NCBI GenBank assembly: GCA_022563535.1
Contig: JADFNE010000001.1
Coordinates: 85,964 to 149,963 of the forward strand
Length of the DNA stretch: 64,000 bases
Direction of reading: 5' to 3'
Origin: Myxococcales bacterium
Lineage (GTDB): Bacteria; Myxococcota_A; UBA9160; UBA4427
Below, one piece after another: positions 1-64,000 of this stretch; position 1 is the first letter of the stretch, and every line of letters begins with the position of its first letter. The notes beneath the pieces were generated by a model. The model saw only the letters and a list, made by a program, of their open reading frames with translations, made no database searches and had not been told where the DNA came from. The translations under genes were made by a program, and so were the position numbers.

Positions 1-354
1 GGCCGCTCGGAAGTCGGAGATGGTGCAAAGGGTGTAGGTGAGGACCACGGTGTCGACGCTGTTGTCGTCGAGCGGGACTTCTTCGCCGGGTAGATCCAGC
101 CAACGCACTTCGACAGGCGAGGCGTCGAGGTTCTCTTGCGCCTTGCGGCGCATTCCTTGACTGGGTTCGAGTCCGAAGACGAGTTCGACCTTGCTCGGAT
201 CGTAGAATTGAAGGTTGAGGCCGGTGCCCATCCCAATCTCGAGCACGCGGCCCCGTGCGTGGGGGACGACCTTCTCGCGCTGTTTGCAAATGGGAGCCGT
301 GCCGCAGGCAATGCCGATGAAGTGGGGCAGAACACGGTCTTGGTAAAATCCCAT
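1..354 (-). CDS. Class I SAM-dependent methyltransferase (3' part cut off by window edge)
   Basis: The reading frame opens at an ATG (354) and runs off the left edge without a stop, giving about 118 N-terminal residues. Around residues 37-46 it has the SAM-binding motif I (VLEIGMGTGLN), followed by an acidic loop (GLEPSQGM) and a motif-II-like stretch (VDTVVLTYTLC). This is the layout of the small type-11 (UbiE/phospholipid methyltransferase-like) enzymes. The substrate cannot be told. It diverges from the GST gene across a 185-bp gap that must hold both promoters. Confidence 0.85.
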   Translation of the reverse strand, partial: MGFYQDRVLPHFIGIACGTAPICKQREKVVPHARGRVLEIGMGTGLNLQFYDPSKVELVFGLEPSQGMRRKAQENLDASPVEVRWLDLPGEEVPLDDNSVDTVVLTYTLCTISDFRAA

Positions 355-539
355 GCAGATCTCCTTCGGGCGCTCGGTCGGAAGGATATCGCAGATTCTC
401 CAGTGCGAATTGGGCACGGAACCAACTAAAAAATGTGAAGTTTTAATTTCGCTCCGCATCGCGGTAGAATCGCGACCTCGACCCAAAACCAGCGCCCATC
501 AAACCCCCAACGCGTCGAAAGTCCTTAGGAGGAACCATC

Positions 540-1160
540 ATGCCCACCCTACATGGAGTCGCTGGATCGCCATATGTACGCAAGGTGATCGTCGCACTCG
601 CTGAAAAGGGAATTGAATACGAGCACGTCAACGTCATGCCATTTGGTCAGTCCGAGGAATACTTCGCCATCAGTCCATTGGGCAAGATTCCGTGTTACGA
701 AGACCAGGGAGCCGCAATTCCCGATTCGTCGGTGATCATCGGTTACCTCGAACAAGTACATCCGACGCCGGCTCTTTATCCAGCGGATCCGATCGAACGC
801 GCCCAGGCGCTGTTTTTCGAGGAGTATGCGGACACGAAGCTCGTCGAAGTTTTGCTCACGGTGTTTCGCCAGCGCTTCATAAACCCAAACTTCTTCCAGC
901 AGGATCCGGATGAAGAAATCGTCAAGGAAGCTCTCGAGGTGAAGATTCCACCGGTTCTCGATTATCTCGAAGCGCAAATCGCCGACAAACCGTTCCTGGT
1001 CGGAGGGCACTTTTCGGTGGCGGACATTGCGGTCGCCAGTCCATTCGTGAACTTCGCCATAGCCAAAGAGACGGTGGATGCGAGCCGCTGGCCGCAGCTC
1101 GCCGACTATGTCGAGCGCATACACGCCCGTCCGGCGTACAAGACGGCAATCGAGGCGTAG
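540..1160 (+). CDS. Glutathione S-transferase family protein
   Basis: This 206-residue protein has the usual GST length. The N-terminal thioredoxin-like half begins MPTLHGVAGSPYVRKV, with Ser10 in the GSH-activating region, and carries the cis-Pro motif KIPCYED and the GSH gamma-Glu-binding PDSSVI. The C-terminal half is the alpha-helical domain with the N-capping/hydrophobic-staple segment FSVADIAVASPF. The start is fixed by a strong AGGAGG ribosome site nine or so bases before ATG. It is expected to be a cytosolic conjugating or isomerising enzyme with unknown substrate. It stands alone between a divergent and a convergent gene. Confidence 0.9.
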   Translation: MPTLHGVAGSPYVRKVIVALAEKGIEYEHVNVMPFGQSEEYFAISPLGKIPCYEDQGAAIPDSSVIIGYLEQVHPTPALYPADPIERAQALFFEEYADTKLVEVLLTVFRQRFINPNFFQQDPDEEIVKEALEVKIPPVLDYLEAQIADKPFLVGGHFSVADIAVASPFVNFAIAKETVDASRWPQLADYVERIHARPAYKTAIEA

Positions 1161-1228
1161 GATCGACGGGGCGCGCAGCGGGATCCAGGTCGGTTGACTT
1201 CGGGGTACTGGTTCGCCTCCAGTATCCG

Positions 1229-2062
1229 TCAGTCTCCCTTGAAATCCGGTGTTCGCTTTTCGACAAACGCCTTCATTGCCTCCTTGAGATCGTTCGAACC
1301 CAGGTTGGCGACCATCGTCCAGAGTCCATTGAGCAGCAGACTCTGGTCGGTGGTCAGGTTCTCTCCCTGCTGCAGCATGAACTTGGTCCCGCGCACTGCC
1401 AGCGGTGGGTTTTCTGCAATTTCATTCGCCAGCTTGTGAGCGGCTTCGACAACGGCCTGCTGGTCGGCAAACACTTCGTTGACGAGCCCGATTTTTTCGG
1501 CCCGAGCGGCGTCGATGTCTCTGCCGGTATAGGCGAGTTCCGCGACGTGTCCCTTGCTGATGATTCCCGGGAGTCGCTGCAAGGTTCCGACATCGGCGGT
1601 AATGCCGATCTTGGTTTCGCGGATGCCGAAGAGCGCGTCCGCCGAAGCGAGTCGAATATCACAGGCGGTCACGAGATCGATTCCGCCGCCGATGCAATGG
1701 CTGTGAATCGCAGCGATGACCGGAACGGGACAGTTGGCCACTGAAGTAATGGCGGCCTGAAAGGACCGCGTGACTTTAATCTGGCGCATGTTGGCTGTCG
1801 CCTGAGAGGTAGGTTTCTCACTGTCGATCCCGACGCCGCCACCGTTGATGGCGGTGAGGTCGAGTCCGACGCAGAAGCTCTTGCCTCGGGCAGCCATTAC
1901 GATCGCGCGCACATCGGGGTCATCGCCCAACTCCGCCATGGCGAGGGGAAGATCGTGCCAGAACTCGTAAGCCATGGCGTTGCGCTTCTCGGGTCGATCG
2001 AGCCACAAGGTGGCGACGTGGCCGCTGCGTTCGATCGAAAAAACGTCGGAAGAAAAATTCAT
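1229..2062 (-). CDS. Enoyl-CoA hydratase/isomerase, delta(3,5)-delta(2,4)-dienoyl-CoA isomerase-like
   Basis: A crotonase-fold protein of 277 residues. The oxyanion-hole segments are AARGKSFCVGLDL and CIGGGIDLVTACDIR. The block ITADVGTLQRLP and the upstream GIRETKIG match the ECH1 (dienoyl-CoA isomerase) pattern, and all three acidic residues that family uses are visible: Asp in GGIDL, Glu in RETK, Asp in TADVG. It probably shifts double bonds during beta-oxidation of unsaturated acyl-CoA. The frame is open further upstream, but ATG 2062 has a good AGGAG site seven bases ahead, so that start is chosen. It diverges from the membrane-protein gene at 2235. Confidence 0.88.
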   Translation of the reverse strand: MNFSSDVFSIERSGHVATLWLDRPEKRNAMAYEFWHDLPLAMAELGDDPDVRAIVMAARGKSFCVGLDLTAINGGGVGIDSEKPTSQATANMRQIKVTRSFQAAITSVANCPVPVIAAIHSHCIGGGIDLVTACDIRLASADALFGIRETKIGITADVGTLQRLPGIISKGHVAELAYTGRDIDAARAEKIGLVNEVFADQQAVVEAAHKLANEIAENPPLAVRGTKFMLQQGENLTTDQSLLLNGLWTMVANLGSNDLKEAMKAFVEKRTPDFKGD

Positions 2063-2234
2063 TCGGGCTCCTGGAGGCTCTCGGGTCAACGAACCAGAGC
2101 CGAACCATAGCTCGGCCAGATGCTCTCAGAGAAGAACCTCGGGGAGTTCCTGTTCCCGCGCACCTCTGCGCGTCTGCAGGTCTCCTTGCCGGCGAAACCG
2201 CGCGCCACGCCGCCAATTCTGTCATGCTTGCCAG

Positions 2235-3269
2235 ATGACAGAGCAACCGGTGCAGGCATCGTTCAATTCCGACGCTGAGAATTCGATCCATTCCAGCAAA
2301 GCCAAGGACGCAGCGCCGAGCAGCCGGTCCCAGGCGTTGGTCTGGTTCAAGAAAATCGCCCCCTGGGCGATTGCCGCGGCGATTCTGTATGCGCTGTTCA
2401 GCGGCGTCCCGATGGCAGATACCTGGCAGGCGATGCGCTCCGCGCGCCTCGAAGTGTTCATTCCGGCGATGATGCTCGCGGTACTGCTTTGGTTTCTCAT
2501 CGACTCCGCAGCGTTCGCGTTCTTGTTCACCCGGTTCAATGAGAAGCTCGATTGGAGCGAAGCCCGATCGTTGCGGGGCATGACCTATCTCTTGACCCCG
2601 ATCAATTGGAATCTCGGCACCGCAGCGGTGATCCTTCACTTGCGCAGTTCGAAGCGGATTGGCGCCCTCGCTTCGACCAGTTCGATGGCCTTCTATCAGT
2701 TGATCGACGGTGTGGTTTTGGCCAGCTACGTGGGCCTCGGCGCGATGCTGCTGCCTGCGTCTCCCGAGGCCGAGTCGTTGCGAAGAATTTCGCTCGGCAT
2801 TGTGATCTTTCTGGCCGGGTCGATGTGGATCTCCATGGGGTCTCGTCCTCGCTGGGGATGGCTTACGCGCTTTCGCAATTTCGGTTTCTTCCGCTCCCAC
2901 CAGGCGGCGACTCTTCGGGACCTGGCCGTGTTGAGCCTGATGAAAGGCGTCTATTTTGCGGTATTCATCGGCGTCTACTGGTTGGGCTGCCTGTCGTTCG
3001 ACATCGATCTGCCGCTGCAAATCGCAGTGGCGGCGACGCCGGCCATTCTGATCGCGGGTTCGCTGCCGATCACTCCGGCGGGCCTGGGTACCCAACAAGC
3101 GGCCATGCTCTACTTCTTTGCGCCGTACGGGGACGAGGCGTCGATTCTCGCGTTCGGTCTCACGTTTCCGGTGGCGTTGATTCTGTTCCGCCTGCTGGTG
3201 GGTCTTCCGTATCTCAAGGATTTGCCGAAGTTGCGCAAGGCGATGGCCGAACGAAACGCTCAGTCTTGA
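2235..3269 (+). CDS. Polytopic membrane protein, lysylphosphatidylglycerol synthase TM-region (UPF0104/AglD-like) family
   Basis: The 344-residue protein has a polar N-terminus (about 35 residues) and then roughly eight hydrophobic segments (for example WAIAAAILYALFSG, FIPAMMLAVLLWFLID, IAVAATPAILIAGSLPI). The segment SLPITPAGLGTQQAAML matches the conserved PxxxxGxG-Q block near the end of LPG-synthase-type flippase domains. No C-terminal aminoacyl-transferase domain is present. Members of this family move or help make lipids, but the substrate here is unknown. The frame stays open upstream to 1974; ATG 2235 is preferred because the protein before it would run antisense into the crotonase gene. 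Confidence 0.75.
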   Translation: MTEQPVQASFNSDAENSIHSSKAKDAAPSSRSQALVWFKKIAPWAIAAAILYALFSGVPMADTWQAMRSARLEVFIPAMMLAVLLWFLIDSAAFAFLFTRFNEKLDWSEARSLRGMTYLLTPINWNLGTAAVILHLRSSKRIGALASTSSMAFYQLIDGVVLASYVGLGAMLLPASPEAESLRRISLGIVIFLAGSMWISMGSRPRWGWLTRFRNFGFFRSHQAATLRDLAVLSLMKGVYFAVFIGVYWLGCLSFDIDLPLQIAVAATPAILIAGSLPITPAGLGTQQAAMLYFFAPYGDEASILAFGLTFPVALILFRLLVGLPYLKDLPKLRKAMAERNAQS

Positions 3270-3270
3270 A

Positions 3271-4074
3271 CTATTCGTGGAGCTTCGAGAGCGGGTTTTC
3301 GGCGAAGCGGGGAAAGCGGTTTTTGTATTCGGTGTGGACCCAGAAGTCGAACGCGTCGGAGACATCGCAGGTTCGGAGACCCGGGTAAGTGCCTTCGAGA
3401 CCGGCTGCGCCGATCGCGCGTCCCTGGGACATGACGCGAAAACTGGTTTCGAGGACCAGATCCGGGCGGGCGAAGTAGACGATGGATTCACCGCGGGCGA
3501 GGTTTGAGAGTTTGTCTTTGACCTCGTTCTCAAGACATGCTGGGGCACAGAGATGAATTTCGTGAGGTCGTTGATCTTGCGGCAACAGGGCGGCCGCTTC
3601 GATGACCTGACGGCAGCCGAGCGAGTGGGCGACGACTCGTACCCGGCGGTTGTCTGATGCCAGCGATGCGAGGCACTTGGCAAGATCATCGGCGCGGGTG
3701 CTGGCTTGTAGGCTTGCCTGCAGAAACTGTGCGACGAAGCGGGCGCTGAGTACGGCGGCCTGTTCCGCCAGGAACCATCCCGCAGTGGAGAGCGGCGAAA
3801 TGCGCCGTGCGTGACGGATCATTCGGTAGATGTCCCAGGCCGTCTTGGCGCCGCTGGCCAGGGGCACGGCAACGCCCCCGAGATTGCCCGAATCCCAGTG
3901 GTAGCCGAGTGCTGCCGTCGCCCAATGATGCGTCTCCACCAGCGCGCGATGCCCGACCAGCCAGTGATCGAAGCGCTCGGGGTTTTCGCCTCGTGCGAGG
4001 AACCCCTTCACGTAAACCGTAACCTCCCGGCCGTCTGCTGCGTTCGGGGTGAGGGGAATTAGATGTTCGATCAC
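3271..4074 (-). CDS. Alpha/beta-hydrolase-like protein
   Basis: A 267-residue protein with a nucleophile elbow A-H-S-L-G at about residues 149-153 (Ser151), preceded by a strand RVRVVAH and followed by a helix, as in alpha/beta hydrolases. The early segment VKGFLARGE resembles the first strand and oxyanion turn of DUF726-type hydrolases. No signal peptide is seen. The frame is open to 4167, but the GTG at 4074 has an AAGGT ribosome site and leaves an 83-bp divergent spacer to the racemase-like gene; starting at 4167 would overlap that gene. It converges on the membrane-protein gene with a one-base gap. Substrate unknown. Confidence 0.7.
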   Translation of the reverse strand: MIEHLIPLTPNAADGREVTVYVKGFLARGENPERFDHWLVGHRALVETHHWATAALGYHWDSGNLGGVAVPLASGAKTAWDIYRMIRHARRISPLSTAGWFLAEQAAVLSARFVAQFLQASLQASTRADDLAKCLASLASDNRRVRVVAHSLGCRQVIEAAALLPQDQRPHEIHLCAPACLENEVKDKLSNLARGESIVYFARPDLVLETSFRVMSQGRAIGAAGLEGTYPGLRTCDVSDAFDFWVHTEYKNRFPRFAENPLSKLHE

Positions 4075-4157
4075 GAACGTTCTACCTTGCGCCGAAGCGG
4101 CGGCAACTCGTGTTCGTTGTGCATGGGCATAAGGGTAGGGTACCTTCGAGACGCATC

Positions 4158-4853
4158 GTGAATACACAGCATGGCTTGATCACAATCATTCATACGAGTT
4201 TTGTGGCCGTCGAGGGGCTTACCGAGTTGTTCGCCGAACTCGCACCGCAAGTGACCCTGCGACACATCGTTGACGATAGCCTGTTGGAGGAAGTGCTGAG
4301 CAACGGTTGCGTGACGCCCGGGGTGAGAAAGCGACTCGGCGCCTACCTCGCAGCCGCCGAGCAGATGGGCAGCGACCTCATCTTCAGCCAGTGCTCCTCC
4401 GTAGGGGAGGCGGTCGACGAAGCGTCGGGCGAAATCGCGATTCCGGTCGTCCGGATCGACACCAGGATGGCAGAACTCGCATGCGAAGCGGGTACGCGTA
4501 TTGGTGTTGTCGCCACCCTGGGAACGACCTTGGAACCGACATCAGCGTTGATCGAAAAGACGGCCGCCACGATGTCACGTTCCGTCGTGCTGGAGCGAGT
4601 GCTGGTCGAGGGGGCGTTCGACGATCTCCGAGCGGGTGATCTCGAGCAACACAACGCCAAGATAGTCGACGCGGTGCGCGCACTTGCGAAACGGGTCGAC
4701 GTGGTGGTGTGCGCCCAAGGAAGCATGGCGGCGATCGTGCCCTTGCTCGGAGAGACTCCGGTTGCAGTTCTGACGAGCCCGCGAACCGGCGTGGCCCACG
4801 CGATCGAGGTGTTGAACGATCGACTCGCCTCCCGGCGGGCGGCGGAATCCTGA
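4158..4853 (+). CDS. Aspartate/glutamate racemase (Asp/Glu/hydantoin racemase superfamily) protein
   Basis: A 231-residue protein with the two-lobed pseudo-symmetric racemase layout. The catalytic pair is visible as Cys79 in FSQCSSVG and Cys185 in VVCAQGSM, each after a hydrophobic strand. The segment GVVATLGTTLEPT is the typical strand-loop between the lobes. The family includes aspartate racemase, maleate isomerase and arylmalonate decarboxylase; two cysteines favour a racemase or isomerase over a decarboxylase. The substrate is not known. GTG 4158 is the most likely start, since the products of longer frames are not family-like. Confidence 0.78.
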   Translation: MNTQHGLITIIHTSFVAVEGLTELFAELAPQVTLRHIVDDSLLEEVLSNGCVTPGVRKRLGAYLAAAEQMGSDLIFSQCSSVGEAVDEASGEIAIPVVRIDTRMAELACEAGTRIGVVATLGTTLEPTSALIEKTAATMSRSVVLERVLVEGAFDDLRAGDLEQHNAKIVDAVRALAKRVDVVVCAQGSMAAIVPLLGETPVAVLTSPRTGVAHAIEVLNDRLASRRAAES

Positions 4854-5039
4854 CGCTCTAGAGGGTCGCTTGCTCGAGTCCGAATCAATGCAAGAAGCCA
4901 TCGGGTGGGCGAGGCGGGGGCGGTTTCGTCCGGGACCCAACGAAGTGCGGCAACTTCGGGACGCCTGAAGCGCGATTTGACGTGAGCGGTCGTTTTGAGG
5001 GAGAATGTTTTCGCGTCCTTCCGATCGGAGTCCCTCCCC

Positions 5040-6086
5040 GTGCAAATCACGATGGTCAAAAAGCGCCTTGCGAACGGCAACCCTTGCGACAAGTGCGCGC
5101 AGACCGAAGAGATGTTGCGAAGGCGGGGGTTCTGGGATCGGATCGACGAGGTGGTCTGGGTCATCGAGGGAGACGACCAGTCCGAGGGCGCGAAGCTGGG
5201 CAAGACTCATGGCGTCGAGGTCGCTCCATTCTTCATTCTGAATCACGAGGACGGCAGCGTTGCGGTCTATACAAGTCCCCTGCGCTTGATTCGGGACCAT
5301 TTCTCGGCGCCGGCCCCCGAGTCCGTGGCCCCCCCGGAGATCGTCGCTTCGCCCTCGATGAACGCCGATGAAATTTCCGAACTCAACCAGCGATTTTCAC
5401 AAGCCGCCAACGCCGCCGACCTGGTTCGGTTCGCACTCGAGCGTTTCAAAGATCGATGCGCGATCCCATTGACGGGCGCCGAAGACGTGGTTCTGCTCGA
5501 CATGGCGTCCAAGACAGGCCTCCCCTTTCGCGCCTTCTTCGTCGATTCGGGGCGCCAGCACAACGAGACCTACGCGCTGATCGACAAACTGCGGCAGCAC
5601 TACGGAATTGAAATCGCCTGTACGCTCCCCAACCCTGAAAAGCTCGTCGCGCTACTCAATGAGAAGGGGCAGAACAGCTTCTTGCGGGACGGCCACCGGG
5701 AGTGTTGTGAAATTCGCCGGGCAGAACCGCTTTCGCGCGCGTTGCAGGACTGCGATGCGTGGATCGGACTGCAAACGATCGGCCGCGAGCTTTCTGCACC
5801 GCCCGCGTCGGAAGTCGCCGCGCTGGATTTGCTGCATCGCGGGGCGAGGGGCCCGCTCATTCGATTCAGTCCCCTTGCGAATTGGGATTCCAACAAAATT
5901 TGGAGCTATGTTCGCAAGCACGAAGTTCCCCACAACGAATTGTACGCGGCGGGCTATCGGCTGATCGGTTGTCAACCGTGCACACGCCCGGTTCGTCCCG
6001 ATCAGGCAGATCGCGAAGGGCTTTGGTGGTGGGAAGACGAACCCGATACACCCGAGAGTCGGCGACAAACTGGTGATGGGATCTAA
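5040..6086 (+). CDS. Thioredoxin/glutaredoxin-like domain fused to an APS/PAPS reductase (CysH)-like domain, catalytic C-terminus missing
   Basis: A 348-residue two-domain protein. Residues about 1-85 are thioredoxin-like, with a CxxC (Cys16-Asp-Lys-Cys19) and a cis-Pro-like VAPFFIL. Residues about 110-335 follow the adenylyl-sulfate reductase pattern: TGAEDVVLLDMA, VDSGRQHNETYALID, DGHRECCEIRR (Cys222, Cys223) and GCQPCTRP (Cys311, Cys314), the four ligands of the 4Fe-4S cluster in APS reductases, then EGLWWWED. The chain ends 18 residues after this without the family's KECGLH motif, whose Cys is the catalytic nucleophile; no other frame restores it. The GLRREQS substrate loop is also replaced. 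GTG 5040 has GGAG nine bases ahead; ATG 5052 is possible. It may be a divergent sulfonucleotide reductase or a related enzyme. Confidence 0.82.
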   Translation: MQITMVKKRLANGNPCDKCAQTEEMLRRRGFWDRIDEVVWVIEGDDQSEGAKLGKTHGVEVAPFFILNHEDGSVAVYTSPLRLIRDHFSAPAPESVAPPEIVASPSMNADEISELNQRFSQAANAADLVRFALERFKDRCAIPLTGAEDVVLLDMASKTGLPFRAFFVDSGRQHNETYALIDKLRQHYGIEIACTLPNPEKLVALLNEKGQNSFLRDGHRECCEIRRAEPLSRALQDCDAWIGLQTIGRELSAPPASEVAALDLLHRGARGPLIRFSPLANWDSNKIWSYVRKHEVPHNELYAAGYRLIGCQPCTRPVRPDQADREGLWWWEDEPDTPESRRQTGDGI

Positions 6087-6110
6087 CAAAATAATTCCGA
6101 ATCGGATCGA

Positions 6111-7010
6111 CTAGCTCTCTTCGATACTGATCTCAGTACCGAGGGTATGTCGCGACCCAGGTGCCACATCGATTTGATCATCAAAGGCATTGGCAGCTTC
6201 GATACAGAGCATGCTCTGGTAACCCTCGTCATCGAAGTCCGACATGGCTCGCGCCTTGTCCGCGCCCGGGTTCCACAGCACTGTGGTTCGGCTGCCGCGC
6301 TTTGCTACCCGTAGCCGCCGCTTCAGCACCGGATCCACGAGTACGAGCGAGTCTTCTGTCTCGATATAGACGCGATCGGTTTCGCCGCTGATTTCGGCGG
6401 CTCCCTCTTGAAGCTTGCGCACGAAGCCGTCGACCTTGTCGAGGTAGACGGCCTTTGCGAGTCCCTCGACCTTCACCTGCTCGATGTCTCCAACCCGCAG
6501 GTAGCTGTGCAGTGCGGCTCCGTAGGTGGCTTCGACCTTTGATGTGTTGTGCATCGTGAGTTGAACGCTGAGCGATTTGCCCATCTCCACCGTGAGCGAA
6601 AGCGAAAAGGCTTCGGGCCAAAGGGCGCTGGTTGCGGTTGCATTGCCCAGGCCGAATTCGATGCCACAGCCTCCATCGACCAACTGGTAGGTTCGTTCTA
6701 CAGAAAACAGGCTGATCCGCGCGAAGCCGTGGGCCGGTTTTTCCGGGTCGCTCGAGTGGTCCCCAAACCAGGGCCAACAAATTGGGATCCCACCTCGGAT
6801 CGCCTTGTCGTCGCGAAAGTGGCTCGATTCGCTCATCCAGAGAACCGGTTCTTGACCACTGGGTGTCCACGAAAGCACATGGCCCCCGTGCAACGTGATC
6901 TCCCCAGACGACTCCTCGGTCTCGATGCGCGCGGTAATGAGTCCGCCAGGCCCGCTGTGAAATTTGAGCCGCTCCCCAATGGCGTGTTGCGCGTTCAGTT
7001 TCTCTATCAC
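6111..7010 (-). CDS. D-hexose-6-phosphate mutarotase (aldose 1-epimerase/YeaD-like)
   Basis: A 299-residue galactose-mutarotase-like beta-sandwich protein. Family landmarks are ITLHGGHVLSWTP, the block KAIRGGIPICWPWFGDH with its conserved Arg and Pro residues, PAHGFAR, the catalytic-His region AALHSYLRVGD, and near the end VLWNPGADKARAMSDF followed by MLCIEAANA. These match YeaD-type enzymes that interconvert anomers of glucose 6-phosphate. The GTG at 7010 has an AGGAAG site four bases ahead and gives the family's normal length, so the longer frame to 7067 is rejected. It converges on the APS-reductase-like gene with a 24-bp gap. Confidence 0.9.
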   Translation of the reverse strand: MIEKLNAQHAIGERLKFHSGPGGLITARIETEESSGEITLHGGHVLSWTPSGQEPVLWMSESSHFRDDKAIRGGIPICWPWFGDHSSDPEKPAHGFARISLFSVERTYQLVDGGCGIEFGLGNATATSALWPEAFSLSLTVEMGKSLSVQLTMHNTSKVEATYGAALHSYLRVGDIEQVKVEGLAKAVYLDKVDGFVRKLQEGAAEISGETDRVYIETEDSLVLVDPVLKRRLRVAKRGSRTTVLWNPGADKARAMSDFDDEGYQSMLCIEAANAFDDQIDVAPGSRHTLGTEISIEES

Positions 7011-7236
7011 ATCGCTTCCTTTTCTATTTCCATGGGGGACAGGGTGGATGAATATTGCCGTGTGCATTCTAGCCGTTTCAGAGTAGCCGATGCTCTCGGT
7101 AAATCAGCCGAGGCAGACTGGTGTGTCGCCGTTGATCGCATTTAGCAATGCTAGTGCGAAGACTTCGCCTGATGGGTAGTCTTCCTCGATCCTTTCCCGG
7201 TCGGACCGGATTTGGCGTCGGAGCACCTGAAAACCC

Positions 7237-7527
7237 GTGGATTGTTCGCTGAGCGAAATCGATAAACCCCTCTACCGGGTCTGGCTTCACTCCCCGAGTG
7301 TCTTTGGGACCGAAACCGAAACCATTCTTGCGTACAAGATCGCGAAGGAAATTCAGGGGATTCCTTCGCGGGTATTGAAGGCCCTGCGTGCACAGCCGGG
7401 GGTCGATCCGGATTTGCGGCGGCGGGTAGAAGAGTTCGTCGAGAACGACGACAGTCTGACCTTCATAGAAGACGGCGCGGTGCGGAGTATCGCGCTGCTT
7501 GCGACGAAGGTCAGGCTGTCGGATTGA
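7237..7527 (+). CDS. Small hypothetical protein
   Basis: A 96-residue frame limited by an upstream stop two codons before the GTG at 7237. The product is soluble-looking and charged (YRVWLHSP, YKIAKEIQ, RVEEFVEND), with no motif I recognise. It ends 15 bases before the start of the large membrane sulfatase-fold gene on the same strand, so the two may be co-transcribed. The ribosome site is weak. The even amino-acid composition, the position and the spacing favour a real gene, but no family evidence is visible. Confidence 0.5.
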   Translation: MDCSLSEIDKPLYRVWLHSPSVFGTETETILAYKIAKEIQGIPSRVLKALRAQPGVDPDLRRRVEEFVENDDSLTFIEDGAVRSIALLATKVRLSD

Positions 7528-7542
7528 GGGAGCAACGCTTCG

Positions 7543-10395
7543 ATGGATCGCAGTGGAAATGCAAGGTTCGCGACCCTTCGCGACGCCCTGGAACGTCAAG
7601 TCGAGAATCGAAGATTGTGGCTGAGCGTCGCAGTGCTGTTGTGTCTCGCTCACTTTGCGCGCTTGTATGACCCCAATCAGGCGCTGCTAACCGACACCCG
7701 CTACTTCACCTTCTTCGGAATGGAAGTTGCGAAGGGTGCGGTTCCTCACCTCGATTTCTTTGACAACAAGACCCAGCTTGCGAGTCTGGTGGCGGGTGGG
7801 TTCGTGTGGTTCGGCGACGTTTTGGGCCGGGGGGCCGTCGAATCCATTCGCCTCGGCAACCTTGGCCTCGCCGCCTTTGGGGGTGTGCTGCTGTTCCTGC
7901 TTCACCGCATTTTTGCGGCGGGGCGCTCGATTCCTGGCCTGCTCGGACTGTTGCCGTACCTGGGCCTTACCTACATCGGAACCCTGGCGGCCACCGGGTC
8001 CATTCCCAAATTGATCATGGCAGTGAGTGCAACCGCGGCCGCCCTTGCGGTCGCGCGAGGCCGATGGTTTGTCGCCGGGCTGGTTTCGGCAATTGCACCA
8101 CTCGATTGGCAGATCGGATTATTCGCTTGCGTCGGAGTGGCGGCGGCCGCCGCGATTGATGCGAACCCACGGCGAGCGCTGATGCAAAGTGCGCTTGGGA
8201 TTGCAGCCGTGGCGGCGATCTTCATCGGCTACTTCGCGCTCAACGGTGCGCTCGAATTGATGCTCGCCCACACCGTGGGGGCATCGTTTGCGCGGGGTGC
8301 CGAGGCTGGAGGACCGTTCTTCAAATTCGCAGCAATTCAACGGGGGTTGCTGTGGCATTGCGCCGGCGAATTCTGGTTGATCGGTCTGGGCATGATCGGC
8401 ACAGTGATCCTTCCGTTCTGGTTTCGCAGCGAGCGCTTTCGCAGCATGCGCAAGCCGCTGCTGGTGGTCGCCGTCTTTCACTATGGCATTGTGGCCTTCA
8501 GCTGCATCGACTTCCAGGGGTCGGGAGACACCATGCTCTTGCTGCACAGTGTGGCGTTCTTTGCTGGAGTTACGCTCGTGTCGCTGTACCTGGGCCTTGA
8601 CGAATACCAGCAGCGACAGACCGGCATGACGAACCCATGGCTCGGTGCCATGGTGGTTGCGATCGTGCTCGTGTTGACGCGTCCAGTTTTTTCCGAGCCC
8701 GCCAAATTGTGGACGCCCGATTCGCCGGTCAGCGTCACGCTCCAGGATCAATTGACCATGGCGCGGAGGCTCGCTCCGATACTCAAAGATCGAAGTCTGC
8801 TGGTACTCGGTCCAGCCGAGATGTTGGTCTTGGGTGGTTTCTCGCACGAATCCATCTATGTCTTCTGGAACGACGCCACAAAATTCGAGTATGCGCGAAC
8901 GCATCCGGACAAGTCTTCGAATCTCCTCGCCGACCTGGTGGCAGAGTTGAAACCCGGCGTGATTCTCGCGAGCCGGTACCAGAGCCTGCCCCCCGACATT
9001 CCCTATCGAGGAGTCGATCTAGGCACGCCCGGTGGTTACGCGGTCAGGGTCTTTGTCCGCCTGGCGGCTTCCGATGAATCCCCAGGTGACGCCACGGGGA
9101 ATTTGTCTCCTTCTCTTGCGCCCACCCCCCGCGCCACACGCGTGGTACTCATCACACTCGATACCCTGAGACGCGACAGCTTCGAACCCAATGCTGAAAT
9201 CGGCGAAGCCGGGTCGAGTGCCATGCCCCTCACCCGGGACTGGGCGCACAATGGAGTCGTCTTCGACCGCCACTACGCGGCGAGTTCCACTACCCAACCC
9301 ACCCACGCGAGCCTGCTGACGGGGCTGCATCCCTGGCAGCACGGAGTCTCTCGCAATGGACAGGCCCTCGCCGCCGAGCACACCACCTTGGCAGAAGTCT
9401 TTTCCCAACACGGATTTCATACGGGAGCCGTCGTCTCGTCTTTTCCGCTGCACCGAAGCTTCGGGTTCGATCAAGGGTTCGATCGCTTCGACGATTCTTT
9501 TGAGATCCCGGTCACCATGGAATGGTCGGGACGTGCGGTACCCAATGGCGCCTTTTACTCACTCGGGAGCTCCATCACCGCAAAGGCATTGGCGATGCTG
9601 GACCAGCTCGAAGGGCCGCAGCAATTTTTCTGGTTTCACTACTTTGATCTTCACGAACCGTATGGCGATGCAGATGCAGAGGGCAGGGACGATGTCGTGA
9701 AGCTCGCAGAAATCTATGCGCGTCTCGAGAGCGGCGACCCCAATGTAGTCTCAATGGTGGAGCATGCAAAGCGGCGTTACGAAGACGACGCCCGAGTTCT
9801 CGACCGTGAACTCGATCAATTGATTCGCCGCTTGTATCGCGACGCCGAAACGGTCGACACCCATCTGCTGGTCGTTTCCGATCATGGCGAAAGCTTCGGA
9901 GAGTTGGGCTCCCTGGGACACGGAAAGCGCCTGAGCGACGAGTTGATCCATGTCCCGTGTTTCATGATTTCGCCCAGGCTCGATCCAGGACGCATCGACG
10001 TACCGGTCGGCTCGATCGATGTCCCTGTCACCCTGCTGTCTCTTGCGGGGTTCTCCGATGATTCGGGTCTGACGAGTTCCGGGCGAGACATGACCAGGGC
10101 TTTGCCGAGCACGCGCAGCGTCTTCGGCATGCGGAGGACATTCGCCGAGCCCTTCCATGAGTTGCGTCTCGACGGTCGGCGACACTTGCTTCTGGATCCC
10201 GTCTTCTTCGTTGCGAATTCTGGGGGAGTCACGATCGGAAACGCCGAACAGATCATCAGAGGGCCGGACCTGGAAGACTCGAACGTTCGCTCACTGTTCA
10301 AAGTGTTCGCGCAGGAACACGCCAACGCTGGTTCCGGTTCGGTATTGAGCGAGGAGTCGAGAGCGGCGCTAGAAGCACTGGGCTACGTGCAATAA
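7543..10395 (+). CDS. GT-C-like polytopic membrane domain fused to a C-terminal sulfatase-fold (alkaline phosphatase superfamily) domain
   Basis: 950 residues. Residues about 25-400 form about ten membrane segments with a GT39/ArnT-like first loop (VPHLDFFDNKTQLASL), as in lipid-linked-sugar glycosyltransferases. From about 530 a sulfatase fold begins: LITLDTLRRD (metal Asp540), TQPTHASLLTG (nucleophile position) and SDHGESFGE (Asp780, His781). Sulfatases carry Cys or Ser at the nucleophile site (CxPSR); here it is Thr584, as in phosphoethanolamine- and phosphoglycerol-transferase branches. A phospho-group or other headgroup transferase or hydrolase acting on a membrane glycolipid is a reasonable guess, not shown. 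GGGAG precedes the ATG. The protein ends LEALGYVQ, a tail shared with the next two genes. Confidence 0.85.
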   Translation: MDRSGNARFATLRDALERQVENRRLWLSVAVLLCLAHFARLYDPNQALLTDTRYFTFFGMEVAKGAVPHLDFFDNKTQLASLVAGGFVWFGDVLGRGAVESIRLGNLGLAAFGGVLLFLLHRIFAAGRSIPGLLGLLPYLGLTYIGTLAATGSIPKLIMAVSATAAALAVARGRWFVAGLVSAIAPLDWQIGLFACVGVAAAAAIDANPRRALMQSALGIAAVAAIFIGYFALNGALELMLAHTVGASFARGAEAGGPFFKFAAIQRGLLWHCAGEFWLIGLGMIGTVILPFWFRSERFRSMRKPLLVVAVFHYGIVAFSCIDFQGSGDTMLLLHSVAFFAGVTLVSLYLGLDEYQQRQTGMTNPWLGAMVVAIVLVLTRPVFSEPAKLWTPDSPVSVTLQDQLTMARRLAPILKDRSLLVLGPAEMLVLGGFSHESIYVFWNDATKFEYARTHPDKSSNLLADLVAELKPGVILASRYQSLPPDIPYRGVDLGTPGGYAVRVFVRLAASDESPGDATGNLSPSLAPTPRATRVVLITLDTLRRDSFEPNAEIGEAGSSAMPLTRDWAHNGVVFDRHYAASSTTQPTHASLLTGLHPWQHGVSRNGQALAAEHTTLAEVFSQHGFHTGAVVSSFPLHRSFGFDQGFDRFDDSFEIPVTMEWSGRAVPNGAFYSLGSSITAKALAMLDQLEGPQQFFWFHYFDLHEPYGDADAEGRDDVVKLAEIYARLESGDPNVVSMVEHAKRRYEDDARVLDRELDQLIRRLYRDAETVDTHLLVVSDHGESFGELGSLGHGKRLSDELIHVPCFMISPRLDPGRIDVPVGSIDVPVTLLSLAGFSDDSGLTSSGRDMTRALPSTRSVFGMRRTFAEPFHELRLDGRRHLLLDPVFFVANSGGVTIGNAEQIIRGPDLEDSNVRSLFKVFAQEHANAGSGSVLSEESRAALEALGYVQ

Positions 10396-10460
10396 CGAAT
10401 CGAGAACGTTCGAGTCAGGGTCTTGCGAGTAGACGTGGGAGTTGTCGTTCAGCCGTTGAC

Positions 10461-13400
10461 TCACTGCAGATAACCCAGGGCTTCGAGGGTGGCGCGCAAC
10501 TCGTCGTTGATCAGCTCCACGTTGGCGTGGCGTTGGGGATGGGCAGTTGACCACGCTTCCAACTGCTCGCGCAGTTCGAGGACCACGCTGCGGTTCTCCG
10601 TCGCTACGTTTCGGGTCTCAGCCGGGTCACTCGGCAAGTGGTAGAGCTCTTCGTGGCTACCGCGTAGCAAATACTTCCAGACACTTGTGCGCAGGCCGAT
10701 CAACTCTTCGGCAATCAAGAGGTCGCGAGTCGCGGTTCCCATCACGCTGTGGAGTCGTCGAACCCTGCGATTTTTCGCTCCGCTATTCGAGTACAGCGGA
10801 TGCTGGAGGAAAGCCGCGTCCCGCGCCGGGTCCCCTTTGTCAAAGAGTTTGCGGCCCAGGAATTCGGCTGGGACCGGCAGGTCGGCCAAGGCCAGCAGCG
10901 TAGGGGCCACGTCGAGGATTTCGACAACCTCGCTGCGGCGAACGCCGGCGGCAACGCGACCCTTGGCGCGAAAGATCAGCGGGATGCGCGCTGCCCCTTC
11001 GTATAGACAGTCGGAGTGCTCGAAGAAGATTCCCTTCTCGAAGCACTCCCCGTGGTCGGCCGTCAAGGCCATTGCCGTGCGTTCAGCCGAAGCCGAGGCA
11101 TCGAGAGCCTTCATCAGTCTTCCGATCCAATGATCCGTGTATTCAATCTCTCCCTGGTAGAGCGAGATGGCGCGTTCCACCGCCTCCTCGGGCAAATCTC
11201 CGCCGTGTTGCTCCGCAAGGGCCATCAAGTTTTCAATGCTGGCTTCTTGCAGTGTCCTGGCGATGGGTCCGTCCGCCACGGGTGCGAATTCGGCGGGTGG
11301 TGCGTACGGCGTATGGGGGTCAAAGAAATGGACCCAGATAAAAAATGGTTTATCTCGGGGCCGCTCGCCGAGCCAATTTACCGCCGCGCTGACCACATGT
11401 TCCGCAGATCGAGTTCTCGCGGTGCGTGGGAAATCAAAATGTTCAAAGCCGCGTTCCGCCCCGGAGTCGGGGCCGAGCAGCGTGACGCTAACAAAGGCCG
11501 CCGTGGCATAGCCGTGTTCGCGGAACACTTCGGCCAGGGTACGAAAGCTCTGTTCCAGCGAAATCTTGTTGTTCACCACGCCGTGATCCCGCGGATAGAG
11601 CGAAGTGAAGAGCGAGTAGTGGGAGGGGCGGGTCATCTGCATTGGGCTGATCGCAGCCTCGAACAGGGTTCCCTGGCTGGCGAGCTTCGCAATGTTTGGA
11701 GTCGCCTTGGACTTTTCGCGATAAGGTCCAGTACGGTCGGCACGCAGGGTGTCGACGGTGATCAACACCACGTTGGTCGCGCTGGATTCGACGAGTGGAG
11801 TTGACTCTGAACACGCGCAAAGAGAACTCATGAGTCCAAGGACGAGGGCGGTGGTCAGTGCGGACTTGGTCTCCGCACGTCGGCGCATCCAGAAGACGTA
11901 GACGATCCCCAGGAGCGTGAGCACGCTCATGGCCGCGCCCACAAAGAAGGCCCGCGGGCGGTAGGCGAGTTCCACGGTCTCACGCGCGATGGGAAGATTG
12001 ATCCCGATCACGCCGTCGAATTCGGCAAGCGAGAGCGGTTCGCCTCCCACGACCTGCCAGCCCGGGTCATAGTTGATGTTCAGCTTCAGCAACCCGCCGC
12101 CGCCGTCGGTCGAAACCCGAACTCGATTGGGCGTCAAAGAGAGTCCAGTGATGGTTCCATTTCCGCTCGCAATCGCCGCTTCGCCCCAATAGCCGGGATC
12201 CTCCGCCGACAGCGCGGCAGAGGGAAAGGGAAGGGTCTTGAACGCCCAGCGCATGCCGCGGTTTTCGAGAACCGCCGGATAACTGCCACTCGGCCAATTG
12301 GGATGCACGTCGTAGAGCGCCGCTTTGCGATAACGCTCGATGAACGGCGAGTAACTGTAGTGCTGGCGGAAGTCTCCACGGGTTTCGAGTTCGAGGGGTG
12401 GAATCGAGAACGCCACCTTGAAGATCGCACCGTTCACAAAAATGAGATTGGCCGCGACGGCAATGCAGATGATCAGGGAGGCGATGCGCGCTCGAGTTGG
12501 ATTGGCCAGTTTTTCGCGCAGCACCCCGAGCCCCACCCCGGCAAGCAGTGCAATACAGAGCAGCGCGTAGACGTTGAATCGGCTCGGAACCCGCAGCATC
12601 GAGAGTCCCGGTAGCTGATGAAGGAAGTGCCAAAGATCGATCGGTGCCGCGGGCCCCAGGCTGACCCACAGTGCAAAGAAGCCGCTCAAAATCCACGATA
12701 CATGCTTGCGCGGTACTGCATAGATCGCGAGACCGACCAGCAGCAGAGGGACGATGCCGACGTAGCTGCCCACGTTCAGGACATAGGGCATCCACAGTTG
12801 GGGATCATGGGCCTGGGCTCGAGACAAGAACATCTGAAAGAACGAATCGAGGGCGCCGGGAGTAAAGGGCGCGCCGTAGAACGGGTCTTCGTTGGTCTCG
12901 CGTGGATATCGCCCGACCAGTTCGAAGACTGGAATCAGCTTGATTGCCGCGAGGCCCACCGCCACACCCCCAATGGAGACGAGCCCGACGAGCGGGCGCA
13001 AGCCTCGCATTTCGACGGACCGAGCGATTGCGTACACGGCGAGAAAAACTCCAAAGAAGGCAAACTGGTACGGCCCGCCGTCGAGCACGATCAGACTGTA
13101 GAAGATGCCTCCGCAACACGCGGCGCGCGCACTCGGCTGTTCGATAAAACGATCGATGGCGACCAGCACGAAGGGAACCCAGGCGATGGCGATCCATTCG
13201 AACTGACCGTGAGTGAGTCGCTGGGCGTAGACCGCAGCAAATGAGAACACGATTGCCGAGAGACAGGCTTCAATTTCTCCCAGTCCGCGGCTTCGGGCGA
13301 GCCTGAACATGCCGAGTTGCGCGATGGCCAGATAAATGAAGATGCAGAGCTTGATTCCGACCAGGGTTCCAAACAGGAGGATCGGCAAAAAACTCGGAGA

Positions 13401-13634
13401 CCAGACGTGATTGAGGGTGTTGCCCGCGAGGCTGATGCCACCGCCCAGATAGGGATTCCAGAGTGGGATCTGGCCGTAGTCTACGAGAGTCGTGCGCGCG
13501 ACTTCGAGCAGGGTTTGCTGGTAGTCCCAATCCCAGAAACCCCAGTTGTGAAAGTGCGCGATCACCCAGCGCAGGAAAACGGCGTCCAGCACCAGGAAGA
13601 TCAGCGAGAGTTTGAGGGCGCGTTGCCGTTCCAC
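10461..13634 (-). CDS. YfhO-like polytopic membrane domain fused to a C-terminal sulfatase-fold domain
   Basis: 1057 residues. The N-terminal 400 residues hold about ten hydrophobic segments, starting with an external loop HFHNWGFWDWDYQQ and PLWNPYLGGG, the loop style of YfhO/GT-C membrane proteins. A periplasmic-looking region and one more membrane segment (about 575-595) follow. The sulfatase fold runs from about 620: LITVDTLRAD (Asp628), MTRPSHYSLFTS (Thr668 at the nucleophile position) and TADHGECFEKG. It starts on GTG 13634 only two bases after the stop of the upstream sulfatase-fold gene, which implies translational coupling. It ends LEALGYLQ. The substrate is unknown; Thr in place of Cys/Ser makes true sulfatase chemistry unlikely. 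Confidence 0.85.
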   Translation of the reverse strand: MERQRALKLSLIFLVLDAVFLRWVIAHFHNWGFWDWDYQQTLLEVARTTLVDYGQIPLWNPYLGGGISLAGNTLNHVWSPSFLPILLFGTLVGIKLCIFIYLAIAQLGMFRLARSRGLGEIEACLSAIVFSFAAVYAQRLTHGQFEWIAIAWVPFVLVAIDRFIEQPSARAACCGGIFYSLIVLDGGPYQFAFFGVFLAVYAIARSVEMRGLRPLVGLVSIGGVAVGLAAIKLIPVFELVGRYPRETNEDPFYGAPFTPGALDSFFQMFLSRAQAHDPQLWMPYVLNVGSYVGIVPLLLVGLAIYAVPRKHVSWILSGFFALWVSLGPAAPIDLWHFLHQLPGLSMLRVPSRFNVYALLCIALLAGVGLGVLREKLANPTRARIASLIICIAVAANLIFVNGAIFKVAFSIPPLELETRGDFRQHYSYSPFIERYRKAALYDVHPNWPSGSYPAVLENRGMRWAFKTLPFPSAALSAEDPGYWGEAAIASGNGTITGLSLTPNRVRVSTDGGGGLLKLNINYDPGWQVVGGEPLSLAEFDGVIGINLPIARETVELAYRPRAFFVGAAMSVLTLLGIVYVFWMRRRAETKSALTTALVLGLMSSLCACSESTPLVESSATNVVLITVDTLRADRTGPYREKSKATPNIAKLASQGTLFEAAISPMQMTRPSHYSLFTSLYPRDHGVVNNKISLEQSFRTLAEVFREHGYATAAFVSVTLLGPDSGAERGFEHFDFPRTARTRSAEHVVSAAVNWLGERPRDKPFFIWVHFFDPHTPYAPPAEFAPVADGPIARTLQEASIENLMALAEQHGGDLPEEAVERAISLYQGEIEYTDHWIGRLMKALDASASAERTAMALTADHGECFEKGIFFEHSDCLYEGAARIPLIFRAKGRVAAGVRRSEVVEILDVAPTLLALADLPVPAEFLGRKLFDKGDPARDAAFLQHPLYSNSGAKNRRVRRLHSVMGTATRDLLIAEELIGLRTSVWKYLLRGSHEELYHLPSDPAETRNVATENRSVVLELREQLEAWSTAHPQRHANVELINDELRATLEALGYLQ

Positions 13635-13636
13635 GG

Positions 13637-15151
13637 TCAGGGGGTATCCCGAGTGGTGTCGGTTGATTTGGCTTTGGCGGAATTGGATTCGGGCGGCAGA
13701 TAGCCGAGGGCTTCGAGCGCGCGGCGCGATTCATCGTCGAGGAGAAGCTGGACTTCCTCGACCGCCGGGAGCGCCGGCAGTTCCAGCATGAATTCGCGGT
13801 AGCGATCGATCATCGCCTGCACGCGTTCGGTTTGTTGCTCGGCGAGATTGCGTAGCTCCCCAGGATCTTCCCGGAGGTCATAGAGCTCTGGGCCGGAACG
13901 CGGGATCACCAGCCGGTAGCGCCCGTCCGTCACGCCGAACCAGCGCAGGGGACTATCCGCCTTGTGGAGCGAATGGGGGAAGATCCTTTCATCGGGCAAG
14001 GAGCGGGAAATCAAGCTAATCCCGCGAGCCGCGACGGCAGGCAAGCCAAAGGCGTCGAGCACACTCGGCAAGAAGTCGAGGTGGCCCACCAGGCTTTGGG
14101 TCGACGGCTTCGGCATGTCCATCGGGTAGCGGATGACGAGGGGAACGCGCACTTCTTCGTCGTATAAATTTGCCTCGTGGGTGAACCAGTAATTGTGTTC
14201 GCCGAGAGACTCTCCGTGATCGGAGGTAAAGACGACAAGGCTGTCGTCAAAGACGTCGTGCGCTGCGAGCCAGTCGAGCAGCCTCCCCACTTCGTTGTCG
14301 AAAAAACGAATCTCTTCGTCGTAGCGATCACGATAGAAGCCAGGGCGGCGCTCGCCGTCGAGGATTTGATAGTGCGGGATCTGGCCGTACCCGTGCTGGG
14401 TCTGACCGAGTTGGGGCAACAAGCCGCCGGTCCCCTTGCTCTCGAAGATTCCGCGGTACCGATCGGGTGGGGTGTAGGGGCCGTGGGGATCCTGGTAGTG
14501 GACCCACAGAAAAAAGCGTTCCGGCGCTTGCTGGTTTTGTTCGAGCCAGGCGATCGCCGCGTCCGTGGTGGCATCGGCAGGTCGCTCGAAGTGCCCCTTG
14601 CGCAAACCCGCACTGCTGCCCATTTGATCGTCGTAGTGTCCAAAGCCCTGGGCAATGCCCACGTCGCCTAGCAGTTTGTCCGCGCGGCGCAGGGCCCAGT
14701 TCGAAACGATCGCGGCGCTCTTGATGTTGGCATTGCCGAGAATCTCGGCCAACGTGGTCACGCTTTGCGGCATCAGCGTGCGGTTGCCTCCGGCCACCCC
14801 CAGTTCATCAGGCATGCGACTGGTGAGCAGGCTGCTGAGCGCGGGGTTGGTATGGGGAGCCGTGGCGTAGGCCCGCTCGAATACGACGGAGTTCTGGGCG
14901 AATGCGTCGAGGTTCGGGCTGACGTCGCGATCGTATCCGTACATCCCGAGGTGATCTGCACGCAAGGTGTCGCAGCTGATCAGGATGACGGCGCGAACCG
15001 GTTCGTGAGTTGCTTCGGCGCAGGCCAGCGGTCCCAGCATCGCATTCGCGCAGAGGCCAACCGTCGCAACGCGCCTGGCGTCGAAACACGGCACGACGGA
15101 GTAGCAGATGCTCGCGAATCGAATTGCCGCTCTGATCAATTGGCTTTCCAT
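13637..15151 (-). CDS. Exported sulfatase-fold hydrolase (alkaline phosphatase superfamily)
   Basis: A 504-residue protein. The N-terminus looks like a secretion signal ending near LACAEA. Then comes the sulfatase core: ILISCDTLRAD (Asp61), HTNPALSSLLTS (Thr101 where sulfatases have Cys/Ser), a FLWVHYQDPHGPYTP metal/substrate loop, and TSDHGESLGEH. The C-terminus carries LEALGYLPPES, the same tail as the two membrane fusions, with a short polar extension. ATG 15151 is chosen because the open frame beyond it lies antisense to the spermidine-synthase-like gene. It is first in a coupled pair with the YfhO-like fusion, so the two probably act on the same envelope substrate. Confidence 0.85.
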   Translation of the reverse strand: MESQLIRAAIRFASICYSVVPCFDARRVATVGLCANAMLGPLACAEATHEPVRAVILISCDTLRADHLGMYGYDRDVSPNLDAFAQNSVVFERAYATAPHTNPALSSLLTSRMPDELGVAGGNRTLMPQSVTTLAEILGNANIKSAAIVSNWALRRADKLLGDVGIAQGFGHYDDQMGSSAGLRKGHFERPADATTDAAIAWLEQNQQAPERFFLWVHYQDPHGPYTPPDRYRGIFESKGTGGLLPQLGQTQHGYGQIPHYQILDGERRPGFYRDRYDEEIRFFDNEVGRLLDWLAAHDVFDDSLVVFTSDHGESLGEHNYWFTHEANLYDEEVRVPLVIRYPMDMPKPSTQSLVGHLDFLPSVLDAFGLPAVAARGISLISRSLPDERIFPHSLHKADSPLRWFGVTDGRYRLVIPRSGPELYDLREDPGELRNLAEQQTERVQAMIDRYREFMLELPALPAVEEVQLLLDDESRRALEALGYLPPESNSAKAKSTDTTRDTP

Positions 15152-15292
15152 TTCTAGACGAACCGACGGGGCGATGATAGCTCGGAGTTGGGTCGAGGAC
15201 TCGACCCCGTCCCGCTCCATTCCCCATTTGCCATACCCGAAACTCCAGGATCTGGCATGCTTGTGTAGTTTCCCAAACCGCGACTGGATGAG

Positions 15293-15973
15293 ATGGCCAA
15301 ACCCTGGAAGACCCTCGATCGCGAAGACACGCCCCACGGTGTCCTCGAATTGCGAAAGCGGGACGAACACGAGTTCTTGATTACGATCGCCGGGCGCGTG
15401 CTGATGAACAGTCACGCCAACCGCTCGGAATTGACCCTCGCAACGTGTGTATGTGAGAAACTCGAGGGTTGCGCCGCACCCAGACTCCTGCTCGGAGGGC
15501 TGGGTATGGGGTGCACACTGTTGGCGGCGGTCGAGGGACTTCCCGACCAAGCATCGATCGAGGTCAGTGAAATCACACCCATCGTGGCGCGTTGGTGCGC
15601 CGGTCCCCTCGCCGGAATCAATCACAGCGCGCTCGACGATCCGCGGGTGCGGCTCAAGATCGAGGATGTGTCTCGAACCATCGCCAAACGCGCCGACGAT
15701 CGGAACGAACCCCGGTTCGACGCCATCGTGCTCGATTTGTACGAGGGCCCTCACGCGAACACCAATGCCAAGCGCGATCCCTTCTATGGAGCCATCGCCC
15801 TCGACGCCACCCGGCGGGCTCTCGCCGTCGGCGGGCTTTTTGCAATCTGGTCCGAAGCGCCCGATGTGGCCTTCGAAAAACGGGTCAAGACGATCGGCTT
15901 CGAACTCGAGTTGATCCGTTCGGGAAAGGGTGGCCGCCGGCACACGGTATACCTGGCCCAGCGCAGTCGCTGA
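15293..15973 (+). CDS. Spermidine-synthase-like methyltransferase-fold protein
   Basis: 226 residues with the Rossmann fold of spermidine/spermine synthases. Residues about 30-50 form the MNSHANRSELTLA gate-like block, LLLGGLGMGCTLLA is the nucleotide-loop motif, ISVE-type acidic end EVSEITPIV binds the ribose, and DAIVLDLYEGP stands where polyamine synthases have the active-site D(T/S)xDP. That last motif is altered, so aminopropyl transfer is uncertain. Such short proteins are widespread and mostly uncharacterised. It diverges from the sulfatase-fold gene (141-bp gap) and converges on the lipoprotein gene. Confidence 0.75.
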   Translation: MAKPWKTLDREDTPHGVLELRKRDEHEFLITIAGRVLMNSHANRSELTLATCVCEKLEGCAAPRLLLGGLGMGCTLLAAVEGLPDQASIEVSEITPIVARWCAGPLAGINHSALDDPRVRLKIEDVSRTIAKRADDRNEPRFDAIVLDLYEGPHANTNAKRDPFYGAIALDATRRALAVGGLFAIWSEAPDVAFEKRVKTIGFELELIRSGKGGRRHTVYLAQRSR

Positions 15974-15997
15974 AACTCGGGAACGCCTGGCAGCTTG

Positions 15998-17107
15998 CTA
16001 GGGAACCGAAATTGGTGCGCGGATGACTCGGTCTCCGGCGAACGAGCCGATCACCAACTCGCCTCCGACATCGATGGCAACGGTTCCGCCACCCATCGGC
16101 GCACCGCGGTTCGCAAAGATCACATCGCCTTCCAGGCTGACCGGATCGAGGGCCCGGATTTCGAAGGCCATCGGGCAGGCACCCGCTGCGAGATTCATGC
16201 ACGGTTCATATTCCGAAAAACCGCCGACGTGGGAGGCGACCAGCAGGCGGCCGTCCTTTGCCCAGCTGAGATTGTCCGGAGACTCGACTTCGGCGCTCGC
16301 GAGGGTCTCGCCCGAAGCCCGCGAGATGCGTCGAACCTCGTTTCCCATGTAGAGATTGAGGTAGATCTCGCTGCCGTCCGCCGACACCTCGATGCCGTTG
16401 GGGAAGGGCCCTTCGGTGCCCGAAACGATTTCGAATCCGGTGCTCTGCTGCCATTCGTATACGACTCCGGTGTCGCCGCCCATCAGGGCGCGGATCGTTC
16501 CCCAGATCAAGCTGTGTCGTTCCATCATGTGAGTGGCGAGGAACCCGCCGTCGGGCAGATTGACGACGTCGTTGAAGTAGGCACCCCTGGGCGGAATCGC
16601 GCAGCCCCGCCAGATGACGAGGACGTTGACGCTTTCTGGAAGTACTTCGAAAAATTCGATTGATTCGCGATCTCCGTGGTTCACGACCAACAGCTGAAGT
16701 CGTCCGTCACCGCGCGGGGCCATGTCGATACCGTGGGGATTGAATGGACGCGGGGGGCCCGGGCAGGTGGGATCGCCCCAGCCCGTGGCGGGTTTTGCTT
16801 CCGCGTTGCTCGTGGCGAGGGGGGCAAGGGGATAGACGAGCTGAATCTGCTCATCTTCGAGATCCAGCACCACGAGGCTGCCTCTGACCTCGGGGTCGGT
16901 CATCGAACCAAACTGACTCACCACCAGCCTGTGACCATCTTCGAGCAAGCTCAGGTCTTCGGGGTTGTGAAACCCGCAAATCGGATGGATCCCGCGTTCG
17001 TCCCGACAGCTGAGAATCGGTTCAGCACCCTCCGAGCAACCACTGGAACCCAGGGCCGCGGAGAAAAGAACGACAAGAAGCAGAACCTGGGGCAAAGCTC
17101 GCGTCAT
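15998..17107 (-). CDS. Paraoxonase/arylesterase-like (SMP-30/PON) beta-propeller lipoprotein
   Basis: 369 residues with a lipoprotein signal: a hydrophobic run ending SAALGSSGC, with Cys24 as the likely lipidated residue. The rest shows the six-bladed propeller repeats of the PON/SMP-30 group: NPEDLSLLEDG, FNPHGIDMAP, VVNHGDRESIEFFEV, YFNDVVNLPDGGFLATH and PNGIEVSADGSEIYLN. The HG...N and N-D residues typical of the central calcium site are present. It is likely anchored in the envelope and may hydrolyse lactones or esters; the substrate is unknown. It is a standalone gene facing the SSB-tailed gene on the same strand. Confidence 0.8.
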   Translation of the reverse strand: MTRALPQVLLLVVLFSAALGSSGCSEGAEPILSCRDERGIHPICGFHNPEDLSLLEDGHRLVVSQFGSMTDPEVRGSLVVLDLEDEQIQLVYPLAPLATSNAEAKPATGWGDPTCPGPPRPFNPHGIDMAPRGDGRLQLLVVNHGDRESIEFFEVLPESVNVLVIWRGCAIPPRGAYFNDVVNLPDGGFLATHMMERHSLIWGTIRALMGGDTGVVYEWQQSTGFEIVSGTEGPFPNGIEVSADGSEIYLNLYMGNEVRRISRASGETLASAEVESPDNLSWAKDGRLLVASHVGGFSEYEPCMNLAAGACPMAFEIRALDPVSLEGDVIFANRGAPMGGGTVAIDVGGELVIGSFAGDRVIRAPISVP

Positions 17108-17150
17108 TTCGGAGTGGCCTCAGTGAGCTCGGGCTCAGCCAATGCCCAGT

Positions 17151-17513
17151 TTAAAAGGGGACGTCGTCAAAGCCCGGCGGCGGTTCGTCGGGCAAGGGCG
17201 GTTCGTCACCACCGGGTCCGCCAGCCGCACTGGCGCGGTCGATGGTCCAGACGTCGAGACTGTTGAAGTACTTGATCTCGCCCTGCGGACTGTTCCATTC
17301 TCGGCCGCGCAGACTGAATTCGAGGCGCACATCGTCCCCCAGACCGAATGCGTCGAGGTTTTCGCAGCGGTCTCCCGTCAGCTGAAACAAGACGAGTTGC
17401 GGGTATTTGGGGTTGTCGGCGAGTTCGATCACGAATTCGCGCTTGCGGAAGCGTTCCGTGATCTGTTTGGCTTCGAAGATGGCGTGTAGTTTGCCGCGGA
17501 TTTCAATTCCCAT
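17151..17513 (-). CDS. DUF3127-family OB-fold-like protein with an SSB-type C-terminal tail
   Basis: 120 residues. The core (about 1-95) matches DUF3127: MGIEIRGKLHAIFEA, REFVIELADNPKYPQLVLFQ, GDRCENL, LGDDVRLEFSLRGREW and IKYFNSLDVWTID. It is followed by a Gly/Pro/acidic linker and ends FDDVPF. The last six residues mimic the DDDIPF tip of single-strand DNA-binding protein, which docks replication and repair enzymes. This suggests a DNA-binding role, though no function is established for the family. The frame is open to 17573; ATG 17513 fits the family's N-terminus, and ATG 17525 is also possible. It lies downstream of the hemolysin III gene. Confidence 0.75.
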   Translation of the reverse strand: MGIEIRGKLHAIFEAKQITERFRKREFVIELADNPKYPQLVLFQLTGDRCENLDAFGLGDDVRLEFSLRGREWNSPQGEIKYFNSLDVWTIDRASAAGGPGGDEPPLPDEPPPGFDDVPF

Positions 17514-17585
17514 GATCCGGAGCATAAGCGGATCTCGAATCGAATCCCAGTCCAGCGATGGGATTGTGGGCAAGCAAACGCAAAA

Positions 17586-18251
17586 TCACGCAGGCACGAC
17601 GAAGCCCAGGACTGCGCCGAAGTGGAATGCGCTCCCCGCAAGAACGAATCCGTGCCAGATCGCATGGTTGAAGGGCAGGCTGTCCCAGAGGTAGAAGGCG
17701 ATGCCCACCGTGTAGGACACCCCTCCCAGCACCAGCAGGATCGCACCGCCGGTTTCGACGCTCCCCAACAAGGGGCCCCCGGCGAAGACCATCATCCAGG
17801 CCATCAGGTTGTAGATCACCAGGGCCCCGAAGCGTCCCTCGCTTTTCTGAACGAATTCGTACGCGATTCCGATCGCCGCCAAGGTCCATTCTGCGGTCAA
17901 CAGGTACAACCCATCGGGCCACTGCATCTTGGCCAGGGTGAACGGGGTGTAGGTTCCGGCGATCAGGAAGTAGATCGCAAGGTGATCCATTCGCTGGAAG
18001 ATTCGTTTGCGCGCGGGTTGGTGGGAGCCGTGGTACAGGGTGGAGGCCGCATAGACGAGCACCAGGGATGCACTGAAGACGGTGCATCCAATGCCGTGCC
18101 ACACATCACCTCGAGTCCATGCGGCAGACACCAGGATCGCGGATCCGATCATACTGGCGATGAGCCCGAAACCGTGGGTCAGCGCGTGCACAAACTCTTC
18201 GCGTTCCTCGAGATCGATGATCTCCTGTGCCAGATCTACTGCACCACTCAA
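17586..18251 (-). CDS. Hemolysin III / PAQR-family membrane protein
   Basis: 221 residues with seven predicted membrane spans. The family signature is clear: EFVHALTHGFG in TM1, STLYHGSH after TM3, RMDHLAIYFLIAGTYTPF, and the closing HAIWHGFVLAGSAFHF. The conserved Ser, Asp and three His are the putative metal site of PAQR-type hydrolases. Bacterial members were named for haemolysis on overexpression, but their normal role is lipid- or membrane-related and unclear. It starts on TTG 18251; a GGAGG nine bases ahead supports this start. Confidence 0.9.
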   Translation of the reverse strand: MSGAVDLAQEIIDLEEREEFVHALTHGFGLIASMIGSAILVSAAWTRGDVWHGIGCTVFSASLVLVYAASTLYHGSHQPARKRIFQRMDHLAIYFLIAGTYTPFTLAKMQWPDGLYLLTAEWTLAAIGIAYEFVQKSEGRFGALVIYNLMAWMMVFAGGPLLGSVETGGAILLVLGGVSYTVGIAFYLWDSLPFNHAIWHGFVLAGSAFHFGAVLGFVVPA

Positions 18252-18494
18252 TGCGAGAAACCTCCAGACGTTGCTGTCTGATCGGTAGAACTGCGGTGAA
18301 ACTGTCGAAGGGAACGAAGGGAGTGTCGTCGCCAGGGAGAATCACTTTGCCGGCGATGGGAAACGAGAATCCGTACTGGGGCTCAACGGCTGCGGTCGCG
18401 GGCGCGAACGGAACACAGAAGGTGGAAGAATGGCCCGGGAAAAAGTTTTTCTTGATCGAGTCGAAGTCCGCCCGTTACCCGGGCATCGGGGCGA

Positions 18495-19505
18495 TCAGCG
18501 GGTCATCGCCGTTTCGATCAGGATCTCCGCGATGGCACTGCCCACCCAGGCCAGCGGTGGAATGACGACGTAGATCGCCATCCGGGAAAACGCAGTGGTA
18601 TCGAGGGGCCACTCGCGCGAGCGTTCAATCGACTTCCGTTGGCGCAACAGGTCGCTCAGATAGTGCAGTGAATCTGCTTTGAGTTCGCGGTCTGCCGCCG
18701 CGATGGCCGCATTCAGTTTCTCGAGCGCCCGTTTCTTGGCTGCACGCACGTTCTGCCGGATTCCGAGCATGGGCAGCAACAGCAGTACGAACGCCGCTGG
18801 CAGGCCCACCGCAAAGGCGTTGCGATAGTTGACCCAGCGTAACTCGGCGTCGAGAGATTGGAACACCGTAAAGGTCAAGGTGATGGTGACGATCGCCAGG
18901 CTGAGCGTGCCGATCCGACCAAAAGGAAGCAGCGAGTCGGGACGCAGGAGGTCAACCTTTGCATGCTGTCGGCCAAGTTGACCCAGTGAGTTCGAATTGA
19001 GAATATTGCGTACCAAGACGTGGGCCACTACCAACCATACGGCGAGGTTCCCGATGACGATGCTGAGCGAAGCAAACATCGTCGGCTGTCCGAGGTCGTT
19101 CACGATCGGATTCCACGGAATGTTAAAACAGCCAAAGACCACGCCCAGGATCGACACCGCAATGTTCTGAGAGGAACTCAGCGAGAAAACCTTCATTCGC
19201 AAGGGTGCGGTCGTTTCTCGGGACAGCGTGCCGGATTCAATCAACTGGTCCAAGGTGACGTGAGTCTGGCGTTTCGCGTAGCGCGAGGCTGCGAACAGGA
19301 ACGCAATCGTCGTCGAAAGAGCGAGGACGGTTCCGGTCGCTCGAATGGGGTCCATCCAAAAACCCGCGGACTCTTCAAGAGACAATGTTCCGGACAGCCA
19401 GAAAAAGACGAGCAGCAGTGAGAGCGAAAGCATCCCCAGGGCGAGCGGCGACAGCGAGTCGGCTGTGCGCTTCACGGATTGGGCTGCGGTTGTCGTCTCG
19501 GCCAT
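18495..19505 (-). CDS. Hypothetical polytopic membrane protein
   Basis: 336 residues with about seven hydrophobic segments (for example ALGMLSLSLLLVFFWLSG, VLALSTTIAFLFAAS, MFASLSIVIGNLAVWLVVAH, IGTLSLAIVTITLTFTVF, LPAAFVLLLLPMLGI) and a charged helical stretch of about 60 residues (RAAKKRALEKLNAAIAAADR) before the last span. No family is recognised. It is the last gene of a tight operon: its ATG lies seven bases after the stop of the UreH-like transporter gene, which itself overlaps the zinc-ribbon gene. Its job is therefore probably linked to theirs. Confidence 0.75.
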   Translation of the reverse strand: MAETTTAAQSVKRTADSLSPLALGMLSLSLLLVFFWLSGTLSLEESAGFWMDPIRATGTVLALSTTIAFLFAASRYAKRQTHVTLDQLIESGTLSRETTAPLRMKVFSLSSSQNIAVSILGVVFGCFNIPWNPIVNDLGQPTMFASLSIVIGNLAVWLVVAHVLVRNILNSNSLGQLGRQHAKVDLLRPDSLLPFGRIGTLSLAIVTITLTFTVFQSLDAELRWVNYRNAFAVGLPAAFVLLLLPMLGIRQNVRAAKKRALEKLNAAIAAADRELKADSLHYLSDLLRQRKSIERSREWPLDTTAFSRMAIYVVIPPLAWVGSAIAEILIETAMTR

Positions 19506-19512
19506 TTCGGAA

Positions 19513-20226
19513 TTAGAGTTCGAGCCCGATCACCATCAGCCCAGACGCCGCAACGGCGGCGCCGGCCATGGCGTGGGCGTAGCGTTCTGCGGCGCCGAAC
19601 CGGATTTTTCGCGCACCCAGCAGGCCCACGGTCGTGACGACCAACATGGTCGCGACCGTGACGATTCCAAATACCAGAATGGTGGCCAGGGCGATGTCCC
19701 AGCGACCACGGCTGGCCGGCAGCATGAACATCGGGATCAGCGGCTCGCAGGGCCCCAGCACGAAGAGCAAGAAGAGCGCCCAAAAAGTTCTGGGTTGCGC
19801 GGGATCGTCGTTGCTGTGATCGTGGGGTGTCGTTCCGTGGCGATGCAGGTGAACCTGGTCACCGTGGGCATGGGGGAGGTAGCCCGACGATTTGACCAGT
19901 GCGCGCCGCAAACCCCAGGCAAGATAGGCGAGGCCGAAGAGGACCATCGCCCAGGCCGCAAAGTTCCCGCGACTCGATTCCAGGGCTTCGATGTTTCCAA
20001 TCGCCGCACCGGCCGCAAGTCCGAGTGTTCCGAGCAGCGCCGAGCCCATCACATGGGCGACGCCGCACGCCGCGACGGTCGCGAGGGTTCGACGCAGGCT
20101 CCAGTTCTGGACTCTCGCCAAGGTGACGAAGGGTACCCAGTGGTCGGGACCGAGCAGGGTGTGGACGAATCCGATCGCGGCCGCGGCCGTGAGCACACTG
20201 ATCGCGAGGCCGTCGGAGAGGTCCAT
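19513..20226 (-). CDS. UreH/TauE-like (nickel/cobalt-efflux-type) membrane transporter with His-rich loop
   Basis: 237 residues, six or so membrane spans. The first carries GFVHTLLGPDHWVPF, the H-x4-GPDH block of the UreH/NicO/RcnA-like group. A cytosolic or periplasmic loop near residues 130-150 is a His cluster (HAHGDQVHLHRHG, PHDHS), typical of metal-handling transporters. LLFVLGPCEPLIPMF in a later span resembles the second conserved block of the sulfite-exporter TauE/UreH family. The ATG overlaps the TGA of the zinc-ribbon gene (ATGA), so the two are translationally coupled. A divalent-metal substrate is likely but not proven. Confidence 0.75.
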   Translation of the reverse strand: MDLSDGLAISVLTAAAAIGFVHTLLGPDHWVPFVTLARVQNWSLRRTLATVAACGVAHVMGSALLGTLGLAAGAAIGNIEALESSRGNFAAWAMVLFGLAYLAWGLRRALVKSSGYLPHAHGDQVHLHRHGTTPHDHSNDDPAQPRTFWALFLLFVLGPCEPLIPMFMLPASRGRWDIALATILVFGIVTVATMLVVTTVGLLGARKIRFGAAERYAHAMAGAAVAASGLMVIGLEL

Positions 20227-20717
20227 CACGCGAAGTTGAGTCCGCAGTCTGGACACTCGAGTGCGTCGATCTGGAGTGGGCTCTCACACGCGGGACAGAC
20301 TTCATCGGCAGTCGCATCGGGCGCGGCTTCCTCTGCTGCTTCTCCGCGAATGTGCGCGAAAACAGCAGTGTCGATCGCCATTGCCTTCTCGAGAGTGTTT
20401 GGGAGTACCCAGGTCCCGAAGACATCGACGCCGTCAAATTTTCCCCGGGCGATTCCTCCGTCGGCTTCGCTGCGCGTGTCGGGCTCTACCCGATGGCGAA
20501 TCTCCACTTCTTCGAGTGCCGCCGACAGTGCGCGGGTCCAAGGAAGCGGGCCGACACGCACGCATTCGAGTTCCGCTGTGGGCGGAAACTCTGCTGGAGC
20601 CGTTGGGATTTCAAGTTCGTCGGGGAACACCAGCGGCACCCTGCAGTCGACGCATTCGCTCGGGACGAGAGTGTATTCCTCCCCGCATTCTGGACAGATC
20701 TTGACCTGATGAGACAT
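20226..20717 (-). CDS. Double zinc-ribbon protein (DUF2007-like middle)
   Basis: 163 residues. There is a CxxC zinc knuckle pair at each end: CPECGEEY...CVDC near residues 8-25 and CPACESPL...CPDC near residues 142-158. Between them, a domain of about 80 residues (VRVGPLPWTRALSAALEEVEI...GVDVFGTWVLPNTLEKAMAI) resembles DUF2007-type signal-transducing domains. It is cytosolic. The stop overlaps the start of the UreH-like transporter gene, giving a three-gene operon with the downstream membrane protein. It could sense or deliver metal for the transporter, but that is inference. Confidence 0.75.
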   Translation of the reverse strand: MSHQVKICPECGEEYTLVPSECVDCRVPLVFPDELEIPTAPAEFPPTAELECVRVGPLPWTRALSAALEEVEIRHRVEPDTRSEADGGIARGKFDGVDVFGTWVLPNTLEKAMAIDTAVFAHIRGEAAEEAAPDATADEVCPACESPLQIDALECPDCGLNFA

Positions 20718-21059
20718 TCCCGGCTCCAGCTCGTTTCAATAAACATGCAAAGCTTACGAGATTGCGCAGCGAGATGCAGCGCAACCCGCACCAGCCTTAC
20801 TCAAGGGTCGGTTCCAATTCCATCAGCTCGAGGCCTGTGTTCGGATTCGAGTGACGATCATCACAGTCTATTTGGAAGAATCCGACGAGAAGGGTGATCT
20901 CGACACCGGGCCAGGGCCAGCAGGACGTCGATTCGCCGGATCGCTGCGACTTTTGTCCCGAGCGGACTCAACCCAATCGCGCAGCCGGTCGATCTCTATG
21001 CCGAGACCCCCTGTGTTGGAAACCAACTTGAGAACCATGTTGAGAAAGGGAGTACGAAG
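20718..21059. other. Divergent intergenic region between the zinc-ribbon operon and the beta-barrel gene
   Basis: 342 bp without a convincing gene. It must hold the promoters of both flanking genes. I see a GGGAG ribosome site ahead of the beta-barrel ATG but no convincing sigma-70 boxes, no RNA gene and no long inverted repeat. Confidence 0.5.
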
Positions 21060-21695
21060 ATGAAGTTTTTTCCCGTGGCAAGCCGACTCGCTTTGCTCGT
21101 CGGTCTCTTCACTGTCTTGCTTCCTCAGCTCGCAGCCGCTGGCGGCGTCGGGGCGTATTTCGATTTTTCACGCGGAGACCAGACGGTCAAACTGTCGTTC
21201 GGCGATCAGAGCTTCAATAACGACCGGTTCGGAGTTGGGGTTGTGCTCGATACGAACGTGGCGCGCAACGAACTGCTCAACGTGCGCGTGAGTCTCGGGT
21301 ATGTGTACACCGATAATACGGTCGGCGACAAAGCACACGGGGGCGCGTTCGACCTCGGGATCGGTGCGGGTTTCTGGCGTACTCCCAAGTTCCGTCTCTG
21401 GGCGGCTCCCATCGCTCATATTGGGGTCGACTATTACGATAGTTCGGGGGCGCAGATATTGGATCTCGGGTTCGGTGGGGGACTGCGAATCGGGCTCAAC
21501 TGGCACGTCAGTCCTCGCGTTTCGGTATCGCCCTCGATTGCGTATCAGTATCTATACATTCGCGAGACCTTCACCGACGATTTTGGCAAGAATCAAGATA
21601 ACGGTAGTGAGCAACTCATCACTGCACGCTTCACGTTCTTGTTCCGCGATCTCCGTGATGTGTACCGGACTCGGCCACGCTCCCGATCCCGGTGA
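21060..21695 (+). CDS. Outer-membrane beta-barrel protein, paralogue 1
   Basis: 211 residues with a Sec signal (MKFFPVASRLALLVGLFTVL, cleavage near LAAAGG) and then alternating amphipathic strands ended by aromatic residues (GAYFDFSRG, VRVSLGYVYTD, FRLWAAPIAHIGVDYYDSS, LRIGLNWHVSPRVSVSPSIAYQYLYI, ITARFTFLF). This is the layout of an eight-to-ten-strand barrel of the OmpW/OMP_b-brl type. The function is unknown. GGGAG sits ahead of ATG. It is a paralogue of the next gene: both share RNELLN/GNELLN followed by a Gly-Tyr strand, and SISxxYxxxYL strands. Confidence 0.75.
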   Translation: MKFFPVASRLALLVGLFTVLLPQLAAAGGVGAYFDFSRGDQTVKLSFGDQSFNNDRFGVGVVLDTNVARNELLNVRVSLGYVYTDNTVGDKAHGGAFDLGIGAGFWRTPKFRLWAAPIAHIGVDYYDSSGAQILDLGFGGGLRIGLNWHVSPRVSVSPSIAYQYLYIRETFTDDFGKNQDNGSEQLITARFTFLFRDLRDVYRTRPRSRSR

Positions 21696-21754
21696 AAGCA
21701 GATCTACGCGTCGGCAGCCGCCCCTTCCGCCCGACAGCGAGAGCATCTGAATTT

Positions 21755-21771
21755 CACATAGTACACATAGT
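21755..21771. repeat. Tandem 8-bp direct repeat CACATAGT (9-bp period)
   Basis: CACATAGT occurs twice, separated by a single A, immediately upstream of the -35 box of the promoter of the second beta-barrel gene. The position is that of an activator or response-regulator half-site pair. No binding protein can be named. Confidence 0.5.
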
Positions 21772-21774
21772 CGA

Positions 21775-21804
21775 TTGACTTCAATTCGCAGTGTGATTTA
21801 TCAT
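21775..21804 (+). promoter_or_regulatory. Predicted sigma-70-like promoter of beta-barrel paralogue 2
   Basis: TTGACT (21775-21780) and TATCAT (21799-21804) with an 18-bp spacer, each matching five of six consensus bases. The predicted leader is about 30 nt and ends in a GGAGG ribosome site (21828-21832) nine bases before ATG 21842. Confidence 0.55.
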
Positions 21805-21841
21805 CGGCTTCCCGACGGACACGGAGCGGAGGAAGACTTTG

Positions 21842-22474
21842 ATGCGAATGAAGACGAGTCCCTTGTGGCGATTTGCGCTTTGTCTGGCGTTGCTGGGGCT
21901 GGGGTTGCAGCCGGGGACGGCCCGTGCCGGTGGCTACGGGGGTTACCTGGAGGGCGATCTTACGTTCGCCAAGCTCAAGGACGGCGACCTTCACCGGGAC
22001 TTCGATGCCATGATGGGCGGTCTGGGTTTGCTCTACGACGGCAACATCGCCGGGAATGAACTGCTCAACTATCGACTCGCCTTCGGCTATCGGCTGGGAC
22101 GTCGCATCATCGATGGACAGCGCAACGAAACGGTAAACGGCCTTACCTTCGATCAAACCCTCGGATTCGGGCTGTTGCGCAATTCGCGGATCCGAATCTG
22201 GGGCGGACCTTCTCTGCGCATCGATGTCGATTGGTATTCCAGCTCGGGAGACCGCGACATTGTGGACGCCTCGATCGGCGTGGGGCCGCGAGTCGGGATC
22301 AACTATCACCTGAATGACCGGATCTCGCTCACGACCTCGATCGCTTATCACTTCATGTACTTGTCCGAGAACATCGAATCGAATGGAGCCAACGAGACGT
22401 TCGACGGCCCCCAACACATCGTCGGCTTGCGAGTGGGTGTGCTCTGGCGAGGCGAAGACGATCTTTGGAAATAG
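21842..22474 (+). CDS. Outer-membrane beta-barrel protein, paralogue 2
   Basis: 210 residues with a Sec signal ending TARAGG, then barrel strands: YGGYLEGDLTFAKL, NYRLAFGYRLGRRII, IRIWGGPSLRIDVDWYSSSG, ASIGVGPRVGINYHLNDRISLTTSIAYHFMYL and IVGLRVGVLW. The strand order and the shared blocks GNELLNYR and YSSSGD show it is a paralogue of the preceding barrel. It has its own promoter and GGAGG site, so it is likely regulated separately. A TTG at 21839 and an ATG at 21848 are alternative starts. It converges on the BAX-inhibitor-1 gene. Confidence 0.75.
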   Translation: MRMKTSPLWRFALCLALLGLGLQPGTARAGGYGGYLEGDLTFAKLKDGDLHRDFDAMMGGLGLLYDGNIAGNELLNYRLAFGYRLGRRIIDGQRNETVNGLTFDQTLGFGLLRNSRIRIWGGPSLRIDVDWYSSSGDRDIVDASIGVGPRVGINYHLNDRISLTTSIAYHFMYLSENIESNGANETFDGPQHIVGLRVGVLWRGEDDLWK

Positions 22475-22504
22475 ACGATCTCTGGGGCGAGTAGAAGTGC
22501 GGGT

Positions 22505-23209
22505 TCAGTCGCGCGACGACATGAAGATCCGCAACACGTACCAGAACATCATGGCCACCGAAGCGAATAGCCGAAGCGCCGCGCCGACGTAGCGATCTTC
22601 TGGGTACTCGCGCAGGATGTTCGACGTGTCGTACAAGATCGAAGCACCCGCCAGGCCCACCATCGCTACTGAAAAGAACGTTCCCAATTCGAACCCGAAC
22701 AACACCGAACTCACGATGGCGACCATCGCGATGATGCCGCCAAACATCATCGCGCTGCGCAGGAACGAAAAATCCTTGCGGGTGATGAATGCCACTGCGG
22801 TCAAGCCGGCAAAGCCTGCCATCGTGACGAAAGCGGCATTCTGGATCACGCCCGGGAAACTCGTGTTGGCGATGTAGAGCATTGGAACGAAGATGATCCC
22901 TTCGAAGACCACGAACCCCGCGAGGGCTGCGTACTGCGCGCCAATGCTTTTGGAGGTATGGGCCACTCGGGTGGCGACCCAACTCACGAGGATGAAGCCA
23001 CCCAGTACGATCAACCACGATCCACCGAGCAAAGTCTGGGCGATCGGTTCCGCCAGACCGGATGAAAACAGCCAGACCTCAAACAGGGTAAAAGCGACGA
23101 TGGCGCCCATCAGGTGGTTGTAGGTCTTGCTGATGAATGCAGCTCGAGTGGCCGTGTCGCGCTGGCCGATCGGGATGGGTTGGCTGTAAACGTCGAAGCT
23201 ATTGCTCAT
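22505..23209 (-). CDS. BAX inhibitor-1/YccA family membrane protein
   Basis: 234 residues with seven membrane spans after a short polar N-terminus (MSNSFDVYSQPIPIGQRDTA). Family marks are FISKTYNHLMGAIVAFTLFE, the central GFVVFEGIIFVP, and the closing LYDTSNILREYPEDRYVGAALRLFASV with its conserved acidic pair (the pH-sensing di-aspartyl region of YetJ-type calcium leak channels). It sits in the inner membrane. The start at ATG 23209 is supported by a GAGGA site; the longer frame to 23356 adds a non-family leader. Confidence 0.92.
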   Translation of the reverse strand: MSNSFDVYSQPIPIGQRDTATRAAFISKTYNHLMGAIVAFTLFEVWLFSSGLAEPIAQTLLGGSWLIVLGGFILVSWVATRVAHTSKSIGAQYAALAGFVVFEGIIFVPMLYIANTSFPGVIQNAAFVTMAGFAGLTAVAFITRKDFSFLRSAMMFGGIIAMVAIVSSVLFGFELGTFFSVAMVGLAGASILYDTSNILREYPEDRYVGAALRLFASVAMMFWYVLRIFMSSRD

Positions 23210-23394
23210 GGATGCGTCCTCGTTGCGTGAGAGCCGCTGCTCTTGCCTCCAGCATACTTTAGCTTGCGCTGCTCTACGACTTTCTGATCGGTTGGAGGTC
23301 GCCCGAAGTAAAGCCCCCTGCGCAGGGTCAAAACTATGCGAAACTGGGCGGCGCACAGAAGATCGGAAAATCTAAAGATCGAAAGGAGAGCAGG

Positions 23395-24108
23395 ATGTCG
23401 GATCGCGACCCGAAAACCGCGAAAGCGCTCGAAGAACATTGGTCCGCGACCAAGACCAGCAACAACGAAATGTGGCAAGAGAAGCGCCGTCTCGCGGCGG
23501 CGATGAGGCTCGTGATCGAGCGACTGGTTCCCAGCAATGCGCCCACCGAAGAGCTGAGGACGGCCGCCGACGGTCTCGAACGCTATGCCGAGGCCTTGCG
23601 CGCGCACCCGCGCCTGGAAACGGGGATGGGGCATTCTGAATCTGCAACCGCCGGAAACATCGGAGCGTTCTTCGACCAAAGTCCGATGATCGGGCTTGCG
23701 AATCCGCTGGCGCCGCCAATCACCATTGGCAGATCGGGTGAACGAACTGCATTTGCCACAGTCCGCTTCGGTTCGGCCTACGAGGGACCTCCCGGAACGG
23801 TGCACGGTGGATACGTGGCGGCTGCCTTCGACGAAGTGCTCGGATTCGTGCAATCGCTGTCGGGTAATCCGGGAATGACCGGGACGCTGACCGTTCGCTA
23901 TCGCAAGCCGACGCCACTGCACGAAGAGCTGAAATTTGAGGCCGAGTGGGTTCGTAGCGAGGGGCGCAAGATCTTTTGCGAAGGCAAAGTTTTCGCGGAT
24001 GGTGTGCTGACGGCCGAAGCTGAGGCCATCTTTGTAAGCATCCCGGTAGAACGCATGAAGGAGCTGATGAAGCAACGTCAGGCACGGGAACAGGAACGCT
24101 TGGGCTGA
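23395..24108 (+). CDS. PaaI-like hotdog-fold thioesterase family protein
   Basis: 237 residues. The C-terminal 130 residues form the hotdog domain: GPPGTVHGGYVAAAFDEVLGF (HGG motif plus the catalytic Asp/Glu region), then strands TLTVRYRKPTPLHEELKFEAEW and GRKIFCEGKVFADGVLTAEAEAIFV. The first 100 residues are helical and charged, as in mycobacterial-type long hotdog thioesterases. It probably cleaves an acyl-CoA. GGAG precedes the ATG. It lies 64 bases ahead of hemF on the same strand. Confidence 0.85.
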   Translation: MSDRDPKTAKALEEHWSATKTSNNEMWQEKRRLAAAMRLVIERLVPSNAPTEELRTAADGLERYAEALRAHPRLETGMGHSESATAGNIGAFFDQSPMIGLANPLAPPITIGRSGERTAFATVRFGSAYEGPPGTVHGGYVAAAFDEVLGFVQSLSGNPGMTGTLTVRYRKPTPLHEELKFEAEWVRSEGRKIFCEGKVFADGVLTAEAEAIFVSIPVERMKELMKQRQAREQERLG

Positions 24109-24172
24109 GTTCCAGCGCGACGGCGAGGGATCGTCGACAGACTGCTAGACTGCGCGGCGGAGGAATTGCGAG

Positions 24173-25135
24173 GTGTCGAAACCCAACGAGTCGGCCGCCG
24201 ATCTGGATCTGGTGCGAGGTGAATTGATCGCCCTGCAGGAACGGATTTGCGATGCGCTCGAAGCCGAAGACGGAGCCGCCCGATTTGGGCGCGAAGAACT
24301 GCCGAGGCCGGGGGGCGGATTGTCCAGGCCCTGGGTCCTGTCGGACGGCGAGGTGATCGAGCGCGCGGCCGTCAACTTTACCCACACGACCGGCTCGCAA
24401 ATGCCGGCTGCCGCCACCGAGCGCCGTCCGGAACTCGCAGGATGCGACTATCACGCGGTCTCGATCTCGCTGATCGTGCATCCCCGCAACCCCTATGCTC
24501 CGACCAGCCACGCAAACTTCCGCTTCTTTATCGCAGAGAGCCCAGCGGCAGGCGAGAGCGGCGCAGGCTCGGACCCGATCTGGTGGTTCGGTGGTGGCTA
24601 CGACCTCACGCCGTACTACGGGTTTGCAGAGGACGCGGTTCATTGGCATCGCAGCGCCCGGGATGCCTGTGCTCCCCACGGTTCGGATCTCTACGCGAAG
24701 CTGAAGAAAGATTGCGACACCTACTTCTATCTGCCCCACCGCGGAGAAGCCCGGGGAATTGGCGGGCTGTTCTTTGACGATCTGGCCGATGGCGGGTTCG
24801 AGCGCTGCCATGCACTCTGGTACGGGATTGCCGATTCGTTTCTGGACGCCTATCGACCCATTTTGGCAGCTCGCAAGAACACTCCCTACGGCGATCGCGA
24901 ACGGGACTTCCAGCAAATTCGCCGCGGCCGCTACGTCGAGTTCAATCTGCTCTACGATCGAGGTACACGCTTCGGACTCGAGGCGGGTGCCCGACCCGAA
25001 TCCGTGCTCGCCTCGCTCCCACCGACCGTGCAATGGCGTTACGACTTCAAACCCGAACCCGGAAGCCCCGAGGCAGCGCTCTGCGAAGAGTTCCTGGCGC
25101 CGAAAGACTGGTTGTCGGACGAAAGGGAGGCTTGA
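24173..25135 (+). CDS. hemF: Oxygen-dependent coproporphyrinogen III oxidase
   Basis: 320 residues, the usual length. HemF signatures are present: NPYAPTSHANFRFF with the catalytic His, DPIWWFGGGYDLTPYY, HRGEARGIGGLFFDDL, RGRYVEFNLLYDRGTRFGL, and near the end SLPPTVQWRYDF. It converts coproporphyrinogen III to protoporphyrinogen IX in haem synthesis using O2, which marks the host as aerobic. It starts on GTG 24173 with GGAGG upstream. A small membrane protein gene follows seven bases later. Confidence 0.95.
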   Translation: MSKPNESAADLDLVRGELIALQERICDALEAEDGAARFGREELPRPGGGLSRPWVLSDGEVIERAAVNFTHTTGSQMPAAATERRPELAGCDYHAVSISLIVHPRNPYAPTSHANFRFFIAESPAAGESGAGSDPIWWFGGGYDLTPYYGFAEDAVHWHRSARDACAPHGSDLYAKLKKDCDTYFYLPHRGEARGIGGLFFDDLADGGFERCHALWYGIADSFLDAYRPILAARKNTPYGDRERDFQQIRRGRYVEFNLLYDRGTRFGLEAGARPESVLASLPPTVQWRYDFKPEPGSPEAALCEEFLAPKDWLSDEREA

Positions 25136-25142
25136 CGCCGAA

Positions 25143-25730
25143 ATGTCTCGCGTGAAGGATTCGACCGTTGTACGTACAAGTGGCATCGTCCTCTGCCTGA
25201 TCGGCTGCGCGACGTTTGGCGTGGTCGAGCTCTGGAACCGGAGCGGCGACTATCCCCCAGAAGCGATTCTCGAGCGTGTTTCTGGCACAGTGGTACTGGG
25301 GCAGCTGAGAACGATCACAACGCGAACGTCGATGGAGAAGTGGGTCGTGATCGATCTCTACTCCGACCAGAAGCAAAAGCATGAAGAAGAGCGCTGGGTA
25401 CTTCCCCGGCATACGCCCGAATGGGTCGAAGTCGTCTCATCCCTGGAAGCGGGTGTGAAGGTGAGCGGCCGCGCCCTGGCCGCGCCCGAAAGACTGCGCT
25501 GGAGCGACATGCCTGTTCGCGTGATCTGGTCTCTCTCGAGAGAAGGCTCCAGCGAAGAGTCGGGCGCAGATGTCGAGCTCGTGACCTACGCGGAGGTCAT
25601 CGCAGTCGAAGAGGCGTTGCGATACCAGTCGCCGATCGTCGGTTGGTTGATGATCGCTCTGGGCGGCGCGCTGCTGTTGGGTTCCCGCCTGGGCGTAGGA
25701 GCAGGTCGAGATCTGACTACCGCGTCGTAG
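25143..25730 (+). CDS. Hypothetical membrane-anchored protein with terminal membrane spans
   Basis: 195 residues. A membrane span lies at each end (TSGIVLCLIGCATFGVVEL near residue 15; IVGWLMIALGGALLLGSRLG near residue 170), and the 130 residues between are probably outside the cytosol and OB- or beta-rich (VSGTVVLGQLRTITT, KWVVIDLYSD, GVKVSGRAL). This resembles small E3-ligase-like or DUF3592-style envelope proteins, but no family is certain. ATG 25143 follows a GGGAGG site; the frame opens far upstream inside hemF, which is not credible. The end overlaps the end of the convergent methyltransferase gene by 14 bases. Confidence 0.65.
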   Translation: MSRVKDSTVVRTSGIVLCLIGCATFGVVELWNRSGDYPPEAILERVSGTVVLGQLRTITTRTSMEKWVVIDLYSDQKQKHEEERWVLPRHTPEWVEVVSSLEAGVKVSGRALAAPERLRWSDMPVRVIWSLSREGSSEESGADVELVTYAEVIAVEEALRYQSPIVGWLMIALGGALLLGSRLGVGAGRDLTTAS

Positions 25731-26874
25731 TGGCTCCTGCGCGATCGAAGATCGCAAGGTTTTCCACGTGTTCGCTGTGCCGCACCAGCGCATAGCTCGA
25801 CAGCGCAGCCAGACGCAGCTCGCTTGTATCGAGCAACGTCGCGCAATCGTGCAGGAACGATTTCAACCCACAGCTCAGGTAGATGAAGCGCTCCGGTGGG
25901 TTCTTGCACAGCGTGCTGAGGAGTTCCGAGTCGAGTCCCTTGCGCGGAGGATCTGCGATCACGACGTTCGCGCTTTCGAGCAGCGAGGTCGCGTCGCCGG
26001 CGGCACCTGAATGGAGTTGGATGCGCGACTGCATGTCTGCGTCCAATTGATCGATCCCCAGCGATAAGCCGTACCGCGCATGATCTCCAATCTCGTTGAA
26101 GGCGATGTGTTGGCAGTGTGCAACCAAGCCGAGCCCGATCGCGCCGCAGCCGGCGTAGAACTCGGCGATGCGCGCGTTTTCGGGGATCGCGCGGTGTATG
26201 TCTTCGACCACTGTATCTGCGAGATCGAGATTGCTCTGGCCGAACGCGCCCGGCGGAAAGAACACCGAGGCTCCGCCAATTTGTTCGCGCACCGCGGACG
26301 GTCCGGAGAGTTGTTCCCAGTGCGGCCCCAGGATCGTGTTGGTCCGCTCGGGGTTGCCGTTCCACCAAAGGCTGTGGAGGACACTATCGAGTTCGCGCTG
26401 GAGATGCTGTAACAGGGGTTGCAGTGGAGTTGCGTCGGTGTGGTTGCCCACCAGAGTGAGCTGGGCCAGTTGACTCGCCCGTTCGACCACAATCTGGACA
26501 CTTCGCAACTCACCTGCGTGGGGCAGGTCGGCGTAGGGTTGGGTGCCGGTTGTTTTGATGCCGCGCTTGACCGCGGCCGCGATCTGATTGATCAGCGGGT
26601 GATGTACGAGACAGCCGGGAATATCGACAATACGGTGTGAGTCCGCCTGAAAGATGCCGATCTTGGGTGACTTCGAGCGTCCGCGTACGGCGAGTCTTGC
26701 CCGGTACCGAAAGCCCGTCGAGGCGCCCAGGGCCAGTTCCGGAATGGGAATGCCAGCCCGAGCTGCCAGTTCTCGCAGGCCACTCTCGGCGCGCTGGGGG
26801 AACCCGTCTTCAAACAGGCGCGGACACCCGGGACAGGGCGGTCGATGAGTGCAAGCGGTGAGTTCAATAGACAT
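25717..26874 (-). CDS. TrmA/RlmD-family RNA (uracil-5-)-methyltransferase-like protein
   Basis: 385 residues. Cys8, Cys14, Cys17 and Cys88 give the 4Fe-4S cluster spacing of RumA/RlmD. The C-terminal half is the SAM domain: FGQSN motif (FFPPGAFGQSN), EFYAGCGAIGLGL, FNEIGDHA, IADPPRKGL, and YLSCGLKSFLHDC with the nucleophile Cys. It has no N-terminal TRAM domain. The Thr/Pro usually following SC is changed to Gly-Leu. The likely role is m5U formation in rRNA or tRNA, target unknown. It starts on ATG 26874 and diverges from ygiQ. Confidence 0.85.
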   Translation of the reverse strand: MSIELTACTHRPPCPGCPRLFEDGFPQRAESGLRELAARAGIPIPELALGASTGFRYRARLAVRGRSKSPKIGIFQADSHRIVDIPGCLVHHPLINQIAAAVKRGIKTTGTQPYADLPHAGELRSVQIVVERASQLAQLTLVGNHTDATPLQPLLQHLQRELDSVLHSLWWNGNPERTNTILGPHWEQLSGPSAVREQIGGASVFFPPGAFGQSNLDLADTVVEDIHRAIPENARIAEFYAGCGAIGLGLVAHCQHIAFNEIGDHARYGLSLGIDQLDADMQSRIQLHSGAAGDATSLLESANVVIADPPRKGLDSELLSTLCKNPPERFIYLSCGLKSFLHDCATLLDTSELRLAALSSYALVRHSEHVENLAIFDRAGATTTR

Positions 26875-27012
26875 CTATTATCTCGTGGCGCCGATCTTAC
26901 AGTGTTTCGTTGCGACGAGTCTTGGGTCAGGCTCCTAGCTTCCGCAATGCGTCAATGAACGCATTCAAGGTCTTTGTGCGCGACAGCCCCTGCGAATCCG
27001 GGAGTCTATATT

Positions 27013-28956
27013 TTGAGCACCGCCGCGCTGTATCGCGAAGGCGAGCGTTTCTTGCCAACCACGCGAGAAGAGATGGACGCCCTCGGTTGGGATCAGCCCG
27101 ACGTTGTCTTCGTCTCCGGGGACGCCTATGTCGACCATCCGTCGTTCGCAGCTTCGATTCTCGGGCGCTGGCTCGAACACCACGACTTCAAGGTGGCGAT
27201 CCTCGCACAACCGGACTGGAAGAGCGCGGATGCCTGGCGCGTGATGGGCGCCCCCAAGTTGTTTTACGCGGTCAGCGCGGGTGCGATGGATTCGATGATC
27301 AACCACTACACGGCCAATCGGAAGCGCCGCAATGCAGATGCCTATTCTCCGGGAGGGGCCATCGAGTGTCGCCCGGACCGGGCGAACGCAGTCTACGCCC
27401 AACGCTGCCGCGAGGCATTCAAAGGGGTTCCGGTGGTGGCCGGGGGAGTGGAAGCTTCCCTGCGTCGAGTGTCTCACTACGACTATTGGTCAGACAAGGT
27501 AATGCCCAGCAGTCTGGTGTCGTCGAAGGCCGATCTCGTGGCCTATGGAAACGGCGAAGCGTCCATTCTCGAGATTGCGACGCGTTTGCGAGATGGCGAA
27601 TCGATTCGAGATCTGCGGAACATGCGCGGCGTGGCCTACCTGCTGGGCAAGAACGAAACATTGCAAGACCATCAATGGCACGATGCCGCTTGTGACAACA
27701 AGACGGTGGTGCTCCCAAGCCACGAAGATATCGTGCGCGACGACGAACTCTTCGCTCGGGCAACGCGTATCCTGCACCGGGAAACGAATCCGCTGAACGC
27801 GCGGCGCCTGGTACAGGCCCATGGAGATCGCCGAGTCGTGATCAATCCGCCTCCGCTGCCGCTCGACCAGGACGGCATGGATGCCGTTTACGATCTTCCT
27901 TACGTGCGCAAGCCCCATCCCCTCTACGCCAGCGCAGGGCCGATTCCCGCCTGGCAGACCATCGCCGACTCGGTGCAGATCATGCGTGGTTGTTTCGGGG
28001 GCTGCACCTTCTGCTCCATCACGCTGCATCAAGGTCGAACGATTCAGAGTCGAAGTCGAGCTTCGGTATTGAAGGAGATTGAGGGCATTGCGGCGAATCC
28101 CGACTTCAAGGGACACATCAGCGATCTCGGGGGGCCTACTGCGAACATGTATCGCATGCGCTGTTCGAAACCCGAAGTCGAAGCGAAATGTCGACGGCTG
28201 TCGTGCGTGAGCCCGAAGGTGTGCAAACTGCTCGACACGGATCACGCTCCCCTGGTCGATCTCATGCGACGGAGTCGTGAGGTTTCCGGGGTGAAGAAGG
28301 TGCACATCGCATCGGGAATTCGCATGGATCTGGCGCGCAACGAGCCGCAGTACTTGGACGATCTGGTAAAACATCACGTCGGCGGCCACCTCAAGGTTGC
28401 GCCCGAGCACGTGAGCGATCGCGTGTTGGCCATGATGAAAAAACCGCCGCAGCGCACCTTCGAAGAGTTTGCCGAGCGTTTTCAGAAAGCCTCGCAGAAG
28501 GCGGGCAAGGATCAGTACCTGGTGCCGTACTTCATCGCCAGCCACCCTGGCAGTGGCATCCTGGAGATGGTCGAGTTGGCATTGTTTCTGAAACGAAACG
28601 GCTATCGTCCGCGACAGGTACAAGATTTCATTCCGGCGCCGATGGACATCGCCACGTGCATGTATCACACCGGGATCAACCCGGAGTCGATGGAGCGGGT
28701 GAGCGTGGCCAAGGGAGACAAGCAGCGCGCCCTACAGCGTGCATTGTTGCAGTACTTCAAGCCGGAGAACTACGATCTGGTAAAGCGTGCATTGGTCGAG
28801 GTGGGGCGCGAGGACTTGATCGGCGACGAGCCCGATTGTCTGATCCCGACTCGCCGGCCCCGGGGTGCCGACGCGGCAGCCTCGAGCCCCAGGGCGAATC
28901 GGGAGCGCAAGCGCGACGGCTACCGATGGGCCGCCCGAAAAGGCCAGAAGCGATAA
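27013..28956 (+). CDS. ygiQ: YgiQ family radical SAM protein
   Basis: 647 residues, close to the usual YgiQ length. The N-terminal domain (REEMDALGWDQPDVVFVSGDAYVDHPSF) is highly typical, and the radical SAM motif C-x3-C-x2-C appears as RGCFGGCTFCSI (Cys327, Cys331, Cys334), followed by FKGHISDLGGPTANMY. The C-terminus is Arg/Lys-rich and low-complexity. The biochemical role of the family is unknown. TTG 27013 has GGGAG seven bases ahead and is chosen; TTG 26974 would add 13 residues. Confidence 0.9.
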   Translation: MSTAALYREGERFLPTTREEMDALGWDQPDVVFVSGDAYVDHPSFAASILGRWLEHHDFKVAILAQPDWKSADAWRVMGAPKLFYAVSAGAMDSMINHYTANRKRRNADAYSPGGAIECRPDRANAVYAQRCREAFKGVPVVAGGVEASLRRVSHYDYWSDKVMPSSLVSSKADLVAYGNGEASILEIATRLRDGESIRDLRNMRGVAYLLGKNETLQDHQWHDAACDNKTVVLPSHEDIVRDDELFARATRILHRETNPLNARRLVQAHGDRRVVINPPPLPLDQDGMDAVYDLPYVRKPHPLYASAGPIPAWQTIADSVQIMRGCFGGCTFCSITLHQGRTIQSRSRASVLKEIEGIAANPDFKGHISDLGGPTANMYRMRCSKPEVEAKCRRLSCVSPKVCKLLDTDHAPLVDLMRRSREVSGVKKVHIASGIRMDLARNEPQYLDDLVKHHVGGHLKVAPEHVSDRVLAMMKKPPQRTFEEFAERFQKASQKAGKDQYLVPYFIASHPGSGILEMVELALFLKRNGYRPRQVQDFIPAPMDIATCMYHTGINPESMERVSVAKGDKQRALQRALLQYFKPENYDLVKRALVEVGREDLIGDEPDCLIPTRRPRGADAAASSPRANRERKRDGYRWAARKGQKR

Positions 28957-29037
28957 CAACTCGACGAATCGAACGCGCTCACCTCAGGCCGGACTCCGGC
29001 GGGCTGGGGACAAAAAGAAGAGGGAAGAAAATAGTCC

Positions 29038-30165
29038 ATGGCCATGAAGCAGGAACAGGAACCCGCAAAGAGCGAAATCACCGAGGTCGCAGAAAATGTG
29101 CTGCGGCTCGAACTCGACATCTCGCTGCCCGGACTCGGGCACGTCAACTGCTACGCATTGGTAGACAAGGACGGCGTGGCGCTTGTCGACCCGGGGCTGC
29201 CGGGGCCCGCGACGTACGAAACGCTCGTCTCGCGTCTCAAGCAGGCGCAGTTGGCAGTCAAAGACATCCACACGGTCATCGTCACCCATTCGCATCCCGA
29301 TCATTTTGGTGGCGCCGCCCGCCTGGCCGAGGAGTCGGGGGCAAGGGTGGTTGGCCACGAAGACTTCAGCTTTGGTCCGGCACCACACGATCATTCAGAT
29401 GTTTCGGTCGACGATCTGGCCGCCCATGAGGACGCCGGCCACTCCGAAGAGGCCGACGACGCAGACGAAGAAGCGATCCGCGAAGTCAAGAAAATGGAGG
29501 TCTCGACTTACGAGGCTGCGACGATTGCACACCGGAGCAAGGGCACGCCCTGGGGCGGCGCGAGCGCGAGGCCTCCGTTCGGCATGCTGCTCAAGTGGAA
29601 ATTCTTTCAGCTGATCGGAAAGTCGAAGTGGTATCCGACCATTTCACATCACGTCAAAGACCGCGATGTGTTGAAGCTGGCCGGACGCGATTGGTTCGTG
29701 GTCCACACCCCGGGCCACACCGCGGATCACATTTGCCTCCACGATCCGGAGAACCGGCTGTTCCTCGCCGGCGATCACATCCTGCCTACCATCACCCCGC
29801 ACATCTCAGGCGTGACCCAGCGCGCAGATCCGTTGAATGCGTTCTTCGAGTCCCTCGATCTCGTGGCGGACACCCCCGACGTCGAAAATGTCTTTCCCGC
29901 CCACGGTCATCCTTTCGACGATCTGGCTCTGCGCGCCAAGGCCATCAAACAACATCACTACGAGCGCCTCGACAAGCTCAAGAGCATTGGTGCTGAAATT
30001 GGGCCCTCAACAGTCACGGACTACATGCAGGAGCTGTTCAGGAAGCGCAGCTGGGGTGCGATGGCGGAGAGTGAAACTTACGCCCACCTCGAACACCTGC
30101 GGCTGATCGGTGATGCCGAGTGTCACGAGAGCGACGATCACAAGCTCATCTATTCGACCGGTTAG
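29038..30165 (+). CDS. Metallo-beta-lactamase-fold hydrolase with acidic/His insertion
   Basis: 375 residues. The metal-binding motif HxHxDH is at residues 84-89 (THSHPDHFGG), with further ligands in TPGHTAD, the AGDHILP Asp and PAHGHPF. Residues 115-160 form an Asp/Glu/His-rich insertion (APHDHSDVSVDD, HEDAGHSEEADDADEEA) not needed by the fold. The C-terminal 100 residues resemble the winged-helix tail (ERLDKLKSIGAE) of LACTB2/glyoxalase II-like enzymes. A hydrolase acting on a thioester, phosphodiester or lactone is expected. It stands alone, 81 bases after ygiQ. Confidence 0.85.
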   Translation: MAMKQEQEPAKSEITEVAENVLRLELDISLPGLGHVNCYALVDKDGVALVDPGLPGPATYETLVSRLKQAQLAVKDIHTVIVTHSHPDHFGGAARLAEESGARVVGHEDFSFGPAPHDHSDVSVDDLAAHEDAGHSEEADDADEEAIREVKKMEVSTYEAATIAHRSKGTPWGGASARPPFGMLLKWKFFQLIGKSKWYPTISHHVKDRDVLKLAGRDWFVVHTPGHTADHICLHDPENRLFLAGDHILPTITPHISGVTQRADPLNAFFESLDLVADTPDVENVFPAHGHPFDDLALRAKAIKQHHYERLDKLKSIGAEIGPSTVTDYMQELFRKRSWGAMAESETYAHLEHLRLIGDAECHESDDHKLIYSTG

Positions 30166-30364
30166 TCGATACGCAGGGGCGAGGAAGCAGCGACACACGA
30201 GGGCACAGCCAAAGATCTTCGCAAATGCGCATTCCGACGGCAGTGCGAAGCTACCAGGCTCGAATAAGCGTGCTTCTGTGTGAGTTTACGGTTCTTTCCT
30301 GATCTGATTTGTGAGACACTGGGAACCCAGTTGCATATTTGAATTTGGCCTGAGTGAAACATTG

Positions 30365-32092
30365 ATGCGAGCTCCGCGAACAAATTTCGGCCATCTCATC
30401 TGGCTGGTTTCAGGACTGATGGTCGCGTTGGCGCCCGCAGCGCAAGCGAGTCCTGCGGCCGACGATCCGAGAACCCAGGCGTTGAGAGAAGCGCTAGCTC
30501 AGCAAATCCCCAGCGAAGGAATTCGTATTTCGGTCGTGATGCGGGAACCCGATGCCGGGATTTCCAGGGCCCAGCGCCGCGAAACCATTCGTGCCAGACG
30601 AGAGCGGGTACTCGCGCGGTTGAACCGGGGCTTCTTCAGCGTCGGCCATCGGTACCAATGGCTCAGTGGATTCAGCGGTTGGGCGGACGTTCGGGCGATC
30701 GAATCGCTGGTGCTCGATGCCGAAGTGGTATCCATCGATATCGACCGCATCGCCTACGCGGCACTCGCCCAGGGCAGGGTGCTGGTCGGCGCGGACATCG
30801 CCGAGGCTCTCGGCGTGACCGGCAGTGGGGTGACGGTGGCGGTGATCGACTCGGGCATCGATACCGATCATCCCGATTTGTCCTCGAGTCTGATCGCCGA
30901 AGCTTGTTTCTGTGACGACGCGATTGGGGCTTTTGGTTGCTGCCCCAACGGAAAAGATACACAAACCGGAACGGGTGCGGCCGAAGACGACTACGGACAC
31001 GGCACGGGGGTTTGCGGGGTCATCGTTTCGAGTTCGGTCAGTAATCCCGGCGTTGCCACGGACGCATCGATCGCTGCCATCAAGGTGCTCGGTGCCAACG
31101 GATCGGGCAATTTTTCAGATATCGCAAGTGGCCTCGACTGGGTGATCAGCAACCGCGTTACCTATGGCATCAAGATCGTCAATCTCAGCGTGAGCGATTC
31201 GGGACAGTACGACAACGCGACAGTGTCCCCGTGTACTGGAAGCAATACGGCCAACGCCATCGTCCAGCTCAAAGGCCTCGGGGTGTCGGTATTCGCCGCT
31301 TCGGGAAACAACGGCCACGACAATGGCATTTCATTTCCGGCCTGCGCCCCCGCTGCATTTTCGGTGGGGGGTGTCTACGACGCAACGTTTTCCTCGGTGA
31401 ATTGGGGTGCCTGCTCCGATGTCCCCGCCCCCGTGGACTCCTTCGTTTGCCACACCAATAGCGGTTCGCTGCTCGACATTTTGGCGCCTTCATACAGGGC
31501 GACAATTCCAGCTATTGGAGGTGGAACGCAAAACATCGGCGGCACATCGATTGCCTCGCCCTATGCCGTTGGACAGGCTGCTCTGCTACTGGACGCGGAT
31601 GCGAGCCTGACGCCGGACCAGATCCTGAGTTCGCTCGAGATCGGCGCTCCGCTGGTGACGAACCCGGACAACGGCCTGTCCTTCCCCCGCACCCGAGTCG
31701 ATCTCGCCGTGGCGCAGATCCTGGGCGTGTGCGGCAACGGAATCCTCGAAGCTGGCGAAGCTTGTGATGACGGCAACACCATCCCGGGTGACTGTTGCGA
31801 CGGCATTTGCCAGATTGAGGCGATGGGAAGTTCGTGTGACGATGCCGACGTCTGCACGGACGGCGACATCTGCGTCGGGGCTATCTGCACTTCTGGTCCA
31901 GTCCTCGATTGCGACGATCTGAACGAATGCACTGCCGACGGTTGCGACGAAGTGACGGGGTGCTTCCATGAAGCGATCGAAGGTTGTGAGCCGCCGCTGG
32001 TTCCCGGACTCTCACCTTCGGGTCTCTTACTGCTCGTCGGTTTCATGTTCGCTACCGCGCTTTGGGCCTTTCGCATTCGCGAACACGGCTGA
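30365..32092 (+). CDS. Secreted subtilisin-like (S8) serine protease with Cys-rich repeat and C-terminal membrane sorting tail
   Basis: 575 residues. A Sec signal (MRAPRTNFGHLIWLVSG... AAQA) is followed by a propeptide to about residue 145. The S8 catalytic triad is Asp162 (VIDSGIDTDHPD), His212 (YGHGTGVCG) and Ser395 (GGTSIASPYAVG). Residues about 452-545 are Cys-rich: CGNGILEAGEACDDGN is the DUF4215/Myxococcales-type repeat, and ADVCTDGDICV and DDLNECTADGCD add short paired-Cys units. The end (VPGLSPSGLLLLVGFMF... FRIREHG) is a Pro-containing linker, one membrane span and a short basic tail, the layout of surface-sorting CTERM signals. ATG 30365 gives a proper signal; the longer frame does not. 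Confidence 0.9.
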   Translation: MRAPRTNFGHLIWLVSGLMVALAPAAQASPAADDPRTQALREALAQQIPSEGIRISVVMREPDAGISRAQRRETIRARRERVLARLNRGFFSVGHRYQWLSGFSGWADVRAIESLVLDAEVVSIDIDRIAYAALAQGRVLVGADIAEALGVTGSGVTVAVIDSGIDTDHPDLSSSLIAEACFCDDAIGAFGCCPNGKDTQTGTGAAEDDYGHGTGVCGVIVSSSVSNPGVATDASIAAIKVLGANGSGNFSDIASGLDWVISNRVTYGIKIVNLSVSDSGQYDNATVSPCTGSNTANAIVQLKGLGVSVFAASGNNGHDNGISFPACAPAAFSVGGVYDATFSSVNWGACSDVPAPVDSFVCHTNSGSLLDILAPSYRATIPAIGGGTQNIGGTSIASPYAVGQAALLLDADASLTPDQILSSLEIGAPLVTNPDNGLSFPRTRVDLAVAQILGVCGNGILEAGEACDDGNTIPGDCCDGICQIEAMGSSCDDADVCTDGDICVGAICTSGPVLDCDDLNECTADGCDEVTGCFHEAIEGCEPPLVPGLSPSGLLLLVGFMFATALWAFRIREHG

Positions 32093-32256
32093 CCGCTGGA
32101 TCAATCGGTCCATACTCAATGCGAGTTTGATCCCTGAACCCCGGAGGGAGAGGTTTTTCGTCCTTTAACCTGGGAGGCGGTAGACTTGCCCGCGGCGACT
32201 TTGATGTTGCTGCAGCTCGCGGTCTCCCGGACTCCCATCCTATCAAGGACTCCAGC

Positions 32257-33951
32257 ATGAGCGAACACCAGGGCTTCGACCACAGTGTAGATCTCGTCAT
32301 CGTCGGCAGTGGTGCCGGTGCCATGACCGCTGCGATTCGCGCGAAGGATCTCGGCGGTGACGTCTTGTTGATCGAGAAGACCGAACTCTACGGTGGCTCG
32401 TCCGCGATGAGCGGTGGTTCCCTGTGGATTCCCTGCAATCACCTGATGCTCGAGGACGGCATCGTCGACGATACACCCGAAGAAGCCCTCGAGTACCTGG
32501 TAAACACCACCGAGGGACAGGTGTCAAAGCACAAGCTCGAGGTCTATGTCGAGCAGTCGGCCCTGATGTTCGAGTATTTGCACGACCACGCGCGGCTCAA
32601 CATGTTTTCAATGCCGGGTTATGTCGACTACTACCCCGAAGTTCCGGGCGGCAAGCCGGGGGGTCGGGCGTGCGAACCCCATCGTTTTGACGCGCGCCTG
32701 CTCGGCGATGAGTTCTACAATATGCGCGAGCCCGCGCTTCAGGAATTGATCATGGGCCGCGTCGCGATGTCCGCCACCGAAGCCCACGACATCCTGACCA
32801 GTGCTCCGGGCTACATCAAAATGCTCTTGAAGATCGTATTTCGATATTGCCTCGACATTGTCGGACGCTTCAAGAGTTCGCGCGATCGTTCACTCGCCCT
32901 GGGCAACGCGCTGATGGGGCAACTCCGGCTCTCGCTACTGGACCGCAACGTGCCGATCTGGCTCGAGTGCGCCTTCGAGGAGTTCATCCTCGAAAATGGC
33001 AAGGTAGTGGGGGTGATCGCGAACAAGCAGGGCAAACGAATTCGCATCGAAGGCAAGCACGGTGTGCTGCTCGCCGCCGGTGGTTTTGAAAGCAATGACG
33101 CAATGCGGAAGCAGTATCTGCCCAGTCCCACCAAGGCCGAATGGACCTGTGCGAACCCGGGCAATACCGGTGAAGTGATTCAACGGGGCCAGGAGTTGGG
33201 GGCGGCCGTGGGCTTCATGGACGGCGCGTGGTGGGGCCCTGTGACGGTGGTCCCCGGTGAAGAACGAGCGCGCATGCTGGTCGTCGAAAAGGGACTGCCC
33301 GGCTCAATGATGGTCAATTCGAAGGGCGAGCGCTTCCTCAACGAATCGGCGCCCTATGACGACATCTGCAAGGACGCCTATAGCAGGGATACTCCCGACG
33401 CCGTCACCGTGCCGTGTTGGTTCGTATTCCACGATCCGTTCCGAAAGAAGTACCCGGTGGGTCCCCTGATCCCCGGCATGCCGATCCCGAAAGCGTTCTT
33501 GCGGTCGAGGTACATCTTGAAGTCGGATACGATCGCAGGTCTGGCGGCCGAGATGGGTGTGGATGCAGCCGGACTCGAGGCCAGCGTCGAAAAGATCAAC
33601 GCCTACTCGCACAACGGGAAGGACCCCGAGTTTGGCCGGGGAGACAGCGCCTACGATCGGTACTACGGAGATTCGACGGTCACCCCCAACCCGTGTCTGG
33701 GCCCGATCGACCATGCACCGTATTACGCAATCGAAATATACCCGGGAGATCTCGGAACCCGGGGCGGCCTGCGGGTCGATGCGGAAGCGCGGGTGCTCAC
33801 GGAGTCCGGTGAACCTATCGAAGGTCTCTACGCAGTCGGGAACTGTTCTGCAGCGGTGATGGGTCCGACTTACCCGGGTGCCGGTGGGACCCTGGGACCG
33901 ACCATGACCTTTGGCTATGTCGTCGCGGAGAAGCTGTTCGGCAAAAATTGA
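32257..33951 (+). CDS. KstD-like FAD-dependent flavoprotein (3-ketosteroid dehydrogenase / fumarate reductase flavoprotein family)
   Basis: 564 residues. The N-terminal Rossmann motif is VDLVIVGSGAGAMTAAIRA and is followed by EKTELYGGSSAMSGGSLW. The C-terminal family blocks are YYAIEIYPGDLGTRGGLRVD and YAVGNCSAAVMGPTYPGAGGTLGPTMTFGY, close to the 3-ketosteroid-delta1-dehydrogenase pattern. It may dehydrogenate a steroid or related alicyclic ketone. No cofactor partner lies next to it. Neighbouring SDR and acyl-CoA genes in the window fit lipid or steroid turnover. The start is ATG 32257 with AAGGA upstream. It converges on the SDR gene. Confidence 0.85.
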   Translation: MSEHQGFDHSVDLVIVGSGAGAMTAAIRAKDLGGDVLLIEKTELYGGSSAMSGGSLWIPCNHLMLEDGIVDDTPEEALEYLVNTTEGQVSKHKLEVYVEQSALMFEYLHDHARLNMFSMPGYVDYYPEVPGGKPGGRACEPHRFDARLLGDEFYNMREPALQELIMGRVAMSATEAHDILTSAPGYIKMLLKIVFRYCLDIVGRFKSSRDRSLALGNALMGQLRLSLLDRNVPIWLECAFEEFILENGKVVGVIANKQGKRIRIEGKHGVLLAAGGFESNDAMRKQYLPSPTKAEWTCANPGNTGEVIQRGQELGAAVGFMDGAWWGPVTVVPGEERARMLVVEKGLPGSMMVNSKGERFLNESAPYDDICKDAYSRDTPDAVTVPCWFVFHDPFRKKYPVGPLIPGMPIPKAFLRSRYILKSDTIAGLAAEMGVDAAGLEASVEKINAYSHNGKDPEFGRGDSAYDRYYGDSTVTPNPCLGPIDHAPYYAIEIYPGDLGTRGGLRVDAEARVLTESGEPIEGLYAVGNCSAAVMGPTYPGAGGTLGPTMTFGYVVAEKLFGKN

Positions 33952-33985
33952 TCGTCCGGTGTTGATCGACGTATTGAACGACTCA

Positions 33986-34753
33986 CTAATTGGTCGTCGA
34001 AAATCCGCCGTCCACCGGCAACACGTTGCCGGTCACGTAGGCGCCGGCCTTTGAGGCCAGGTAGATCGCAACCCCCGCCATGTCGTCAGGTTCGCCAATC
34101 CGCTTCATCGGACACTGGTCGGCGATCGCCTCTCCGAAGGACTCGAGGGTCGCCGCCATCATCTTGCTCTGGAAGGGCCCCGGGGCCACGGCGTTCACGG
34201 TGATCTTGGGTGCGAGTTTGCGCGCCAGTACCCGAGTCAGGTGGTGAATGGCCGCTTTGCTGGCCGAATACGAGTAGGTGTCCATTTGCGAGACTCTGAG
34301 GCCATCGATCGATCCGATGTTGATCACCCGGCTCGGGTCGCCTTCACTGGCTGCGGCCTCGAGCATCGGTGTGAGGGCCTGGGTGAGGAAGAAGGGAGCC
34401 TTGAGGTTGAGGTCGAGGACTTTGTCCCAGCCGGACGCCGGAAATTCGCTGTAGGGGGCTCCCCAGTTGGCTCCCGCGTTGTTGACCAGGATGTCGAGAT
34501 TGCTTTCCCGCTCCTTGATCTCGTCGGCGAGGGCCTGGCAACCTTCCTGGGTGGACAAGTTGGCGGGGATCGCGACACAAGTCCCGAGCTTCGAAAGTTC
34601 TTTCTGGGTTTCCGCACAGGCGGATTCAGAACGCGATGCAACGTAGACCCGAACCCCGGCTTCGATGTAGCCCTGGGCAATCATCAAGCCGATGCCTCGG
34701 GTTCCGCCGGTGACGAGTGCGGTCTTGCCTTCGATTGAAAAGAGTTGGTTCAC
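33986..34753 (-). CDS. Short-chain dehydrogenase/reductase (SDR)
   Basis: 255 residues, classical SDR. NAD(P)-binding motif TGGTRGIG, NNAGANWG, and the catalytic Ser-Tyr-Lys set in NIGSIDGL and YSYSASKAA, with VNAVAPGPFQSKM and the C-terminal VTGNVLPVDGGFST. The Arg in SRSE after strand 2 suggests NADP. The open frame reaches 35533, but that part is antisense to the rhomboid gene's own strand frame and is not SDR-like; GTG 34753 has GGAG eight bases ahead. It lies 53 bp downstream of the rhomboid gene. Confidence 0.9.
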   Translation of the reverse strand: MNQLFSIEGKTALVTGGTRGIGLMIAQGYIEAGVRVYVASRSESACAETQKELSKLGTCVAIPANLSTQEGCQALADEIKERESNLDILVNNAGANWGAPYSEFPASGWDKVLDLNLKAPFFLTQALTPMLEAAASEGDPSRVINIGSIDGLRVSQMDTYSYSASKAAIHHLTRVLARKLAPKITVNAVAPGPFQSKMMAATLESFGEAIADQCPMKRIGEPDDMAGVAIYLASKAGAYVTGNVLPVDGGFSTTN

Positions 34754-34806
34754 GTTGGCACTCCAGTCCTTGTCGAGTTGTTTTGTATGGCGGAGAAGAT
34801 AGATCG

Positions 34807-35742
34807 TCAACGGATGGCTGGCAGCCAGGCGATTGCCCACGCGAGGGCAAGGGTAGCCGTGCTCAACAAGCCAGTGAGGAGCTGAACGAGAACACGCGGA
34901 GGCTCCGGACTCAGCATCGGTGCAAATAAAACCCCCAAGCCCATTCCGCAGAGCAGGCCGTAGACGTGAGCGCCGAAGTCTACTTCGCTGCCTCCGGAGC
35001 CGAGCATTGCGAGCAAGCCGATGCCTGCGCCGATGGGCACCCAGGCCCCTCGCCAGGGCAGGGCCAGGCGCTGGCGGCGCCAGGCCTCGATGCCACACAA
35101 GAGCCCCACGACCCCAAATACTGCAGTGGATGCGCCGATCGAGTTGTGTCCCGTCTGGTGGTGAATTGCGTCGGCGAGGTTTCCGAGCGCGCCGGAGGCC
35201 AGGGCTCCGGCCAGGGCCACGCCGGCCCCAACCCGTCCCGCGAGCGAGGCGAGGAAAAGTCCACCGATCAACGTGTTGCCGAGGGCGTGGGCGAGGTCTT
35301 TGTGCAGTGTCAGGGCGGTGAAAATGCGCCACAGTTCGCCGCGCAGAATGTAGTACGCGTTCGCGCTGCCGACCCGGTGCGCCAATGCCTCGTCGCCATG
35401 ACGCTCGAGGAGCAAGTAGAGCGCCAGCACGAGTAGCGCCAAAGCATAGGCGACGGCGATGTCGCCCGGGCGCCGGGTATTGGGCAGTTGCGCCTCCGGC
35501 GGAGTGGGACGGGGTCGATTTTCGTTGACCCACAGCGCGATGATCTCCCGGGCAGTCTGGCTGTCTTCGCTGGCTACGACTACCGCGTAGCCCGAATCCG
35601 TGCGCAGGACCTGAGCGGAAATGCCTTGGGACTTGAGCACCAGGGCCCAGGTATCGGCCCGGCTGCGCGTCGTCGCAAGCGGGAAGCCGTCTGCCTCTGG
35701 CGTGGCGGGAGTCGCGGTCAAATTCGCTTCGGGGTCACTCAC
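34807..35742 (-). CDS. Rhomboid-family intramembrane serine protease with N-terminal soluble domain
   Basis: 311 residues. Residues about 1-90 are soluble: LVLKSQGISAQVLRTDSGYAVVVASEDSQ reads like a DUF2007-type ferredoxin-like module. The rest is a six-span rhomboid core: RGELWRIFTALTLHKDLAHALGN (WR loop and HxxxxN), GASTAVFGVVGLL with the nucleophile Ser, and DFGAHVYGLLCG with the catalytic His. Both catalytic residues are present, so activity is expected; substrates are unknown. It starts on GTG 35742 with a weak ribosome site; the longer frame to 36081 runs antisense into the beta-barrel gene. Confidence 0.88.
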   Translation of the reverse strand: MSDPEANLTATPATPEADGFPLATTRSRADTWALVLKSQGISAQVLRTDSGYAVVVASEDSQTAREIIALWVNENRPRPTPPEAQLPNTRRPGDIAVAYALALLVLALYLLLERHGDEALAHRVGSANAYYILRGELWRIFTALTLHKDLAHALGNTLIGGLFLASLAGRVGAGVALAGALASGALGNLADAIHHQTGHNSIGASTAVFGVVGLLCGIEAWRRQRLALPWRGAWVPIGAGIGLLAMLGSGGSEVDFGAHVYGLLCGMGLGVLFAPMLSPEPPRVLVQLLTGLLSTATLALAWAIAWLPAIR

Positions 35743-35875
35743 CCGGCGAGTATAACCGCGTGTTGAATCTGTCGATTGGAACTGGAGCGATGCTTGCGGT
35801 CTCCGACTTCTGTCTGATAGCGTTTCAATGACGAGAGGTTCCGCTCTTCCTTGCGGATTCTCATTTGGGGGCAAC

Positions 35876-36445
35876 ATGAATAGACTACTCAGCACCGTGG
35901 CGCTGGCACTCGCTTGCCAGTTTTTGATGACTTCAATCGTGAGCGCGCAAGCGGTTCCGGCGAATCCCGCAAGCCCCGCCAGATCCGCCGACCCCGTGAA
36001 ACTCTGGTCCTTTCGCGGGGGACTCGGCTTTACCGCGGACCCGGACTCGTTTTTGATCAACTTCGAAGCCGACCGTCTCATGCGCGATGAGGTCGCGGTC
36101 GGGTTTGCGATTCAACTCGGTTTAGATGACAACCTCATGCTCGTCTCCCCCATGGTGTTCACTCGCTATCTGTTCGACTGGTCGGGTCAAACAAGCGAAT
36201 TCGCCAGGAAGGTCAAACCCTACGCCCAAGCTGGGATGGGGCTTACACACCTCGATAAGGACAAGGGCAGCAAAAGCGGGACTGATACTGAGTTCTTGAT
36301 GAGTTTTGGGGCCGGGTTGGATTATCCGCTGAACGATTCAATCGATATCGGCAGCCGGATGTTGCTCAACATCATTCCGTCCAAGGTCGGGGGCGACCGA
36401 ATCTACTTCAGCTGGGAGATGATATCGGTTCGCTATAGGTGGTAA
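35876..36445 (+). CDS. Small outer-membrane beta-barrel protein
   Basis: 189 residues with a Sec signal (MNRLLSTVALALACQ... VSAQA) and a Pro/Ala linker to about residue 42. The strands are KLWSFRGGLGFTAD, VAVGFAIQLGLDD, VKPYAQAGMGLTHLD, FLMSFGAGLDYPL and YFSWEMISVRYRW. The C-terminal aromatic (Trp) after alternating residues is the usual BAM-recognition ending. Its function is unknown. It resembles OmpW/opacity-type small barrels but is not an obvious paralogue of the pair near 21-22 kb. Confidence 0.75.
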   Translation: MNRLLSTVALALACQFLMTSIVSAQAVPANPASPARSADPVKLWSFRGGLGFTADPDSFLINFEADRLMRDEVAVGFAIQLGLDDNLMLVSPMVFTRYLFDWSGQTSEFARKVKPYAQAGMGLTHLDKDKGSKSGTDTEFLMSFGAGLDYPLNDSIDIGSRMLLNIIPSKVGGDRIYFSWEMISVRYRW

Positions 36446-36479
36446 CCCCGAGTCGCGCCAAGACGGCGTCGTCATGACT

Positions 36480-36512
36480 TTGACTCTGCTAGTAATAATG
36501 TCAGTAATAATG
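36480..36512 (+). promoter_or_regulatory. Possible promoter with tandem repeat AGTAATAATG upstream of the histidine kinase
   Basis: TTGACT at 36480-36485 is a near-consensus -35 box. AGTAATAATG occurs at 36491-36500 and again at 36503-36512 (12-bp period, about one helical turn), so the -10 region (AGTAAT with 17-bp spacing, or TAATAA with 19) falls in the second copy. A regulator binding the repeat would block or aid polymerase. Confidence 0.4.
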
Positions 36513-36587
36513 CTAGCTACATGAATAGGTGTCGTGTTAGCCTGCGACCGGCCGGACAGAGCCTGGAGAGACCGGCCCGGATGGCTC

Positions 36588-38369
36588 ATGGCGCAAGGCG
36601 ACACCGGATCCCCGACAGAACCGACGTCTGCATCGTCGAAAGCATCGACATCGTCGAAGAACGATGATGCGATCTGGCAGACGGAGATTGCCCGCCTGCT
36701 CGAGCGATTCCTGCCCGACAGTTTGCGCAGTTCCAGTCCCGAGGAGCGAAGTCAGGCTCGGGTTCTGACTGGAATGCTGCTGGTCATGCTCGGGGGCTCG
36801 GTTCTGGTCGTCGCCGGACAGGTGGTCAACGGAACAGCGTTCGGACTCAAGCTGGGGCTCGCAATCGCCGGGGGCTGGACTGCCTTTCTGATCGCCATTC
36901 GGGCGGGGGTTCGCATTCGGACCCTGAGTCAAGGCGTGCTTGGGTACATCTACCTGGTGAGCGTTGGTGTCACGTTCGCGAGCGGAGGCGAGGCAACTTT
37001 TGCCGTACTCATCGCATGTCTTCTCCCGATCTTTGCTTTTATCCTGGAAGGGGCAGGCCGGGCAACGCGCTGGACGATCGCGGTATTGGCTGGCGTGGGA
37101 TTGACGGCCCTGTACGCATCCACGACCGATACGAATCTGTTTGGCGGCGAAATTCTCCCGTGGAATCAGATGCGTTTTGCTTCGATCACCGCCATGGTTT
37201 CGTTTGTCTATCTGGTCGCGCTAACGATCGAAAGAGTCGTAGGCATTGCGTCCAAAGAGGCGCAAGAATCGAAGGCTCAGCTCGCGACGCAGAATGCTCA
37301 TTACCGGCTCCTGATCGAAAACATGGGCGATTTGTTGATGGAGTACGATGATAAAAGCTCTTGCCTCTATACCAGCCCCAACAGCCTCGAGATCATCGGT
37401 CGGAGCGACCACGATTTGTTGGGCGATCAGTACGTCGAGCATATCCACCCCGACGATCTGCGCGACATCAGGGCTGCGCTTCCACGCTTGTTGGAGCGGC
37501 CCGGCGTGACCCAGTGCCGCAAGGTGCGAATTCGCCATGCTGGCGGTCATTGGGTGCACGGGCAGGTGACCGCCCGATCCTTCAAGACGCAGCTCGGAAA
37601 GACTCACTGTGTGACAATTTTTCGCGACGTCAGCGAATTGCGCAGAGCGGAACTCACGGTTCGGCACGCTGAGCGACTCTCCTCAGCGGGTACACTGGCC
37701 GCAGGGGTCGCGCATCAGATCAACAACCCCGTCGGATCGATCCGCCTGGCCTCCGAACTCGCACTGCGGTGTGCGAAGGAGGGAGACTGGAGGGCGGTCG
37801 AAACTCTGCTCGAAGAGAATGTCGACCAGGCCACACGGTGTTGTGAGATCATCAAGAGCCTGCTGCAGTTTGCCGCTCACGAAAGCACGATCAAGGTGAC
37901 GCAGGACCTGGTCGAAATCATCGAGCGCGCCAGACACTTCACCATCAGCTACGCGAGAGAGCGGGGGATCGAGATCGACATCGTAGGAGATCGTGGGCCG
38001 CTGTGGGTCAATGTGTGTGCGATCGAGATCGAGCAGGTACTGGTCAATCTGACCCGCAACGCGATCGAGTCTCGTCCCGTCTCCCAGCGCGTTGAGATTG
38101 TTGTGTCGCGCATTGGAGACGTGGCCCGCGTCGAGGTGAGGGACGACGGTTGCGGAATCGCCGAGAGCGATCGCGCTCAGGTCTTTGATCCGTTCTTCAC
38201 GACGCGAATGAACGAGGGCGGAAGCGGGCTCGGGCTCAGCGTGGTCCATGGGATTGTTCGCGATCACGGCGGTGTGATCGAACTCGAAAGTGCCGAAGGG
38301 AAGGGGACTTGTGGGCGGATGGAGCTTCCGCTCGTGGATGAGGTTTTGGACGGGGCTTCGTTGGACTGA
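36588..38369 (+). CDS. Membrane sensor histidine kinase with PAS domain
   Basis: 593 residues. A polar N-terminus (about 50) is followed by about six membrane spans (residues 55-210), a PAS domain (YRLLIENMGDLLMEYDDKSS onward, about 230-350), then the kinase core: H-box GTLAAGVAHQINNP (His376, with Asn-Asn-Pro after the His), N-box LVNLTRNAIES, G1 DDGCGIAESD and G2 GGSGLGLSVVHGIVRDHGG. It is an NtrB-like kinase. No response regulator or receiver domain lies next to it, so it is an orphan here. ATG 36588 is the start that fits the neighbouring sequence; the ribosome site is weak. Confidence 0.9.
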   Translation: MAQGDTGSPTEPTSASSKASTSSKNDDAIWQTEIARLLERFLPDSLRSSSPEERSQARVLTGMLLVMLGGSVLVVAGQVVNGTAFGLKLGLAIAGGWTAFLIAIRAGVRIRTLSQGVLGYIYLVSVGVTFASGGEATFAVLIACLLPIFAFILEGAGRATRWTIAVLAGVGLTALYASTTDTNLFGGEILPWNQMRFASITAMVSFVYLVALTIERVVGIASKEAQESKAQLATQNAHYRLLIENMGDLLMEYDDKSSCLYTSPNSLEIIGRSDHDLLGDQYVEHIHPDDLRDIRAALPRLLERPGVTQCRKVRIRHAGGHWVHGQVTARSFKTQLGKTHCVTIFRDVSELRRAELTVRHAERLSSAGTLAAGVAHQINNPVGSIRLASELALRCAKEGDWRAVETLLEENVDQATRCCEIIKSLLQFAAHESTIKVTQDLVEIIERARHFTISYARERGIEIDIVGDRGPLWVNVCAIEIEQVLVNLTRNAIESRPVSQRVEIVVSRIGDVARVEVRDDGCGIAESDRAQVFDPFFTTRMNEGGSGLGLSVVHGIVRDHGGVIELESAEGKGTCGRMELPLVDEVLDGASLD

Positions 38370-38487
38370 GTATGGTCGATGTCAGTCTCCGGTGGGCCGC
38401 GCGCTCATTGGGGCCAGAATCGGCGACGAAGTGGAGGTTGTCGTGGGCGATCGCGAATGGACCGTGGTCGACCCGATCTGACAATCG

Positions 38488-38510
38488 CAGTACCGAGCAC
38501 AGTACCGAGC
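38488..38510. repeat. Tandem 11-bp direct repeat CAGTACCGAGC (12-bp period)
   Basis: CAGTACCGAGC occurs at 38488-38498 and 38500-38510 with one base between. It lies in the 241-bp gap between the kinase gene and the APH-like gene, about 100 bp before the latter's ATG, and may be an operator. No other feature is seen in the gap. Confidence 0.45.
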
Positions 38511-38610
38511 GATCCAGTCACAGAACGCGAGTGAGTCGGGCCTTCGCTTCCGCCGCGTTGAATTACTAGAATCTGGGCGCAAGCAGAAACTCCAATCTGG
38601 AGGCGCTCAG

Positions 38611-39693
38611 ATGCCCGCGCCGATCGGCAGAGATCTAGAAGCAATTCGCAGACGACTCGAGGCGTGGTTTGCAAGCGTACTTCCCGCCGACGCGAGTGGA
38701 ATCGAGGTGGGCGAAGTAGGTGGCCCCGGCGGCACCGGGTTTTCCAGCGACACCCTGATCTTCGACCTCTGTTATCGATCTGGCGGAGTGAATGTAGAAC
38801 GGGGTCTGGTCGCCCGGATCAAGCCCAGCGGGTTTCAGTTGTTTCCAGAGTACGACCTTCCGTCTCAGTACGCTGTCATGCATGCGCTGCGCGATAGCGG
38901 AATCCCCGTTCCCGCCATGTTGTGGGAAGAGCGCACTGGCGATGCGATCGGCGATCCCTTCTACGTCATGGAAAAAATCGACGGGCTGTGCCCCGCGGAC
39001 AATCCACCGTATACCGCCGAAGGTTGGCTCAAACAGATGAGTCGCGAGGACCAGTCGACCTTGTGGAACGGCTACATCGACATTCTCGTCAAGATTCACG
39101 CCCTCGATCCCGCCGAGTTGAAGCTCGACTTTCTGGCCAAGCCCGAACTGGGCCAAACACCCTTGGACCAGGAGCTCGCGTATTACGAAAATTTCTATCG
39201 CTGGGCGTATCCAGAGGGCGGTCATCCCTGCGTTGATCCCTCGCTGGCCTGGCTGCGCGAGAACCGCCCGCCGGAACCCGAAATAAAGTCCCTGGTCTGG
39301 GGCGATGCGCGCATCGGTAACATGATCTTTCAGGGGCCGCACTGCGCTGCGGTGATCGACTGGGAAATGGCGCGGCTGGGTGATCCGATGATGGATCTCG
39401 CCTGGGGACTCTTTCTGGGTCGCTTCCACGCCGAGGGCATGGGCTATCCGATGTTGCCGGGGTTCTTGAACCGCGAAGAGACCATCGAGCGCTACGTCGC
39501 CCTGAGCGGCACCAGCGCGGAACACGTCGAGTACTACGAAATTCTCGCGGGAATGCGCTTTACGGTGATCTTGATCCGTTTGGGCCGGCAGATGAAGCAC
39601 TACGAAGTCATGCCACAGGATGCCAACTTCGAGATCGACAATCCGGTTTCCAACTTACACCGCAAGCAACTCGAAGCCATCGGAGTTCTGTAA
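38611..39693 (+). CDS. APH-family (aminoglycoside phosphotransferase-like) kinase
   Basis: 360 residues with a protein-kinase-like fold. An ATP-site Lys/Arg region (GLVARIKPSG) comes early. The catalytic loop is SLVWGDARIGNMIF (Brenner motif, Asp as base) followed by the metal-binding AAVIDWEMARLGDPMMDLAW. This is the pattern of the large family of APH-like kinases often found beside acyl-CoA dehydrogenases (ACAD10-like), rather than of antibiotic-resistance enzymes. It is the first gene of an apparent operon with the sulfotransferase (22-bp gap) and aminotransferase (16-bp gap). Confidence 0.88.
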   Translation: MPAPIGRDLEAIRRRLEAWFASVLPADASGIEVGEVGGPGGTGFSSDTLIFDLCYRSGGVNVERGLVARIKPSGFQLFPEYDLPSQYAVMHALRDSGIPVPAMLWEERTGDAIGDPFYVMEKIDGLCPADNPPYTAEGWLKQMSREDQSTLWNGYIDILVKIHALDPAELKLDFLAKPELGQTPLDQELAYYENFYRWAYPEGGHPCVDPSLAWLRENRPPEPEIKSLVWGDARIGNMIFQGPHCAAVIDWEMARLGDPMMDLAWGLFLGRFHAEGMGYPMLPGFLNREETIERYVALSGTSAEHVEYYEILAGMRFTVILIRLGRQMKHYEVMPQDANFEIDNPVSNLHRKQLEAIGVL

Positions 39694-39715
39694 CGATCTA
39701 TAACGAGGAGAGGGA

Positions 39716-40888
39716 GTGGAACGCCTAGACCAGATCGAAAAGTGTGTGGATTGGACCGAGCCTCTTCACGAAATTGCCCGGGAACAAACCGGACTGGAAG
39801 ACTTCGGAGACACCCACTATCTCCCAGGCCTGCGGGTCTTGCTCGAGCAGTACGACATAGGCTGCAACCTTTCGCAGGTTGGCCAGTACGCCGTGCGTTT
39901 GAAGTTGATCCACGTGTTGAAGCGACGCTTGCTCTCCGAGCAGGCCTTCAAAGACGATCCGACAATTTTTGACAACCCCATCGAAAAGCCCCTGGTGATT
40001 ACCGGGCTGATTCGCACCGGGAGCACCGCGCTCCATTATCTGTTGGCCGCAGATCCCAATCGTCAATCGTTGCCGTTTTGGTTGGCCGAGCATCCTCAGC
40101 CGCGGCCGCCCGAAGCCGAATGGGAAGCGCATCCAGATTTTCAGGCTTCCAAGTCGAACATCGACATGATGTGGCAGGCCAATCCGCGCTTGAAGGCCGT
40201 GCACTTCATGGATCCGGGCTGGCCGGAAGAGTGCGGACATATGATGGCCCACACCTTCACCGACGATTATTGGGAAGGCGGCTTGCGCGTGCCGCACTAC
40301 ATCAATTGGTACAAGAACACCAACCTGGTGGAGACCTACCGCCGGCACAAGAAGTTGTTGCAGTTGATCGGCTCGAGTCGCAGAGGCATGCCTTGGCTGC
40401 TCAAGTATCCCGTTCACATCAAACATCTGGATCACTTTCTCGAGGTCTACCCGGACGCCCGGGTGATCTGGACCCACCGCGATCCATCCAAGGTGATGTC
40501 TTCCTACGCGAGCCTGTTGGCCGGGTTTCGCAGCATCAATTCAGATGTGATCGATCCCGACGACATCGTCCGTGAGCAAATGGAACTCTGGGCAGCGGGG
40601 GTGGAGCGCGCAATCGAAGTGAGGCGTGACCGGGCCCCGTCCCAGTTTTACGACCTCTACTTCGAAGACTTCGTCGCCGATCCGGTAGCGTCCGCAGAGC
40701 GCATCTACAGTCACTTCGGGATCGATTGGACGCCGGAAGGGGAGTCTGCCATGCGCGCACACAAAGAAGACAATCCGCAGGAGAAGCACGGCAAGCACGA
40801 TCACTCTCTCGATGCAATCAAGGTGAGCCGGGAAGAGATGCTCGAACGCTTCGCGAAGTACATCAGCCATTTCAATGTAAAGACTTGA
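39716..40888 (+). CDS. PAPS-dependent sulfotransferase family protein
   Basis: 390 residues. The 5'-phosphosulfate loop is PLVITGLIRTGSTALHYLL and the 3'-phosphate-binding motif is VIWTHRDPSKVMSSYASL. The C-terminal DLYFEDFVADPVASAERIY is the typical end of the Sulfotransfer_3-type fold. The substrate is unknown; it may be a lipid or small alcohol, given the neighbouring kinase and aminotransferase genes. It starts on GTG 39716 with a GAGGAGAGGGA ribosome site. It needs PAPS; no PAPS-synthesis gene is seen in the window. Confidence 0.85.
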   Translation: MERLDQIEKCVDWTEPLHEIAREQTGLEDFGDTHYLPGLRVLLEQYDIGCNLSQVGQYAVRLKLIHVLKRRLLSEQAFKDDPTIFDNPIEKPLVITGLIRTGSTALHYLLAADPNRQSLPFWLAEHPQPRPPEAEWEAHPDFQASKSNIDMMWQANPRLKAVHFMDPGWPEECGHMMAHTFTDDYWEGGLRVPHYINWYKNTNLVETYRRHKKLLQLIGSSRRGMPWLLKYPVHIKHLDHFLEVYPDARVIWTHRDPSKVMSSYASLLAGFRSINSDVIDPDDIVREQMELWAAGVERAIEVRRDRAPSQFYDLYFEDFVADPVASAERIYSHFGIDWTPEGESAMRAHKEDNPQEKHGKHDHSLDAIKVSREEMLERFAKYISHFNVKT

Positions 40889-40904
40889 AGACCAGAAACG
40901 GTGA

Positions 40905-42218
40905 ATGCACATGACGTTCCACAAGATTCCAAGAGCCGAGCGCGAGGCAGAACTCCTCGAGAAATGCGCGACCTATCTGCCGAGCGGCGTGCGCAACGCA
41001 TCCTACAACCCCGACTACATGATGGTGATCAAGCAGGCGAGGGGATCGCGCATTACAGACTGCTCGGGCAACGAATACATCGACTATCTATTGGGGTCCG
41101 GGCCCATGTTTCTGGGACACGCCCATCCCGCGGTGTTGAAGGCGGTTGAGGAGCAACTTCAGCGCGGTACCTCGTATTTGATGGTCAGCGAATCCGCCAT
41201 CGAGTTGGCGGAAGAAATCGTCAATGCAGTCCCGTGTGCCGAACAGGTGAGCTTTCACAATTCTGGGAGCGAAGCCACCTTCTACGCCATGCGCGTGGCG
41301 CGGGCGTTTCGCAAGCGCGACAAGATTCTGAAATTTGAAGGGGCCTACCACGGCATGGGCGATTCGGCGCTCATGAGTACCCAATGGACCCAGGATCCCC
41401 CGGCCTTCCCCGAAGCGCATGCGGACTCTGCCGGAATTCCCGCATCGGCTCGGGGCGAAACCTTGATCGCGCCCTACAACGATTTCGAAACTTCCTGCGC
41501 CATCATCGAGAAGCACGCCGACGAGCTGGCGTGCGTCATTGTCGAACCCATGCACCGCACGATTCCGCCGAAGCCGGGCTTCCTGCAGGGGTTGCGCTCG
41601 CTGACGACCCATCTCGAAATCCCGTTGATTTTTGACGAGGTGGTGACGGGGTTCCGCCTGGCCCTCGGTGGCGCGCAAGAACTCTACGGGGTGACACCCG
41701 ATCTGTGCGCCATCGGCAAAACGATTTCGGGCGGTCATCCCTTCGGTGTTCTCTGTGGCAAGAGCGAGATGATGTCGATGGCCTCACCCATGCGCATATT
41801 GACGGGAGACTGGGCGCGATTGAGCGGCACCTTCAGCGGCAACCCCATCTGTTGTCGCGCCGCGCTCGCCATCATCGAAGAATTGAAGAAGCCCGGCTTC
41901 TACGAGACGGTGGAACGCAAAGGCAACCGGCTGCGCGCCGGACTCGAGGATGCGTTGTCGCGTGCAGGGATACCGGCCCAGGTGATGGGTGAAGCCACGG
42001 TCTTTCAGCCCTGGTTCAGCGAGGAAGTCGTGGTCGACCACCGCTCGACCCTCGCGGCCAACTCGAGCCTGAATCTCCGCTTCATCGACCTGCTGCTCGA
42101 CCGGGGGATCGTAAAGGCCCACGAGAAGTTCTTCATGTCCGCCGCCCACAGCGACGAGGACATCGACTACACGATCGAAGCGATCACGAGTGCGGCCGCT
42201 GAGTTGGCGGGGGCCTGA
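40905..42218 (+). CDS. Class III PLP-dependent aminotransferase (glutamate-1-semialdehyde aminomutase-like)
   Basis: 437 residues. Fold-type I class III signatures are present: YIDYLLGSGPMFLGHAHP, SFHNSGSEATFYAMRVAR, FEGAYHGMGDS, LIFDEVVTGFR (Asp that holds the pyridine N), and CAIGKTISGGHPFGV with the PLP-binding Lys. The overall length matches GSA aminomutase, but the early sequence is unlike HemL, so a different amino acid or keto substrate is likely. Last gene of the apparent operon with the kinase and sulfotransferase; it converges on the thiolase gene. ATG 40911 is an alternative start. Confidence 0.88.
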   Translation: MHMTFHKIPRAEREAELLEKCATYLPSGVRNASYNPDYMMVIKQARGSRITDCSGNEYIDYLLGSGPMFLGHAHPAVLKAVEEQLQRGTSYLMVSESAIELAEEIVNAVPCAEQVSFHNSGSEATFYAMRVARAFRKRDKILKFEGAYHGMGDSALMSTQWTQDPPAFPEAHADSAGIPASARGETLIAPYNDFETSCAIIEKHADELACVIVEPMHRTIPPKPGFLQGLRSLTTHLEIPLIFDEVVTGFRLALGGAQELYGVTPDLCAIGKTISGGHPFGVLCGKSEMMSMASPMRILTGDWARLSGTFSGNPICCRAALAIIEELKKPGFYETVERKGNRLRAGLEDALSRAGIPAQVMGEATVFQPWFSEEVVVDHRSTLAANSSLNLRFIDLLLDRGIVKAHEKFFMSAAHSDEDIDYTIEAITSAAAELAGA

Positions 42219-42237
42219 GCGAATTTCGGCGATCGAC

Positions 42238-43434
42238 TCAGGCGGCCTCGAACAAGGCCGCAAACCCCTGGCCGCCGCCAATGCACATCGTCACGATCCC
42301 GTATCGCTTCCCCTCGCGCTTCAGCTGGCGCAACAAGCTCCCGGTCATGCGTGAACCCGTCATGCCGAAGGGATGGCCGATGGAAATCGAGCCGCCCTGG
42401 GGATTCAGCACATCGTCGGGGATTTCGAGTTCGCGCTTGCAGTAGAGCAACTGGGAGGCGAAGGCTTCGTTGAGTTCGACAATGCCGATGTCGGCCATGG
42501 TCAGGCCGTGGCGCTTCAAAAGCTTTGGAACCGCGAAGACCGGACCGATGCCCATTTCTTCGGGGCCACAACCCGCGACTGCGCTGCCGCGGTAAATGCC
42601 CAGGGGTTCGATGCCGAGTTCCTTGGCCTTGCTGGCGGACATGAGCAAGGTCGAAGATGCGCCGTCGGAGAGTTGCGAGGCGTTGCCCGCGGTGACGGTC
42701 CCGCCGTCCTCGGGCTTCTTGAACACGGGTTTGAGGCCGCTCAGTCCTTCGAGGGTGGTCGTCGGTCGGTTGCACTCGTCGATCTCGAGCAGGAATTCTT
42801 CTTCGTAGGGGTCCTTGTCCTTCTGGATGACCTTGCGCGTCACCTTCAAGGGCGTGATTTCTTCGGCGATGTGGCCCTGTTCGACGGCCTTGGCGTAGCG
42901 CTGCTGGCTCTGCACCGCGTACTCGTCCTGGGCTTCGCGGCTGATGCCGTAGCGCTCGGCGACGATTTCGGCGGTGATGCCCATCGGATAGTAGAGGCCC
43001 GGAAAGCGCTCGGCGGCGGCGGCGTTGGCGAGCCGGGTCGTGTTCTGGCTGCCGTCCTGCATCATGGTGATGGTCTCGACTCCGGCGCCGATTGCAATGC
43101 TCGCCCCTTCATTGATGATCGAGTGGGCGGCCATCATGATGGCTTGCGATCCCGATGAGCAGAAACGATTGACCGTCGTCGCGGCAACTTCCTTGGGCAG
43201 GCCCGCTGCGATTGTGGCGACGCGGGCGGTGTTCATCCCCTGACAACCTTCGGGAAAGCCACAGCCCACGATCACATCTTCGATTTCCAGCGGATCGAGG
43301 CCCTCGATCCCTTCGACCACACTCCGGATCGTGTGCGCGAGGAAGTCCACGGGTTCGGTGTTGTTCAAGGAACCGCGATTTGCCTTGGCGAGGGCTGTGC
43401 GCTTGCTGTCGACAATGACTGCTTCTTGGGTCAT
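42238..43434 (-). CDS. Acetyl-CoA acetyltransferase (thiolase)
   Basis: 398 residues, normal for the family. The acyl-accepting Cys92 is in NRFCSSGSQAIMM, the second His in SIGHPFGMTGSRM and the second Cys in VTMCIGGGQGFAALFE. The early block RTALAKANRGSLNNTEPVDFL is typical of the FadA/AtoB-like group. It makes or cleaves 3-ketoacyl-CoA in beta-oxidation. ATG 43434 has GAGGAG nine bases ahead. It follows the DoxX gene on the same strand across a 148-bp gap. Confidence 0.94.
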   Translation of the reverse strand: MTQEAVIVDSKRTALAKANRGSLNNTEPVDFLAHTIRSVVEGIEGLDPLEIEDVIVGCGFPEGCQGMNTARVATIAAGLPKEVAATTVNRFCSSGSQAIMMAAHSIINEGASIAIGAGVETITMMQDGSQNTTRLANAAAAERFPGLYYPMGITAEIVAERYGISREAQDEYAVQSQQRYAKAVEQGHIAEEITPLKVTRKVIQKDKDPYEEEFLLEIDECNRPTTTLEGLSGLKPVFKKPEDGGTVTAGNASQLSDGASSTLLMSASKAKELGIEPLGIYRGSAVAGCGPEEMGIGPVFAVPKLLKRHGLTMADIGIVELNEAFASQLLYCKRELEIPDDVLNPQGGSISIGHPFGMTGSRMTGSLLRQLKREGKRYGIVTMCIGGGQGFAALFEAA

Positions 43435-43582
43435 GGGGTTTCACTCCTCGGGAATTGAAATTGAGGGGAACAAGCATAACGCTTTGACTCCGAGCTGCCT
43501 GATGCAATGCCCGGGTTTCGCTGTTGTTTCGGGTGCGCCGCGCCAACGCGGTTCGGCGAACCTCGTCATTCCCGCAACCAAA

Positions 43583-44023
43583 CTAGAAGAGCATGTGGTC
43601 GAGCGAATAGGCGCCCGGGCCCAGCAGGACGATCACGAGGCAGATGGCCGCGAGGTTGACCACGTACTCTGCTCCCGGAGGTTCGTTGGTGATCAGATAA
43701 CCGCAGCCTTTGTGGCCGAGTCGCGCAGCGACCATCATGGTGCCGATCAACAGGATGCAAGCAGGACGCGTCATGACTCCGAGTGCAATCGCCGTCCCAC
43801 CGATGATCTCAGAGAGCATCGCCATGCGAGCCTGGACCGGTGCCATGGGGACGTTCAGGCTTTCGAGCCATTCGACGAAGCCCTCCATGTTTCCCGTTCC
43901 GACGACACCGAGCTTGCCGAGACCGTGTACGACGAAACAACTGCCGATGAAGACTCGCATGATCAAGATCGCCAGGTCGGTGATTTCCGGGCTGGTTTGG
44001 GTCAGTAGCGAAGCGAGATCCAT
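43583..44023 (-). CDS. DoxX family membrane protein
   Basis: 146 residues with four membrane spans. DoxX signatures are MRVFIGSCFVVHGLGKLGVVG, MEGFVEWLESLNVPMAPVQARMAMLSEIIGG, ARLGHKGCGYLI and VVNLAAICLVIVLLGPGAYSLDH. Family members have been linked to redox or quinone handling in the membrane, but the role here is unknown. ATG 44023 fits the family start and has a GGAGA site; the frame to 44071 adds a non-family leader. Upstream is the repeat-rich intergenic block. Confidence 0.88.
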   Translation of the reverse strand: MDLASLLTQTSPEITDLAILIMRVFIGSCFVVHGLGKLGVVGTGNMEGFVEWLESLNVPMAPVQARMAMLSEIIGGTAIALGVMTRPACILLIGTMMVAARLGHKGCGYLITNEPPGAEYVVNLAAICLVIVLLGPGAYSLDHMLF

Positions 44024-44197
44024 GGGGTCGTGTTCTCCGTGTGCTCTATTCGTAGGTGGATGGGGTTGCAAAGGCCAGGGCGCGAGGATAGGCCGATAAC
44101 GACAGCTCGCCGAGGGTGTCCCTTTCGGGTGCGGGGGTCGGCGATGATGGGGTGGGGCGGGGCTCGTTGCTCCAGATTCAGCAGCTGGACAAATGAA

Positions 44198-44243
44198 AGC
44201 GGGCGCAGTTCGCGCGGTAGAACCGCATGGAACTGCGCCCGCT
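44198..44243. repeat. Long nested hairpin, 14-bp perfect arms
   Basis: Arms AGCGGGCGCAGTTC (44198-44211) and GAACTGCGCCCGCT (44230-44243) are perfect complements. The 18-base loop itself holds GCGGT-AGA-ACCGC (44214-44226), giving a two-level hairpin. There is no U-tract on either side, so it is not a classic terminator. It could be a structured RNA, an operator or a repeat element. Confidence 0.65.
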
Positions 44244-44439
44244 ATTTCAACCGAGTCTCCGAAAACACATCACCATCTTCGGTAGCGACACGACTGACCG
44301 GGAAACCACAAAATCCTCCTCCAGACGAACAGTGTGGCGATCACGGATTTCGAAGCGGCCCCCTTCCCAAGGTTTGCTTCTCATAAAGGAAGTGGACGTG
44401 AGGGGTCTGGTGGTGTCACGAAATGTGGTCGGAAAGATG

Positions 44440-44528
44440 CATTTGTGGCAAAAATAACTTCAACAAACGCAAAAAAAACCAATTGGAGACAATCTTCACT
44501 ACAGAATGTGTGTAATTTGCCACAAATG
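44440..44528. repeat. 13-bp perfect inverted repeat CATTTGTGGCAAA spaced by 63 bp
   Basis: CATTTGTGGCAAA at 44440-44452 and its complement TTTGCCACAAATG at 44516-44528. The spacer is AT-rich and holds an A8 run. The arms may be a pair of operator half-sites or the ends of a very small mobile element. No flanking target-site duplication is evident. Confidence 0.6.
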
Positions 44529-44550
44529 ATGCGTCATGCCATGCAACACA

Positions 44551-44565
44551 AACGGAGTTTCCGTT
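44551..44565 (-). terminator. Terminator-like hairpin after the symporter gene
   Basis: AACGGA-gtt-TCCGTT one base after the symporter stop (44567-44569) on the minus strand, followed by TGTGTTG. The U-tract is short, so this is only a possible terminator. Confidence 0.35.
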
Positions 44566-44566
44566 C

Positions 44567-46270
44567 TCAGCCGACAGCGGGTCCATCCCGGGGGAGTCGC
44601 ATTTCGTCGACCATGCTCTGAATGGCGGCTTCTGGAGGCGGGGTGACGCGGCTGATCACAAGGGTCGTCACAAAGTTCAGCAGCATCCCAATCGATCCAA
44701 TTCCCTCCGGGCTGATGCCGAAGAACCACTGCGACGAGCCGGCTTCCGGTGCCAGCAGTTTGAAGTAGATGATGTAGCTGGCGGTGAACAGGATACCGAC
44801 CAGCATGCCAGCGATCGCCCCCTGACGATTGGTTCGCTTGTCAAATACCCCAAGCACCAGCACGGGAAAGAAACTCGCGGCAGCCAGGCCAAAGGCGAAT
44901 GCGACGACTTGTGCGACGTATCCCGGCGGGTGAATGCCAAAGTATCCCGCGACGACGACCGCGAAGGCGGCTGAGATTCGCGCCGCCCGCAGTTCTTGCT
45001 TTTCGTTCAGATCCTTCCACATGAACGACTTCAATAGATCGTGGGAGATCGACGACGAGATCACCAGCAGCAGACCGGCTGCGGTGGACAGCGCTGCGGC
45101 CAACCCACCCGCCGCCACCAATGCGATCACCCAGTTGGGCAAGCCGGCGATCTCGGGGTTTGCAAGCACGATGATGTCAGGGTCCACGTCGAGTTCGTTG
45201 ATTTTTGGGTCGCCGTCCATGTTGATGATGCCGTCGCCGTTCTTGTCGTTGAACGAGATCAGCCCCGTCCGCTCCCAGCTGCGGAACCACTCCGGCACCT
45301 CGCTGTACGCGTGGCCATTCAGGGTCTGGATCAAATTGACACGCGCGAAGCTCGCGACGGCCGGGGCGGTCGTGTAGAGGATGCCGATGAAGAGCAGGGC
45401 CCAGACGGCGCTCCAACGGGCCGCGGCGGCGTTGCGCACCGTATAGAAGCGTACGATCACGTGAGGAAGCCCGGCGGTACCGACCATCAACGCCAGGGTG
45501 ATCGCGAGCACGTCCACCATGGACTTCTTGCCCCCCACCCAGGCCGCGGTGTATTCGGGAAGACCGAGGTCGCGTTGAATCGCGTCGAGGGTTTCGAGCA
45601 GATAGCGCCCCGCATTGGGGCCATCGCTGAGGGTGGCTCCAAAGCCAAGTTGCGGAATCCAGCTGCCCGTGAGCTGGTGGGAAATTGCGACTGCCGGAAT
45701 CATGAAGGCGACGATCAACACGCAGTACTGGGCCACCTGGGTGTAGGTTATGCCGCGCATGCCGCCTACGACGGCGTACACGAACACGAGACCGACACCA
45801 ATGAGGACCCCCGTGTCGACGGGTACCTCGAGAAAGCGCGAGAAGACCACGCCCACGCCGCGCATCTGGCCGGCGACGTAGGTGAATGAAATGAAGATCG
45901 CGCAAAAAACCGCGACCACGCGCGCAAACTGAGAGTCGTATCGATCTCCCACGAATTCGGGCACGGTGAAGCGGCCGAATTTTCGCAAATAGGGCGCGAG
46001 CAGGAGTGCGAGCAGCACGTAGCCTCCCGTCCAGCCCATCAGGTAGATGCCGCCCTGGTAGCCCATGAAGGAGATCAGCCCGGCCATGGATATGAACGAG
46101 GCTGCGCTCATCCAGTCGGCAGCGGTCGCCATGCCGTTGGCTACGGCGGGGACCCCTCGTCCAGCCACGTAGAAACTCGACGTGCTGGATGCCCGGCTCC
46201 AGATCGCAACGCAGATGTAGAGCGCAAAGCTCAGGCCGACCGTGATGTACGTCCAGGTGAGGATGCTCAA
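44567..46270 (-). CDS. Sodium:solute symporter, VC_2705-type large subunit
   Basis: 567 residues with about 13 membrane spans. SSS family blocks: FYVAGRGVPAVANGMATAADWMSAASFI, FMGYQGGIYLMGWTGGY, VFVYAVVGGMRGITYTQVAQY, and VGTAGLPHVIVRFYTV. A polar insertion of about 60 residues (SFNDKNGDGIINMDGDPKINE) contains an EF-hand-like DKNGDG calcium loop and is outside the core. The subtype with a DUF4212 partner is the acetate/short-chain-acid-like transporter group. TTG 46270 is the only start fitting the family N-terminus; it lies ten bases after the small-subunit stop. Confidence 0.88.
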   Translation of the reverse strand: MSILTWTYITVGLSFALYICVAIWSRASSTSSFYVAGRGVPAVANGMATAADWMSAASFISMAGLISFMGYQGGIYLMGWTGGYVLLALLLAPYLRKFGRFTVPEFVGDRYDSQFARVVAVFCAIFISFTYVAGQMRGVGVVFSRFLEVPVDTGVLIGVGLVFVYAVVGGMRGITYTQVAQYCVLIVAFMIPAVAISHQLTGSWIPQLGFGATLSDGPNAGRYLLETLDAIQRDLGLPEYTAAWVGGKKSMVDVLAITLALMVGTAGLPHVIVRFYTVRNAAAARWSAVWALLFIGILYTTAPAVASFARVNLIQTLNGHAYSEVPEWFRSWERTGLISFNDKNGDGIINMDGDPKINELDVDPDIIVLANPEIAGLPNWVIALVAAGGLAAALSTAAGLLLVISSSISHDLLKSFMWKDLNEKQELRAARISAAFAVVVAGYFGIHPPGYVAQVVAFAFGLAAASFFPVLVLGVFDKRTNRQGAIAGMLVGILFTASYIIYFKLLAPEAGSSQWFFGISPEGIGSIGMLLNFVTTLVISRVTPPPEAAIQSMVDEMRLPRDGPAVG

Positions 46271-46280
46271 AGCAGGCGTC

Positions 46281-46556
46281 TCATTCGAAACCGTACTCGC
46301 GATCGAGTCGACGCATGCCGATCGCGTAGACCAATACGAGGACGAAGAAGACGTAGATCGATCCCTGTTGCGCAAACCAGAAGCCCAGCGGGAAACCGCC
46401 GAGATGGAACCGATTCAAGGGTTCGACAAAGACGATCCCCAGTCCAAAGGGCACGCTGAACCAGACCGCCAACAGCGTGGCCATCAGGCGAAGATTCGCT
46501 CGCCAGTAAGCCTTGGCCTGTTCCGACTCGTGGCCCGGCTCCGATGCTTCCGTCAC
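46281..46556 (-). CDS. DUF4212 sodium:solute symporter small subunit
   Basis: 91 residues with two membrane spans. AYWRANLRLMATLLAVWFSVPFG, then FHLGGFPLGFWFAQQGSIY and the ending YAIGMRRLDREYG are the defining blocks of the small subunit that accompanies VC_2705-type symporters. The large-subunit gene follows ten bases later. The GTG start (46556) is preceded by a run of eight G, which doubles as the ribosome site. Confidence 0.92.
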   Translation of the reverse strand: MTEASEPGHESEQAKAYWRANLRLMATLLAVWFSVPFGLGIVFVEPLNRFHLGGFPLGFWFAQQGSIYVFFVLVLVYAIGMRRLDREYGFE

Positions 46557-46660
46557 TCCACCCCCCCCTCGCGCCCTGCGCTTCAGTAGCCGCAGATTGA
46601 ACTGAAGGCGAGGGAATCGGTCAAGCCGTGTAGTTTTCGTTCGAGCCAGGTTTCTCTGGC

Positions 46661-46939
46661 TCAGTCGTGATTCCAGTACCTCGCGCCACGGTATGCAGAC
46701 CAGACCGATGCTGCGTGAATCAGGATGCCCGGCACCAGGATGGCCCAGTAGCCAAAGCTGGCCGCCAGAAACCAGATCGCGCCAGCGGCCAGCCGGCCGT
46801 TGTAGACCTGCCCCAAGCCGGGGATCAACACCGACAGCACCGCTGCAATTCCGGGCATTGGGCTGCGCCGGACGCGAGGTCGGTCTTCGTACTTGTAGTC
46901 GTACTCATGGTCGAAGTCGTGATCGCAGTAGTTGTCCAT
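46661..46939 (-). CDS. Small membrane protein with PGLGQxYNG (TM2/DUF5683-like) motif
   Basis: 92 residues. A polar, Asp/Tyr-rich N-terminus (MDNYCDHDFDHEYDYKYEDR) is followed by SVLIPGLGQVYNGRLAAG, the conserved loop of TM2-type and similar two-span proteins, and two hydrophobic segments. Function unknown. ATG 46939 is preferred over the longer frame to 47023, whose extra part is not family-like. The ribosome site is weak. Confidence 0.65.
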   Translation of the reverse strand: MDNYCDHDFDHEYDYKYEDRPRVRRSPMPGIAAVLSVLIPGLGQVYNGRLAAGAIWFLAASFGYWAILVPGILIHAASVWSAYRGARYWNHD

Positions 46940-47034
46940 GAAGAGGGGTGACGCAAGCCGCGTGCCCAACTCGCGCGCACTTGGGTGCGCTCTAGCCGCT
47001 TGAAAGAGCGCTAGAAGGTGCAATGGAGATCCGA

Positions 47035-47058
47035 CACTGCAGGCTCATCGCTGCAGTG
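47035..47058 (-). terminator. Hairpin just past the 2OG oxygenase gene
   Basis: CACTGCAG (47035-47042) and CTGCAGTG (47051-47058) form an 8-bp stem with an 8-base loop, five bases past the oxygenase stop on the minus strand. There is no U-tract; a second weaker stem, GCGCTCT/AGAGCGC, lies at 46987-47011. It may stabilise or end the transcript. Confidence 0.35.
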
Positions 47059-47062
47059 CGGT

Positions 47063-47842
47063 CTACTCAGCATCATGAAAGATCACCCCCAGCGCAATCC
47101 GCTCACCGTGACGAACCCGACTGACCCCATGCTTCATGACTGCCCGATACGCGCCACGTCCCCCGATGATCGGTCGAAACTGATTCGCAAAAATCAGTCC
47201 CTCGCCTCGACACAACGTCAACGCTTCCACGCGAGTTTGCTGCCGCGGTCGCTGTTCACCAATCAAGAACTCGCCGCCCGAAAATACCGGCTTCTCATCA
47301 ACCGGTGATGCCGAGAGCAGGCAAGCCAGCTGAAGTGGAAACGCGACTGCACCATAAACGTCTTGATGCATGCAGTTGAATCCATCGGCCTCGTAATGCA
47401 GCAACAAGGGAGTCGGCCGATGTTGACCCTCGCGATGACACTTCGCCAGGAACGGCGCGAGCCGCGATGGGTATCGCTCCTTCCGCTTCAACGCATCGTT
47501 CCAATCGTTCGCAACCCGCGCCAGGCGCGAATAGACATGGGTGCGCAAGGTGCGTACAAGGGCCGGAAGCGGGTTGGCGAAATATCGATAGCTCCCCTCG
47601 CCATAGCGACGGGGGCCCATTTCGATGAAGCTGCGAAAACGATCGCGTTCTGGATAGAGCGAGATCAGTTCATCGCATTGGACACGGGTCAAGAGTCCGG
47701 GAAGCCGGGCGTAGCCCTGGGCGTCGAGGGAAGCACGCACGGCCGCCCAGTCGTAACCGGCAATCCGCCCGAGCAGCTCCTCTCGAGGACTACCCGATTC
47801 CGTGCTCGCCTTGAAGCGAGTTCGCTTCGATGAAATGGACAC
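47063..47842 (-). CDS. 2-oxoglutarate/Fe(II)-dependent oxygenase family protein
   Basis: 259 residues. The iron triad is visible as HxD in NCMHQDVYGAV and the distal His in MKHGVSRVRHGERIALGV, with the 2OG-binding Arg in the same block. PVFSGGEFLI is the usual strand between them. The closest style is the prolyl-4-hydroxylase-like group, and it may hydroxylate a protein or small molecule. It starts on GTG 47842; an ATG-less leader makes this the first family-like codon. Substrate unknown. Confidence 0.8.
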   Translation of the reverse strand: MSISSKRTRFKASTESGSPREELLGRIAGYDWAAVRASLDAQGYARLPGLLTRVQCDELISLYPERDRFRSFIEMGPRRYGEGSYRYFANPLPALVRTLRTHVYSRLARVANDWNDALKRKERYPSRLAPFLAKCHREGQHRPTPLLLHYEADGFNCMHQDVYGAVAFPLQLACLLSASPVDEKPVFSGGEFLIGEQRPRQQTRVEALTLCRGEGLIFANQFRPIIGGRGAYRAVMKHGVSRVRHGERIALGVIFHDAE

Positions 47843-47932
47843 CGCCCTAGTAAACCCGATGGGAGATCTCCTCGATGGGCCCGACTCGCCCGAATCGGAC
47901 CTCTCATTTGTGGCCGTTGCCCTCGACTGGGA

Positions 47933-49417
47933 CTATTCGGAAGAAACTTCCCAACCGAGCCAGCGCTCGACGTAGCTGAAGAGACTCTGCACCAGCAGGG
48001 CGAGCAGCGCAGCGGGAATCGCGCCTTCTAGAATCAGTGCGGTGTCGTCGAGGCGAATGCCGGTCAGAATTGGCTGGCCGTAGCCTCCGGCGCCGATCAG
48101 CGCGGCCAGCGTCGCGGTGCCCACGTTGATGACCGCGGCTGTCTTGATGCCGGCCAGGATTGAATGGCTGGCAAGGGGTATTTCGATCCAGGCTAGGCGA
48201 CGACTTCTGGGCAAGCCCAGAGCGAGGGCCGAATCGCGCAGCGCGGGATCGATCCCGGTGAGTCCGGCGTGGGTGTTTCGTACGATCGGAAGCAGGCTGT
48301 AGAGAAACAGCGCCACCACTGCGGGTTTGGCGCCAATGCCGAACAACGGAATCATGAAAACGAATAGTGCCAGGGACGGGAGTGTCTGAAGAACTCCACT
48401 GATTGCGAGTACGGCGGTGCCAAGGGCCGGGAATTGGGCGCCGGCAATTCCCAGCGGGATCGCGACCGCGATCGCCGCCGACAGAGAGAGGGTGACCAAC
48501 GTCAAGTGTTCGAGGGTCGTTCGCGCGATCCGGGTAAAGCGTGTGTCGGTCTCGCTCTGGGTCGTGACGCCGAGAAACTCAGCGGCGGCAACGGCTTCGC
48601 TCTTGCGCTCCAGTTTGACCCTCGCGTTCATTGCGATCATCGAGTCTGCGGAGATCGCGCCCGACAACGAAGCCAGGGATCGAAGTAGCGCTGGAGAACG
48701 CACTGCCAAATCTCGGCGGTAGATGAACAGTGCTTTGTACTCCGGGAAGTAGCGACGATCGTCTTTCAGGACGGCGAGGTCGTAGTACGCGATGTCGGCG
48801 TCCGTGCTGTAGAGATCGATGGCGTCGATGTCGCCACTTTCGAGCGCGCGATAGGCGAGGTCGTGGTCCATCCCCCGAACAAAATCCGGCGCCAGGCCGT
48901 ATCGGTTGGCGAGTCCCGGCCAACCATCCTCGCGATCCATGAATTCGTTGCTAAAGCCGAATCTGAGTTGTGGATGTCGTGCGAGGTCGCTGATCTTCAC
49001 CAGGCCCAGCGCGCGTGCCTTGGCTTTCAGAATCCCGATCGCGTAGGTGTTTTCGAATCCCAGCGGTGCCAAGGCAGCCAGATCAAATTCTTCTAGCGCC
49101 CTCGAGAGATCGTCGTGGGATTCGATCGAAGAAGCGTTGGTGGCGAGCAACTCGTAGATCAGGGTGCCGGTGTATTCCGGGTAGACATCGATCTCTCCCC
49201 GCCGCAAGGCTTCGAAGAGAATTCGGCTCCCCCCGAGTTCTCGCCGATGTGCGATCGCAATACCATCTCGCTCGGCTGCAATTCGCGCGAGTTCGCCGAG
49301 TACGACGGATTCGGTAAACGACTTGGAGCCGACGGTAAGCTCCGTCTTGCCTGCCGCGCCTGCCGTGGACCCGGCCAGCGCGATGGTGCAGGCCAGGCTG
49401 AATGCGATTCGTTTCAC
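47933..49417 (-). CDS. Glycine betaine/choline-type ABC importer: substrate-binding domain fused in front of the permease
   Basis: 494 residues. A Sec signal (MKRIAFSLACTIALAGSTAGAAG) is followed by a type-F (OpuAC/OsmX-like) binding domain, residues about 24-285: LTVGSKSFTESVVLGEL and DVYPEYTGTLIYELL. From about 300 it is a six-span permease with EAA loop ALRDSALALGLPRSRRLAWIEIPLASHSILAG. The order binding domain then permease is opposite to OpuABC/EgtU. The GTG start overlaps the stop of the ATPase gene (GTGA), so they form a coupled operon. The ligand may be a quaternary amine, or ergothioneine. Confidence 0.88.
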   Translation of the reverse strand: MKRIAFSLACTIALAGSTAGAAGKTELTVGSKSFTESVVLGELARIAAERDGIAIAHRRELGGSRILFEALRRGEIDVYPEYTGTLIYELLATNASSIESHDDLSRALEEFDLAALAPLGFENTYAIGILKAKARALGLVKISDLARHPQLRFGFSNEFMDREDGWPGLANRYGLAPDFVRGMDHDLAYRALESGDIDAIDLYSTDADIAYYDLAVLKDDRRYFPEYKALFIYRRDLAVRSPALLRSLASLSGAISADSMIAMNARVKLERKSEAVAAAEFLGVTTQSETDTRFTRIARTTLEHLTLVTLSLSAAIAVAIPLGIAGAQFPALGTAVLAISGVLQTLPSLALFVFMIPLFGIGAKPAVVALFLYSLLPIVRNTHAGLTGIDPALRDSALALGLPRSRRLAWIEIPLASHSILAGIKTAAVINVGTATLAALIGAGGYGQPILTGIRLDDTALILEGAIPAALLALLVQSLFSYVERWLGWEVSSE

Positions 49418-50169
49418 CCGTCGTTCCTCTGCCCAGGCTCGCCGCCGAGTTGGTGTTGCGCCCGCAAGAAGAGGGCGACGAAGTCGCTCGCGGGATTGCG
49501 CCGCAGGCTGTCGAGGTCTCCGCGTTGTTCGATCTGCCCGTCGCGCAAGAGAATCAGTTCGTCGGCGAGGAAGTTGGCTTCGTTCAAGTCATGGGTCACC
49601 AGGACCACGGTCTTCTCGAGACGGCGAAAAATTGCACGCAACTCGTTCTGAAGATCAAAGCGAATCAGTGGATCGAGGGCGCCCAACGGTTCGTCCATCA
49701 GCACCACCGCGGGGTCGAGCATCAGGGCGCGCATCAATGCGACCCGTTGGCGCTGTCCACCGGAGAGTTGCGCGGGCCGCCGACGCAATCCGGACTGTGG
49801 GAAATGGGTGAGTTCACATAACTCGGCGATTCGCTGGCGTCGCCGCCCGCTCGACCAACCCATGTGTCGCGCCAATACTCCGATATTGTCGCCACTGTCC
49901 AGATGGGGAAAGAGTCCGCCCTCCTGAATGACGTATCCAACCTGTTGACGAATTTCTTCTAAATTGTTTTCGCCGACCGACTCGTCACCAAAAAAGATCT
50001 GGCCTCGGTCCGGCTGCTCGAGCCCGAGCATGAGGCGCAACAGAGTCGACTTCCCGCAGCCACTCGCACCGATCAAGGCGAGGGTCTTCCCGCGAGGGAT
50101 CTCGAGGTCGATCCCCGCGACGGCGACGATGTCGCCGAAGCGTTTTTCGACGTTTCGCAAGCTAAACAT
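49414..50169 (-). CDS. ABC transporter ATP-binding protein (OpuCA-like)
   Basis: 251 residues. Walker A IGASGCGKSTLLRL, Q-loop VIQEGGLFPHLD, signature LSGGQRQRVALMRAL, Walker B VVLMDEPLGALDP and the H-loop VTHDLNEA are all intact. There are no C-terminal CBS domains, unlike OpuAA-type ATPases. It is the nucleotide-binding partner of the downstream fused binding-protein/permease. The frame is open to 50313; ATG 50169 fits the family and leaves an 80-bp divergent spacer to the aldo/keto reductase gene. Confidence 0.92.
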   Translation of the reverse strand: MFSLRNVEKRFGDIVAVAGIDLEIPRGKTLALIGASGCGKSTLLRLMLGLEQPDRGQIFFGDESVGENNLEEIRQQVGYVIQEGGLFPHLDSGDNIGVLARHMGWSSGRRRQRIAELCELTHFPQSGLRRRPAQLSGGQRQRVALMRALMLDPAVVLMDEPLGALDPLIRFDLQNELRAIFRRLEKTVVLVTHDLNEANFLADELILLRDGQIEQRGDLDSLRRNPASDFVALFLRAQHQLGGEPGQRNDG

Positions 50170-50249
50170 GGACCTGCAGAGGGTTGCCCAGGGGCGGCGG
50201 TTCGTCCAACCGTGAATCAGGGCTAAACTGGCGCGTCGAGGAGGTGCTG

Positions 50250-51464
50250 ATGGATCGACGTACATTTCTTCGCAATTCTGCGGCGGCGACGATTGCGGCG
50301 ACTTCGCTTCCAATAGAGGCGGCGGCGGACGCGGCCACCCGAGCTACGAGCCGAGACAGTCGCGTGCAGCGATACCGCAGGCTGGGTCGAACGAATATCG
50401 AAATGTCGGACATTTCCTTTGGGTCGTCCAGTCTGAAGGATGCCGATACCGTGCGCTATGCGCTCGACCGGGGCGTCAACTATTTTGACACGGCGGAGAT
50501 GTACGGCGAAGGACGCGTCGAACGGTTGATCGGCGAAGCGCTGCAGGGGAAGCGCGATAGCGTCTACATCGCTTCAAAGGTGATGGCCGCGTTCGACGAC
50601 CGCAAAGAAGACATGATGCGCGCCCTCGAATCCAGCCTGGGACGTTTGCGCACCGACTACGTCGACATCTACTTCAACCACGCAGTCAACGATGTGCGGC
50701 GAATGAAGAATCCCGAGTGGCACGAATTCGTCGCGTTGGCCAAGGCTCAGGGAAAGATCCGCTTTTCCGGCATGAGTGGCCACGGCGGAAGACTGCAGGA
50801 ATGCCTCGAGATGGCGATCGGGGGAGACTGGGTCGACGTCATCCTGGTGGCGCACAATTTTGGCTCTGATCCCGCTTTCTACGAACGATATACCCGGGGA
50901 TTCGACTTCGTGGCCAACCAGACGGGTCTGCCCCGCCTGTTGAAGCTGGCGCGCCAGAGAAACATCGGCACGATCGCGATGAAGACACTGATGGGCGCGC
51001 GTTTGAACGACATGCGTGCGTACGAATGGGGTGGGGCGACCTTCGCGCAGGCGGCCTTTCGCTGGGTGTTCAGCGGGAACCATGTCGACGCTCTGGTTGT
51101 CTCGATGACGGACAAGTCACTCGTTGACGAGTATCTCGGAGCGTCGGGGCAGAGCAAAGTGCGGGCGGCGGATCGTCGCTTGCTGGACGCCTACGTGAGC
51201 GCCAACAGTGGGGCCTACTGTCGCAACGGTTGCTCACAGTGTAGTTCGAGTTGTCCGGCCGGTGTGCAGATCGCCGATGTTCTGCGGGCGCGAATGTATC
51301 AAGTCGATTATCACAATCCGGAGGTCGCGAGCCAGAGCTACGCTGCGCTGGCGAGGGACGCCAGTTCGTGTGTGACCTGCACCCAGCCTGTTTGCCTGAG
51401 TTCCTGCCCATTTGATCTTCCCATTCCCAATCTGACCCGAGAGGCTGAAGAATTGCTCGGTTGA
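50250..51464 (+). CDS. Tat-exported aldo/keto reductase with C-terminal ferredoxin domain
   Basis: 404 residues. The N-terminus is a twin-arginine signal (MDRRTFLRNSAAATIAATS). The AKR barrel has the tetrad Asp and Tyr in NYFDTAEMYGEGR, Lys in YIASKVM and His in IYFNHAVND. The last 80 residues carry two cluster motifs, CRNGCSQCSSSCP and CVTCTQPVCLSSCP, for [4Fe-4S]. Such AKR-ferredoxin proteins are known, but their electron partners are mostly undefined. GAGGAGG precedes ATG. Confidence 0.9.
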   Translation: MDRRTFLRNSAAATIAATSLPIEAAADAATRATSRDSRVQRYRRLGRTNIEMSDISFGSSSLKDADTVRYALDRGVNYFDTAEMYGEGRVERLIGEALQGKRDSVYIASKVMAAFDDRKEDMMRALESSLGRLRTDYVDIYFNHAVNDVRRMKNPEWHEFVALAKAQGKIRFSGMSGHGGRLQECLEMAIGGDWVDVILVAHNFGSDPAFYERYTRGFDFVANQTGLPRLLKLARQRNIGTIAMKTLMGARLNDMRAYEWGGATFAQAAFRWVFSGNHVDALVVSMTDKSLVDEYLGASGQSKVRAADRRLLDAYVSANSGAYCRNGCSQCSSSCPAGVQIADVLRARMYQVDYHNPEVASQSYAALARDASSCVTCTQPVCLSSCPFDLPIPNLTREAEELLG

Positions 51465-51504
51465 TGCGCACGGGCGCACAACCTGTATTCCGGAGTGTCA
51501 CCCT

Positions 51505-52509
51505 ATGAAGCAAGTCAACATTCACGCACCAGGGCGCGTAGAGATCGACGAAGTACCCGAACCAACCCTGGGCCCACGCGATGCGATTATTCGTGTCTCG
51601 GCGTGTGGCATCTGCGGCAGTGATCTCGGTTACATCAAACTCGGGGGACTGGCGGGTCCCAGCGATACCCCCATGCCGCTCGGACACGAGTTCGCCGGCA
51701 TCGTCGAATCCGTTGGATCAGAGGTCGACGGAATTGCCCTCGGCGCTCGGGTTGTAGTGAACCCGATGAGCAATCAAAACCAGATTGGAAACGGAGGCGC
51801 ACAGGGAGCCTTTGCGCCTCGGATCCTGGTGCCCAATGTCGCGGATGGGAATGCGCTATTCGAGATTCCCGAGAACTTGCCAATGGACCTGGCCGCGTTG
51901 GCTGAGCCCTTGAGCGTCGGCTTGCAGGGAGTCGATCGAATGAATCCGCAGCCCGGAGAGAAGGCCGTGATCTTCGGTGCCGGTCCCATCGGTCTTTGTG
52001 CCGTTGCGAGTCTGAGGTTTCGAGGAATCGAAGACATCATTTCGGTCGATCTCTCTCGGCGTCGACTCGAAATTGCGCGCAAACTCGGTGCGAAGGCAAC
52101 CCTGGTGCCCGGTTCCGACGATGTCTGGGCGGCCATTCGCGATCTACATGGGACGGCTCCTCTGTTTGGCACGCCGATGGCGGGTACCGACTTCTATATC
52201 GAAGCGTCTGGCGCGGGCGTCGTGATCGAAGAGGTCATCACCAATGCAAAGAGTGAGACGCGACTCTCGGTGTTGGGTCTTCACCGAACACCCATCCCGA
52301 TCAATTTCCTCGTGCTGCTGTTGAAGTCGATGACGATCGTGGGATCGATGGCGTACCCCGATGACTGGAGCGAGACTCTCGAGTTGCTCGGCAGCACGGA
52401 TCTCTCTCCCATGATCACGCACCGGTTCGCGTTGGACGAGTTCCACGCGGCCCTGGCCATGGCACAGAGTGCCGAGCAGGGCGCCAAGGTGATGATCGTC
52501 AATCACTGA
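51505..52509 (+). CDS. Zinc-type medium-chain alcohol dehydrogenase (threonine/sorbitol-dehydrogenase-like)
   Basis: 334 residues. Catalytic zinc region: CGICGSDLGYIKLGG and PMPLGHEFAGIVESVG. The coenzyme domain has VIFGAGPIGLCAV and ISVDLSRRRLEIARKLGA, where the Asp after strand 2 favours NAD. The four-Cys structural-zinc lobe (normally about residues 90-110) is absent; the region reads NPMSNQNQIGNGGAQGAFA. It converts an alcohol or polyol to a ketone; substrate unknown. It is followed 24 bases later by an SDR gene. Confidence 0.88.
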   Translation: MKQVNIHAPGRVEIDEVPEPTLGPRDAIIRVSACGICGSDLGYIKLGGLAGPSDTPMPLGHEFAGIVESVGSEVDGIALGARVVVNPMSNQNQIGNGGAQGAFAPRILVPNVADGNALFEIPENLPMDLAALAEPLSVGLQGVDRMNPQPGEKAVIFGAGPIGLCAVASLRFRGIEDIISVDLSRRRLEIARKLGAKATLVPGSDDVWAAIRDLHGTAPLFGTPMAGTDFYIEASGAGVVIEEVITNAKSETRLSVLGLHRTPIPINFLVLLLKSMTIVGSMAYPDDWSETLELLGSTDLSPMITHRFALDEFHAALAMAQSAEQGAKVMIVNH

Positions 52510-52533
52510 ATCAGATCAGAACAGGAGTTCCAA

Positions 52534-53301
52534 ATGAGTGAGAGAAGTTCGGATTCGGATCGCGTGCGGTTCGACTTTTCGGATTGTCGTGTGCTGGTTA
52601 CTGGTGGGTCTTCCGGGATCGGCCATGGGATCGCGAGTGCCTTTGCCGACGCGGGTGCCGACGTGCTGATCACTGGACGAAGGGCGAAGGCCAGCGAATA
52701 CGACCTCGATCTATCGGGCTTTGACTATCAGCAATTGGAAATGACCGACGGAGACGGGATCGCCGCTCTAGCGGATGGGCTCGAGGGCCTGGACATCCTG
52801 GTCAACAATGCCGGAGCCAATCTTCCGGGTGGCCGGAACGAGTACATCCCCGCGGTTTTCGAAGAAGTGGTCGCGATCAATCTGTTCGGTTCCTATCGGA
52901 TGGTGGCCGCGTGCAAGGAGAAACTGGCGGCCAGTCAACTGGACGGCGGCGCGAGCGTCATCAACCTGGCTTCGATGTCGTCTTATTTCGCTGTGCCCAT
53001 TGTCCCGGGTTACGGCGCGGCCAAGGCCGCCATCGTTCAGATGACGAAGAATCTGGCGGTGGCCTGGGTGAGGGATGGAATCCGCGTGAACGCCATCGCC
53101 CCCGGTCTGATCGAATCCAATATGACCGCGGCGATGAAGGGTGTAGATGTTCTCGAAAAGCCTCAGTTGGATCGTACGCCCATGGGACGCTGGGGAACGC
53201 CCGAAGACATCGCTCCGGCGGTGTTGTTCTTGTCGAGCCCTGCCGCCCGTTTCATTACTGGGCAGACGCTGCCGGTAGACGGGGGCTATTCGGTTTCGTA
53301 G
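52534..53301 (+). CDS. Short-chain dehydrogenase/reductase (SDR)
   Basis: 255 residues. TGGSSGIGHGIASA, NNAGANLPG, the catalytic Tyr-Lys pair in GYGAAKAAIVQM, VNAIAPGLIESNM, and the C-terminal ITGQTLPVDGGYSVS are classical. TGRRAK after strand 2 suggests NADP. It lies 24 bases after the alcohol dehydrogenase gene, so they may act on successive steps of the same substrate. It converges on the parvulin gene with one base between. Confidence 0.9.
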   Translation: MSERSSDSDRVRFDFSDCRVLVTGGSSGIGHGIASAFADAGADVLITGRRAKASEYDLDLSGFDYQQLEMTDGDGIAALADGLEGLDILVNNAGANLPGGRNEYIPAVFEEVVAINLFGSYRMVAACKEKLAASQLDGGASVINLASMSSYFAVPIVPGYGAAKAAIVQMTKNLAVAWVRDGIRVNAIAPGLIESNMTAAMKGVDVLEKPQLDRTPMGRWGTPEDIAPAVLFLSSPAARFITGQTLPVDGGYSVS

Positions 53302-53302
53302 C

Positions 53303-54304
53303 TCAGCGATCTCGACCTGCAACCCGAATTTCAACCTGACTTCGCAGCTGATCACGCGCATCGCGCAGCGCTTCTCCCTCCCACTGTCGATACAACTCAG
53401 CTTTGACCTGGTCGTGAATCTCGTCCAGTTCCGGGAACTGTTCATCTGTACGCTCATGCACCCAGACCGCGTGTTCGCCATAGCTCGAAGCCACCGGACC
53501 GCTCCACACCCCGATCGGTAGTTCAAACGCCATCGATGCAAATTGGGTCCCCAGTCGTTCACCCAGTCGACGTTGGGACCACGACGGTAGGTTGGCTTGA
53601 AGTAGAAATGGATCCCCTCTCGTCGCGACTTGTTCGAGGGCCGTCTCGGGGTTCAGCGCTGATTCTTTCAGTAATTCGACGAGCGTGAGTGCATCTTCAT
53701 GAAGTGCCACTCCTCGGCGATCGCGGCTCAAGTGGACCTGGGTCAGGCGGATTCGAGCTGGACGCAGAAAACTGGAACGATGGGCTGCGAGGTACTCCTG
53801 CAGTTGCGCTTCGGTGGGTTCACGACTGCGTGCGCGTTCGGCGAGCATGAGTCGCATCCGTTCGAGCAGGCGTCTGCGCACCACGATATCGCTGTGTTCC
53901 ATGTCGAGCGCGTAGGCTTCGTTCAGGATCTGGGCGTCGCTGCCGCTGTTGCCGGGATCGAGGAAGCGGAGATTTTGAATCAATCTACGTTGGATTACGG
54001 GATCATCGCGATCCCAACCGAGGCTGCGCGCGACGCGCACGAGTAGCGCATCGTCGATGAACTGATCGATCAGCCGGTCGAGTTCTGCGGGATTCGGATC
54101 GCGCCCCGTACTGCGTTGCCATTGACGGGTCAGCTGGGCAACGTCCTCAGCCCTCACCTCGAGGACTTCGGGGGATACTTCGCGATTGCCGGCAGCCCAG
54201 AACAACAGTCCGCCTATCGCGATGAAGTGAAGTAGAGGAGATCGCAAGAGTTCGCGCAAGTGACGGGTCGATCTTGCAGGGGCGGGAGCGCCGGATTGGC
54301 TCAT
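53303..54304 (-). CDS. Periplasmic parvulin-type peptidyl-prolyl isomerase (PpiC/SurA-like), membrane-anchored
   Basis: 333 residues. A signal anchor (SPLLHFIAIGGLLFWAAGN) is followed by a SurA-N-like helical part (VAQLTRQWQRSTGRDPNP, ELDRLIDQFIDDALLVRVARSLGWDRDDPVIQRRLIQNLRFL) and a C-terminal rotamase-like region (LPSWSQRRLGERLGTQFA, GPVASSYGEHAVWV). Start ATG 54304 overlaps the TGA of the DUF3604 gene (TGATG), so it is translationally coupled to it. It may fold or export the DUF3604 protein. The longer frame to 54337 is not needed. Confidence 0.82.
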   Translation of the reverse strand: MSQSGAPAPARSTRHLRELLRSPLLHFIAIGGLLFWAAGNREVSPEVLEVRAEDVAQLTRQWQRSTGRDPNPAELDRLIDQFIDDALLVRVARSLGWDRDDPVIQRRLIQNLRFLDPGNSGSDAQILNEAYALDMEHSDIVVRRRLLERMRLMLAERARSREPTEAQLQEYLAAHRSSFLRPARIRLTQVHLSRDRRGVALHEDALTLVELLKESALNPETALEQVATRGDPFLLQANLPSWSQRRLGERLGTQFASMAFELPIGVWSGPVASSYGEHAVWVHERTDEQFPELDEIHDQVKAELYRQWEGEALRDARDQLRSQVEIRVAGRDR

Positions 54305-56244
54305 CAATCCGGGGTGTACCAGATGGGCGAAGTCCACGCGCGCTCTTGAATGATCCGCTGATGACTTTCTTCACAGCAGGGTTCGAAGCCAGCGGGAACG
54401 TTCCCGGGATCCTGACAGCGGATATGGTTGGCCGTGCAGAGCTTCTGACTCCAACGACAGGTCGGGTTCTCCACGACCCGGGCGTAGTAGAAGGACGGTT
54501 GCCGCGCGTCGAAATCGGGATCGCGCCAGACTCCGCAAAGCGTGTCGAACCCGGGACCCCAGGTCCGGCACGAGTCGAGGTCGACCCCGGATCCGTTGTT
54601 GGAATCTCCCGCGATGGTGTAGACCCGTTCCTGACGTCTCCCGTTTTCGAGCCATCCCTTGATGATCTGTACTTGTTGCAGGGGAGTGCCCGGTGTCGCA
54701 GTTGTGCCGGGATCGCGCAGTGCTGATATGGCGAACACGGGGGCTGGTGCCAGTTCGGAAGCGTCCGTCGCACTTTCGGGTGGCGGCCCGAGATCGCCGC
54801 CCATGGGCACTCCGCCGTCGTATCCCTTGCGAGCGAAGGCTTCGTCGCCGCAGAGGTCTTGTGGATAATCCCAGCCGCCAAAAAATCTCACCTGCATGCG
54901 AGGGCCGCTGGTTCCGTAGGTCTCCTTGCGCTGCATACCCGCAAACAAGGCGCTGCGCGAGTTTTCCTCGGCCCACACCACTGCGAGACCGCCGGGATTG
55001 AATTCGAGGTAGTCCGGTACGCCCCGGATCACTTCGTCGCCCGCGGGCTTTCCCGCGCCCCCGTGCCCGGGAAAGCTCGAAGATTCGCTGACCAGACCAG
55101 GGGTACCGAGGTGGGTGTCGGTGCTGGCGACGAAGCCAAATTTGAAAGGATTGACGTCCAGTCGGCTCTCGATTCGGAGTCCCTCTTTCAAGATGTTGCG
55201 AATGAACTGTCTGGCCACCGGAGGGGAGGCGGTCGCCGGGATATATTCTCCCGTAAAGTTATTCAGCTTCAGTTTTTCGAAGCGACACAGTTCGTCTTCG
55301 GTGTCGAGGCCAAACATGCACTCGCTCTCGCCCTTGTGCTGCATGATCTCCACCAGCAACTCATACTCGGCGCGGCCACTCGCTTCCGTGATTCCGATGG
55401 GAGAGCCGTCGGGCAGGTGTGTGCGGAACATCCGGCCCGCTGAAAGATTCGAGTTGTGCGGGATCACCAGAACATCGCAGCCGGTACCGGCGTTGCGGCA
55501 GCTCGCGCCCAGTCCCGCCCAGAAATCCACCAGTTTGGGGGCTTCGATGAAGCTCAGGGGAATGTCCGGAACGATGTCGTTGGCGAATATGACGTTGCGA
55601 TGAAAATTGTTGCCCATGCCCGCGCCGCCGGTCCATTCATAAGCGTGGAACGTCGTGAAGCGACAGGCGGCGCTGCGATCGTAAGCCGCCTCGCTGGCTT
55701 CCCAGTTTTCCTTCCACGGTATTCGTGAAGCCTCCAGGCAGATCGCGCCGTCCTTGCCGCAAAAATCGTGGCGTTGTGCGCGACTCGCCTGGGCATTCAT
55801 CCAAAAATACGCGACGCGAGGGAAGTTGCGATAAATGCGACAGACAAGGGAGTCGTAGCCCTGCATGCCCGGCGAATTGCAGATGCGAGTTTCTCCGAGC
55901 AGTTCGGCGTGATCCGTGACCGCCGCAAAGTCGAGGGGACGTTCGAGTCGGACGCTACGGGTGGGGCGACCCCCTTCGCTGTAGGGTTGAATGCCAATCT
56001 GCTCACCCCAGGCGAAGCGGTAGGCGTCGGCCGGACGGGTGCGCGTGCCCATGGTGCTGGCATCGAGAGAAAAGCTGGTATGGACGTGAAGGTCTCCAAA
56101 GAACGCGCGGCGCGTAGAGACGCGGTCGGAGCACGACTCGCGTTCTCGGGTTCCTTCGAGTATTGAGCTGGCTGGCGCAACGCGGGGCGTGAGCATTGCG
56201 ATCGAGACCACGACCCACGTCAGCAGATGGACACCAACTCTCAT
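54304..56244 (-). CDS. DUF3604 (PHP-like) exported protein
   Basis: 646 residues with a Sec signal (MRVGVHLLTWVVVSIAMLTP... APASS). PHP-type metal motifs are FFGDLHVHTSFSLDAS and FAAVTDHAELLGE, with later His/Asp in VLVIPHNSNLS and ASTDTHLGTPG. Many Cys residues suggest disulfides outside the cytosol. The family is abundant in marine and soil bacteria but has no established activity. Coupled to the downstream parvulin gene. ATG 56244 has AAGGA upstream; the longer frame to 56349 is not family-like. Confidence 0.88.
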   Translation of the reverse strand: MRVGVHLLTWVVVSIAMLTPRVAPASSILEGTRERESCSDRVSTRRAFFGDLHVHTSFSLDASTMGTRTRPADAYRFAWGEQIGIQPYSEGGRPTRSVRLERPLDFAAVTDHAELLGETRICNSPGMQGYDSLVCRIYRNFPRVAYFWMNAQASRAQRHDFCGKDGAICLEASRIPWKENWEASEAAYDRSAACRFTTFHAYEWTGGAGMGNNFHRNVIFANDIVPDIPLSFIEAPKLVDFWAGLGASCRNAGTGCDVLVIPHNSNLSAGRMFRTHLPDGSPIGITEASGRAEYELLVEIMQHKGESECMFGLDTEDELCRFEKLKLNNFTGEYIPATASPPVARQFIRNILKEGLRIESRLDVNPFKFGFVASTDTHLGTPGLVSESSSFPGHGGAGKPAGDEVIRGVPDYLEFNPGGLAVVWAEENSRSALFAGMQRKETYGTSGPRMQVRFFGGWDYPQDLCGDEAFARKGYDGGVPMGGDLGPPPESATDASELAPAPVFAISALRDPGTTATPGTPLQQVQIIKGWLENGRRQERVYTIAGDSNNGSGVDLDSCRTWGPGFDTLCGVWRDPDFDARQPSFYYARVVENPTCRWSQKLCTANHIRCQDPGNVPAGFEPCCEESHQRIIQERAWTSPIWYTPD

Positions 56245-56432
56245 GGCGAAATTCCTTGGGTCCAATGACGTTCGCGAGCATGGTGAGTTGTGTAATCGTG
56301 GCGGTGTGATCATGATCGGTCCGAAGGCAGGCTCGGCGCTCGAGTCCATCTACTCCGGGCCGCATATTAGCAGGCTCGATGGATGCTTCTCGCAGGGTGT
56401 GCGAGGGCAGGGCGAAAGAAGTCTAGAGAGTT

Positions 56433-57008
56433 CTAGAGAAGCTCGAGGTAGGGAAGAGTAGCCATCGCAAACCCGATTGCAGTCATGACGGGCAATGACA
56501 CCGGGTTCGAGCCTCGGTACGACCGTATGGCTGCGAACGGGATTCCGATCAAGGCGGCGAGCAGTAGCAACAATGGCAGTGTCTTGATGCCTACGATGGC
56601 ACCAATGCTCGCGACGGCGATCAAGGTTCCACGGCGCAAGTATCCGGCTCCGCAGAGCGGAAGGAAGAGGCCCCCTGCGACGATGGCGCCAGCGACTCCC
56701 TGCAAGAGTGCAGGGGTGTCGGCGGTGAGTCCGAGAAACCCGAGTCGCGCAATCAAGAACAGCCCGCCCCACCATTCCGGCACGTCGAACGTCCGGACCT
56801 CCTCCTCGATGGCGAAGCTGAGAAACAACAGAGGCCAGAGCAATTCGGAGATCGCGCCGGGGATCGCGGTTGCAATCAGACAACCCGTCACCGCCATGGC
56901 TAGAGAAATGGCCACAAGGGGGCTGCGTTCACCCGCGTAGCGAGTGACGTCTACAGCGCTCGTTTGGATTGAATCCAACGAGCTTTCGGCGATCGAAGAC
57001 ATCGTCAT
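56433..57008 (-). CDS. A24 prepilin-peptidase-like membrane protein lacking the catalytic aspartates
   Basis: 191 residues with five or six membrane spans. FAIEEEVRTFDVPEWWGGLFLIA lines up with the first prepilin-peptidase block (IDLRTRRIPN), but the Asp is replaced by Glu. LCGAGYLRRGTLIAVASIGAIVG lines up with the GxGDVKL block, but the Asp is Tyr. Both catalytic aspartates are therefore missing, and a non-proteolytic or unrelated role is likely. No pilin or pseudopilin gene is near. The similarity is moderate, so the family call is tentative. Confidence 0.5.
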   Translation of the reverse strand: MTMSSIAESSLDSIQTSAVDVTRYAGERSPLVAISLAMAVTGCLIATAIPGAISELLWPLLFLSFAIEEEVRTFDVPEWWGGLFLIARLGFLGLTADTPALLQGVAGAIVAGGLFLPLCGAGYLRRGTLIAVASIGAIVGIKTLPLLLLLAALIGIPFAAIRSYRGSNPVSLPVMTAIGFAMATLPYLELL

Positions 57009-57427
57009 GATTGACCGTTCAATGGTTTTCGTACCTCAGCCGCGAGGTTGCAACACAAGGATACCCAGCTGAGTGTAGCTCGTAGATGCTCGAGTGACGA
57101 AATTTTTGAAAGAAACTCGCGCCGACTCGCTTACGTGATGGAGTTGCGCACAGGAGTCGTTCGTGTGCACTCGACTTGCGTGTACAACTTCTGTCGCGCT
57201 GACTTGAAAATAGACCAACTAAGTTTCAAGACCAATCGGTGTCCTTGTTCGCATGAACATGGAAGAGTTGGATCCCACGCGAAGATGGTTCGAAGCTATA
57301 CAGATATGCGTGTTGGGCGAGGGCTTTTGCTCAAGAACGAGTACGATCGGCCCGACATTCAATTTGAGCAGTTCGTTGCGGTGTTGCTGCTACGTAGTGT
57401 GCGTACGGCGTTGAAGGGGATGCTGGC
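57009..57427. other. Gene-poor, lower-GC stretch
   Basis: About 420 bp between the membrane protein and the small protein at 57428. A 53-codon frame (57253-57414) ends just before the ribosome site of the next gene, but its product has a low-quality Cys/Arg end (RCCCYVVCVRR) and no good ribosome site, so it is not called. A different longer frame across it looks like noise. No RNA gene or strong promoter was found. Confidence 0.4.
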
Positions 57428-57730
57428 ATGGCAGAGTCTGAAATCTTTGACTACGTATGCGAACAGTTGGACGAGCGCACCACACTCGATCGCCTCGAAT
57501 CCCGCGGCACCGTTCGCATCACACTCAAGGAGGCCGGACTGGACGCCGGAACCGTGAATGTCGAACAAATGGCCGTGGTTGTCCTGAGGTTGCTGCCGAC
57601 ACATCTCGATAGTCGCGGCATCAGCGATGGTGAAGGCCACTGCCAGGCCATCGAGAAGGGGCTTGGCACCCTCGAAGCTGACGTGGCGGCAGATACGCCC
57701 GATGGCGTGTTCGAGAGATTCGGCAGCTGA
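57428..57730 (+). CDS. Small hypothetical protein
   Basis: 100 residues, soluble. The first 65 residues are well-behaved, with alternating helix and charge (MAESEIFDYVCEQLDERTTL, RGTVRITLKEAGLDAG, VNVEQMAVVVLRLLPTHL). An AGGGG ribosome site is eight bases before the ATG. I do not recognise the family. The neighbours (prepilin-like protein, ACAD pair) give no clear hint. A minus-strand frame over the same bases is rejected as a shadow. Confidence 0.55.
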   Translation: MAESEIFDYVCEQLDERTTLDRLESRGTVRITLKEAGLDAGTVNVEQMAVVVLRLLPTHLDSRGISDGEGHCQAIEKGLGTLEADVAADTPDGVFERFGS

Positions 57731-57972
57731 ACTCACTGCTTGAACCCAGAGGCGCCGAGATCGTGTGCGATGTTGCCCACGTCCATCGCCCGGACTTTCA
57801 GTCTTAGATTTGATCGGCAGCGTCTCCAGTCGCCCCATCAGACCGCCGTCTACCTTCATGTCGAGTTTCGATTGACCGGACCGTTCGGTCCACACGCCGG
57901 TTCAGTTACATCAAGCTTGCCCCAGATTCAGAGCTAACATGGGCCTCTTGAAATTGTTCGTGGGAGTACGTG

Positions 57973-59052
57973 GTGAATTTTGACCTCACAGAGGAGCAGG
58001 AATTGCTCCAGGAAACCGTTCGCGGCTTTGTCGCCAATGAGTGTCCACCACCACGGTTGCGCGAAATTTTTGATTCCGGTGAGGGAACGGATCCGGCCCT
58101 TTGGCAGGGGATGGCTGAGATGGGACTCGCGGGACTCATGATTCCCGAGGAGTATGGCGGCGCTGGGATGGAACTCCTCGAATTGGCGCTCGTTGCCGAG
58201 GCACTCGGAAGCGGTGTCCTGCCCGGCCCGTTTCTCGGACATTCACTCGCCGCGTTGGCGCTGATGCTCGCGGGCAGCGACGTCCAGAAGCGCCAGTGGC
58301 TACCGCGCCTGGCAACCGGCGATGTGATCGGGACCTACGCGGTCGCCGAAGAAGACAGCCAGTGGGAGCCTTCGGAGTGGAGCGTCACAGAGCGCGCTGG
58401 CAAGCTCAACGGCACAAAACTCTACGTTCCCCACGCAGACATAGCAGATCTGATCGTCGTGGGATGTTCGGGTGGTGGCTTGGCGTTGGTCGAGCGAGAG
58501 ACCCGGGGCGTGAGTCTCGAAAACATGCAGGGGATCGATCGCACCCGACCGATATTCAAAATCGTCTTCGACGCAGCGGATGCAGAGGCTCTCGAGTCGG
58601 GGGAGGCCGCGAGCCAGCGGGTTCGCGATGCCGCGCTGGTCTTGCTGGCCGCAGACAGCTTTGGCGTCGCGTCCAGCCTGATTCGTATGTCTGTCGACTA
58701 CGCCAAGACCCGCGAGCAGTTCGGCACGATCATTGGACAGTTCCAGAGCGTGAAGCATCAACTCGCCAGGCTGTCCACGGACATCGAGCCCACCCGCGCG
58801 TTGGTCTGGTACGCCGCTCATGCGTTCGACCATCTTCCCGAAGACGCGGAGCGCGCCGCCGCGATTGTGAACTCACACCTCACCGATCGCGCCATGCACA
58901 CCGCGCGTGAATCGGTTGAGCTGCACGGCGGCCTGGGCTTTACCTGGGAGTGCGATGTCCAGATGTGGTACAAGCGCGCGATGTTCAACCGGTCTGCGTT
59001 TGGGACCCCCGATGTCGTTCGCGGTCGCGTTGCCACGCTCGGAGGTTGGTAA
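57973..59052 (+). CDS. Acyl-CoA dehydrogenase, short-type subunit
   Basis: 359 residues. N-terminal ACAD block FDLTEEQELLQETVRGFV, MAEMGLAGLMIPEEYGGAG and a central beta domain with GTYAVAEEDSQWEPSEW, where the normal FAD-contact TEPxxGSD is changed. C-terminal VDYAKTREQFGTIIGQFQSVKHQLA and ELHGGLGFTWECDVQMWYKRA are typical. It is short, and is directly followed (4-bp gap) by a second, longer ACAD. GTG 57973 with GGGAG six bases ahead is preferred over GTG 57970. The pair may form a heteromeric enzyme. Confidence 0.9.
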   Translation: MNFDLTEEQELLQETVRGFVANECPPPRLREIFDSGEGTDPALWQGMAEMGLAGLMIPEEYGGAGMELLELALVAEALGSGVLPGPFLGHSLAALALMLAGSDVQKRQWLPRLATGDVIGTYAVAEEDSQWEPSEWSVTERAGKLNGTKLYVPHADIADLIVVGCSGGGLALVERETRGVSLENMQGIDRTRPIFKIVFDAADAEALESGEAASQRVRDAALVLLAADSFGVASSLIRMSVDYAKTREQFGTIIGQFQSVKHQLARLSTDIEPTRALVWYAAHAFDHLPEDAERAAAIVNSHLTDRAMHTARESVELHGGLGFTWECDVQMWYKRAMFNRSAFGTPDVVRGRVATLGGW

Positions 59053-59056
59053 CTCC

Positions 59057-60265
59057 ATGAACCTCAGATACAGCAAAGAGTACGACACCTACCGCCAGAG
59101 CCTTCAGGAGTTTCTTAAGGGTTGGCCCCTGCAAGGCGACGAGGCCGAACTTCCAAAGCAGAAGCAGGAGCAACTCTTTCGCCAGCGCGGGGTCGAGGCT
59201 GGTTACGTCTACTTCGCAATTCCCAAAGAGTACGGCGGCGCAGGGCAGCAGCCCGACGTCTTGAAGAGCGCGATCATCACCGAGGAATACGCCAGAGTCG
59301 GAGCGCCGGGCAACTGTGTCAGTCAGGGCCCCGCACTGTTGGCTCCGACTTTGATCGAGTTTGGGACCGAAGAGCAGAAGCGCGAGTTTGTGCGTCCCAC
59401 CTTGCGTGGCGATCTGCGCTGGTGCCAGGGCTATAGCGAGCCGGGCGCGGGTAGTGATCTCGCATCTCTGCAGTGCAGCGCAGTGCTCGATGGTGACGAA
59501 TGGGTGATCAACGGTCAGAAGATATGGACCAGCAACGCGCAGGAAGCCGACTATATGTTCGGTCTGTTCCGCACGGAACCGAAAGCTAGCAAGCACGCCG
59601 GTATTTCGTATTTGCTCGTCGACTTGAAGCAACCGGAGATCGAAGTGCGGCCGCTCAAGCAGATGACCGGGGCGCTGGACTTCAACGAAGTCTTCTTTAC
59701 CGATGCCCGTGCTCCCGCTGGCAATATCGTAGGCAAGCGTGGAGAGGGCTGGGCGGTGTCCCGGTCGACACTCAAACACGAGCGCAATTTGATCGGCAAT
59801 CCGAACATGATGCGAGCGCACTTCAACAGCACCATCGCCCTGGCTCGCCGCAGCCAACGCGGTGGTCGGCCCGCGATCGAAGATCCGTTGATTCGCAACC
59901 GCCTGGCCGAGATCGAGGGTTACGTTCGCACCGCGGAGGTTTCGCACCTGCGTCAATTGACGGCAGAGGCCAAGGGCGAGGAGCTCAAGGTGATGCTCCC
60001 CATGATGATGAACAAGCTCTACTCAACCGACACGATGCAGAAGATCATGACCCTGGCCTATGACCTGCTGGGTGCCGACGGCATGCTCGCACCCACCGCC
60101 GAGGACATCGCGAGTTACGCCCGCACCCACACCTCGACCGGGTTCGTCGAGCAATACATCTTTTCTCAAGGCCCGGCGATCGCCGGTGGCACGACGAATA
60201 TTCAGCTCAACATCATAGGGGAACGGGGTCTCGGCCTGCCTCGCGATCTTCGCGTCCCGAAATAG
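59057..60265 (+). CDS. Acyl-CoA dehydrogenase, long-type subunit
   Basis: 402 residues with the full ACAD layout: FAIPKEYGGAGQQPDVLKS, CQGYSEPGAGSDLASLQ (FAD loop), INGQKIWTSNAQEADYMF, FNEVFFTDARAP, and at the end IAGGTTNIQLNIIGERGLGLPRD, the ATP/FAD-like C-terminal block. ATG 59057 fits the family start and has GGAGG eleven bases ahead; the open frame before it runs through the first ACAD. It is tightly linked to the shorter ACAD and likely shares a transcript with it. Confidence 0.92.
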   Translation: MNLRYSKEYDTYRQSLQEFLKGWPLQGDEAELPKQKQEQLFRQRGVEAGYVYFAIPKEYGGAGQQPDVLKSAIITEEYARVGAPGNCVSQGPALLAPTLIEFGTEEQKREFVRPTLRGDLRWCQGYSEPGAGSDLASLQCSAVLDGDEWVINGQKIWTSNAQEADYMFGLFRTEPKASKHAGISYLLVDLKQPEIEVRPLKQMTGALDFNEVFFTDARAPAGNIVGKRGEGWAVSRSTLKHERNLIGNPNMMRAHFNSTIALARRSQRGGRPAIEDPLIRNRLAEIEGYVRTAEVSHLRQLTAEAKGEELKVMLPMMMNKLYSTDTMQKIMTLAYDLLGADGMLAPTAEDIASYARTHTSTGFVEQYIFSQGPAIAGGTTNIQLNIIGERGLGLPRDLRVPK

Positions 60266-60279
60266 TTCACGTTTCGCCG

Positions 60280-62220
60280 TTAGAAGAGCGTGATCCCGGC
60301 AAGCGCGAAGGCTACGCCCACAACGCCTCCCACGATCTGAATGACCACGCCCGGCCACAGGCTCAGGGATCGTTCGCGGATCATGGCCAACGCGGCGCCC
60401 GCAGCCAGCGCTGTCGCGCCGATGACGGCGACCTCCAGAAGGCCTTGTGGGAACGGATCCGCTGCGGTGATGTTCCACGCCAGTGCCGCTGTCGTGTAGA
60501 CCAACATGTAAAAGAAGGTCGAAACCGACGCTGCCCGCGAGAACATCCAGGGGCCTGCGACTCGCTGGATCGGGCCCTGAAACAGGAACCATCCATGCAC
60601 CGCGCCGCGGAACCAGGCTTCGCAGGCAATGGCGGCCAGTGTCGTGACGCCGAGCGCGATGAGCAGGGACGCGGGCTCGAGTGCGAGTCCGTGTGGGGCC
60701 CATACGTTTGCCGGAACGGAGCACGCGATCACGATGGGTGCGAGGTAGAGCCAGTCGTGTCCGGCGGGTCTGCGCCAACCGAACATCCACAAGCGACCTC
60801 CGGAAGCGCTGAGAGACGCGGGAAGAGCAATCGTGAGCGTCACCAACGACATTGCGATCAATCCGGCGCCCCCTGCGGTCATCGCTTCCAGGGCGCCGCC
60901 GCGCGGTTGCGAGATCATCGTCGCGATGAACGCGGCGAATCCGCAGGCGACGACCAGGCTCGCGGTCAGGAACGACGTCGCGAGCCAGGGCCAAACTCGC
61001 TCGCGTTTGCTTGTGAGTCGATAGGCTTGCCGAAGGACACGCAAAATTTCGCTCGGCGGGAGTTGGGTTCCCGATACCCGGGGCGAACCGCCAATGTCGT
61101 CGGAGCCTCCCCAGCGATTGCTGGCGGGCCGACCGTTGACCGCGGGATCGACGATGTTGAGCAGATCGTAAGTCGCTCCGAGATCAAAGTTCAAAATCGC
61201 AGAGACCCGGCGCAAAGTGTAATGACGATATTTCCCGTCTTTCCATTTTTCGAGAGCGATGATTCCGAGTTGGTCACCAAAACGATTTTTGAGTCTGCGC
61301 TCAGCTTCATAAATTCCGGACTGGTCCCTGCAGGCCACCGCGACCTTGCGATCTGCGATTTCCAGATGTCCCAAAATTTCTTCGATGCTGGTGTGGTCCT
61401 GAAAATCGGCTCTTGTGTAAACGAGTCGATCGATTTCCCCCAACATGGCCGCGGCGAATTCGCGCCAATCGAGGTCGGGCCACCGCTCCTTGGTGCGATA
61501 TTCCTTTTCCCGGGTGTAGAGGTTGTCGAGTCGGCCGCGGGCTTCGCGCAAGGTGTTCTGGGTGAGGCCACAGAAGTCGGCGAGTTCGGAGCCGTTTGCG
61601 TCGATCGCACCCTCGAGTCGCAGCAGGGGCAGCAGCACGTCCTTGGATCGGCTGCTGAGCTTCGGGACCCTGCGGAAGTTCAACAGCACCCAGATTGCAA
61701 ACAAAGTGTCGAGATCGGGTTCGCTCGCGAAGAGCGTCCAGTCTCCTTCGTCGAGCTCAATGCCGTTCACCACCAGCACCAGTGCCTGCTCGCAGGTCGC
61801 CAGCGTGAAGGGACGGATGACCCCTTGATGGTGATCCAGGTTGTAGAATCGGGACCTGTTGTCGAGCTTGGGCGGAAAGTGGCCGGCGCCATCCAGGAAA
61901 ATCACGCGGCCGCCCATTCCGCGAGCGTCCGATTCTGAAAACGTTTGCTTCGGATCGATGCAGACGCGAACCCGGGGCGCGTCGTCGCAGTGCAGGAAGT
62001 AGCCGTCTTCCGACTTGCGAACCTCGTAACGGTCCGGCACTGCAGGAGGAATCCCCGGAGTTTCCGACAGCGCGGACTCGGCCAGAGGACTGCGATGGGT
62101 GCCCAGCCAGGGCCGCCGCTTCTCCGCTGGCGTATCCGCACGCTGCGAATCGATCTCGCTGCCAGCCGGCCGCGGTACTTGTAGCGGCAGATCGGGGGTC
62201 CACTTTCTTCGATCAGTCAT
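60280..62220 (-). CDS. DHH/DHHA1-like domain fused to a CPBP-like (Abi) membrane domain
   Basis: 646 residues. After a polar leader of about 90 residues, residues 95-385 look like a DHH phosphoesterase: FYNLDHHQGVIRPFTLATCEQALVL (Asp129-His130-His131), SEPDLDTLFAIWVLL with an Asp pair, a helical middle, and a DHHA1-like end (KVAVACRDQSGIYEAERRL; ASNRWGGSDDIGGSPRVSG in place of GGGGH). From about 425 there are eight or so membrane spans with the CPBP motif CEAWFRGAVHGWF (Glu534); the second Glu of EExxxR is Ala. This points to an intracellular sensor or nucleotide-type domain tied to a membrane-protease-like domain. No description of this fusion is known to me. ATG 62220 fits; converges on the ACAD gene. 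Confidence 0.72.
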   Translation of the reverse strand: MTDRRKWTPDLPLQVPRPAGSEIDSQRADTPAEKRRPWLGTHRSPLAESALSETPGIPPAVPDRYEVRKSEDGYFLHCDDAPRVRVCIDPKQTFSESDARGMGGRVIFLDGAGHFPPKLDNRSRFYNLDHHQGVIRPFTLATCEQALVLVVNGIELDEGDWTLFASEPDLDTLFAIWVLLNFRRVPKLSSRSKDVLLPLLRLEGAIDANGSELADFCGLTQNTLREARGRLDNLYTREKEYRTKERWPDLDWREFAAAMLGEIDRLVYTRADFQDHTSIEEILGHLEIADRKVAVACRDQSGIYEAERRLKNRFGDQLGIIALEKWKDGKYRHYTLRRVSAILNFDLGATYDLLNIVDPAVNGRPASNRWGGSDDIGGSPRVSGTQLPPSEILRVLRQAYRLTSKRERVWPWLATSFLTASLVVACGFAAFIATMISQPRGGALEAMTAGGAGLIAMSLVTLTIALPASLSASGGRLWMFGWRRPAGHDWLYLAPIVIACSVPANVWAPHGLALEPASLLIALGVTTLAAIACEAWFRGAVHGWFLFQGPIQRVAGPWMFSRAASVSTFFYMLVYTTAALAWNITAADPFPQGLLEVAVIGATALAAGAALAMIRERSLSLWPGVVIQIVGGVVGVAFALAGITLF

Positions 62221-62490
62221 AGGCGGTGCCAGAGTGTGCCCGACTTGTCTCTTCGCTTCCCGTGAAGCGCGACCAAAAAAACCCTTTGTCGCAAGGTTGC
62301 ACCGCAAGCCTCCGAGATGGAAGGGGATTTTTCTGATGACCTGTGGGGAGTCGCGGACCTGGGGGTTCGAGAAGCGTGGGAAATCAAGGCGGATCGCACT
62401 TCGCGTGTCGCGGACGCCGAAGCTTCCGAACCACTTCTCTATGTCGTTCGCGTCTTCGGTAAAGAGACGCGCCCTGAAACACGGCGCAGT

Positions 62491-63723
62491 TCAGGAAGGC
62501 AGGCGGCTCAGTATTTTGTCTGCGGCGATTCTCGGTGTGAGGTCGGGTGCGATCTGTTTGCCGACTTCCCGGGCTCGATGCGAGAGGAACTCGTTATCGA
62601 GAACGCTCGCGATCAACTCACTCAATCGATTCGCCGTCAAACGCGCCCGTGGAAGTGGCGCCGGTGCGAGACCCAGGTTCATGATTCGCTTGCCCCACCA
62701 GTACTGATCGAGAAGATGGGGAACGATGACCTGCGGCACGCCCGCTTGTGCGACGCGAGTGGTGGTGCCGGCGCCCCCGTGGTGGACAACCGCAGCGCAA
62801 CGCGGAAAGAGCGAGGCATGAGAGACCGGGCCGGTGCGAATGACGTTTTCGGGAAGGGCGCCTTCCCCGAGCCCGGCCCAGCCTTCGGATACGATCGCGC
62901 GGCAACCGACACGTTCGATTGCTTGCAAAATCAAGCGTGTCGTCGCTACAGGGGTGGCATCGGTCATGCTGCCGAAACCGACATAGACCGGCGGGCTTCC
63001 CTGCGCGAGGAAATTTTCGAGTTTCTCGGGTAGGGGTTCGATGTCGTGGTCGTGGATGCAACCGAGCTGCTCCACGGGCATGCTGCATTCAGAGGGAACC
63101 GGCGCCAGCAATGGATCGGTCGCGAGGATCGGGTGCTCCGACAAGATATGGCTGTAGCCGTGTCCTGTTTTTCCGAGGCCGAGATATTTTTTGCGCGCGC
63201 GATTGAGTCCAAAACGAGTCAGTGCGTCGAACGGCCCGAGCAACATCCGCCAGGCAATCTTGTTTGCCCAGGGCGGCAGAGCCTGGCTGGGAATGAACGG
63301 CGGACTGTGTTCTTGCGAAGGCAGCATGACGGGGCAGAACATGACGTAGCGATAGGGGATGCCGTGCAACTCGGCGACACTTCCCCCTGCGAACTGCACT
63401 CCAGCTCCCAGAATCAGATCCGCATCCTCGGTGGCATCCGGAAGTCGCGTGAACTGCTTGTGCATGCTGTCTTTGAAATACTCGAACTGCGCCCGATTGG
63501 CCCCGAGTCCCCGGCTCGATATCGCGGTTGCGACTCTGCCCAGAAACTCCCGAGTGTCGCTTCCTACTTCGCGGTACTCGAAGTTGTTGGTTGCTGCGAA
63601 CGTCGCGAAGTTGCGAGGGCCGCAGAATACGACCTCATGCCCGGCAGCCTGGAAGGCATTGCCGAGGGAGAACATGGGGTAGACATCGCCGCGAGTACCT
63701 TCGACAGCAAGAGCAATGCGCAT
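62491..63723 (-). CDS. UGT/MGT-type glycosyltransferase (GT1 family)
   Basis: 410 residues with a GT-B fold. The N-terminal domain begins MRIALAVEGTRGDVYPMFSLGNAF and contains HEVVFCGPRNF, as in sterol- and antibiotic-glucosyltransferases. The C-terminal donor motif is PVYVGFGSMTD, then FPRCAAVVHHGGAGTTTRVAQAGVPQVIVPHLLDQYWWGKR, complete and unbroken. It transfers a sugar, probably glucose, from UDP-sugar to a lipid or other hydrophobic acceptor. ATG 63723 has GGAGG eight bases ahead; the open frame to 63768 adds a non-family leader. It is upstream of the DHH-CPBP gene across a 270-bp gap with no other feature. Confidence 0.92.
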   Translation of the reverse strand: MRIALAVEGTRGDVYPMFSLGNAFQAAGHEVVFCGPRNFATFAATNNFEYREVGSDTREFLGRVATAISSRGLGANRAQFEYFKDSMHKQFTRLPDATEDADLILGAGVQFAGGSVAELHGIPYRYVMFCPVMLPSQEHSPPFIPSQALPPWANKIAWRMLLGPFDALTRFGLNRARKKYLGLGKTGHGYSHILSEHPILATDPLLAPVPSECSMPVEQLGCIHDHDIEPLPEKLENFLAQGSPPVYVGFGSMTDATPVATTRLILQAIERVGCRAIVSEGWAGLGEGALPENVIRTGPVSHASLFPRCAAVVHHGGAGTTTRVAQAGVPQVIVPHLLDQYWWGKRIMNLGLAPAPLPRARLTANRLSELIASVLDNEFLSHRAREVGKQIAPDLTPRIAADKILSRLPS

Positions 63724-63777
63724 CGGTGAGCCTCCGCAAAAGGGTTCCCCTCCCTCTCCCGCAGTCACTGCCCACTT

Positions 63778-64000
63778 CTATCGCGAGCGCGAGGAATGAG
63801 CTTTAGAGGTAATTGGGCGGGGGGTTGCTGCCGTCGCTACATCCGCAACAGGCGTGCGACTGACGTGCAAGTAGAACCCTGCATGCACAAACATTGAAAC
63901 CACCGGAAGCCCGGGGTCCTTGGTGTGTCGACTCACGAGAAGGTAAAGGGGTGCATAGTTCATGATCTCGAACTTGAGATCACTCGTAGGATCCAAGGCG
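63778..64000 (-). CDS. Partial hypothetical protein (5' end beyond the window)
   Basis: The frame enters from the right edge and stops at 63778, giving about 73 C-terminal residues (LKFEIMNYAPLYLLVSRHT, then GFYLHVSRTPVADVATAATP). The end is Ser/Arg/Pro-rich. No family is recognised and the piece is too short to judge, but the open frame with ordinary codons makes a gene end plausible. Confidence 0.3.
   Translation of the reverse strand, partial: ALDPTSDLKFEIMNYAPLYLLVSRHTKDPGLPVVSMFVHAGFYLHVSRTPVADVATAATPRPITSKAHSSRSR

Follow-up and report, generated by a model that had tools for sequence, protein, structure and literature searches.

APS reductase (APR) is a gate of sulfate assimilation and its catalytic cysteine is treated as indispensable, yet one clade of APR-like proteins has dropped it. 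A member of this clade is encoded in the 64,000-nucleotide stretch of Myxococcales DNA that we analysed (hereafter, the window), where an APR-like domain without the catalytic cysteine follows an N-terminal redoxin domain. Is this a local accident, a new way of attacking the substrate or a protein that has taken up a different role?

The gene and its redoxin domain

The window genome encodes two proteins of PF01507, one of them from this gene. The GTG start of the gene is supported by homologues that open with MQITMVKKRL at the matching residue, and its frame and coordinates, as well as the positions of Cys16/Cys19, Cys222/223 and Cys311/314, are those given by the initial annotation of the window. 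Its features are as follows:

5040..6086 (+): whole gene, GTG start, TAA stop, 348 aa; redoxin domain, linker and Cys-less APS-reductase domain
5040..5306 (+): N-terminal redoxin domain, residues 1-89, predicted beta-alpha-beta-alpha-beta-beta-alpha (AF2 model, Foldseek, VIA)
5085..5096 (+): C16-x-K-C19 redox motif (C16-D-K-C19), from sequence, conserved in fusions
5223..5228 (+): A62-P63 dipeptide, invariant, at the cis-proline place of the thioredoxin fold
5307..5363 (+): linker, variable in the alignment, pLDDT under 50 at residues 91-103
5364..6041 (+): APS-reductase (PP-loop) domain, residues 109-334, from the PF01507 and 2goy matches
5703..5708 (+): Cys222-Cys223, first [4Fe-4S] ligand pair, aligned to CC of 2goy, invariant in 20/20 fusions
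5763..5813 (+): altered substrate loop, residues 242-258, in place of TGQRRDQSPATR
5970..5981 (+): Cys311-x-x-Cys314, second [4Fe-4S] ligand pair, invariant in 20/20 fusions
6006..6023 (+): altered HERxGR segment, residues 323-328 (PaAPR H240, R242, R245 by the 2goy alignment)
6042..6065 (+): replaced catalytic tail, residues 335-342, with residue 339 at the place of the KECGLH cysteine in a same-length alignment to the intact fusion L008
6072..6083 (+): C-terminal G-D-G-I, a tail common to the canonical APRs of the window genome's class

A Pfam search with the N-terminal domain matched no family. Its AF2 model (pLDDT 97), for which the alignments were rebuilt without plasmid rows, is a confidently predicted thioredoxin/glutaredoxin-type fold, and thioredoxins are the top Foldseek matches (E 2e-3, prob 1.0). 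In VIA-align, the top ranks went to minimal redoxins of the glutaredoxin type (BC3987, Z 9.0; cGrx1, 8.7; Grx3, 8.3; NrdH, 8.3). VIA Z values of about 8 are sometimes unremarkable; the CxxC and the invariant Ala-Pro nonetheless occupy the places that the fold demands, with C16 and C19 at the start of helix 1 of the model and P63 before strand 3. The A62-P63 dipeptide is invariant across all aligned rows, including cyanobacterial standalone redoxins, and, going by the fold, P63 would be the cis-proline. The domain is thus predicted to be a glutaredoxin/NrdH-like redoxin of the thioredoxin superfamily.

A profile of this domain detected it in 21 of the 379 genomes of the phylum, as 20 APR fusions and one standalone copy; within the order its occurrence is patchy (9/80 genomes). 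Standalone CxxS versions directly follow cysH on two cyanobacterial plasmids, after sat-sir-cysH in Nostoc and after sat-cysH in Acaryochloris, and the cysH partners of both have catalytic-type ends (ECGFH and ECGLH). Since standalone copies lie directly after cysH in two cyanobacterial clusters, the domain appears to be tied to APS reductase independently of fusion. On sequence evidence, it is an APS-reductase-associated redoxin older than the loss of the cysteine. The cyanobacterial proteins themselves, both hypothetical (L055:4001-4336 and L056:4001-4336), can be assigned to the redoxin family as monothiol members. The standalone copy in genome G232 of the phylum (C309:26989-27240; L054, L101) is located apart from both APR genes of that genome.

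Loss of catalytic residues in one clade

The reductase domain of the window protein matches PF01507 (E 2e-34), and its best match of solved structure by sequence is the P. aeruginosa APS reductase 2goy (PaAPR; E 2e-58), to which its model is also similar according to Foldseek (E 1.5e-22, TMt 0.89). With regard to APS reductase membership (TIGR02055 / EC 1.8.4.10), the PP-loop PAPS-reductase fold and the CC...CxxC ligands are present; the KECGLH cysteine, several phosphosulfate-site residues and the RDQS loop are absent. The TIGR02055 scores of the window protein (175.2 bits) and of the other Cys-less proteins (180-186) fail the curated cut-off of 235.3, which intact fusions exceed (250-258). 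All fusions, Cys-less ones included, clear the broader model NF002537 (cut-off 154), so that annotation pipelines would label the Cys-less proteins phosphoadenylyl-sulfate (CysH) reductases. The window protein stays far below the cut-off of the plant-type family TIGR00424 (192 bits against 553).

Among the 20 redoxin-APR fusions, 12 retain both RDQS and KECGLH and eight lack both. The Cys-less members are found in all four representatives of the window genus and in genomes G310, G350, G282 and G326; all belong to one order, spanning five genera in three families, and the reading frame is open in 8/8. In a tree from which the trait columns (loop, Arg segment and tail) were left out, these eight proteins, each of a different genome, group in one clade, with the intact fusion of G006 as its sister; support for the clade is moderate (91/87, 93% of bootstrap trees), the bootstrap being not fully settled. 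Apparently, the catalytic cysteine was lost once, in a clade of eight species. A redoxin placed before an Fe-S APS reductase is an established architecture, usually with the catalytic parts intact. A literature search, which had most subscription papers outside its reach, found no N-terminal redoxin-APR fusion or Cys-less APR; this is not evidence of absence.

These results change the initial picture of a chain that ends too soon. The intact fusion L008 has a tail of equal length with KECGLH inside it, which rules out a premature end of the window protein, and the loss in eight genomes together with the unchanged tail length rules out a sequencing error or a local frameshift. The proposed check of whether all homologues lack the terminal cysteine and keep the cluster ligands gave a split outcome: the ligands are kept in 20/20, but KECGLH is retained in 12/20. 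Such KECGLH-bearing homologues, which had been named as a sign of local truncation, do exist, but the window protein is no local truncation; it shares a single loss with the other species of the eight.

To follow the loss residue by residue, we counted conservation over the 20 fusions (12 intact against 8 Cys-less), with PaAPR numbers transferred through the 2goy alignment. Sites invariant in the 12 intact fusions and lost in the clade comprise loop 248-254, K275, S308, H323-E324-R325 and tail 338-342; in the substrate loop, five positions invariant in the intact set are lost in six to eight of the eight Cys-less proteins. The equivalents of PaAPR R171, H240 and C256 are lost in 8/8, that of H259 in 7/8, R242 in 5/8 and R245 in 4/8, and K144 is replaced by R in 5/8. 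Several of the lost positions (among PaAPR residues, R171, H240, H259, K144, R242 and R245) are ones that we take to touch the phosphosulfate of APS. The absence of KECGLH and of the RDQS loop, recognized from the start in the window protein, is common to eight genomes, but that list of losses was incomplete, as the equivalents of K144, R171, H240, R242 and R245 are affected too. Taken at face value, the Cys-less protein would no longer run the classic reaction, in which the cysteine attacks APS to give enzyme-S-sulfocysteine.

The four cluster cysteines (8/8), DxGRxH, KGxxSF and WWWE are retained throughout. CxxC likewise persists in each of the 12 intact fusions and in the seven Cys-less proteins that are readable there. 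Across the fusions, no cysteine is invariant apart from C16, C19 and the four cluster ligands, which rules out that another conserved cysteine supplies the catalytic one. The loop and tail replacements differ between two subclades, and K275R alone is a novelty common to the clade.

The two domains also differ in how strongly they are constrained. In 21/21 Cys-less pairs, as opposed to 8/66 intact pairs, the redoxin domain is better conserved than the APR core, and the ratio of mean distances (redoxin versus APR) is 0.76 (0.61-0.96) in the Cys-less set and 1.21 (1.03-1.48) in the intact set, an order held in 300/300 column bootstraps; these pairs lack statistical independence, and the Cys-less set covers less phylogenetic breadth than the intact one. 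In comparisons with unsaturated dS, NG86 puts dN/dS of the redoxin at about 0.06-0.14 and that of the reductase domain at 0.14-0.27; dS was saturated in several others. Low dN/dS and the reversal of domain distances together show that the Cys-less gene is maintained by purifying selection, with constraint moved towards the redoxin.

The shared C-terminus and the genomic context

Every readable APR of the window genome's class, canonical or fused, ends in G-x-G-I (L004, L009-L033, L073-L078). This includes canonical APRs of genomes without a fusion and all Cys-less members, which have kept the ending despite the loss of KECGLH; fusions of other classes do not have it. When the window genome was scanned for G-x-G-I endings, 38 of 39 sites could be read and the only clear genes among them were its two APRs. 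Because Sat also lacks the ending, a general tag of sulfur-assimilation enzymes is ruled out. A private C-terminus on two deeply split paralogues suggests either a common partner or exchange between genes, and G-x-G-I is possibly a recognition signal or the trace of such an exchange.

A second, canonical APR is encoded in 8/8 Cys-less genomes (that of the window genome, L004, ends in RECGIH), a co-occurrence that is weak evidence, since nearly all sampled genomes of the order carry a canonical APR. In 10 genomes outside the window genome's class, the intact fusion is the sole full-length APR match, which makes it presumably a working APS reductase; as MAGs are incomplete, the absence of a second APR is provisional. 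ATP sulfurylase is present in 7/8 Cys-less genomes, indicating that APS is made there. Across the clade, no conserved neighbour links the Cys-less gene to sulfate assimilation, and a conserved operon is ruled out, synteny (SppA-like, LepB-like and mutarotase-like genes) being confined to the genus.

The surroundings of the gene hold two further observations. One genus member has a sulfotransferase-like gene just upstream of the Cys-less fusion (L001:4925-5857), not conserved elsewhere. In the window itself, three adjoining large genes at 7543-15943 (950, 1057 and ~768 aa) have LITxDTLRxD motifs resembling the sulfatase/alkaline-phosphatase superfamily; two of them have membrane-type N-termini, and the usual CxPSR of sulfatases is not apparent by eye.

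Possible roles and relation to known enzymes

What, then, might the Cys-less protein do? Descended from a working APR with a redox partner of its own, it most likely has an accessory or a new role by now. We see about an even chance that it is a conserved pseudo-APS-reductase that has retained its redoxin and cluster-bearing scaffold functions and is probably accessory to the canonical APR. This reading draws on the 12 intact fusions, the standalone redoxin after cysH, the single clade and the canonical APR in 8/8 genomes, as well as on the joint loss of catalytic sites, the kept cluster cysteines, CxxC and WWWE, the redoxin constraint, dN/dS, G-x-G-I and ATP sulfurylase. The retained activity would be the dithiol chemistry of the redoxin domain, with the Fe-S pseudo-APR domain used for scaffolding and for docking or sensing; the protein would most likely work alongside the canonical APR. 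Where the fusion is intact, the redoxin would free sulfite from the S-sulfocysteine that forms on the same chain; in the Cys-less protein, we would guess, it does so for the canonical APR in trans, or controls it, and the shared G-x-G-I tail would suit a common partner. Against this reading, no conserved neighbour links the gene to sulfate assimilation, the co-occurrence with a canonical APR is weak evidence, and G-x-G-I also ends canonical APRs of genomes that have no fusion.

A different view, that the clade is an active sulfur enzyme whose redoxin CxxC acts as nucleophile on APS or another adenylylated sulfur compound held by the PP-loop domain, seems to us unlikely. Were Cys16 to attack APS in the old site and Cys19 to resolve the S-sulfocysteine and free sulfite, the protein would be a self-contained APR without KECGLH, a scheme with which the predicted flexibility of the linker, the unusual conservation of the redoxin domain in the clade and the invariance of these two cysteines alone besides the cluster ligands all agree. 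However, the canonical APR is always present in Cys-less genomes, the phosphosulfate-side residues disappeared together with the cysteine, and the redoxin domain also sits on intact enzymes and hence did not arise for cysteine replacement. As the CxxC domain predates the loss and the sulfate side is gone, replacement of the cysteine by CxxC, the first of two options raised initially, loses its main support, and such a relocated nucleophile is in our estimate quite improbable. The second option, a changed function or substrate, fits the clade-wide loss and purifying selection. Specifically, the cluster-bearing PP-loop domain might bind some other adenylylated or sulfur compound, with the redoxin reducing the product or an intermediate: adenosine-side and cluster motifs are kept, sulfate-side motifs are replaced, and Foldseek also weakly matches Fe-S PP-loop sulfurtransferases such as TtuA. 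We nevertheless hold a new substrate to be rather doubtful, given that the subclades differ in loop and tail and, with K275R alone in common, share no new active-site signature, and that an operon clue is absent. A decaying copy heading for loss would account for redundancy with the canonical APR, lost catalytic residues and the patchy distribution in the order, yet dN/dS far below 1 signals purifying selection since the loss, and open frames in all eight genomes with cluster cysteines (8/8) and CxxC (7/7) kept across five genera and three families make decay very improbable.

The 12 intact and eight Cys-less fusions constitute a natural separation-of-function set for the role of the puzzling [4Fe-4S] cluster apart from sulfur chemistry. 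They also bring to light a redoxin family, absent from Pfam, that is tied to APS reductase either by fusion or by a place beside cysH.

The closest counterparts of the window protein are the intact redoxin-APR fusions (e.g. L008, L042, L049), direct relatives from the same phylum with the same domain order and N-terminal domain, which differ in retaining RDQS and KECGLH and in passing the TIGR02055 cut-off. With P. aeruginosa CysH (2goy; TIGR02055) it has in common the fold, the four [4Fe-4S] cysteines, the nucleotide-side motifs and WWWE; it lacks the catalytic C-terminal cysteine, the RDQS loop and several phosphosulfate-site residues, and it has an added N-terminal redoxin domain. This domain resembles glutaredoxin/NrdH-type redoxins (BC3987, 3zit; cGrx1, 7c10; Grx3, 3grx) in predicted fold and CxxC position, but is only 11-22% identical to them, has no Pfam match and is fused to, or encoded beside, APS reductase. 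Plant-type APR (TIGR00424) joins a reductase to a C-terminal domain that has a thioredoxin fold and functions as a glutaredoxin (PMC6827007). The concept of reductase and redox partner on one chain is thus alike, whereas the domain order, as the initial annotation had correctly remarked of the N-terminal CxxC domain, is opposite, and the plant enzymes retain the catalytic cysteine.
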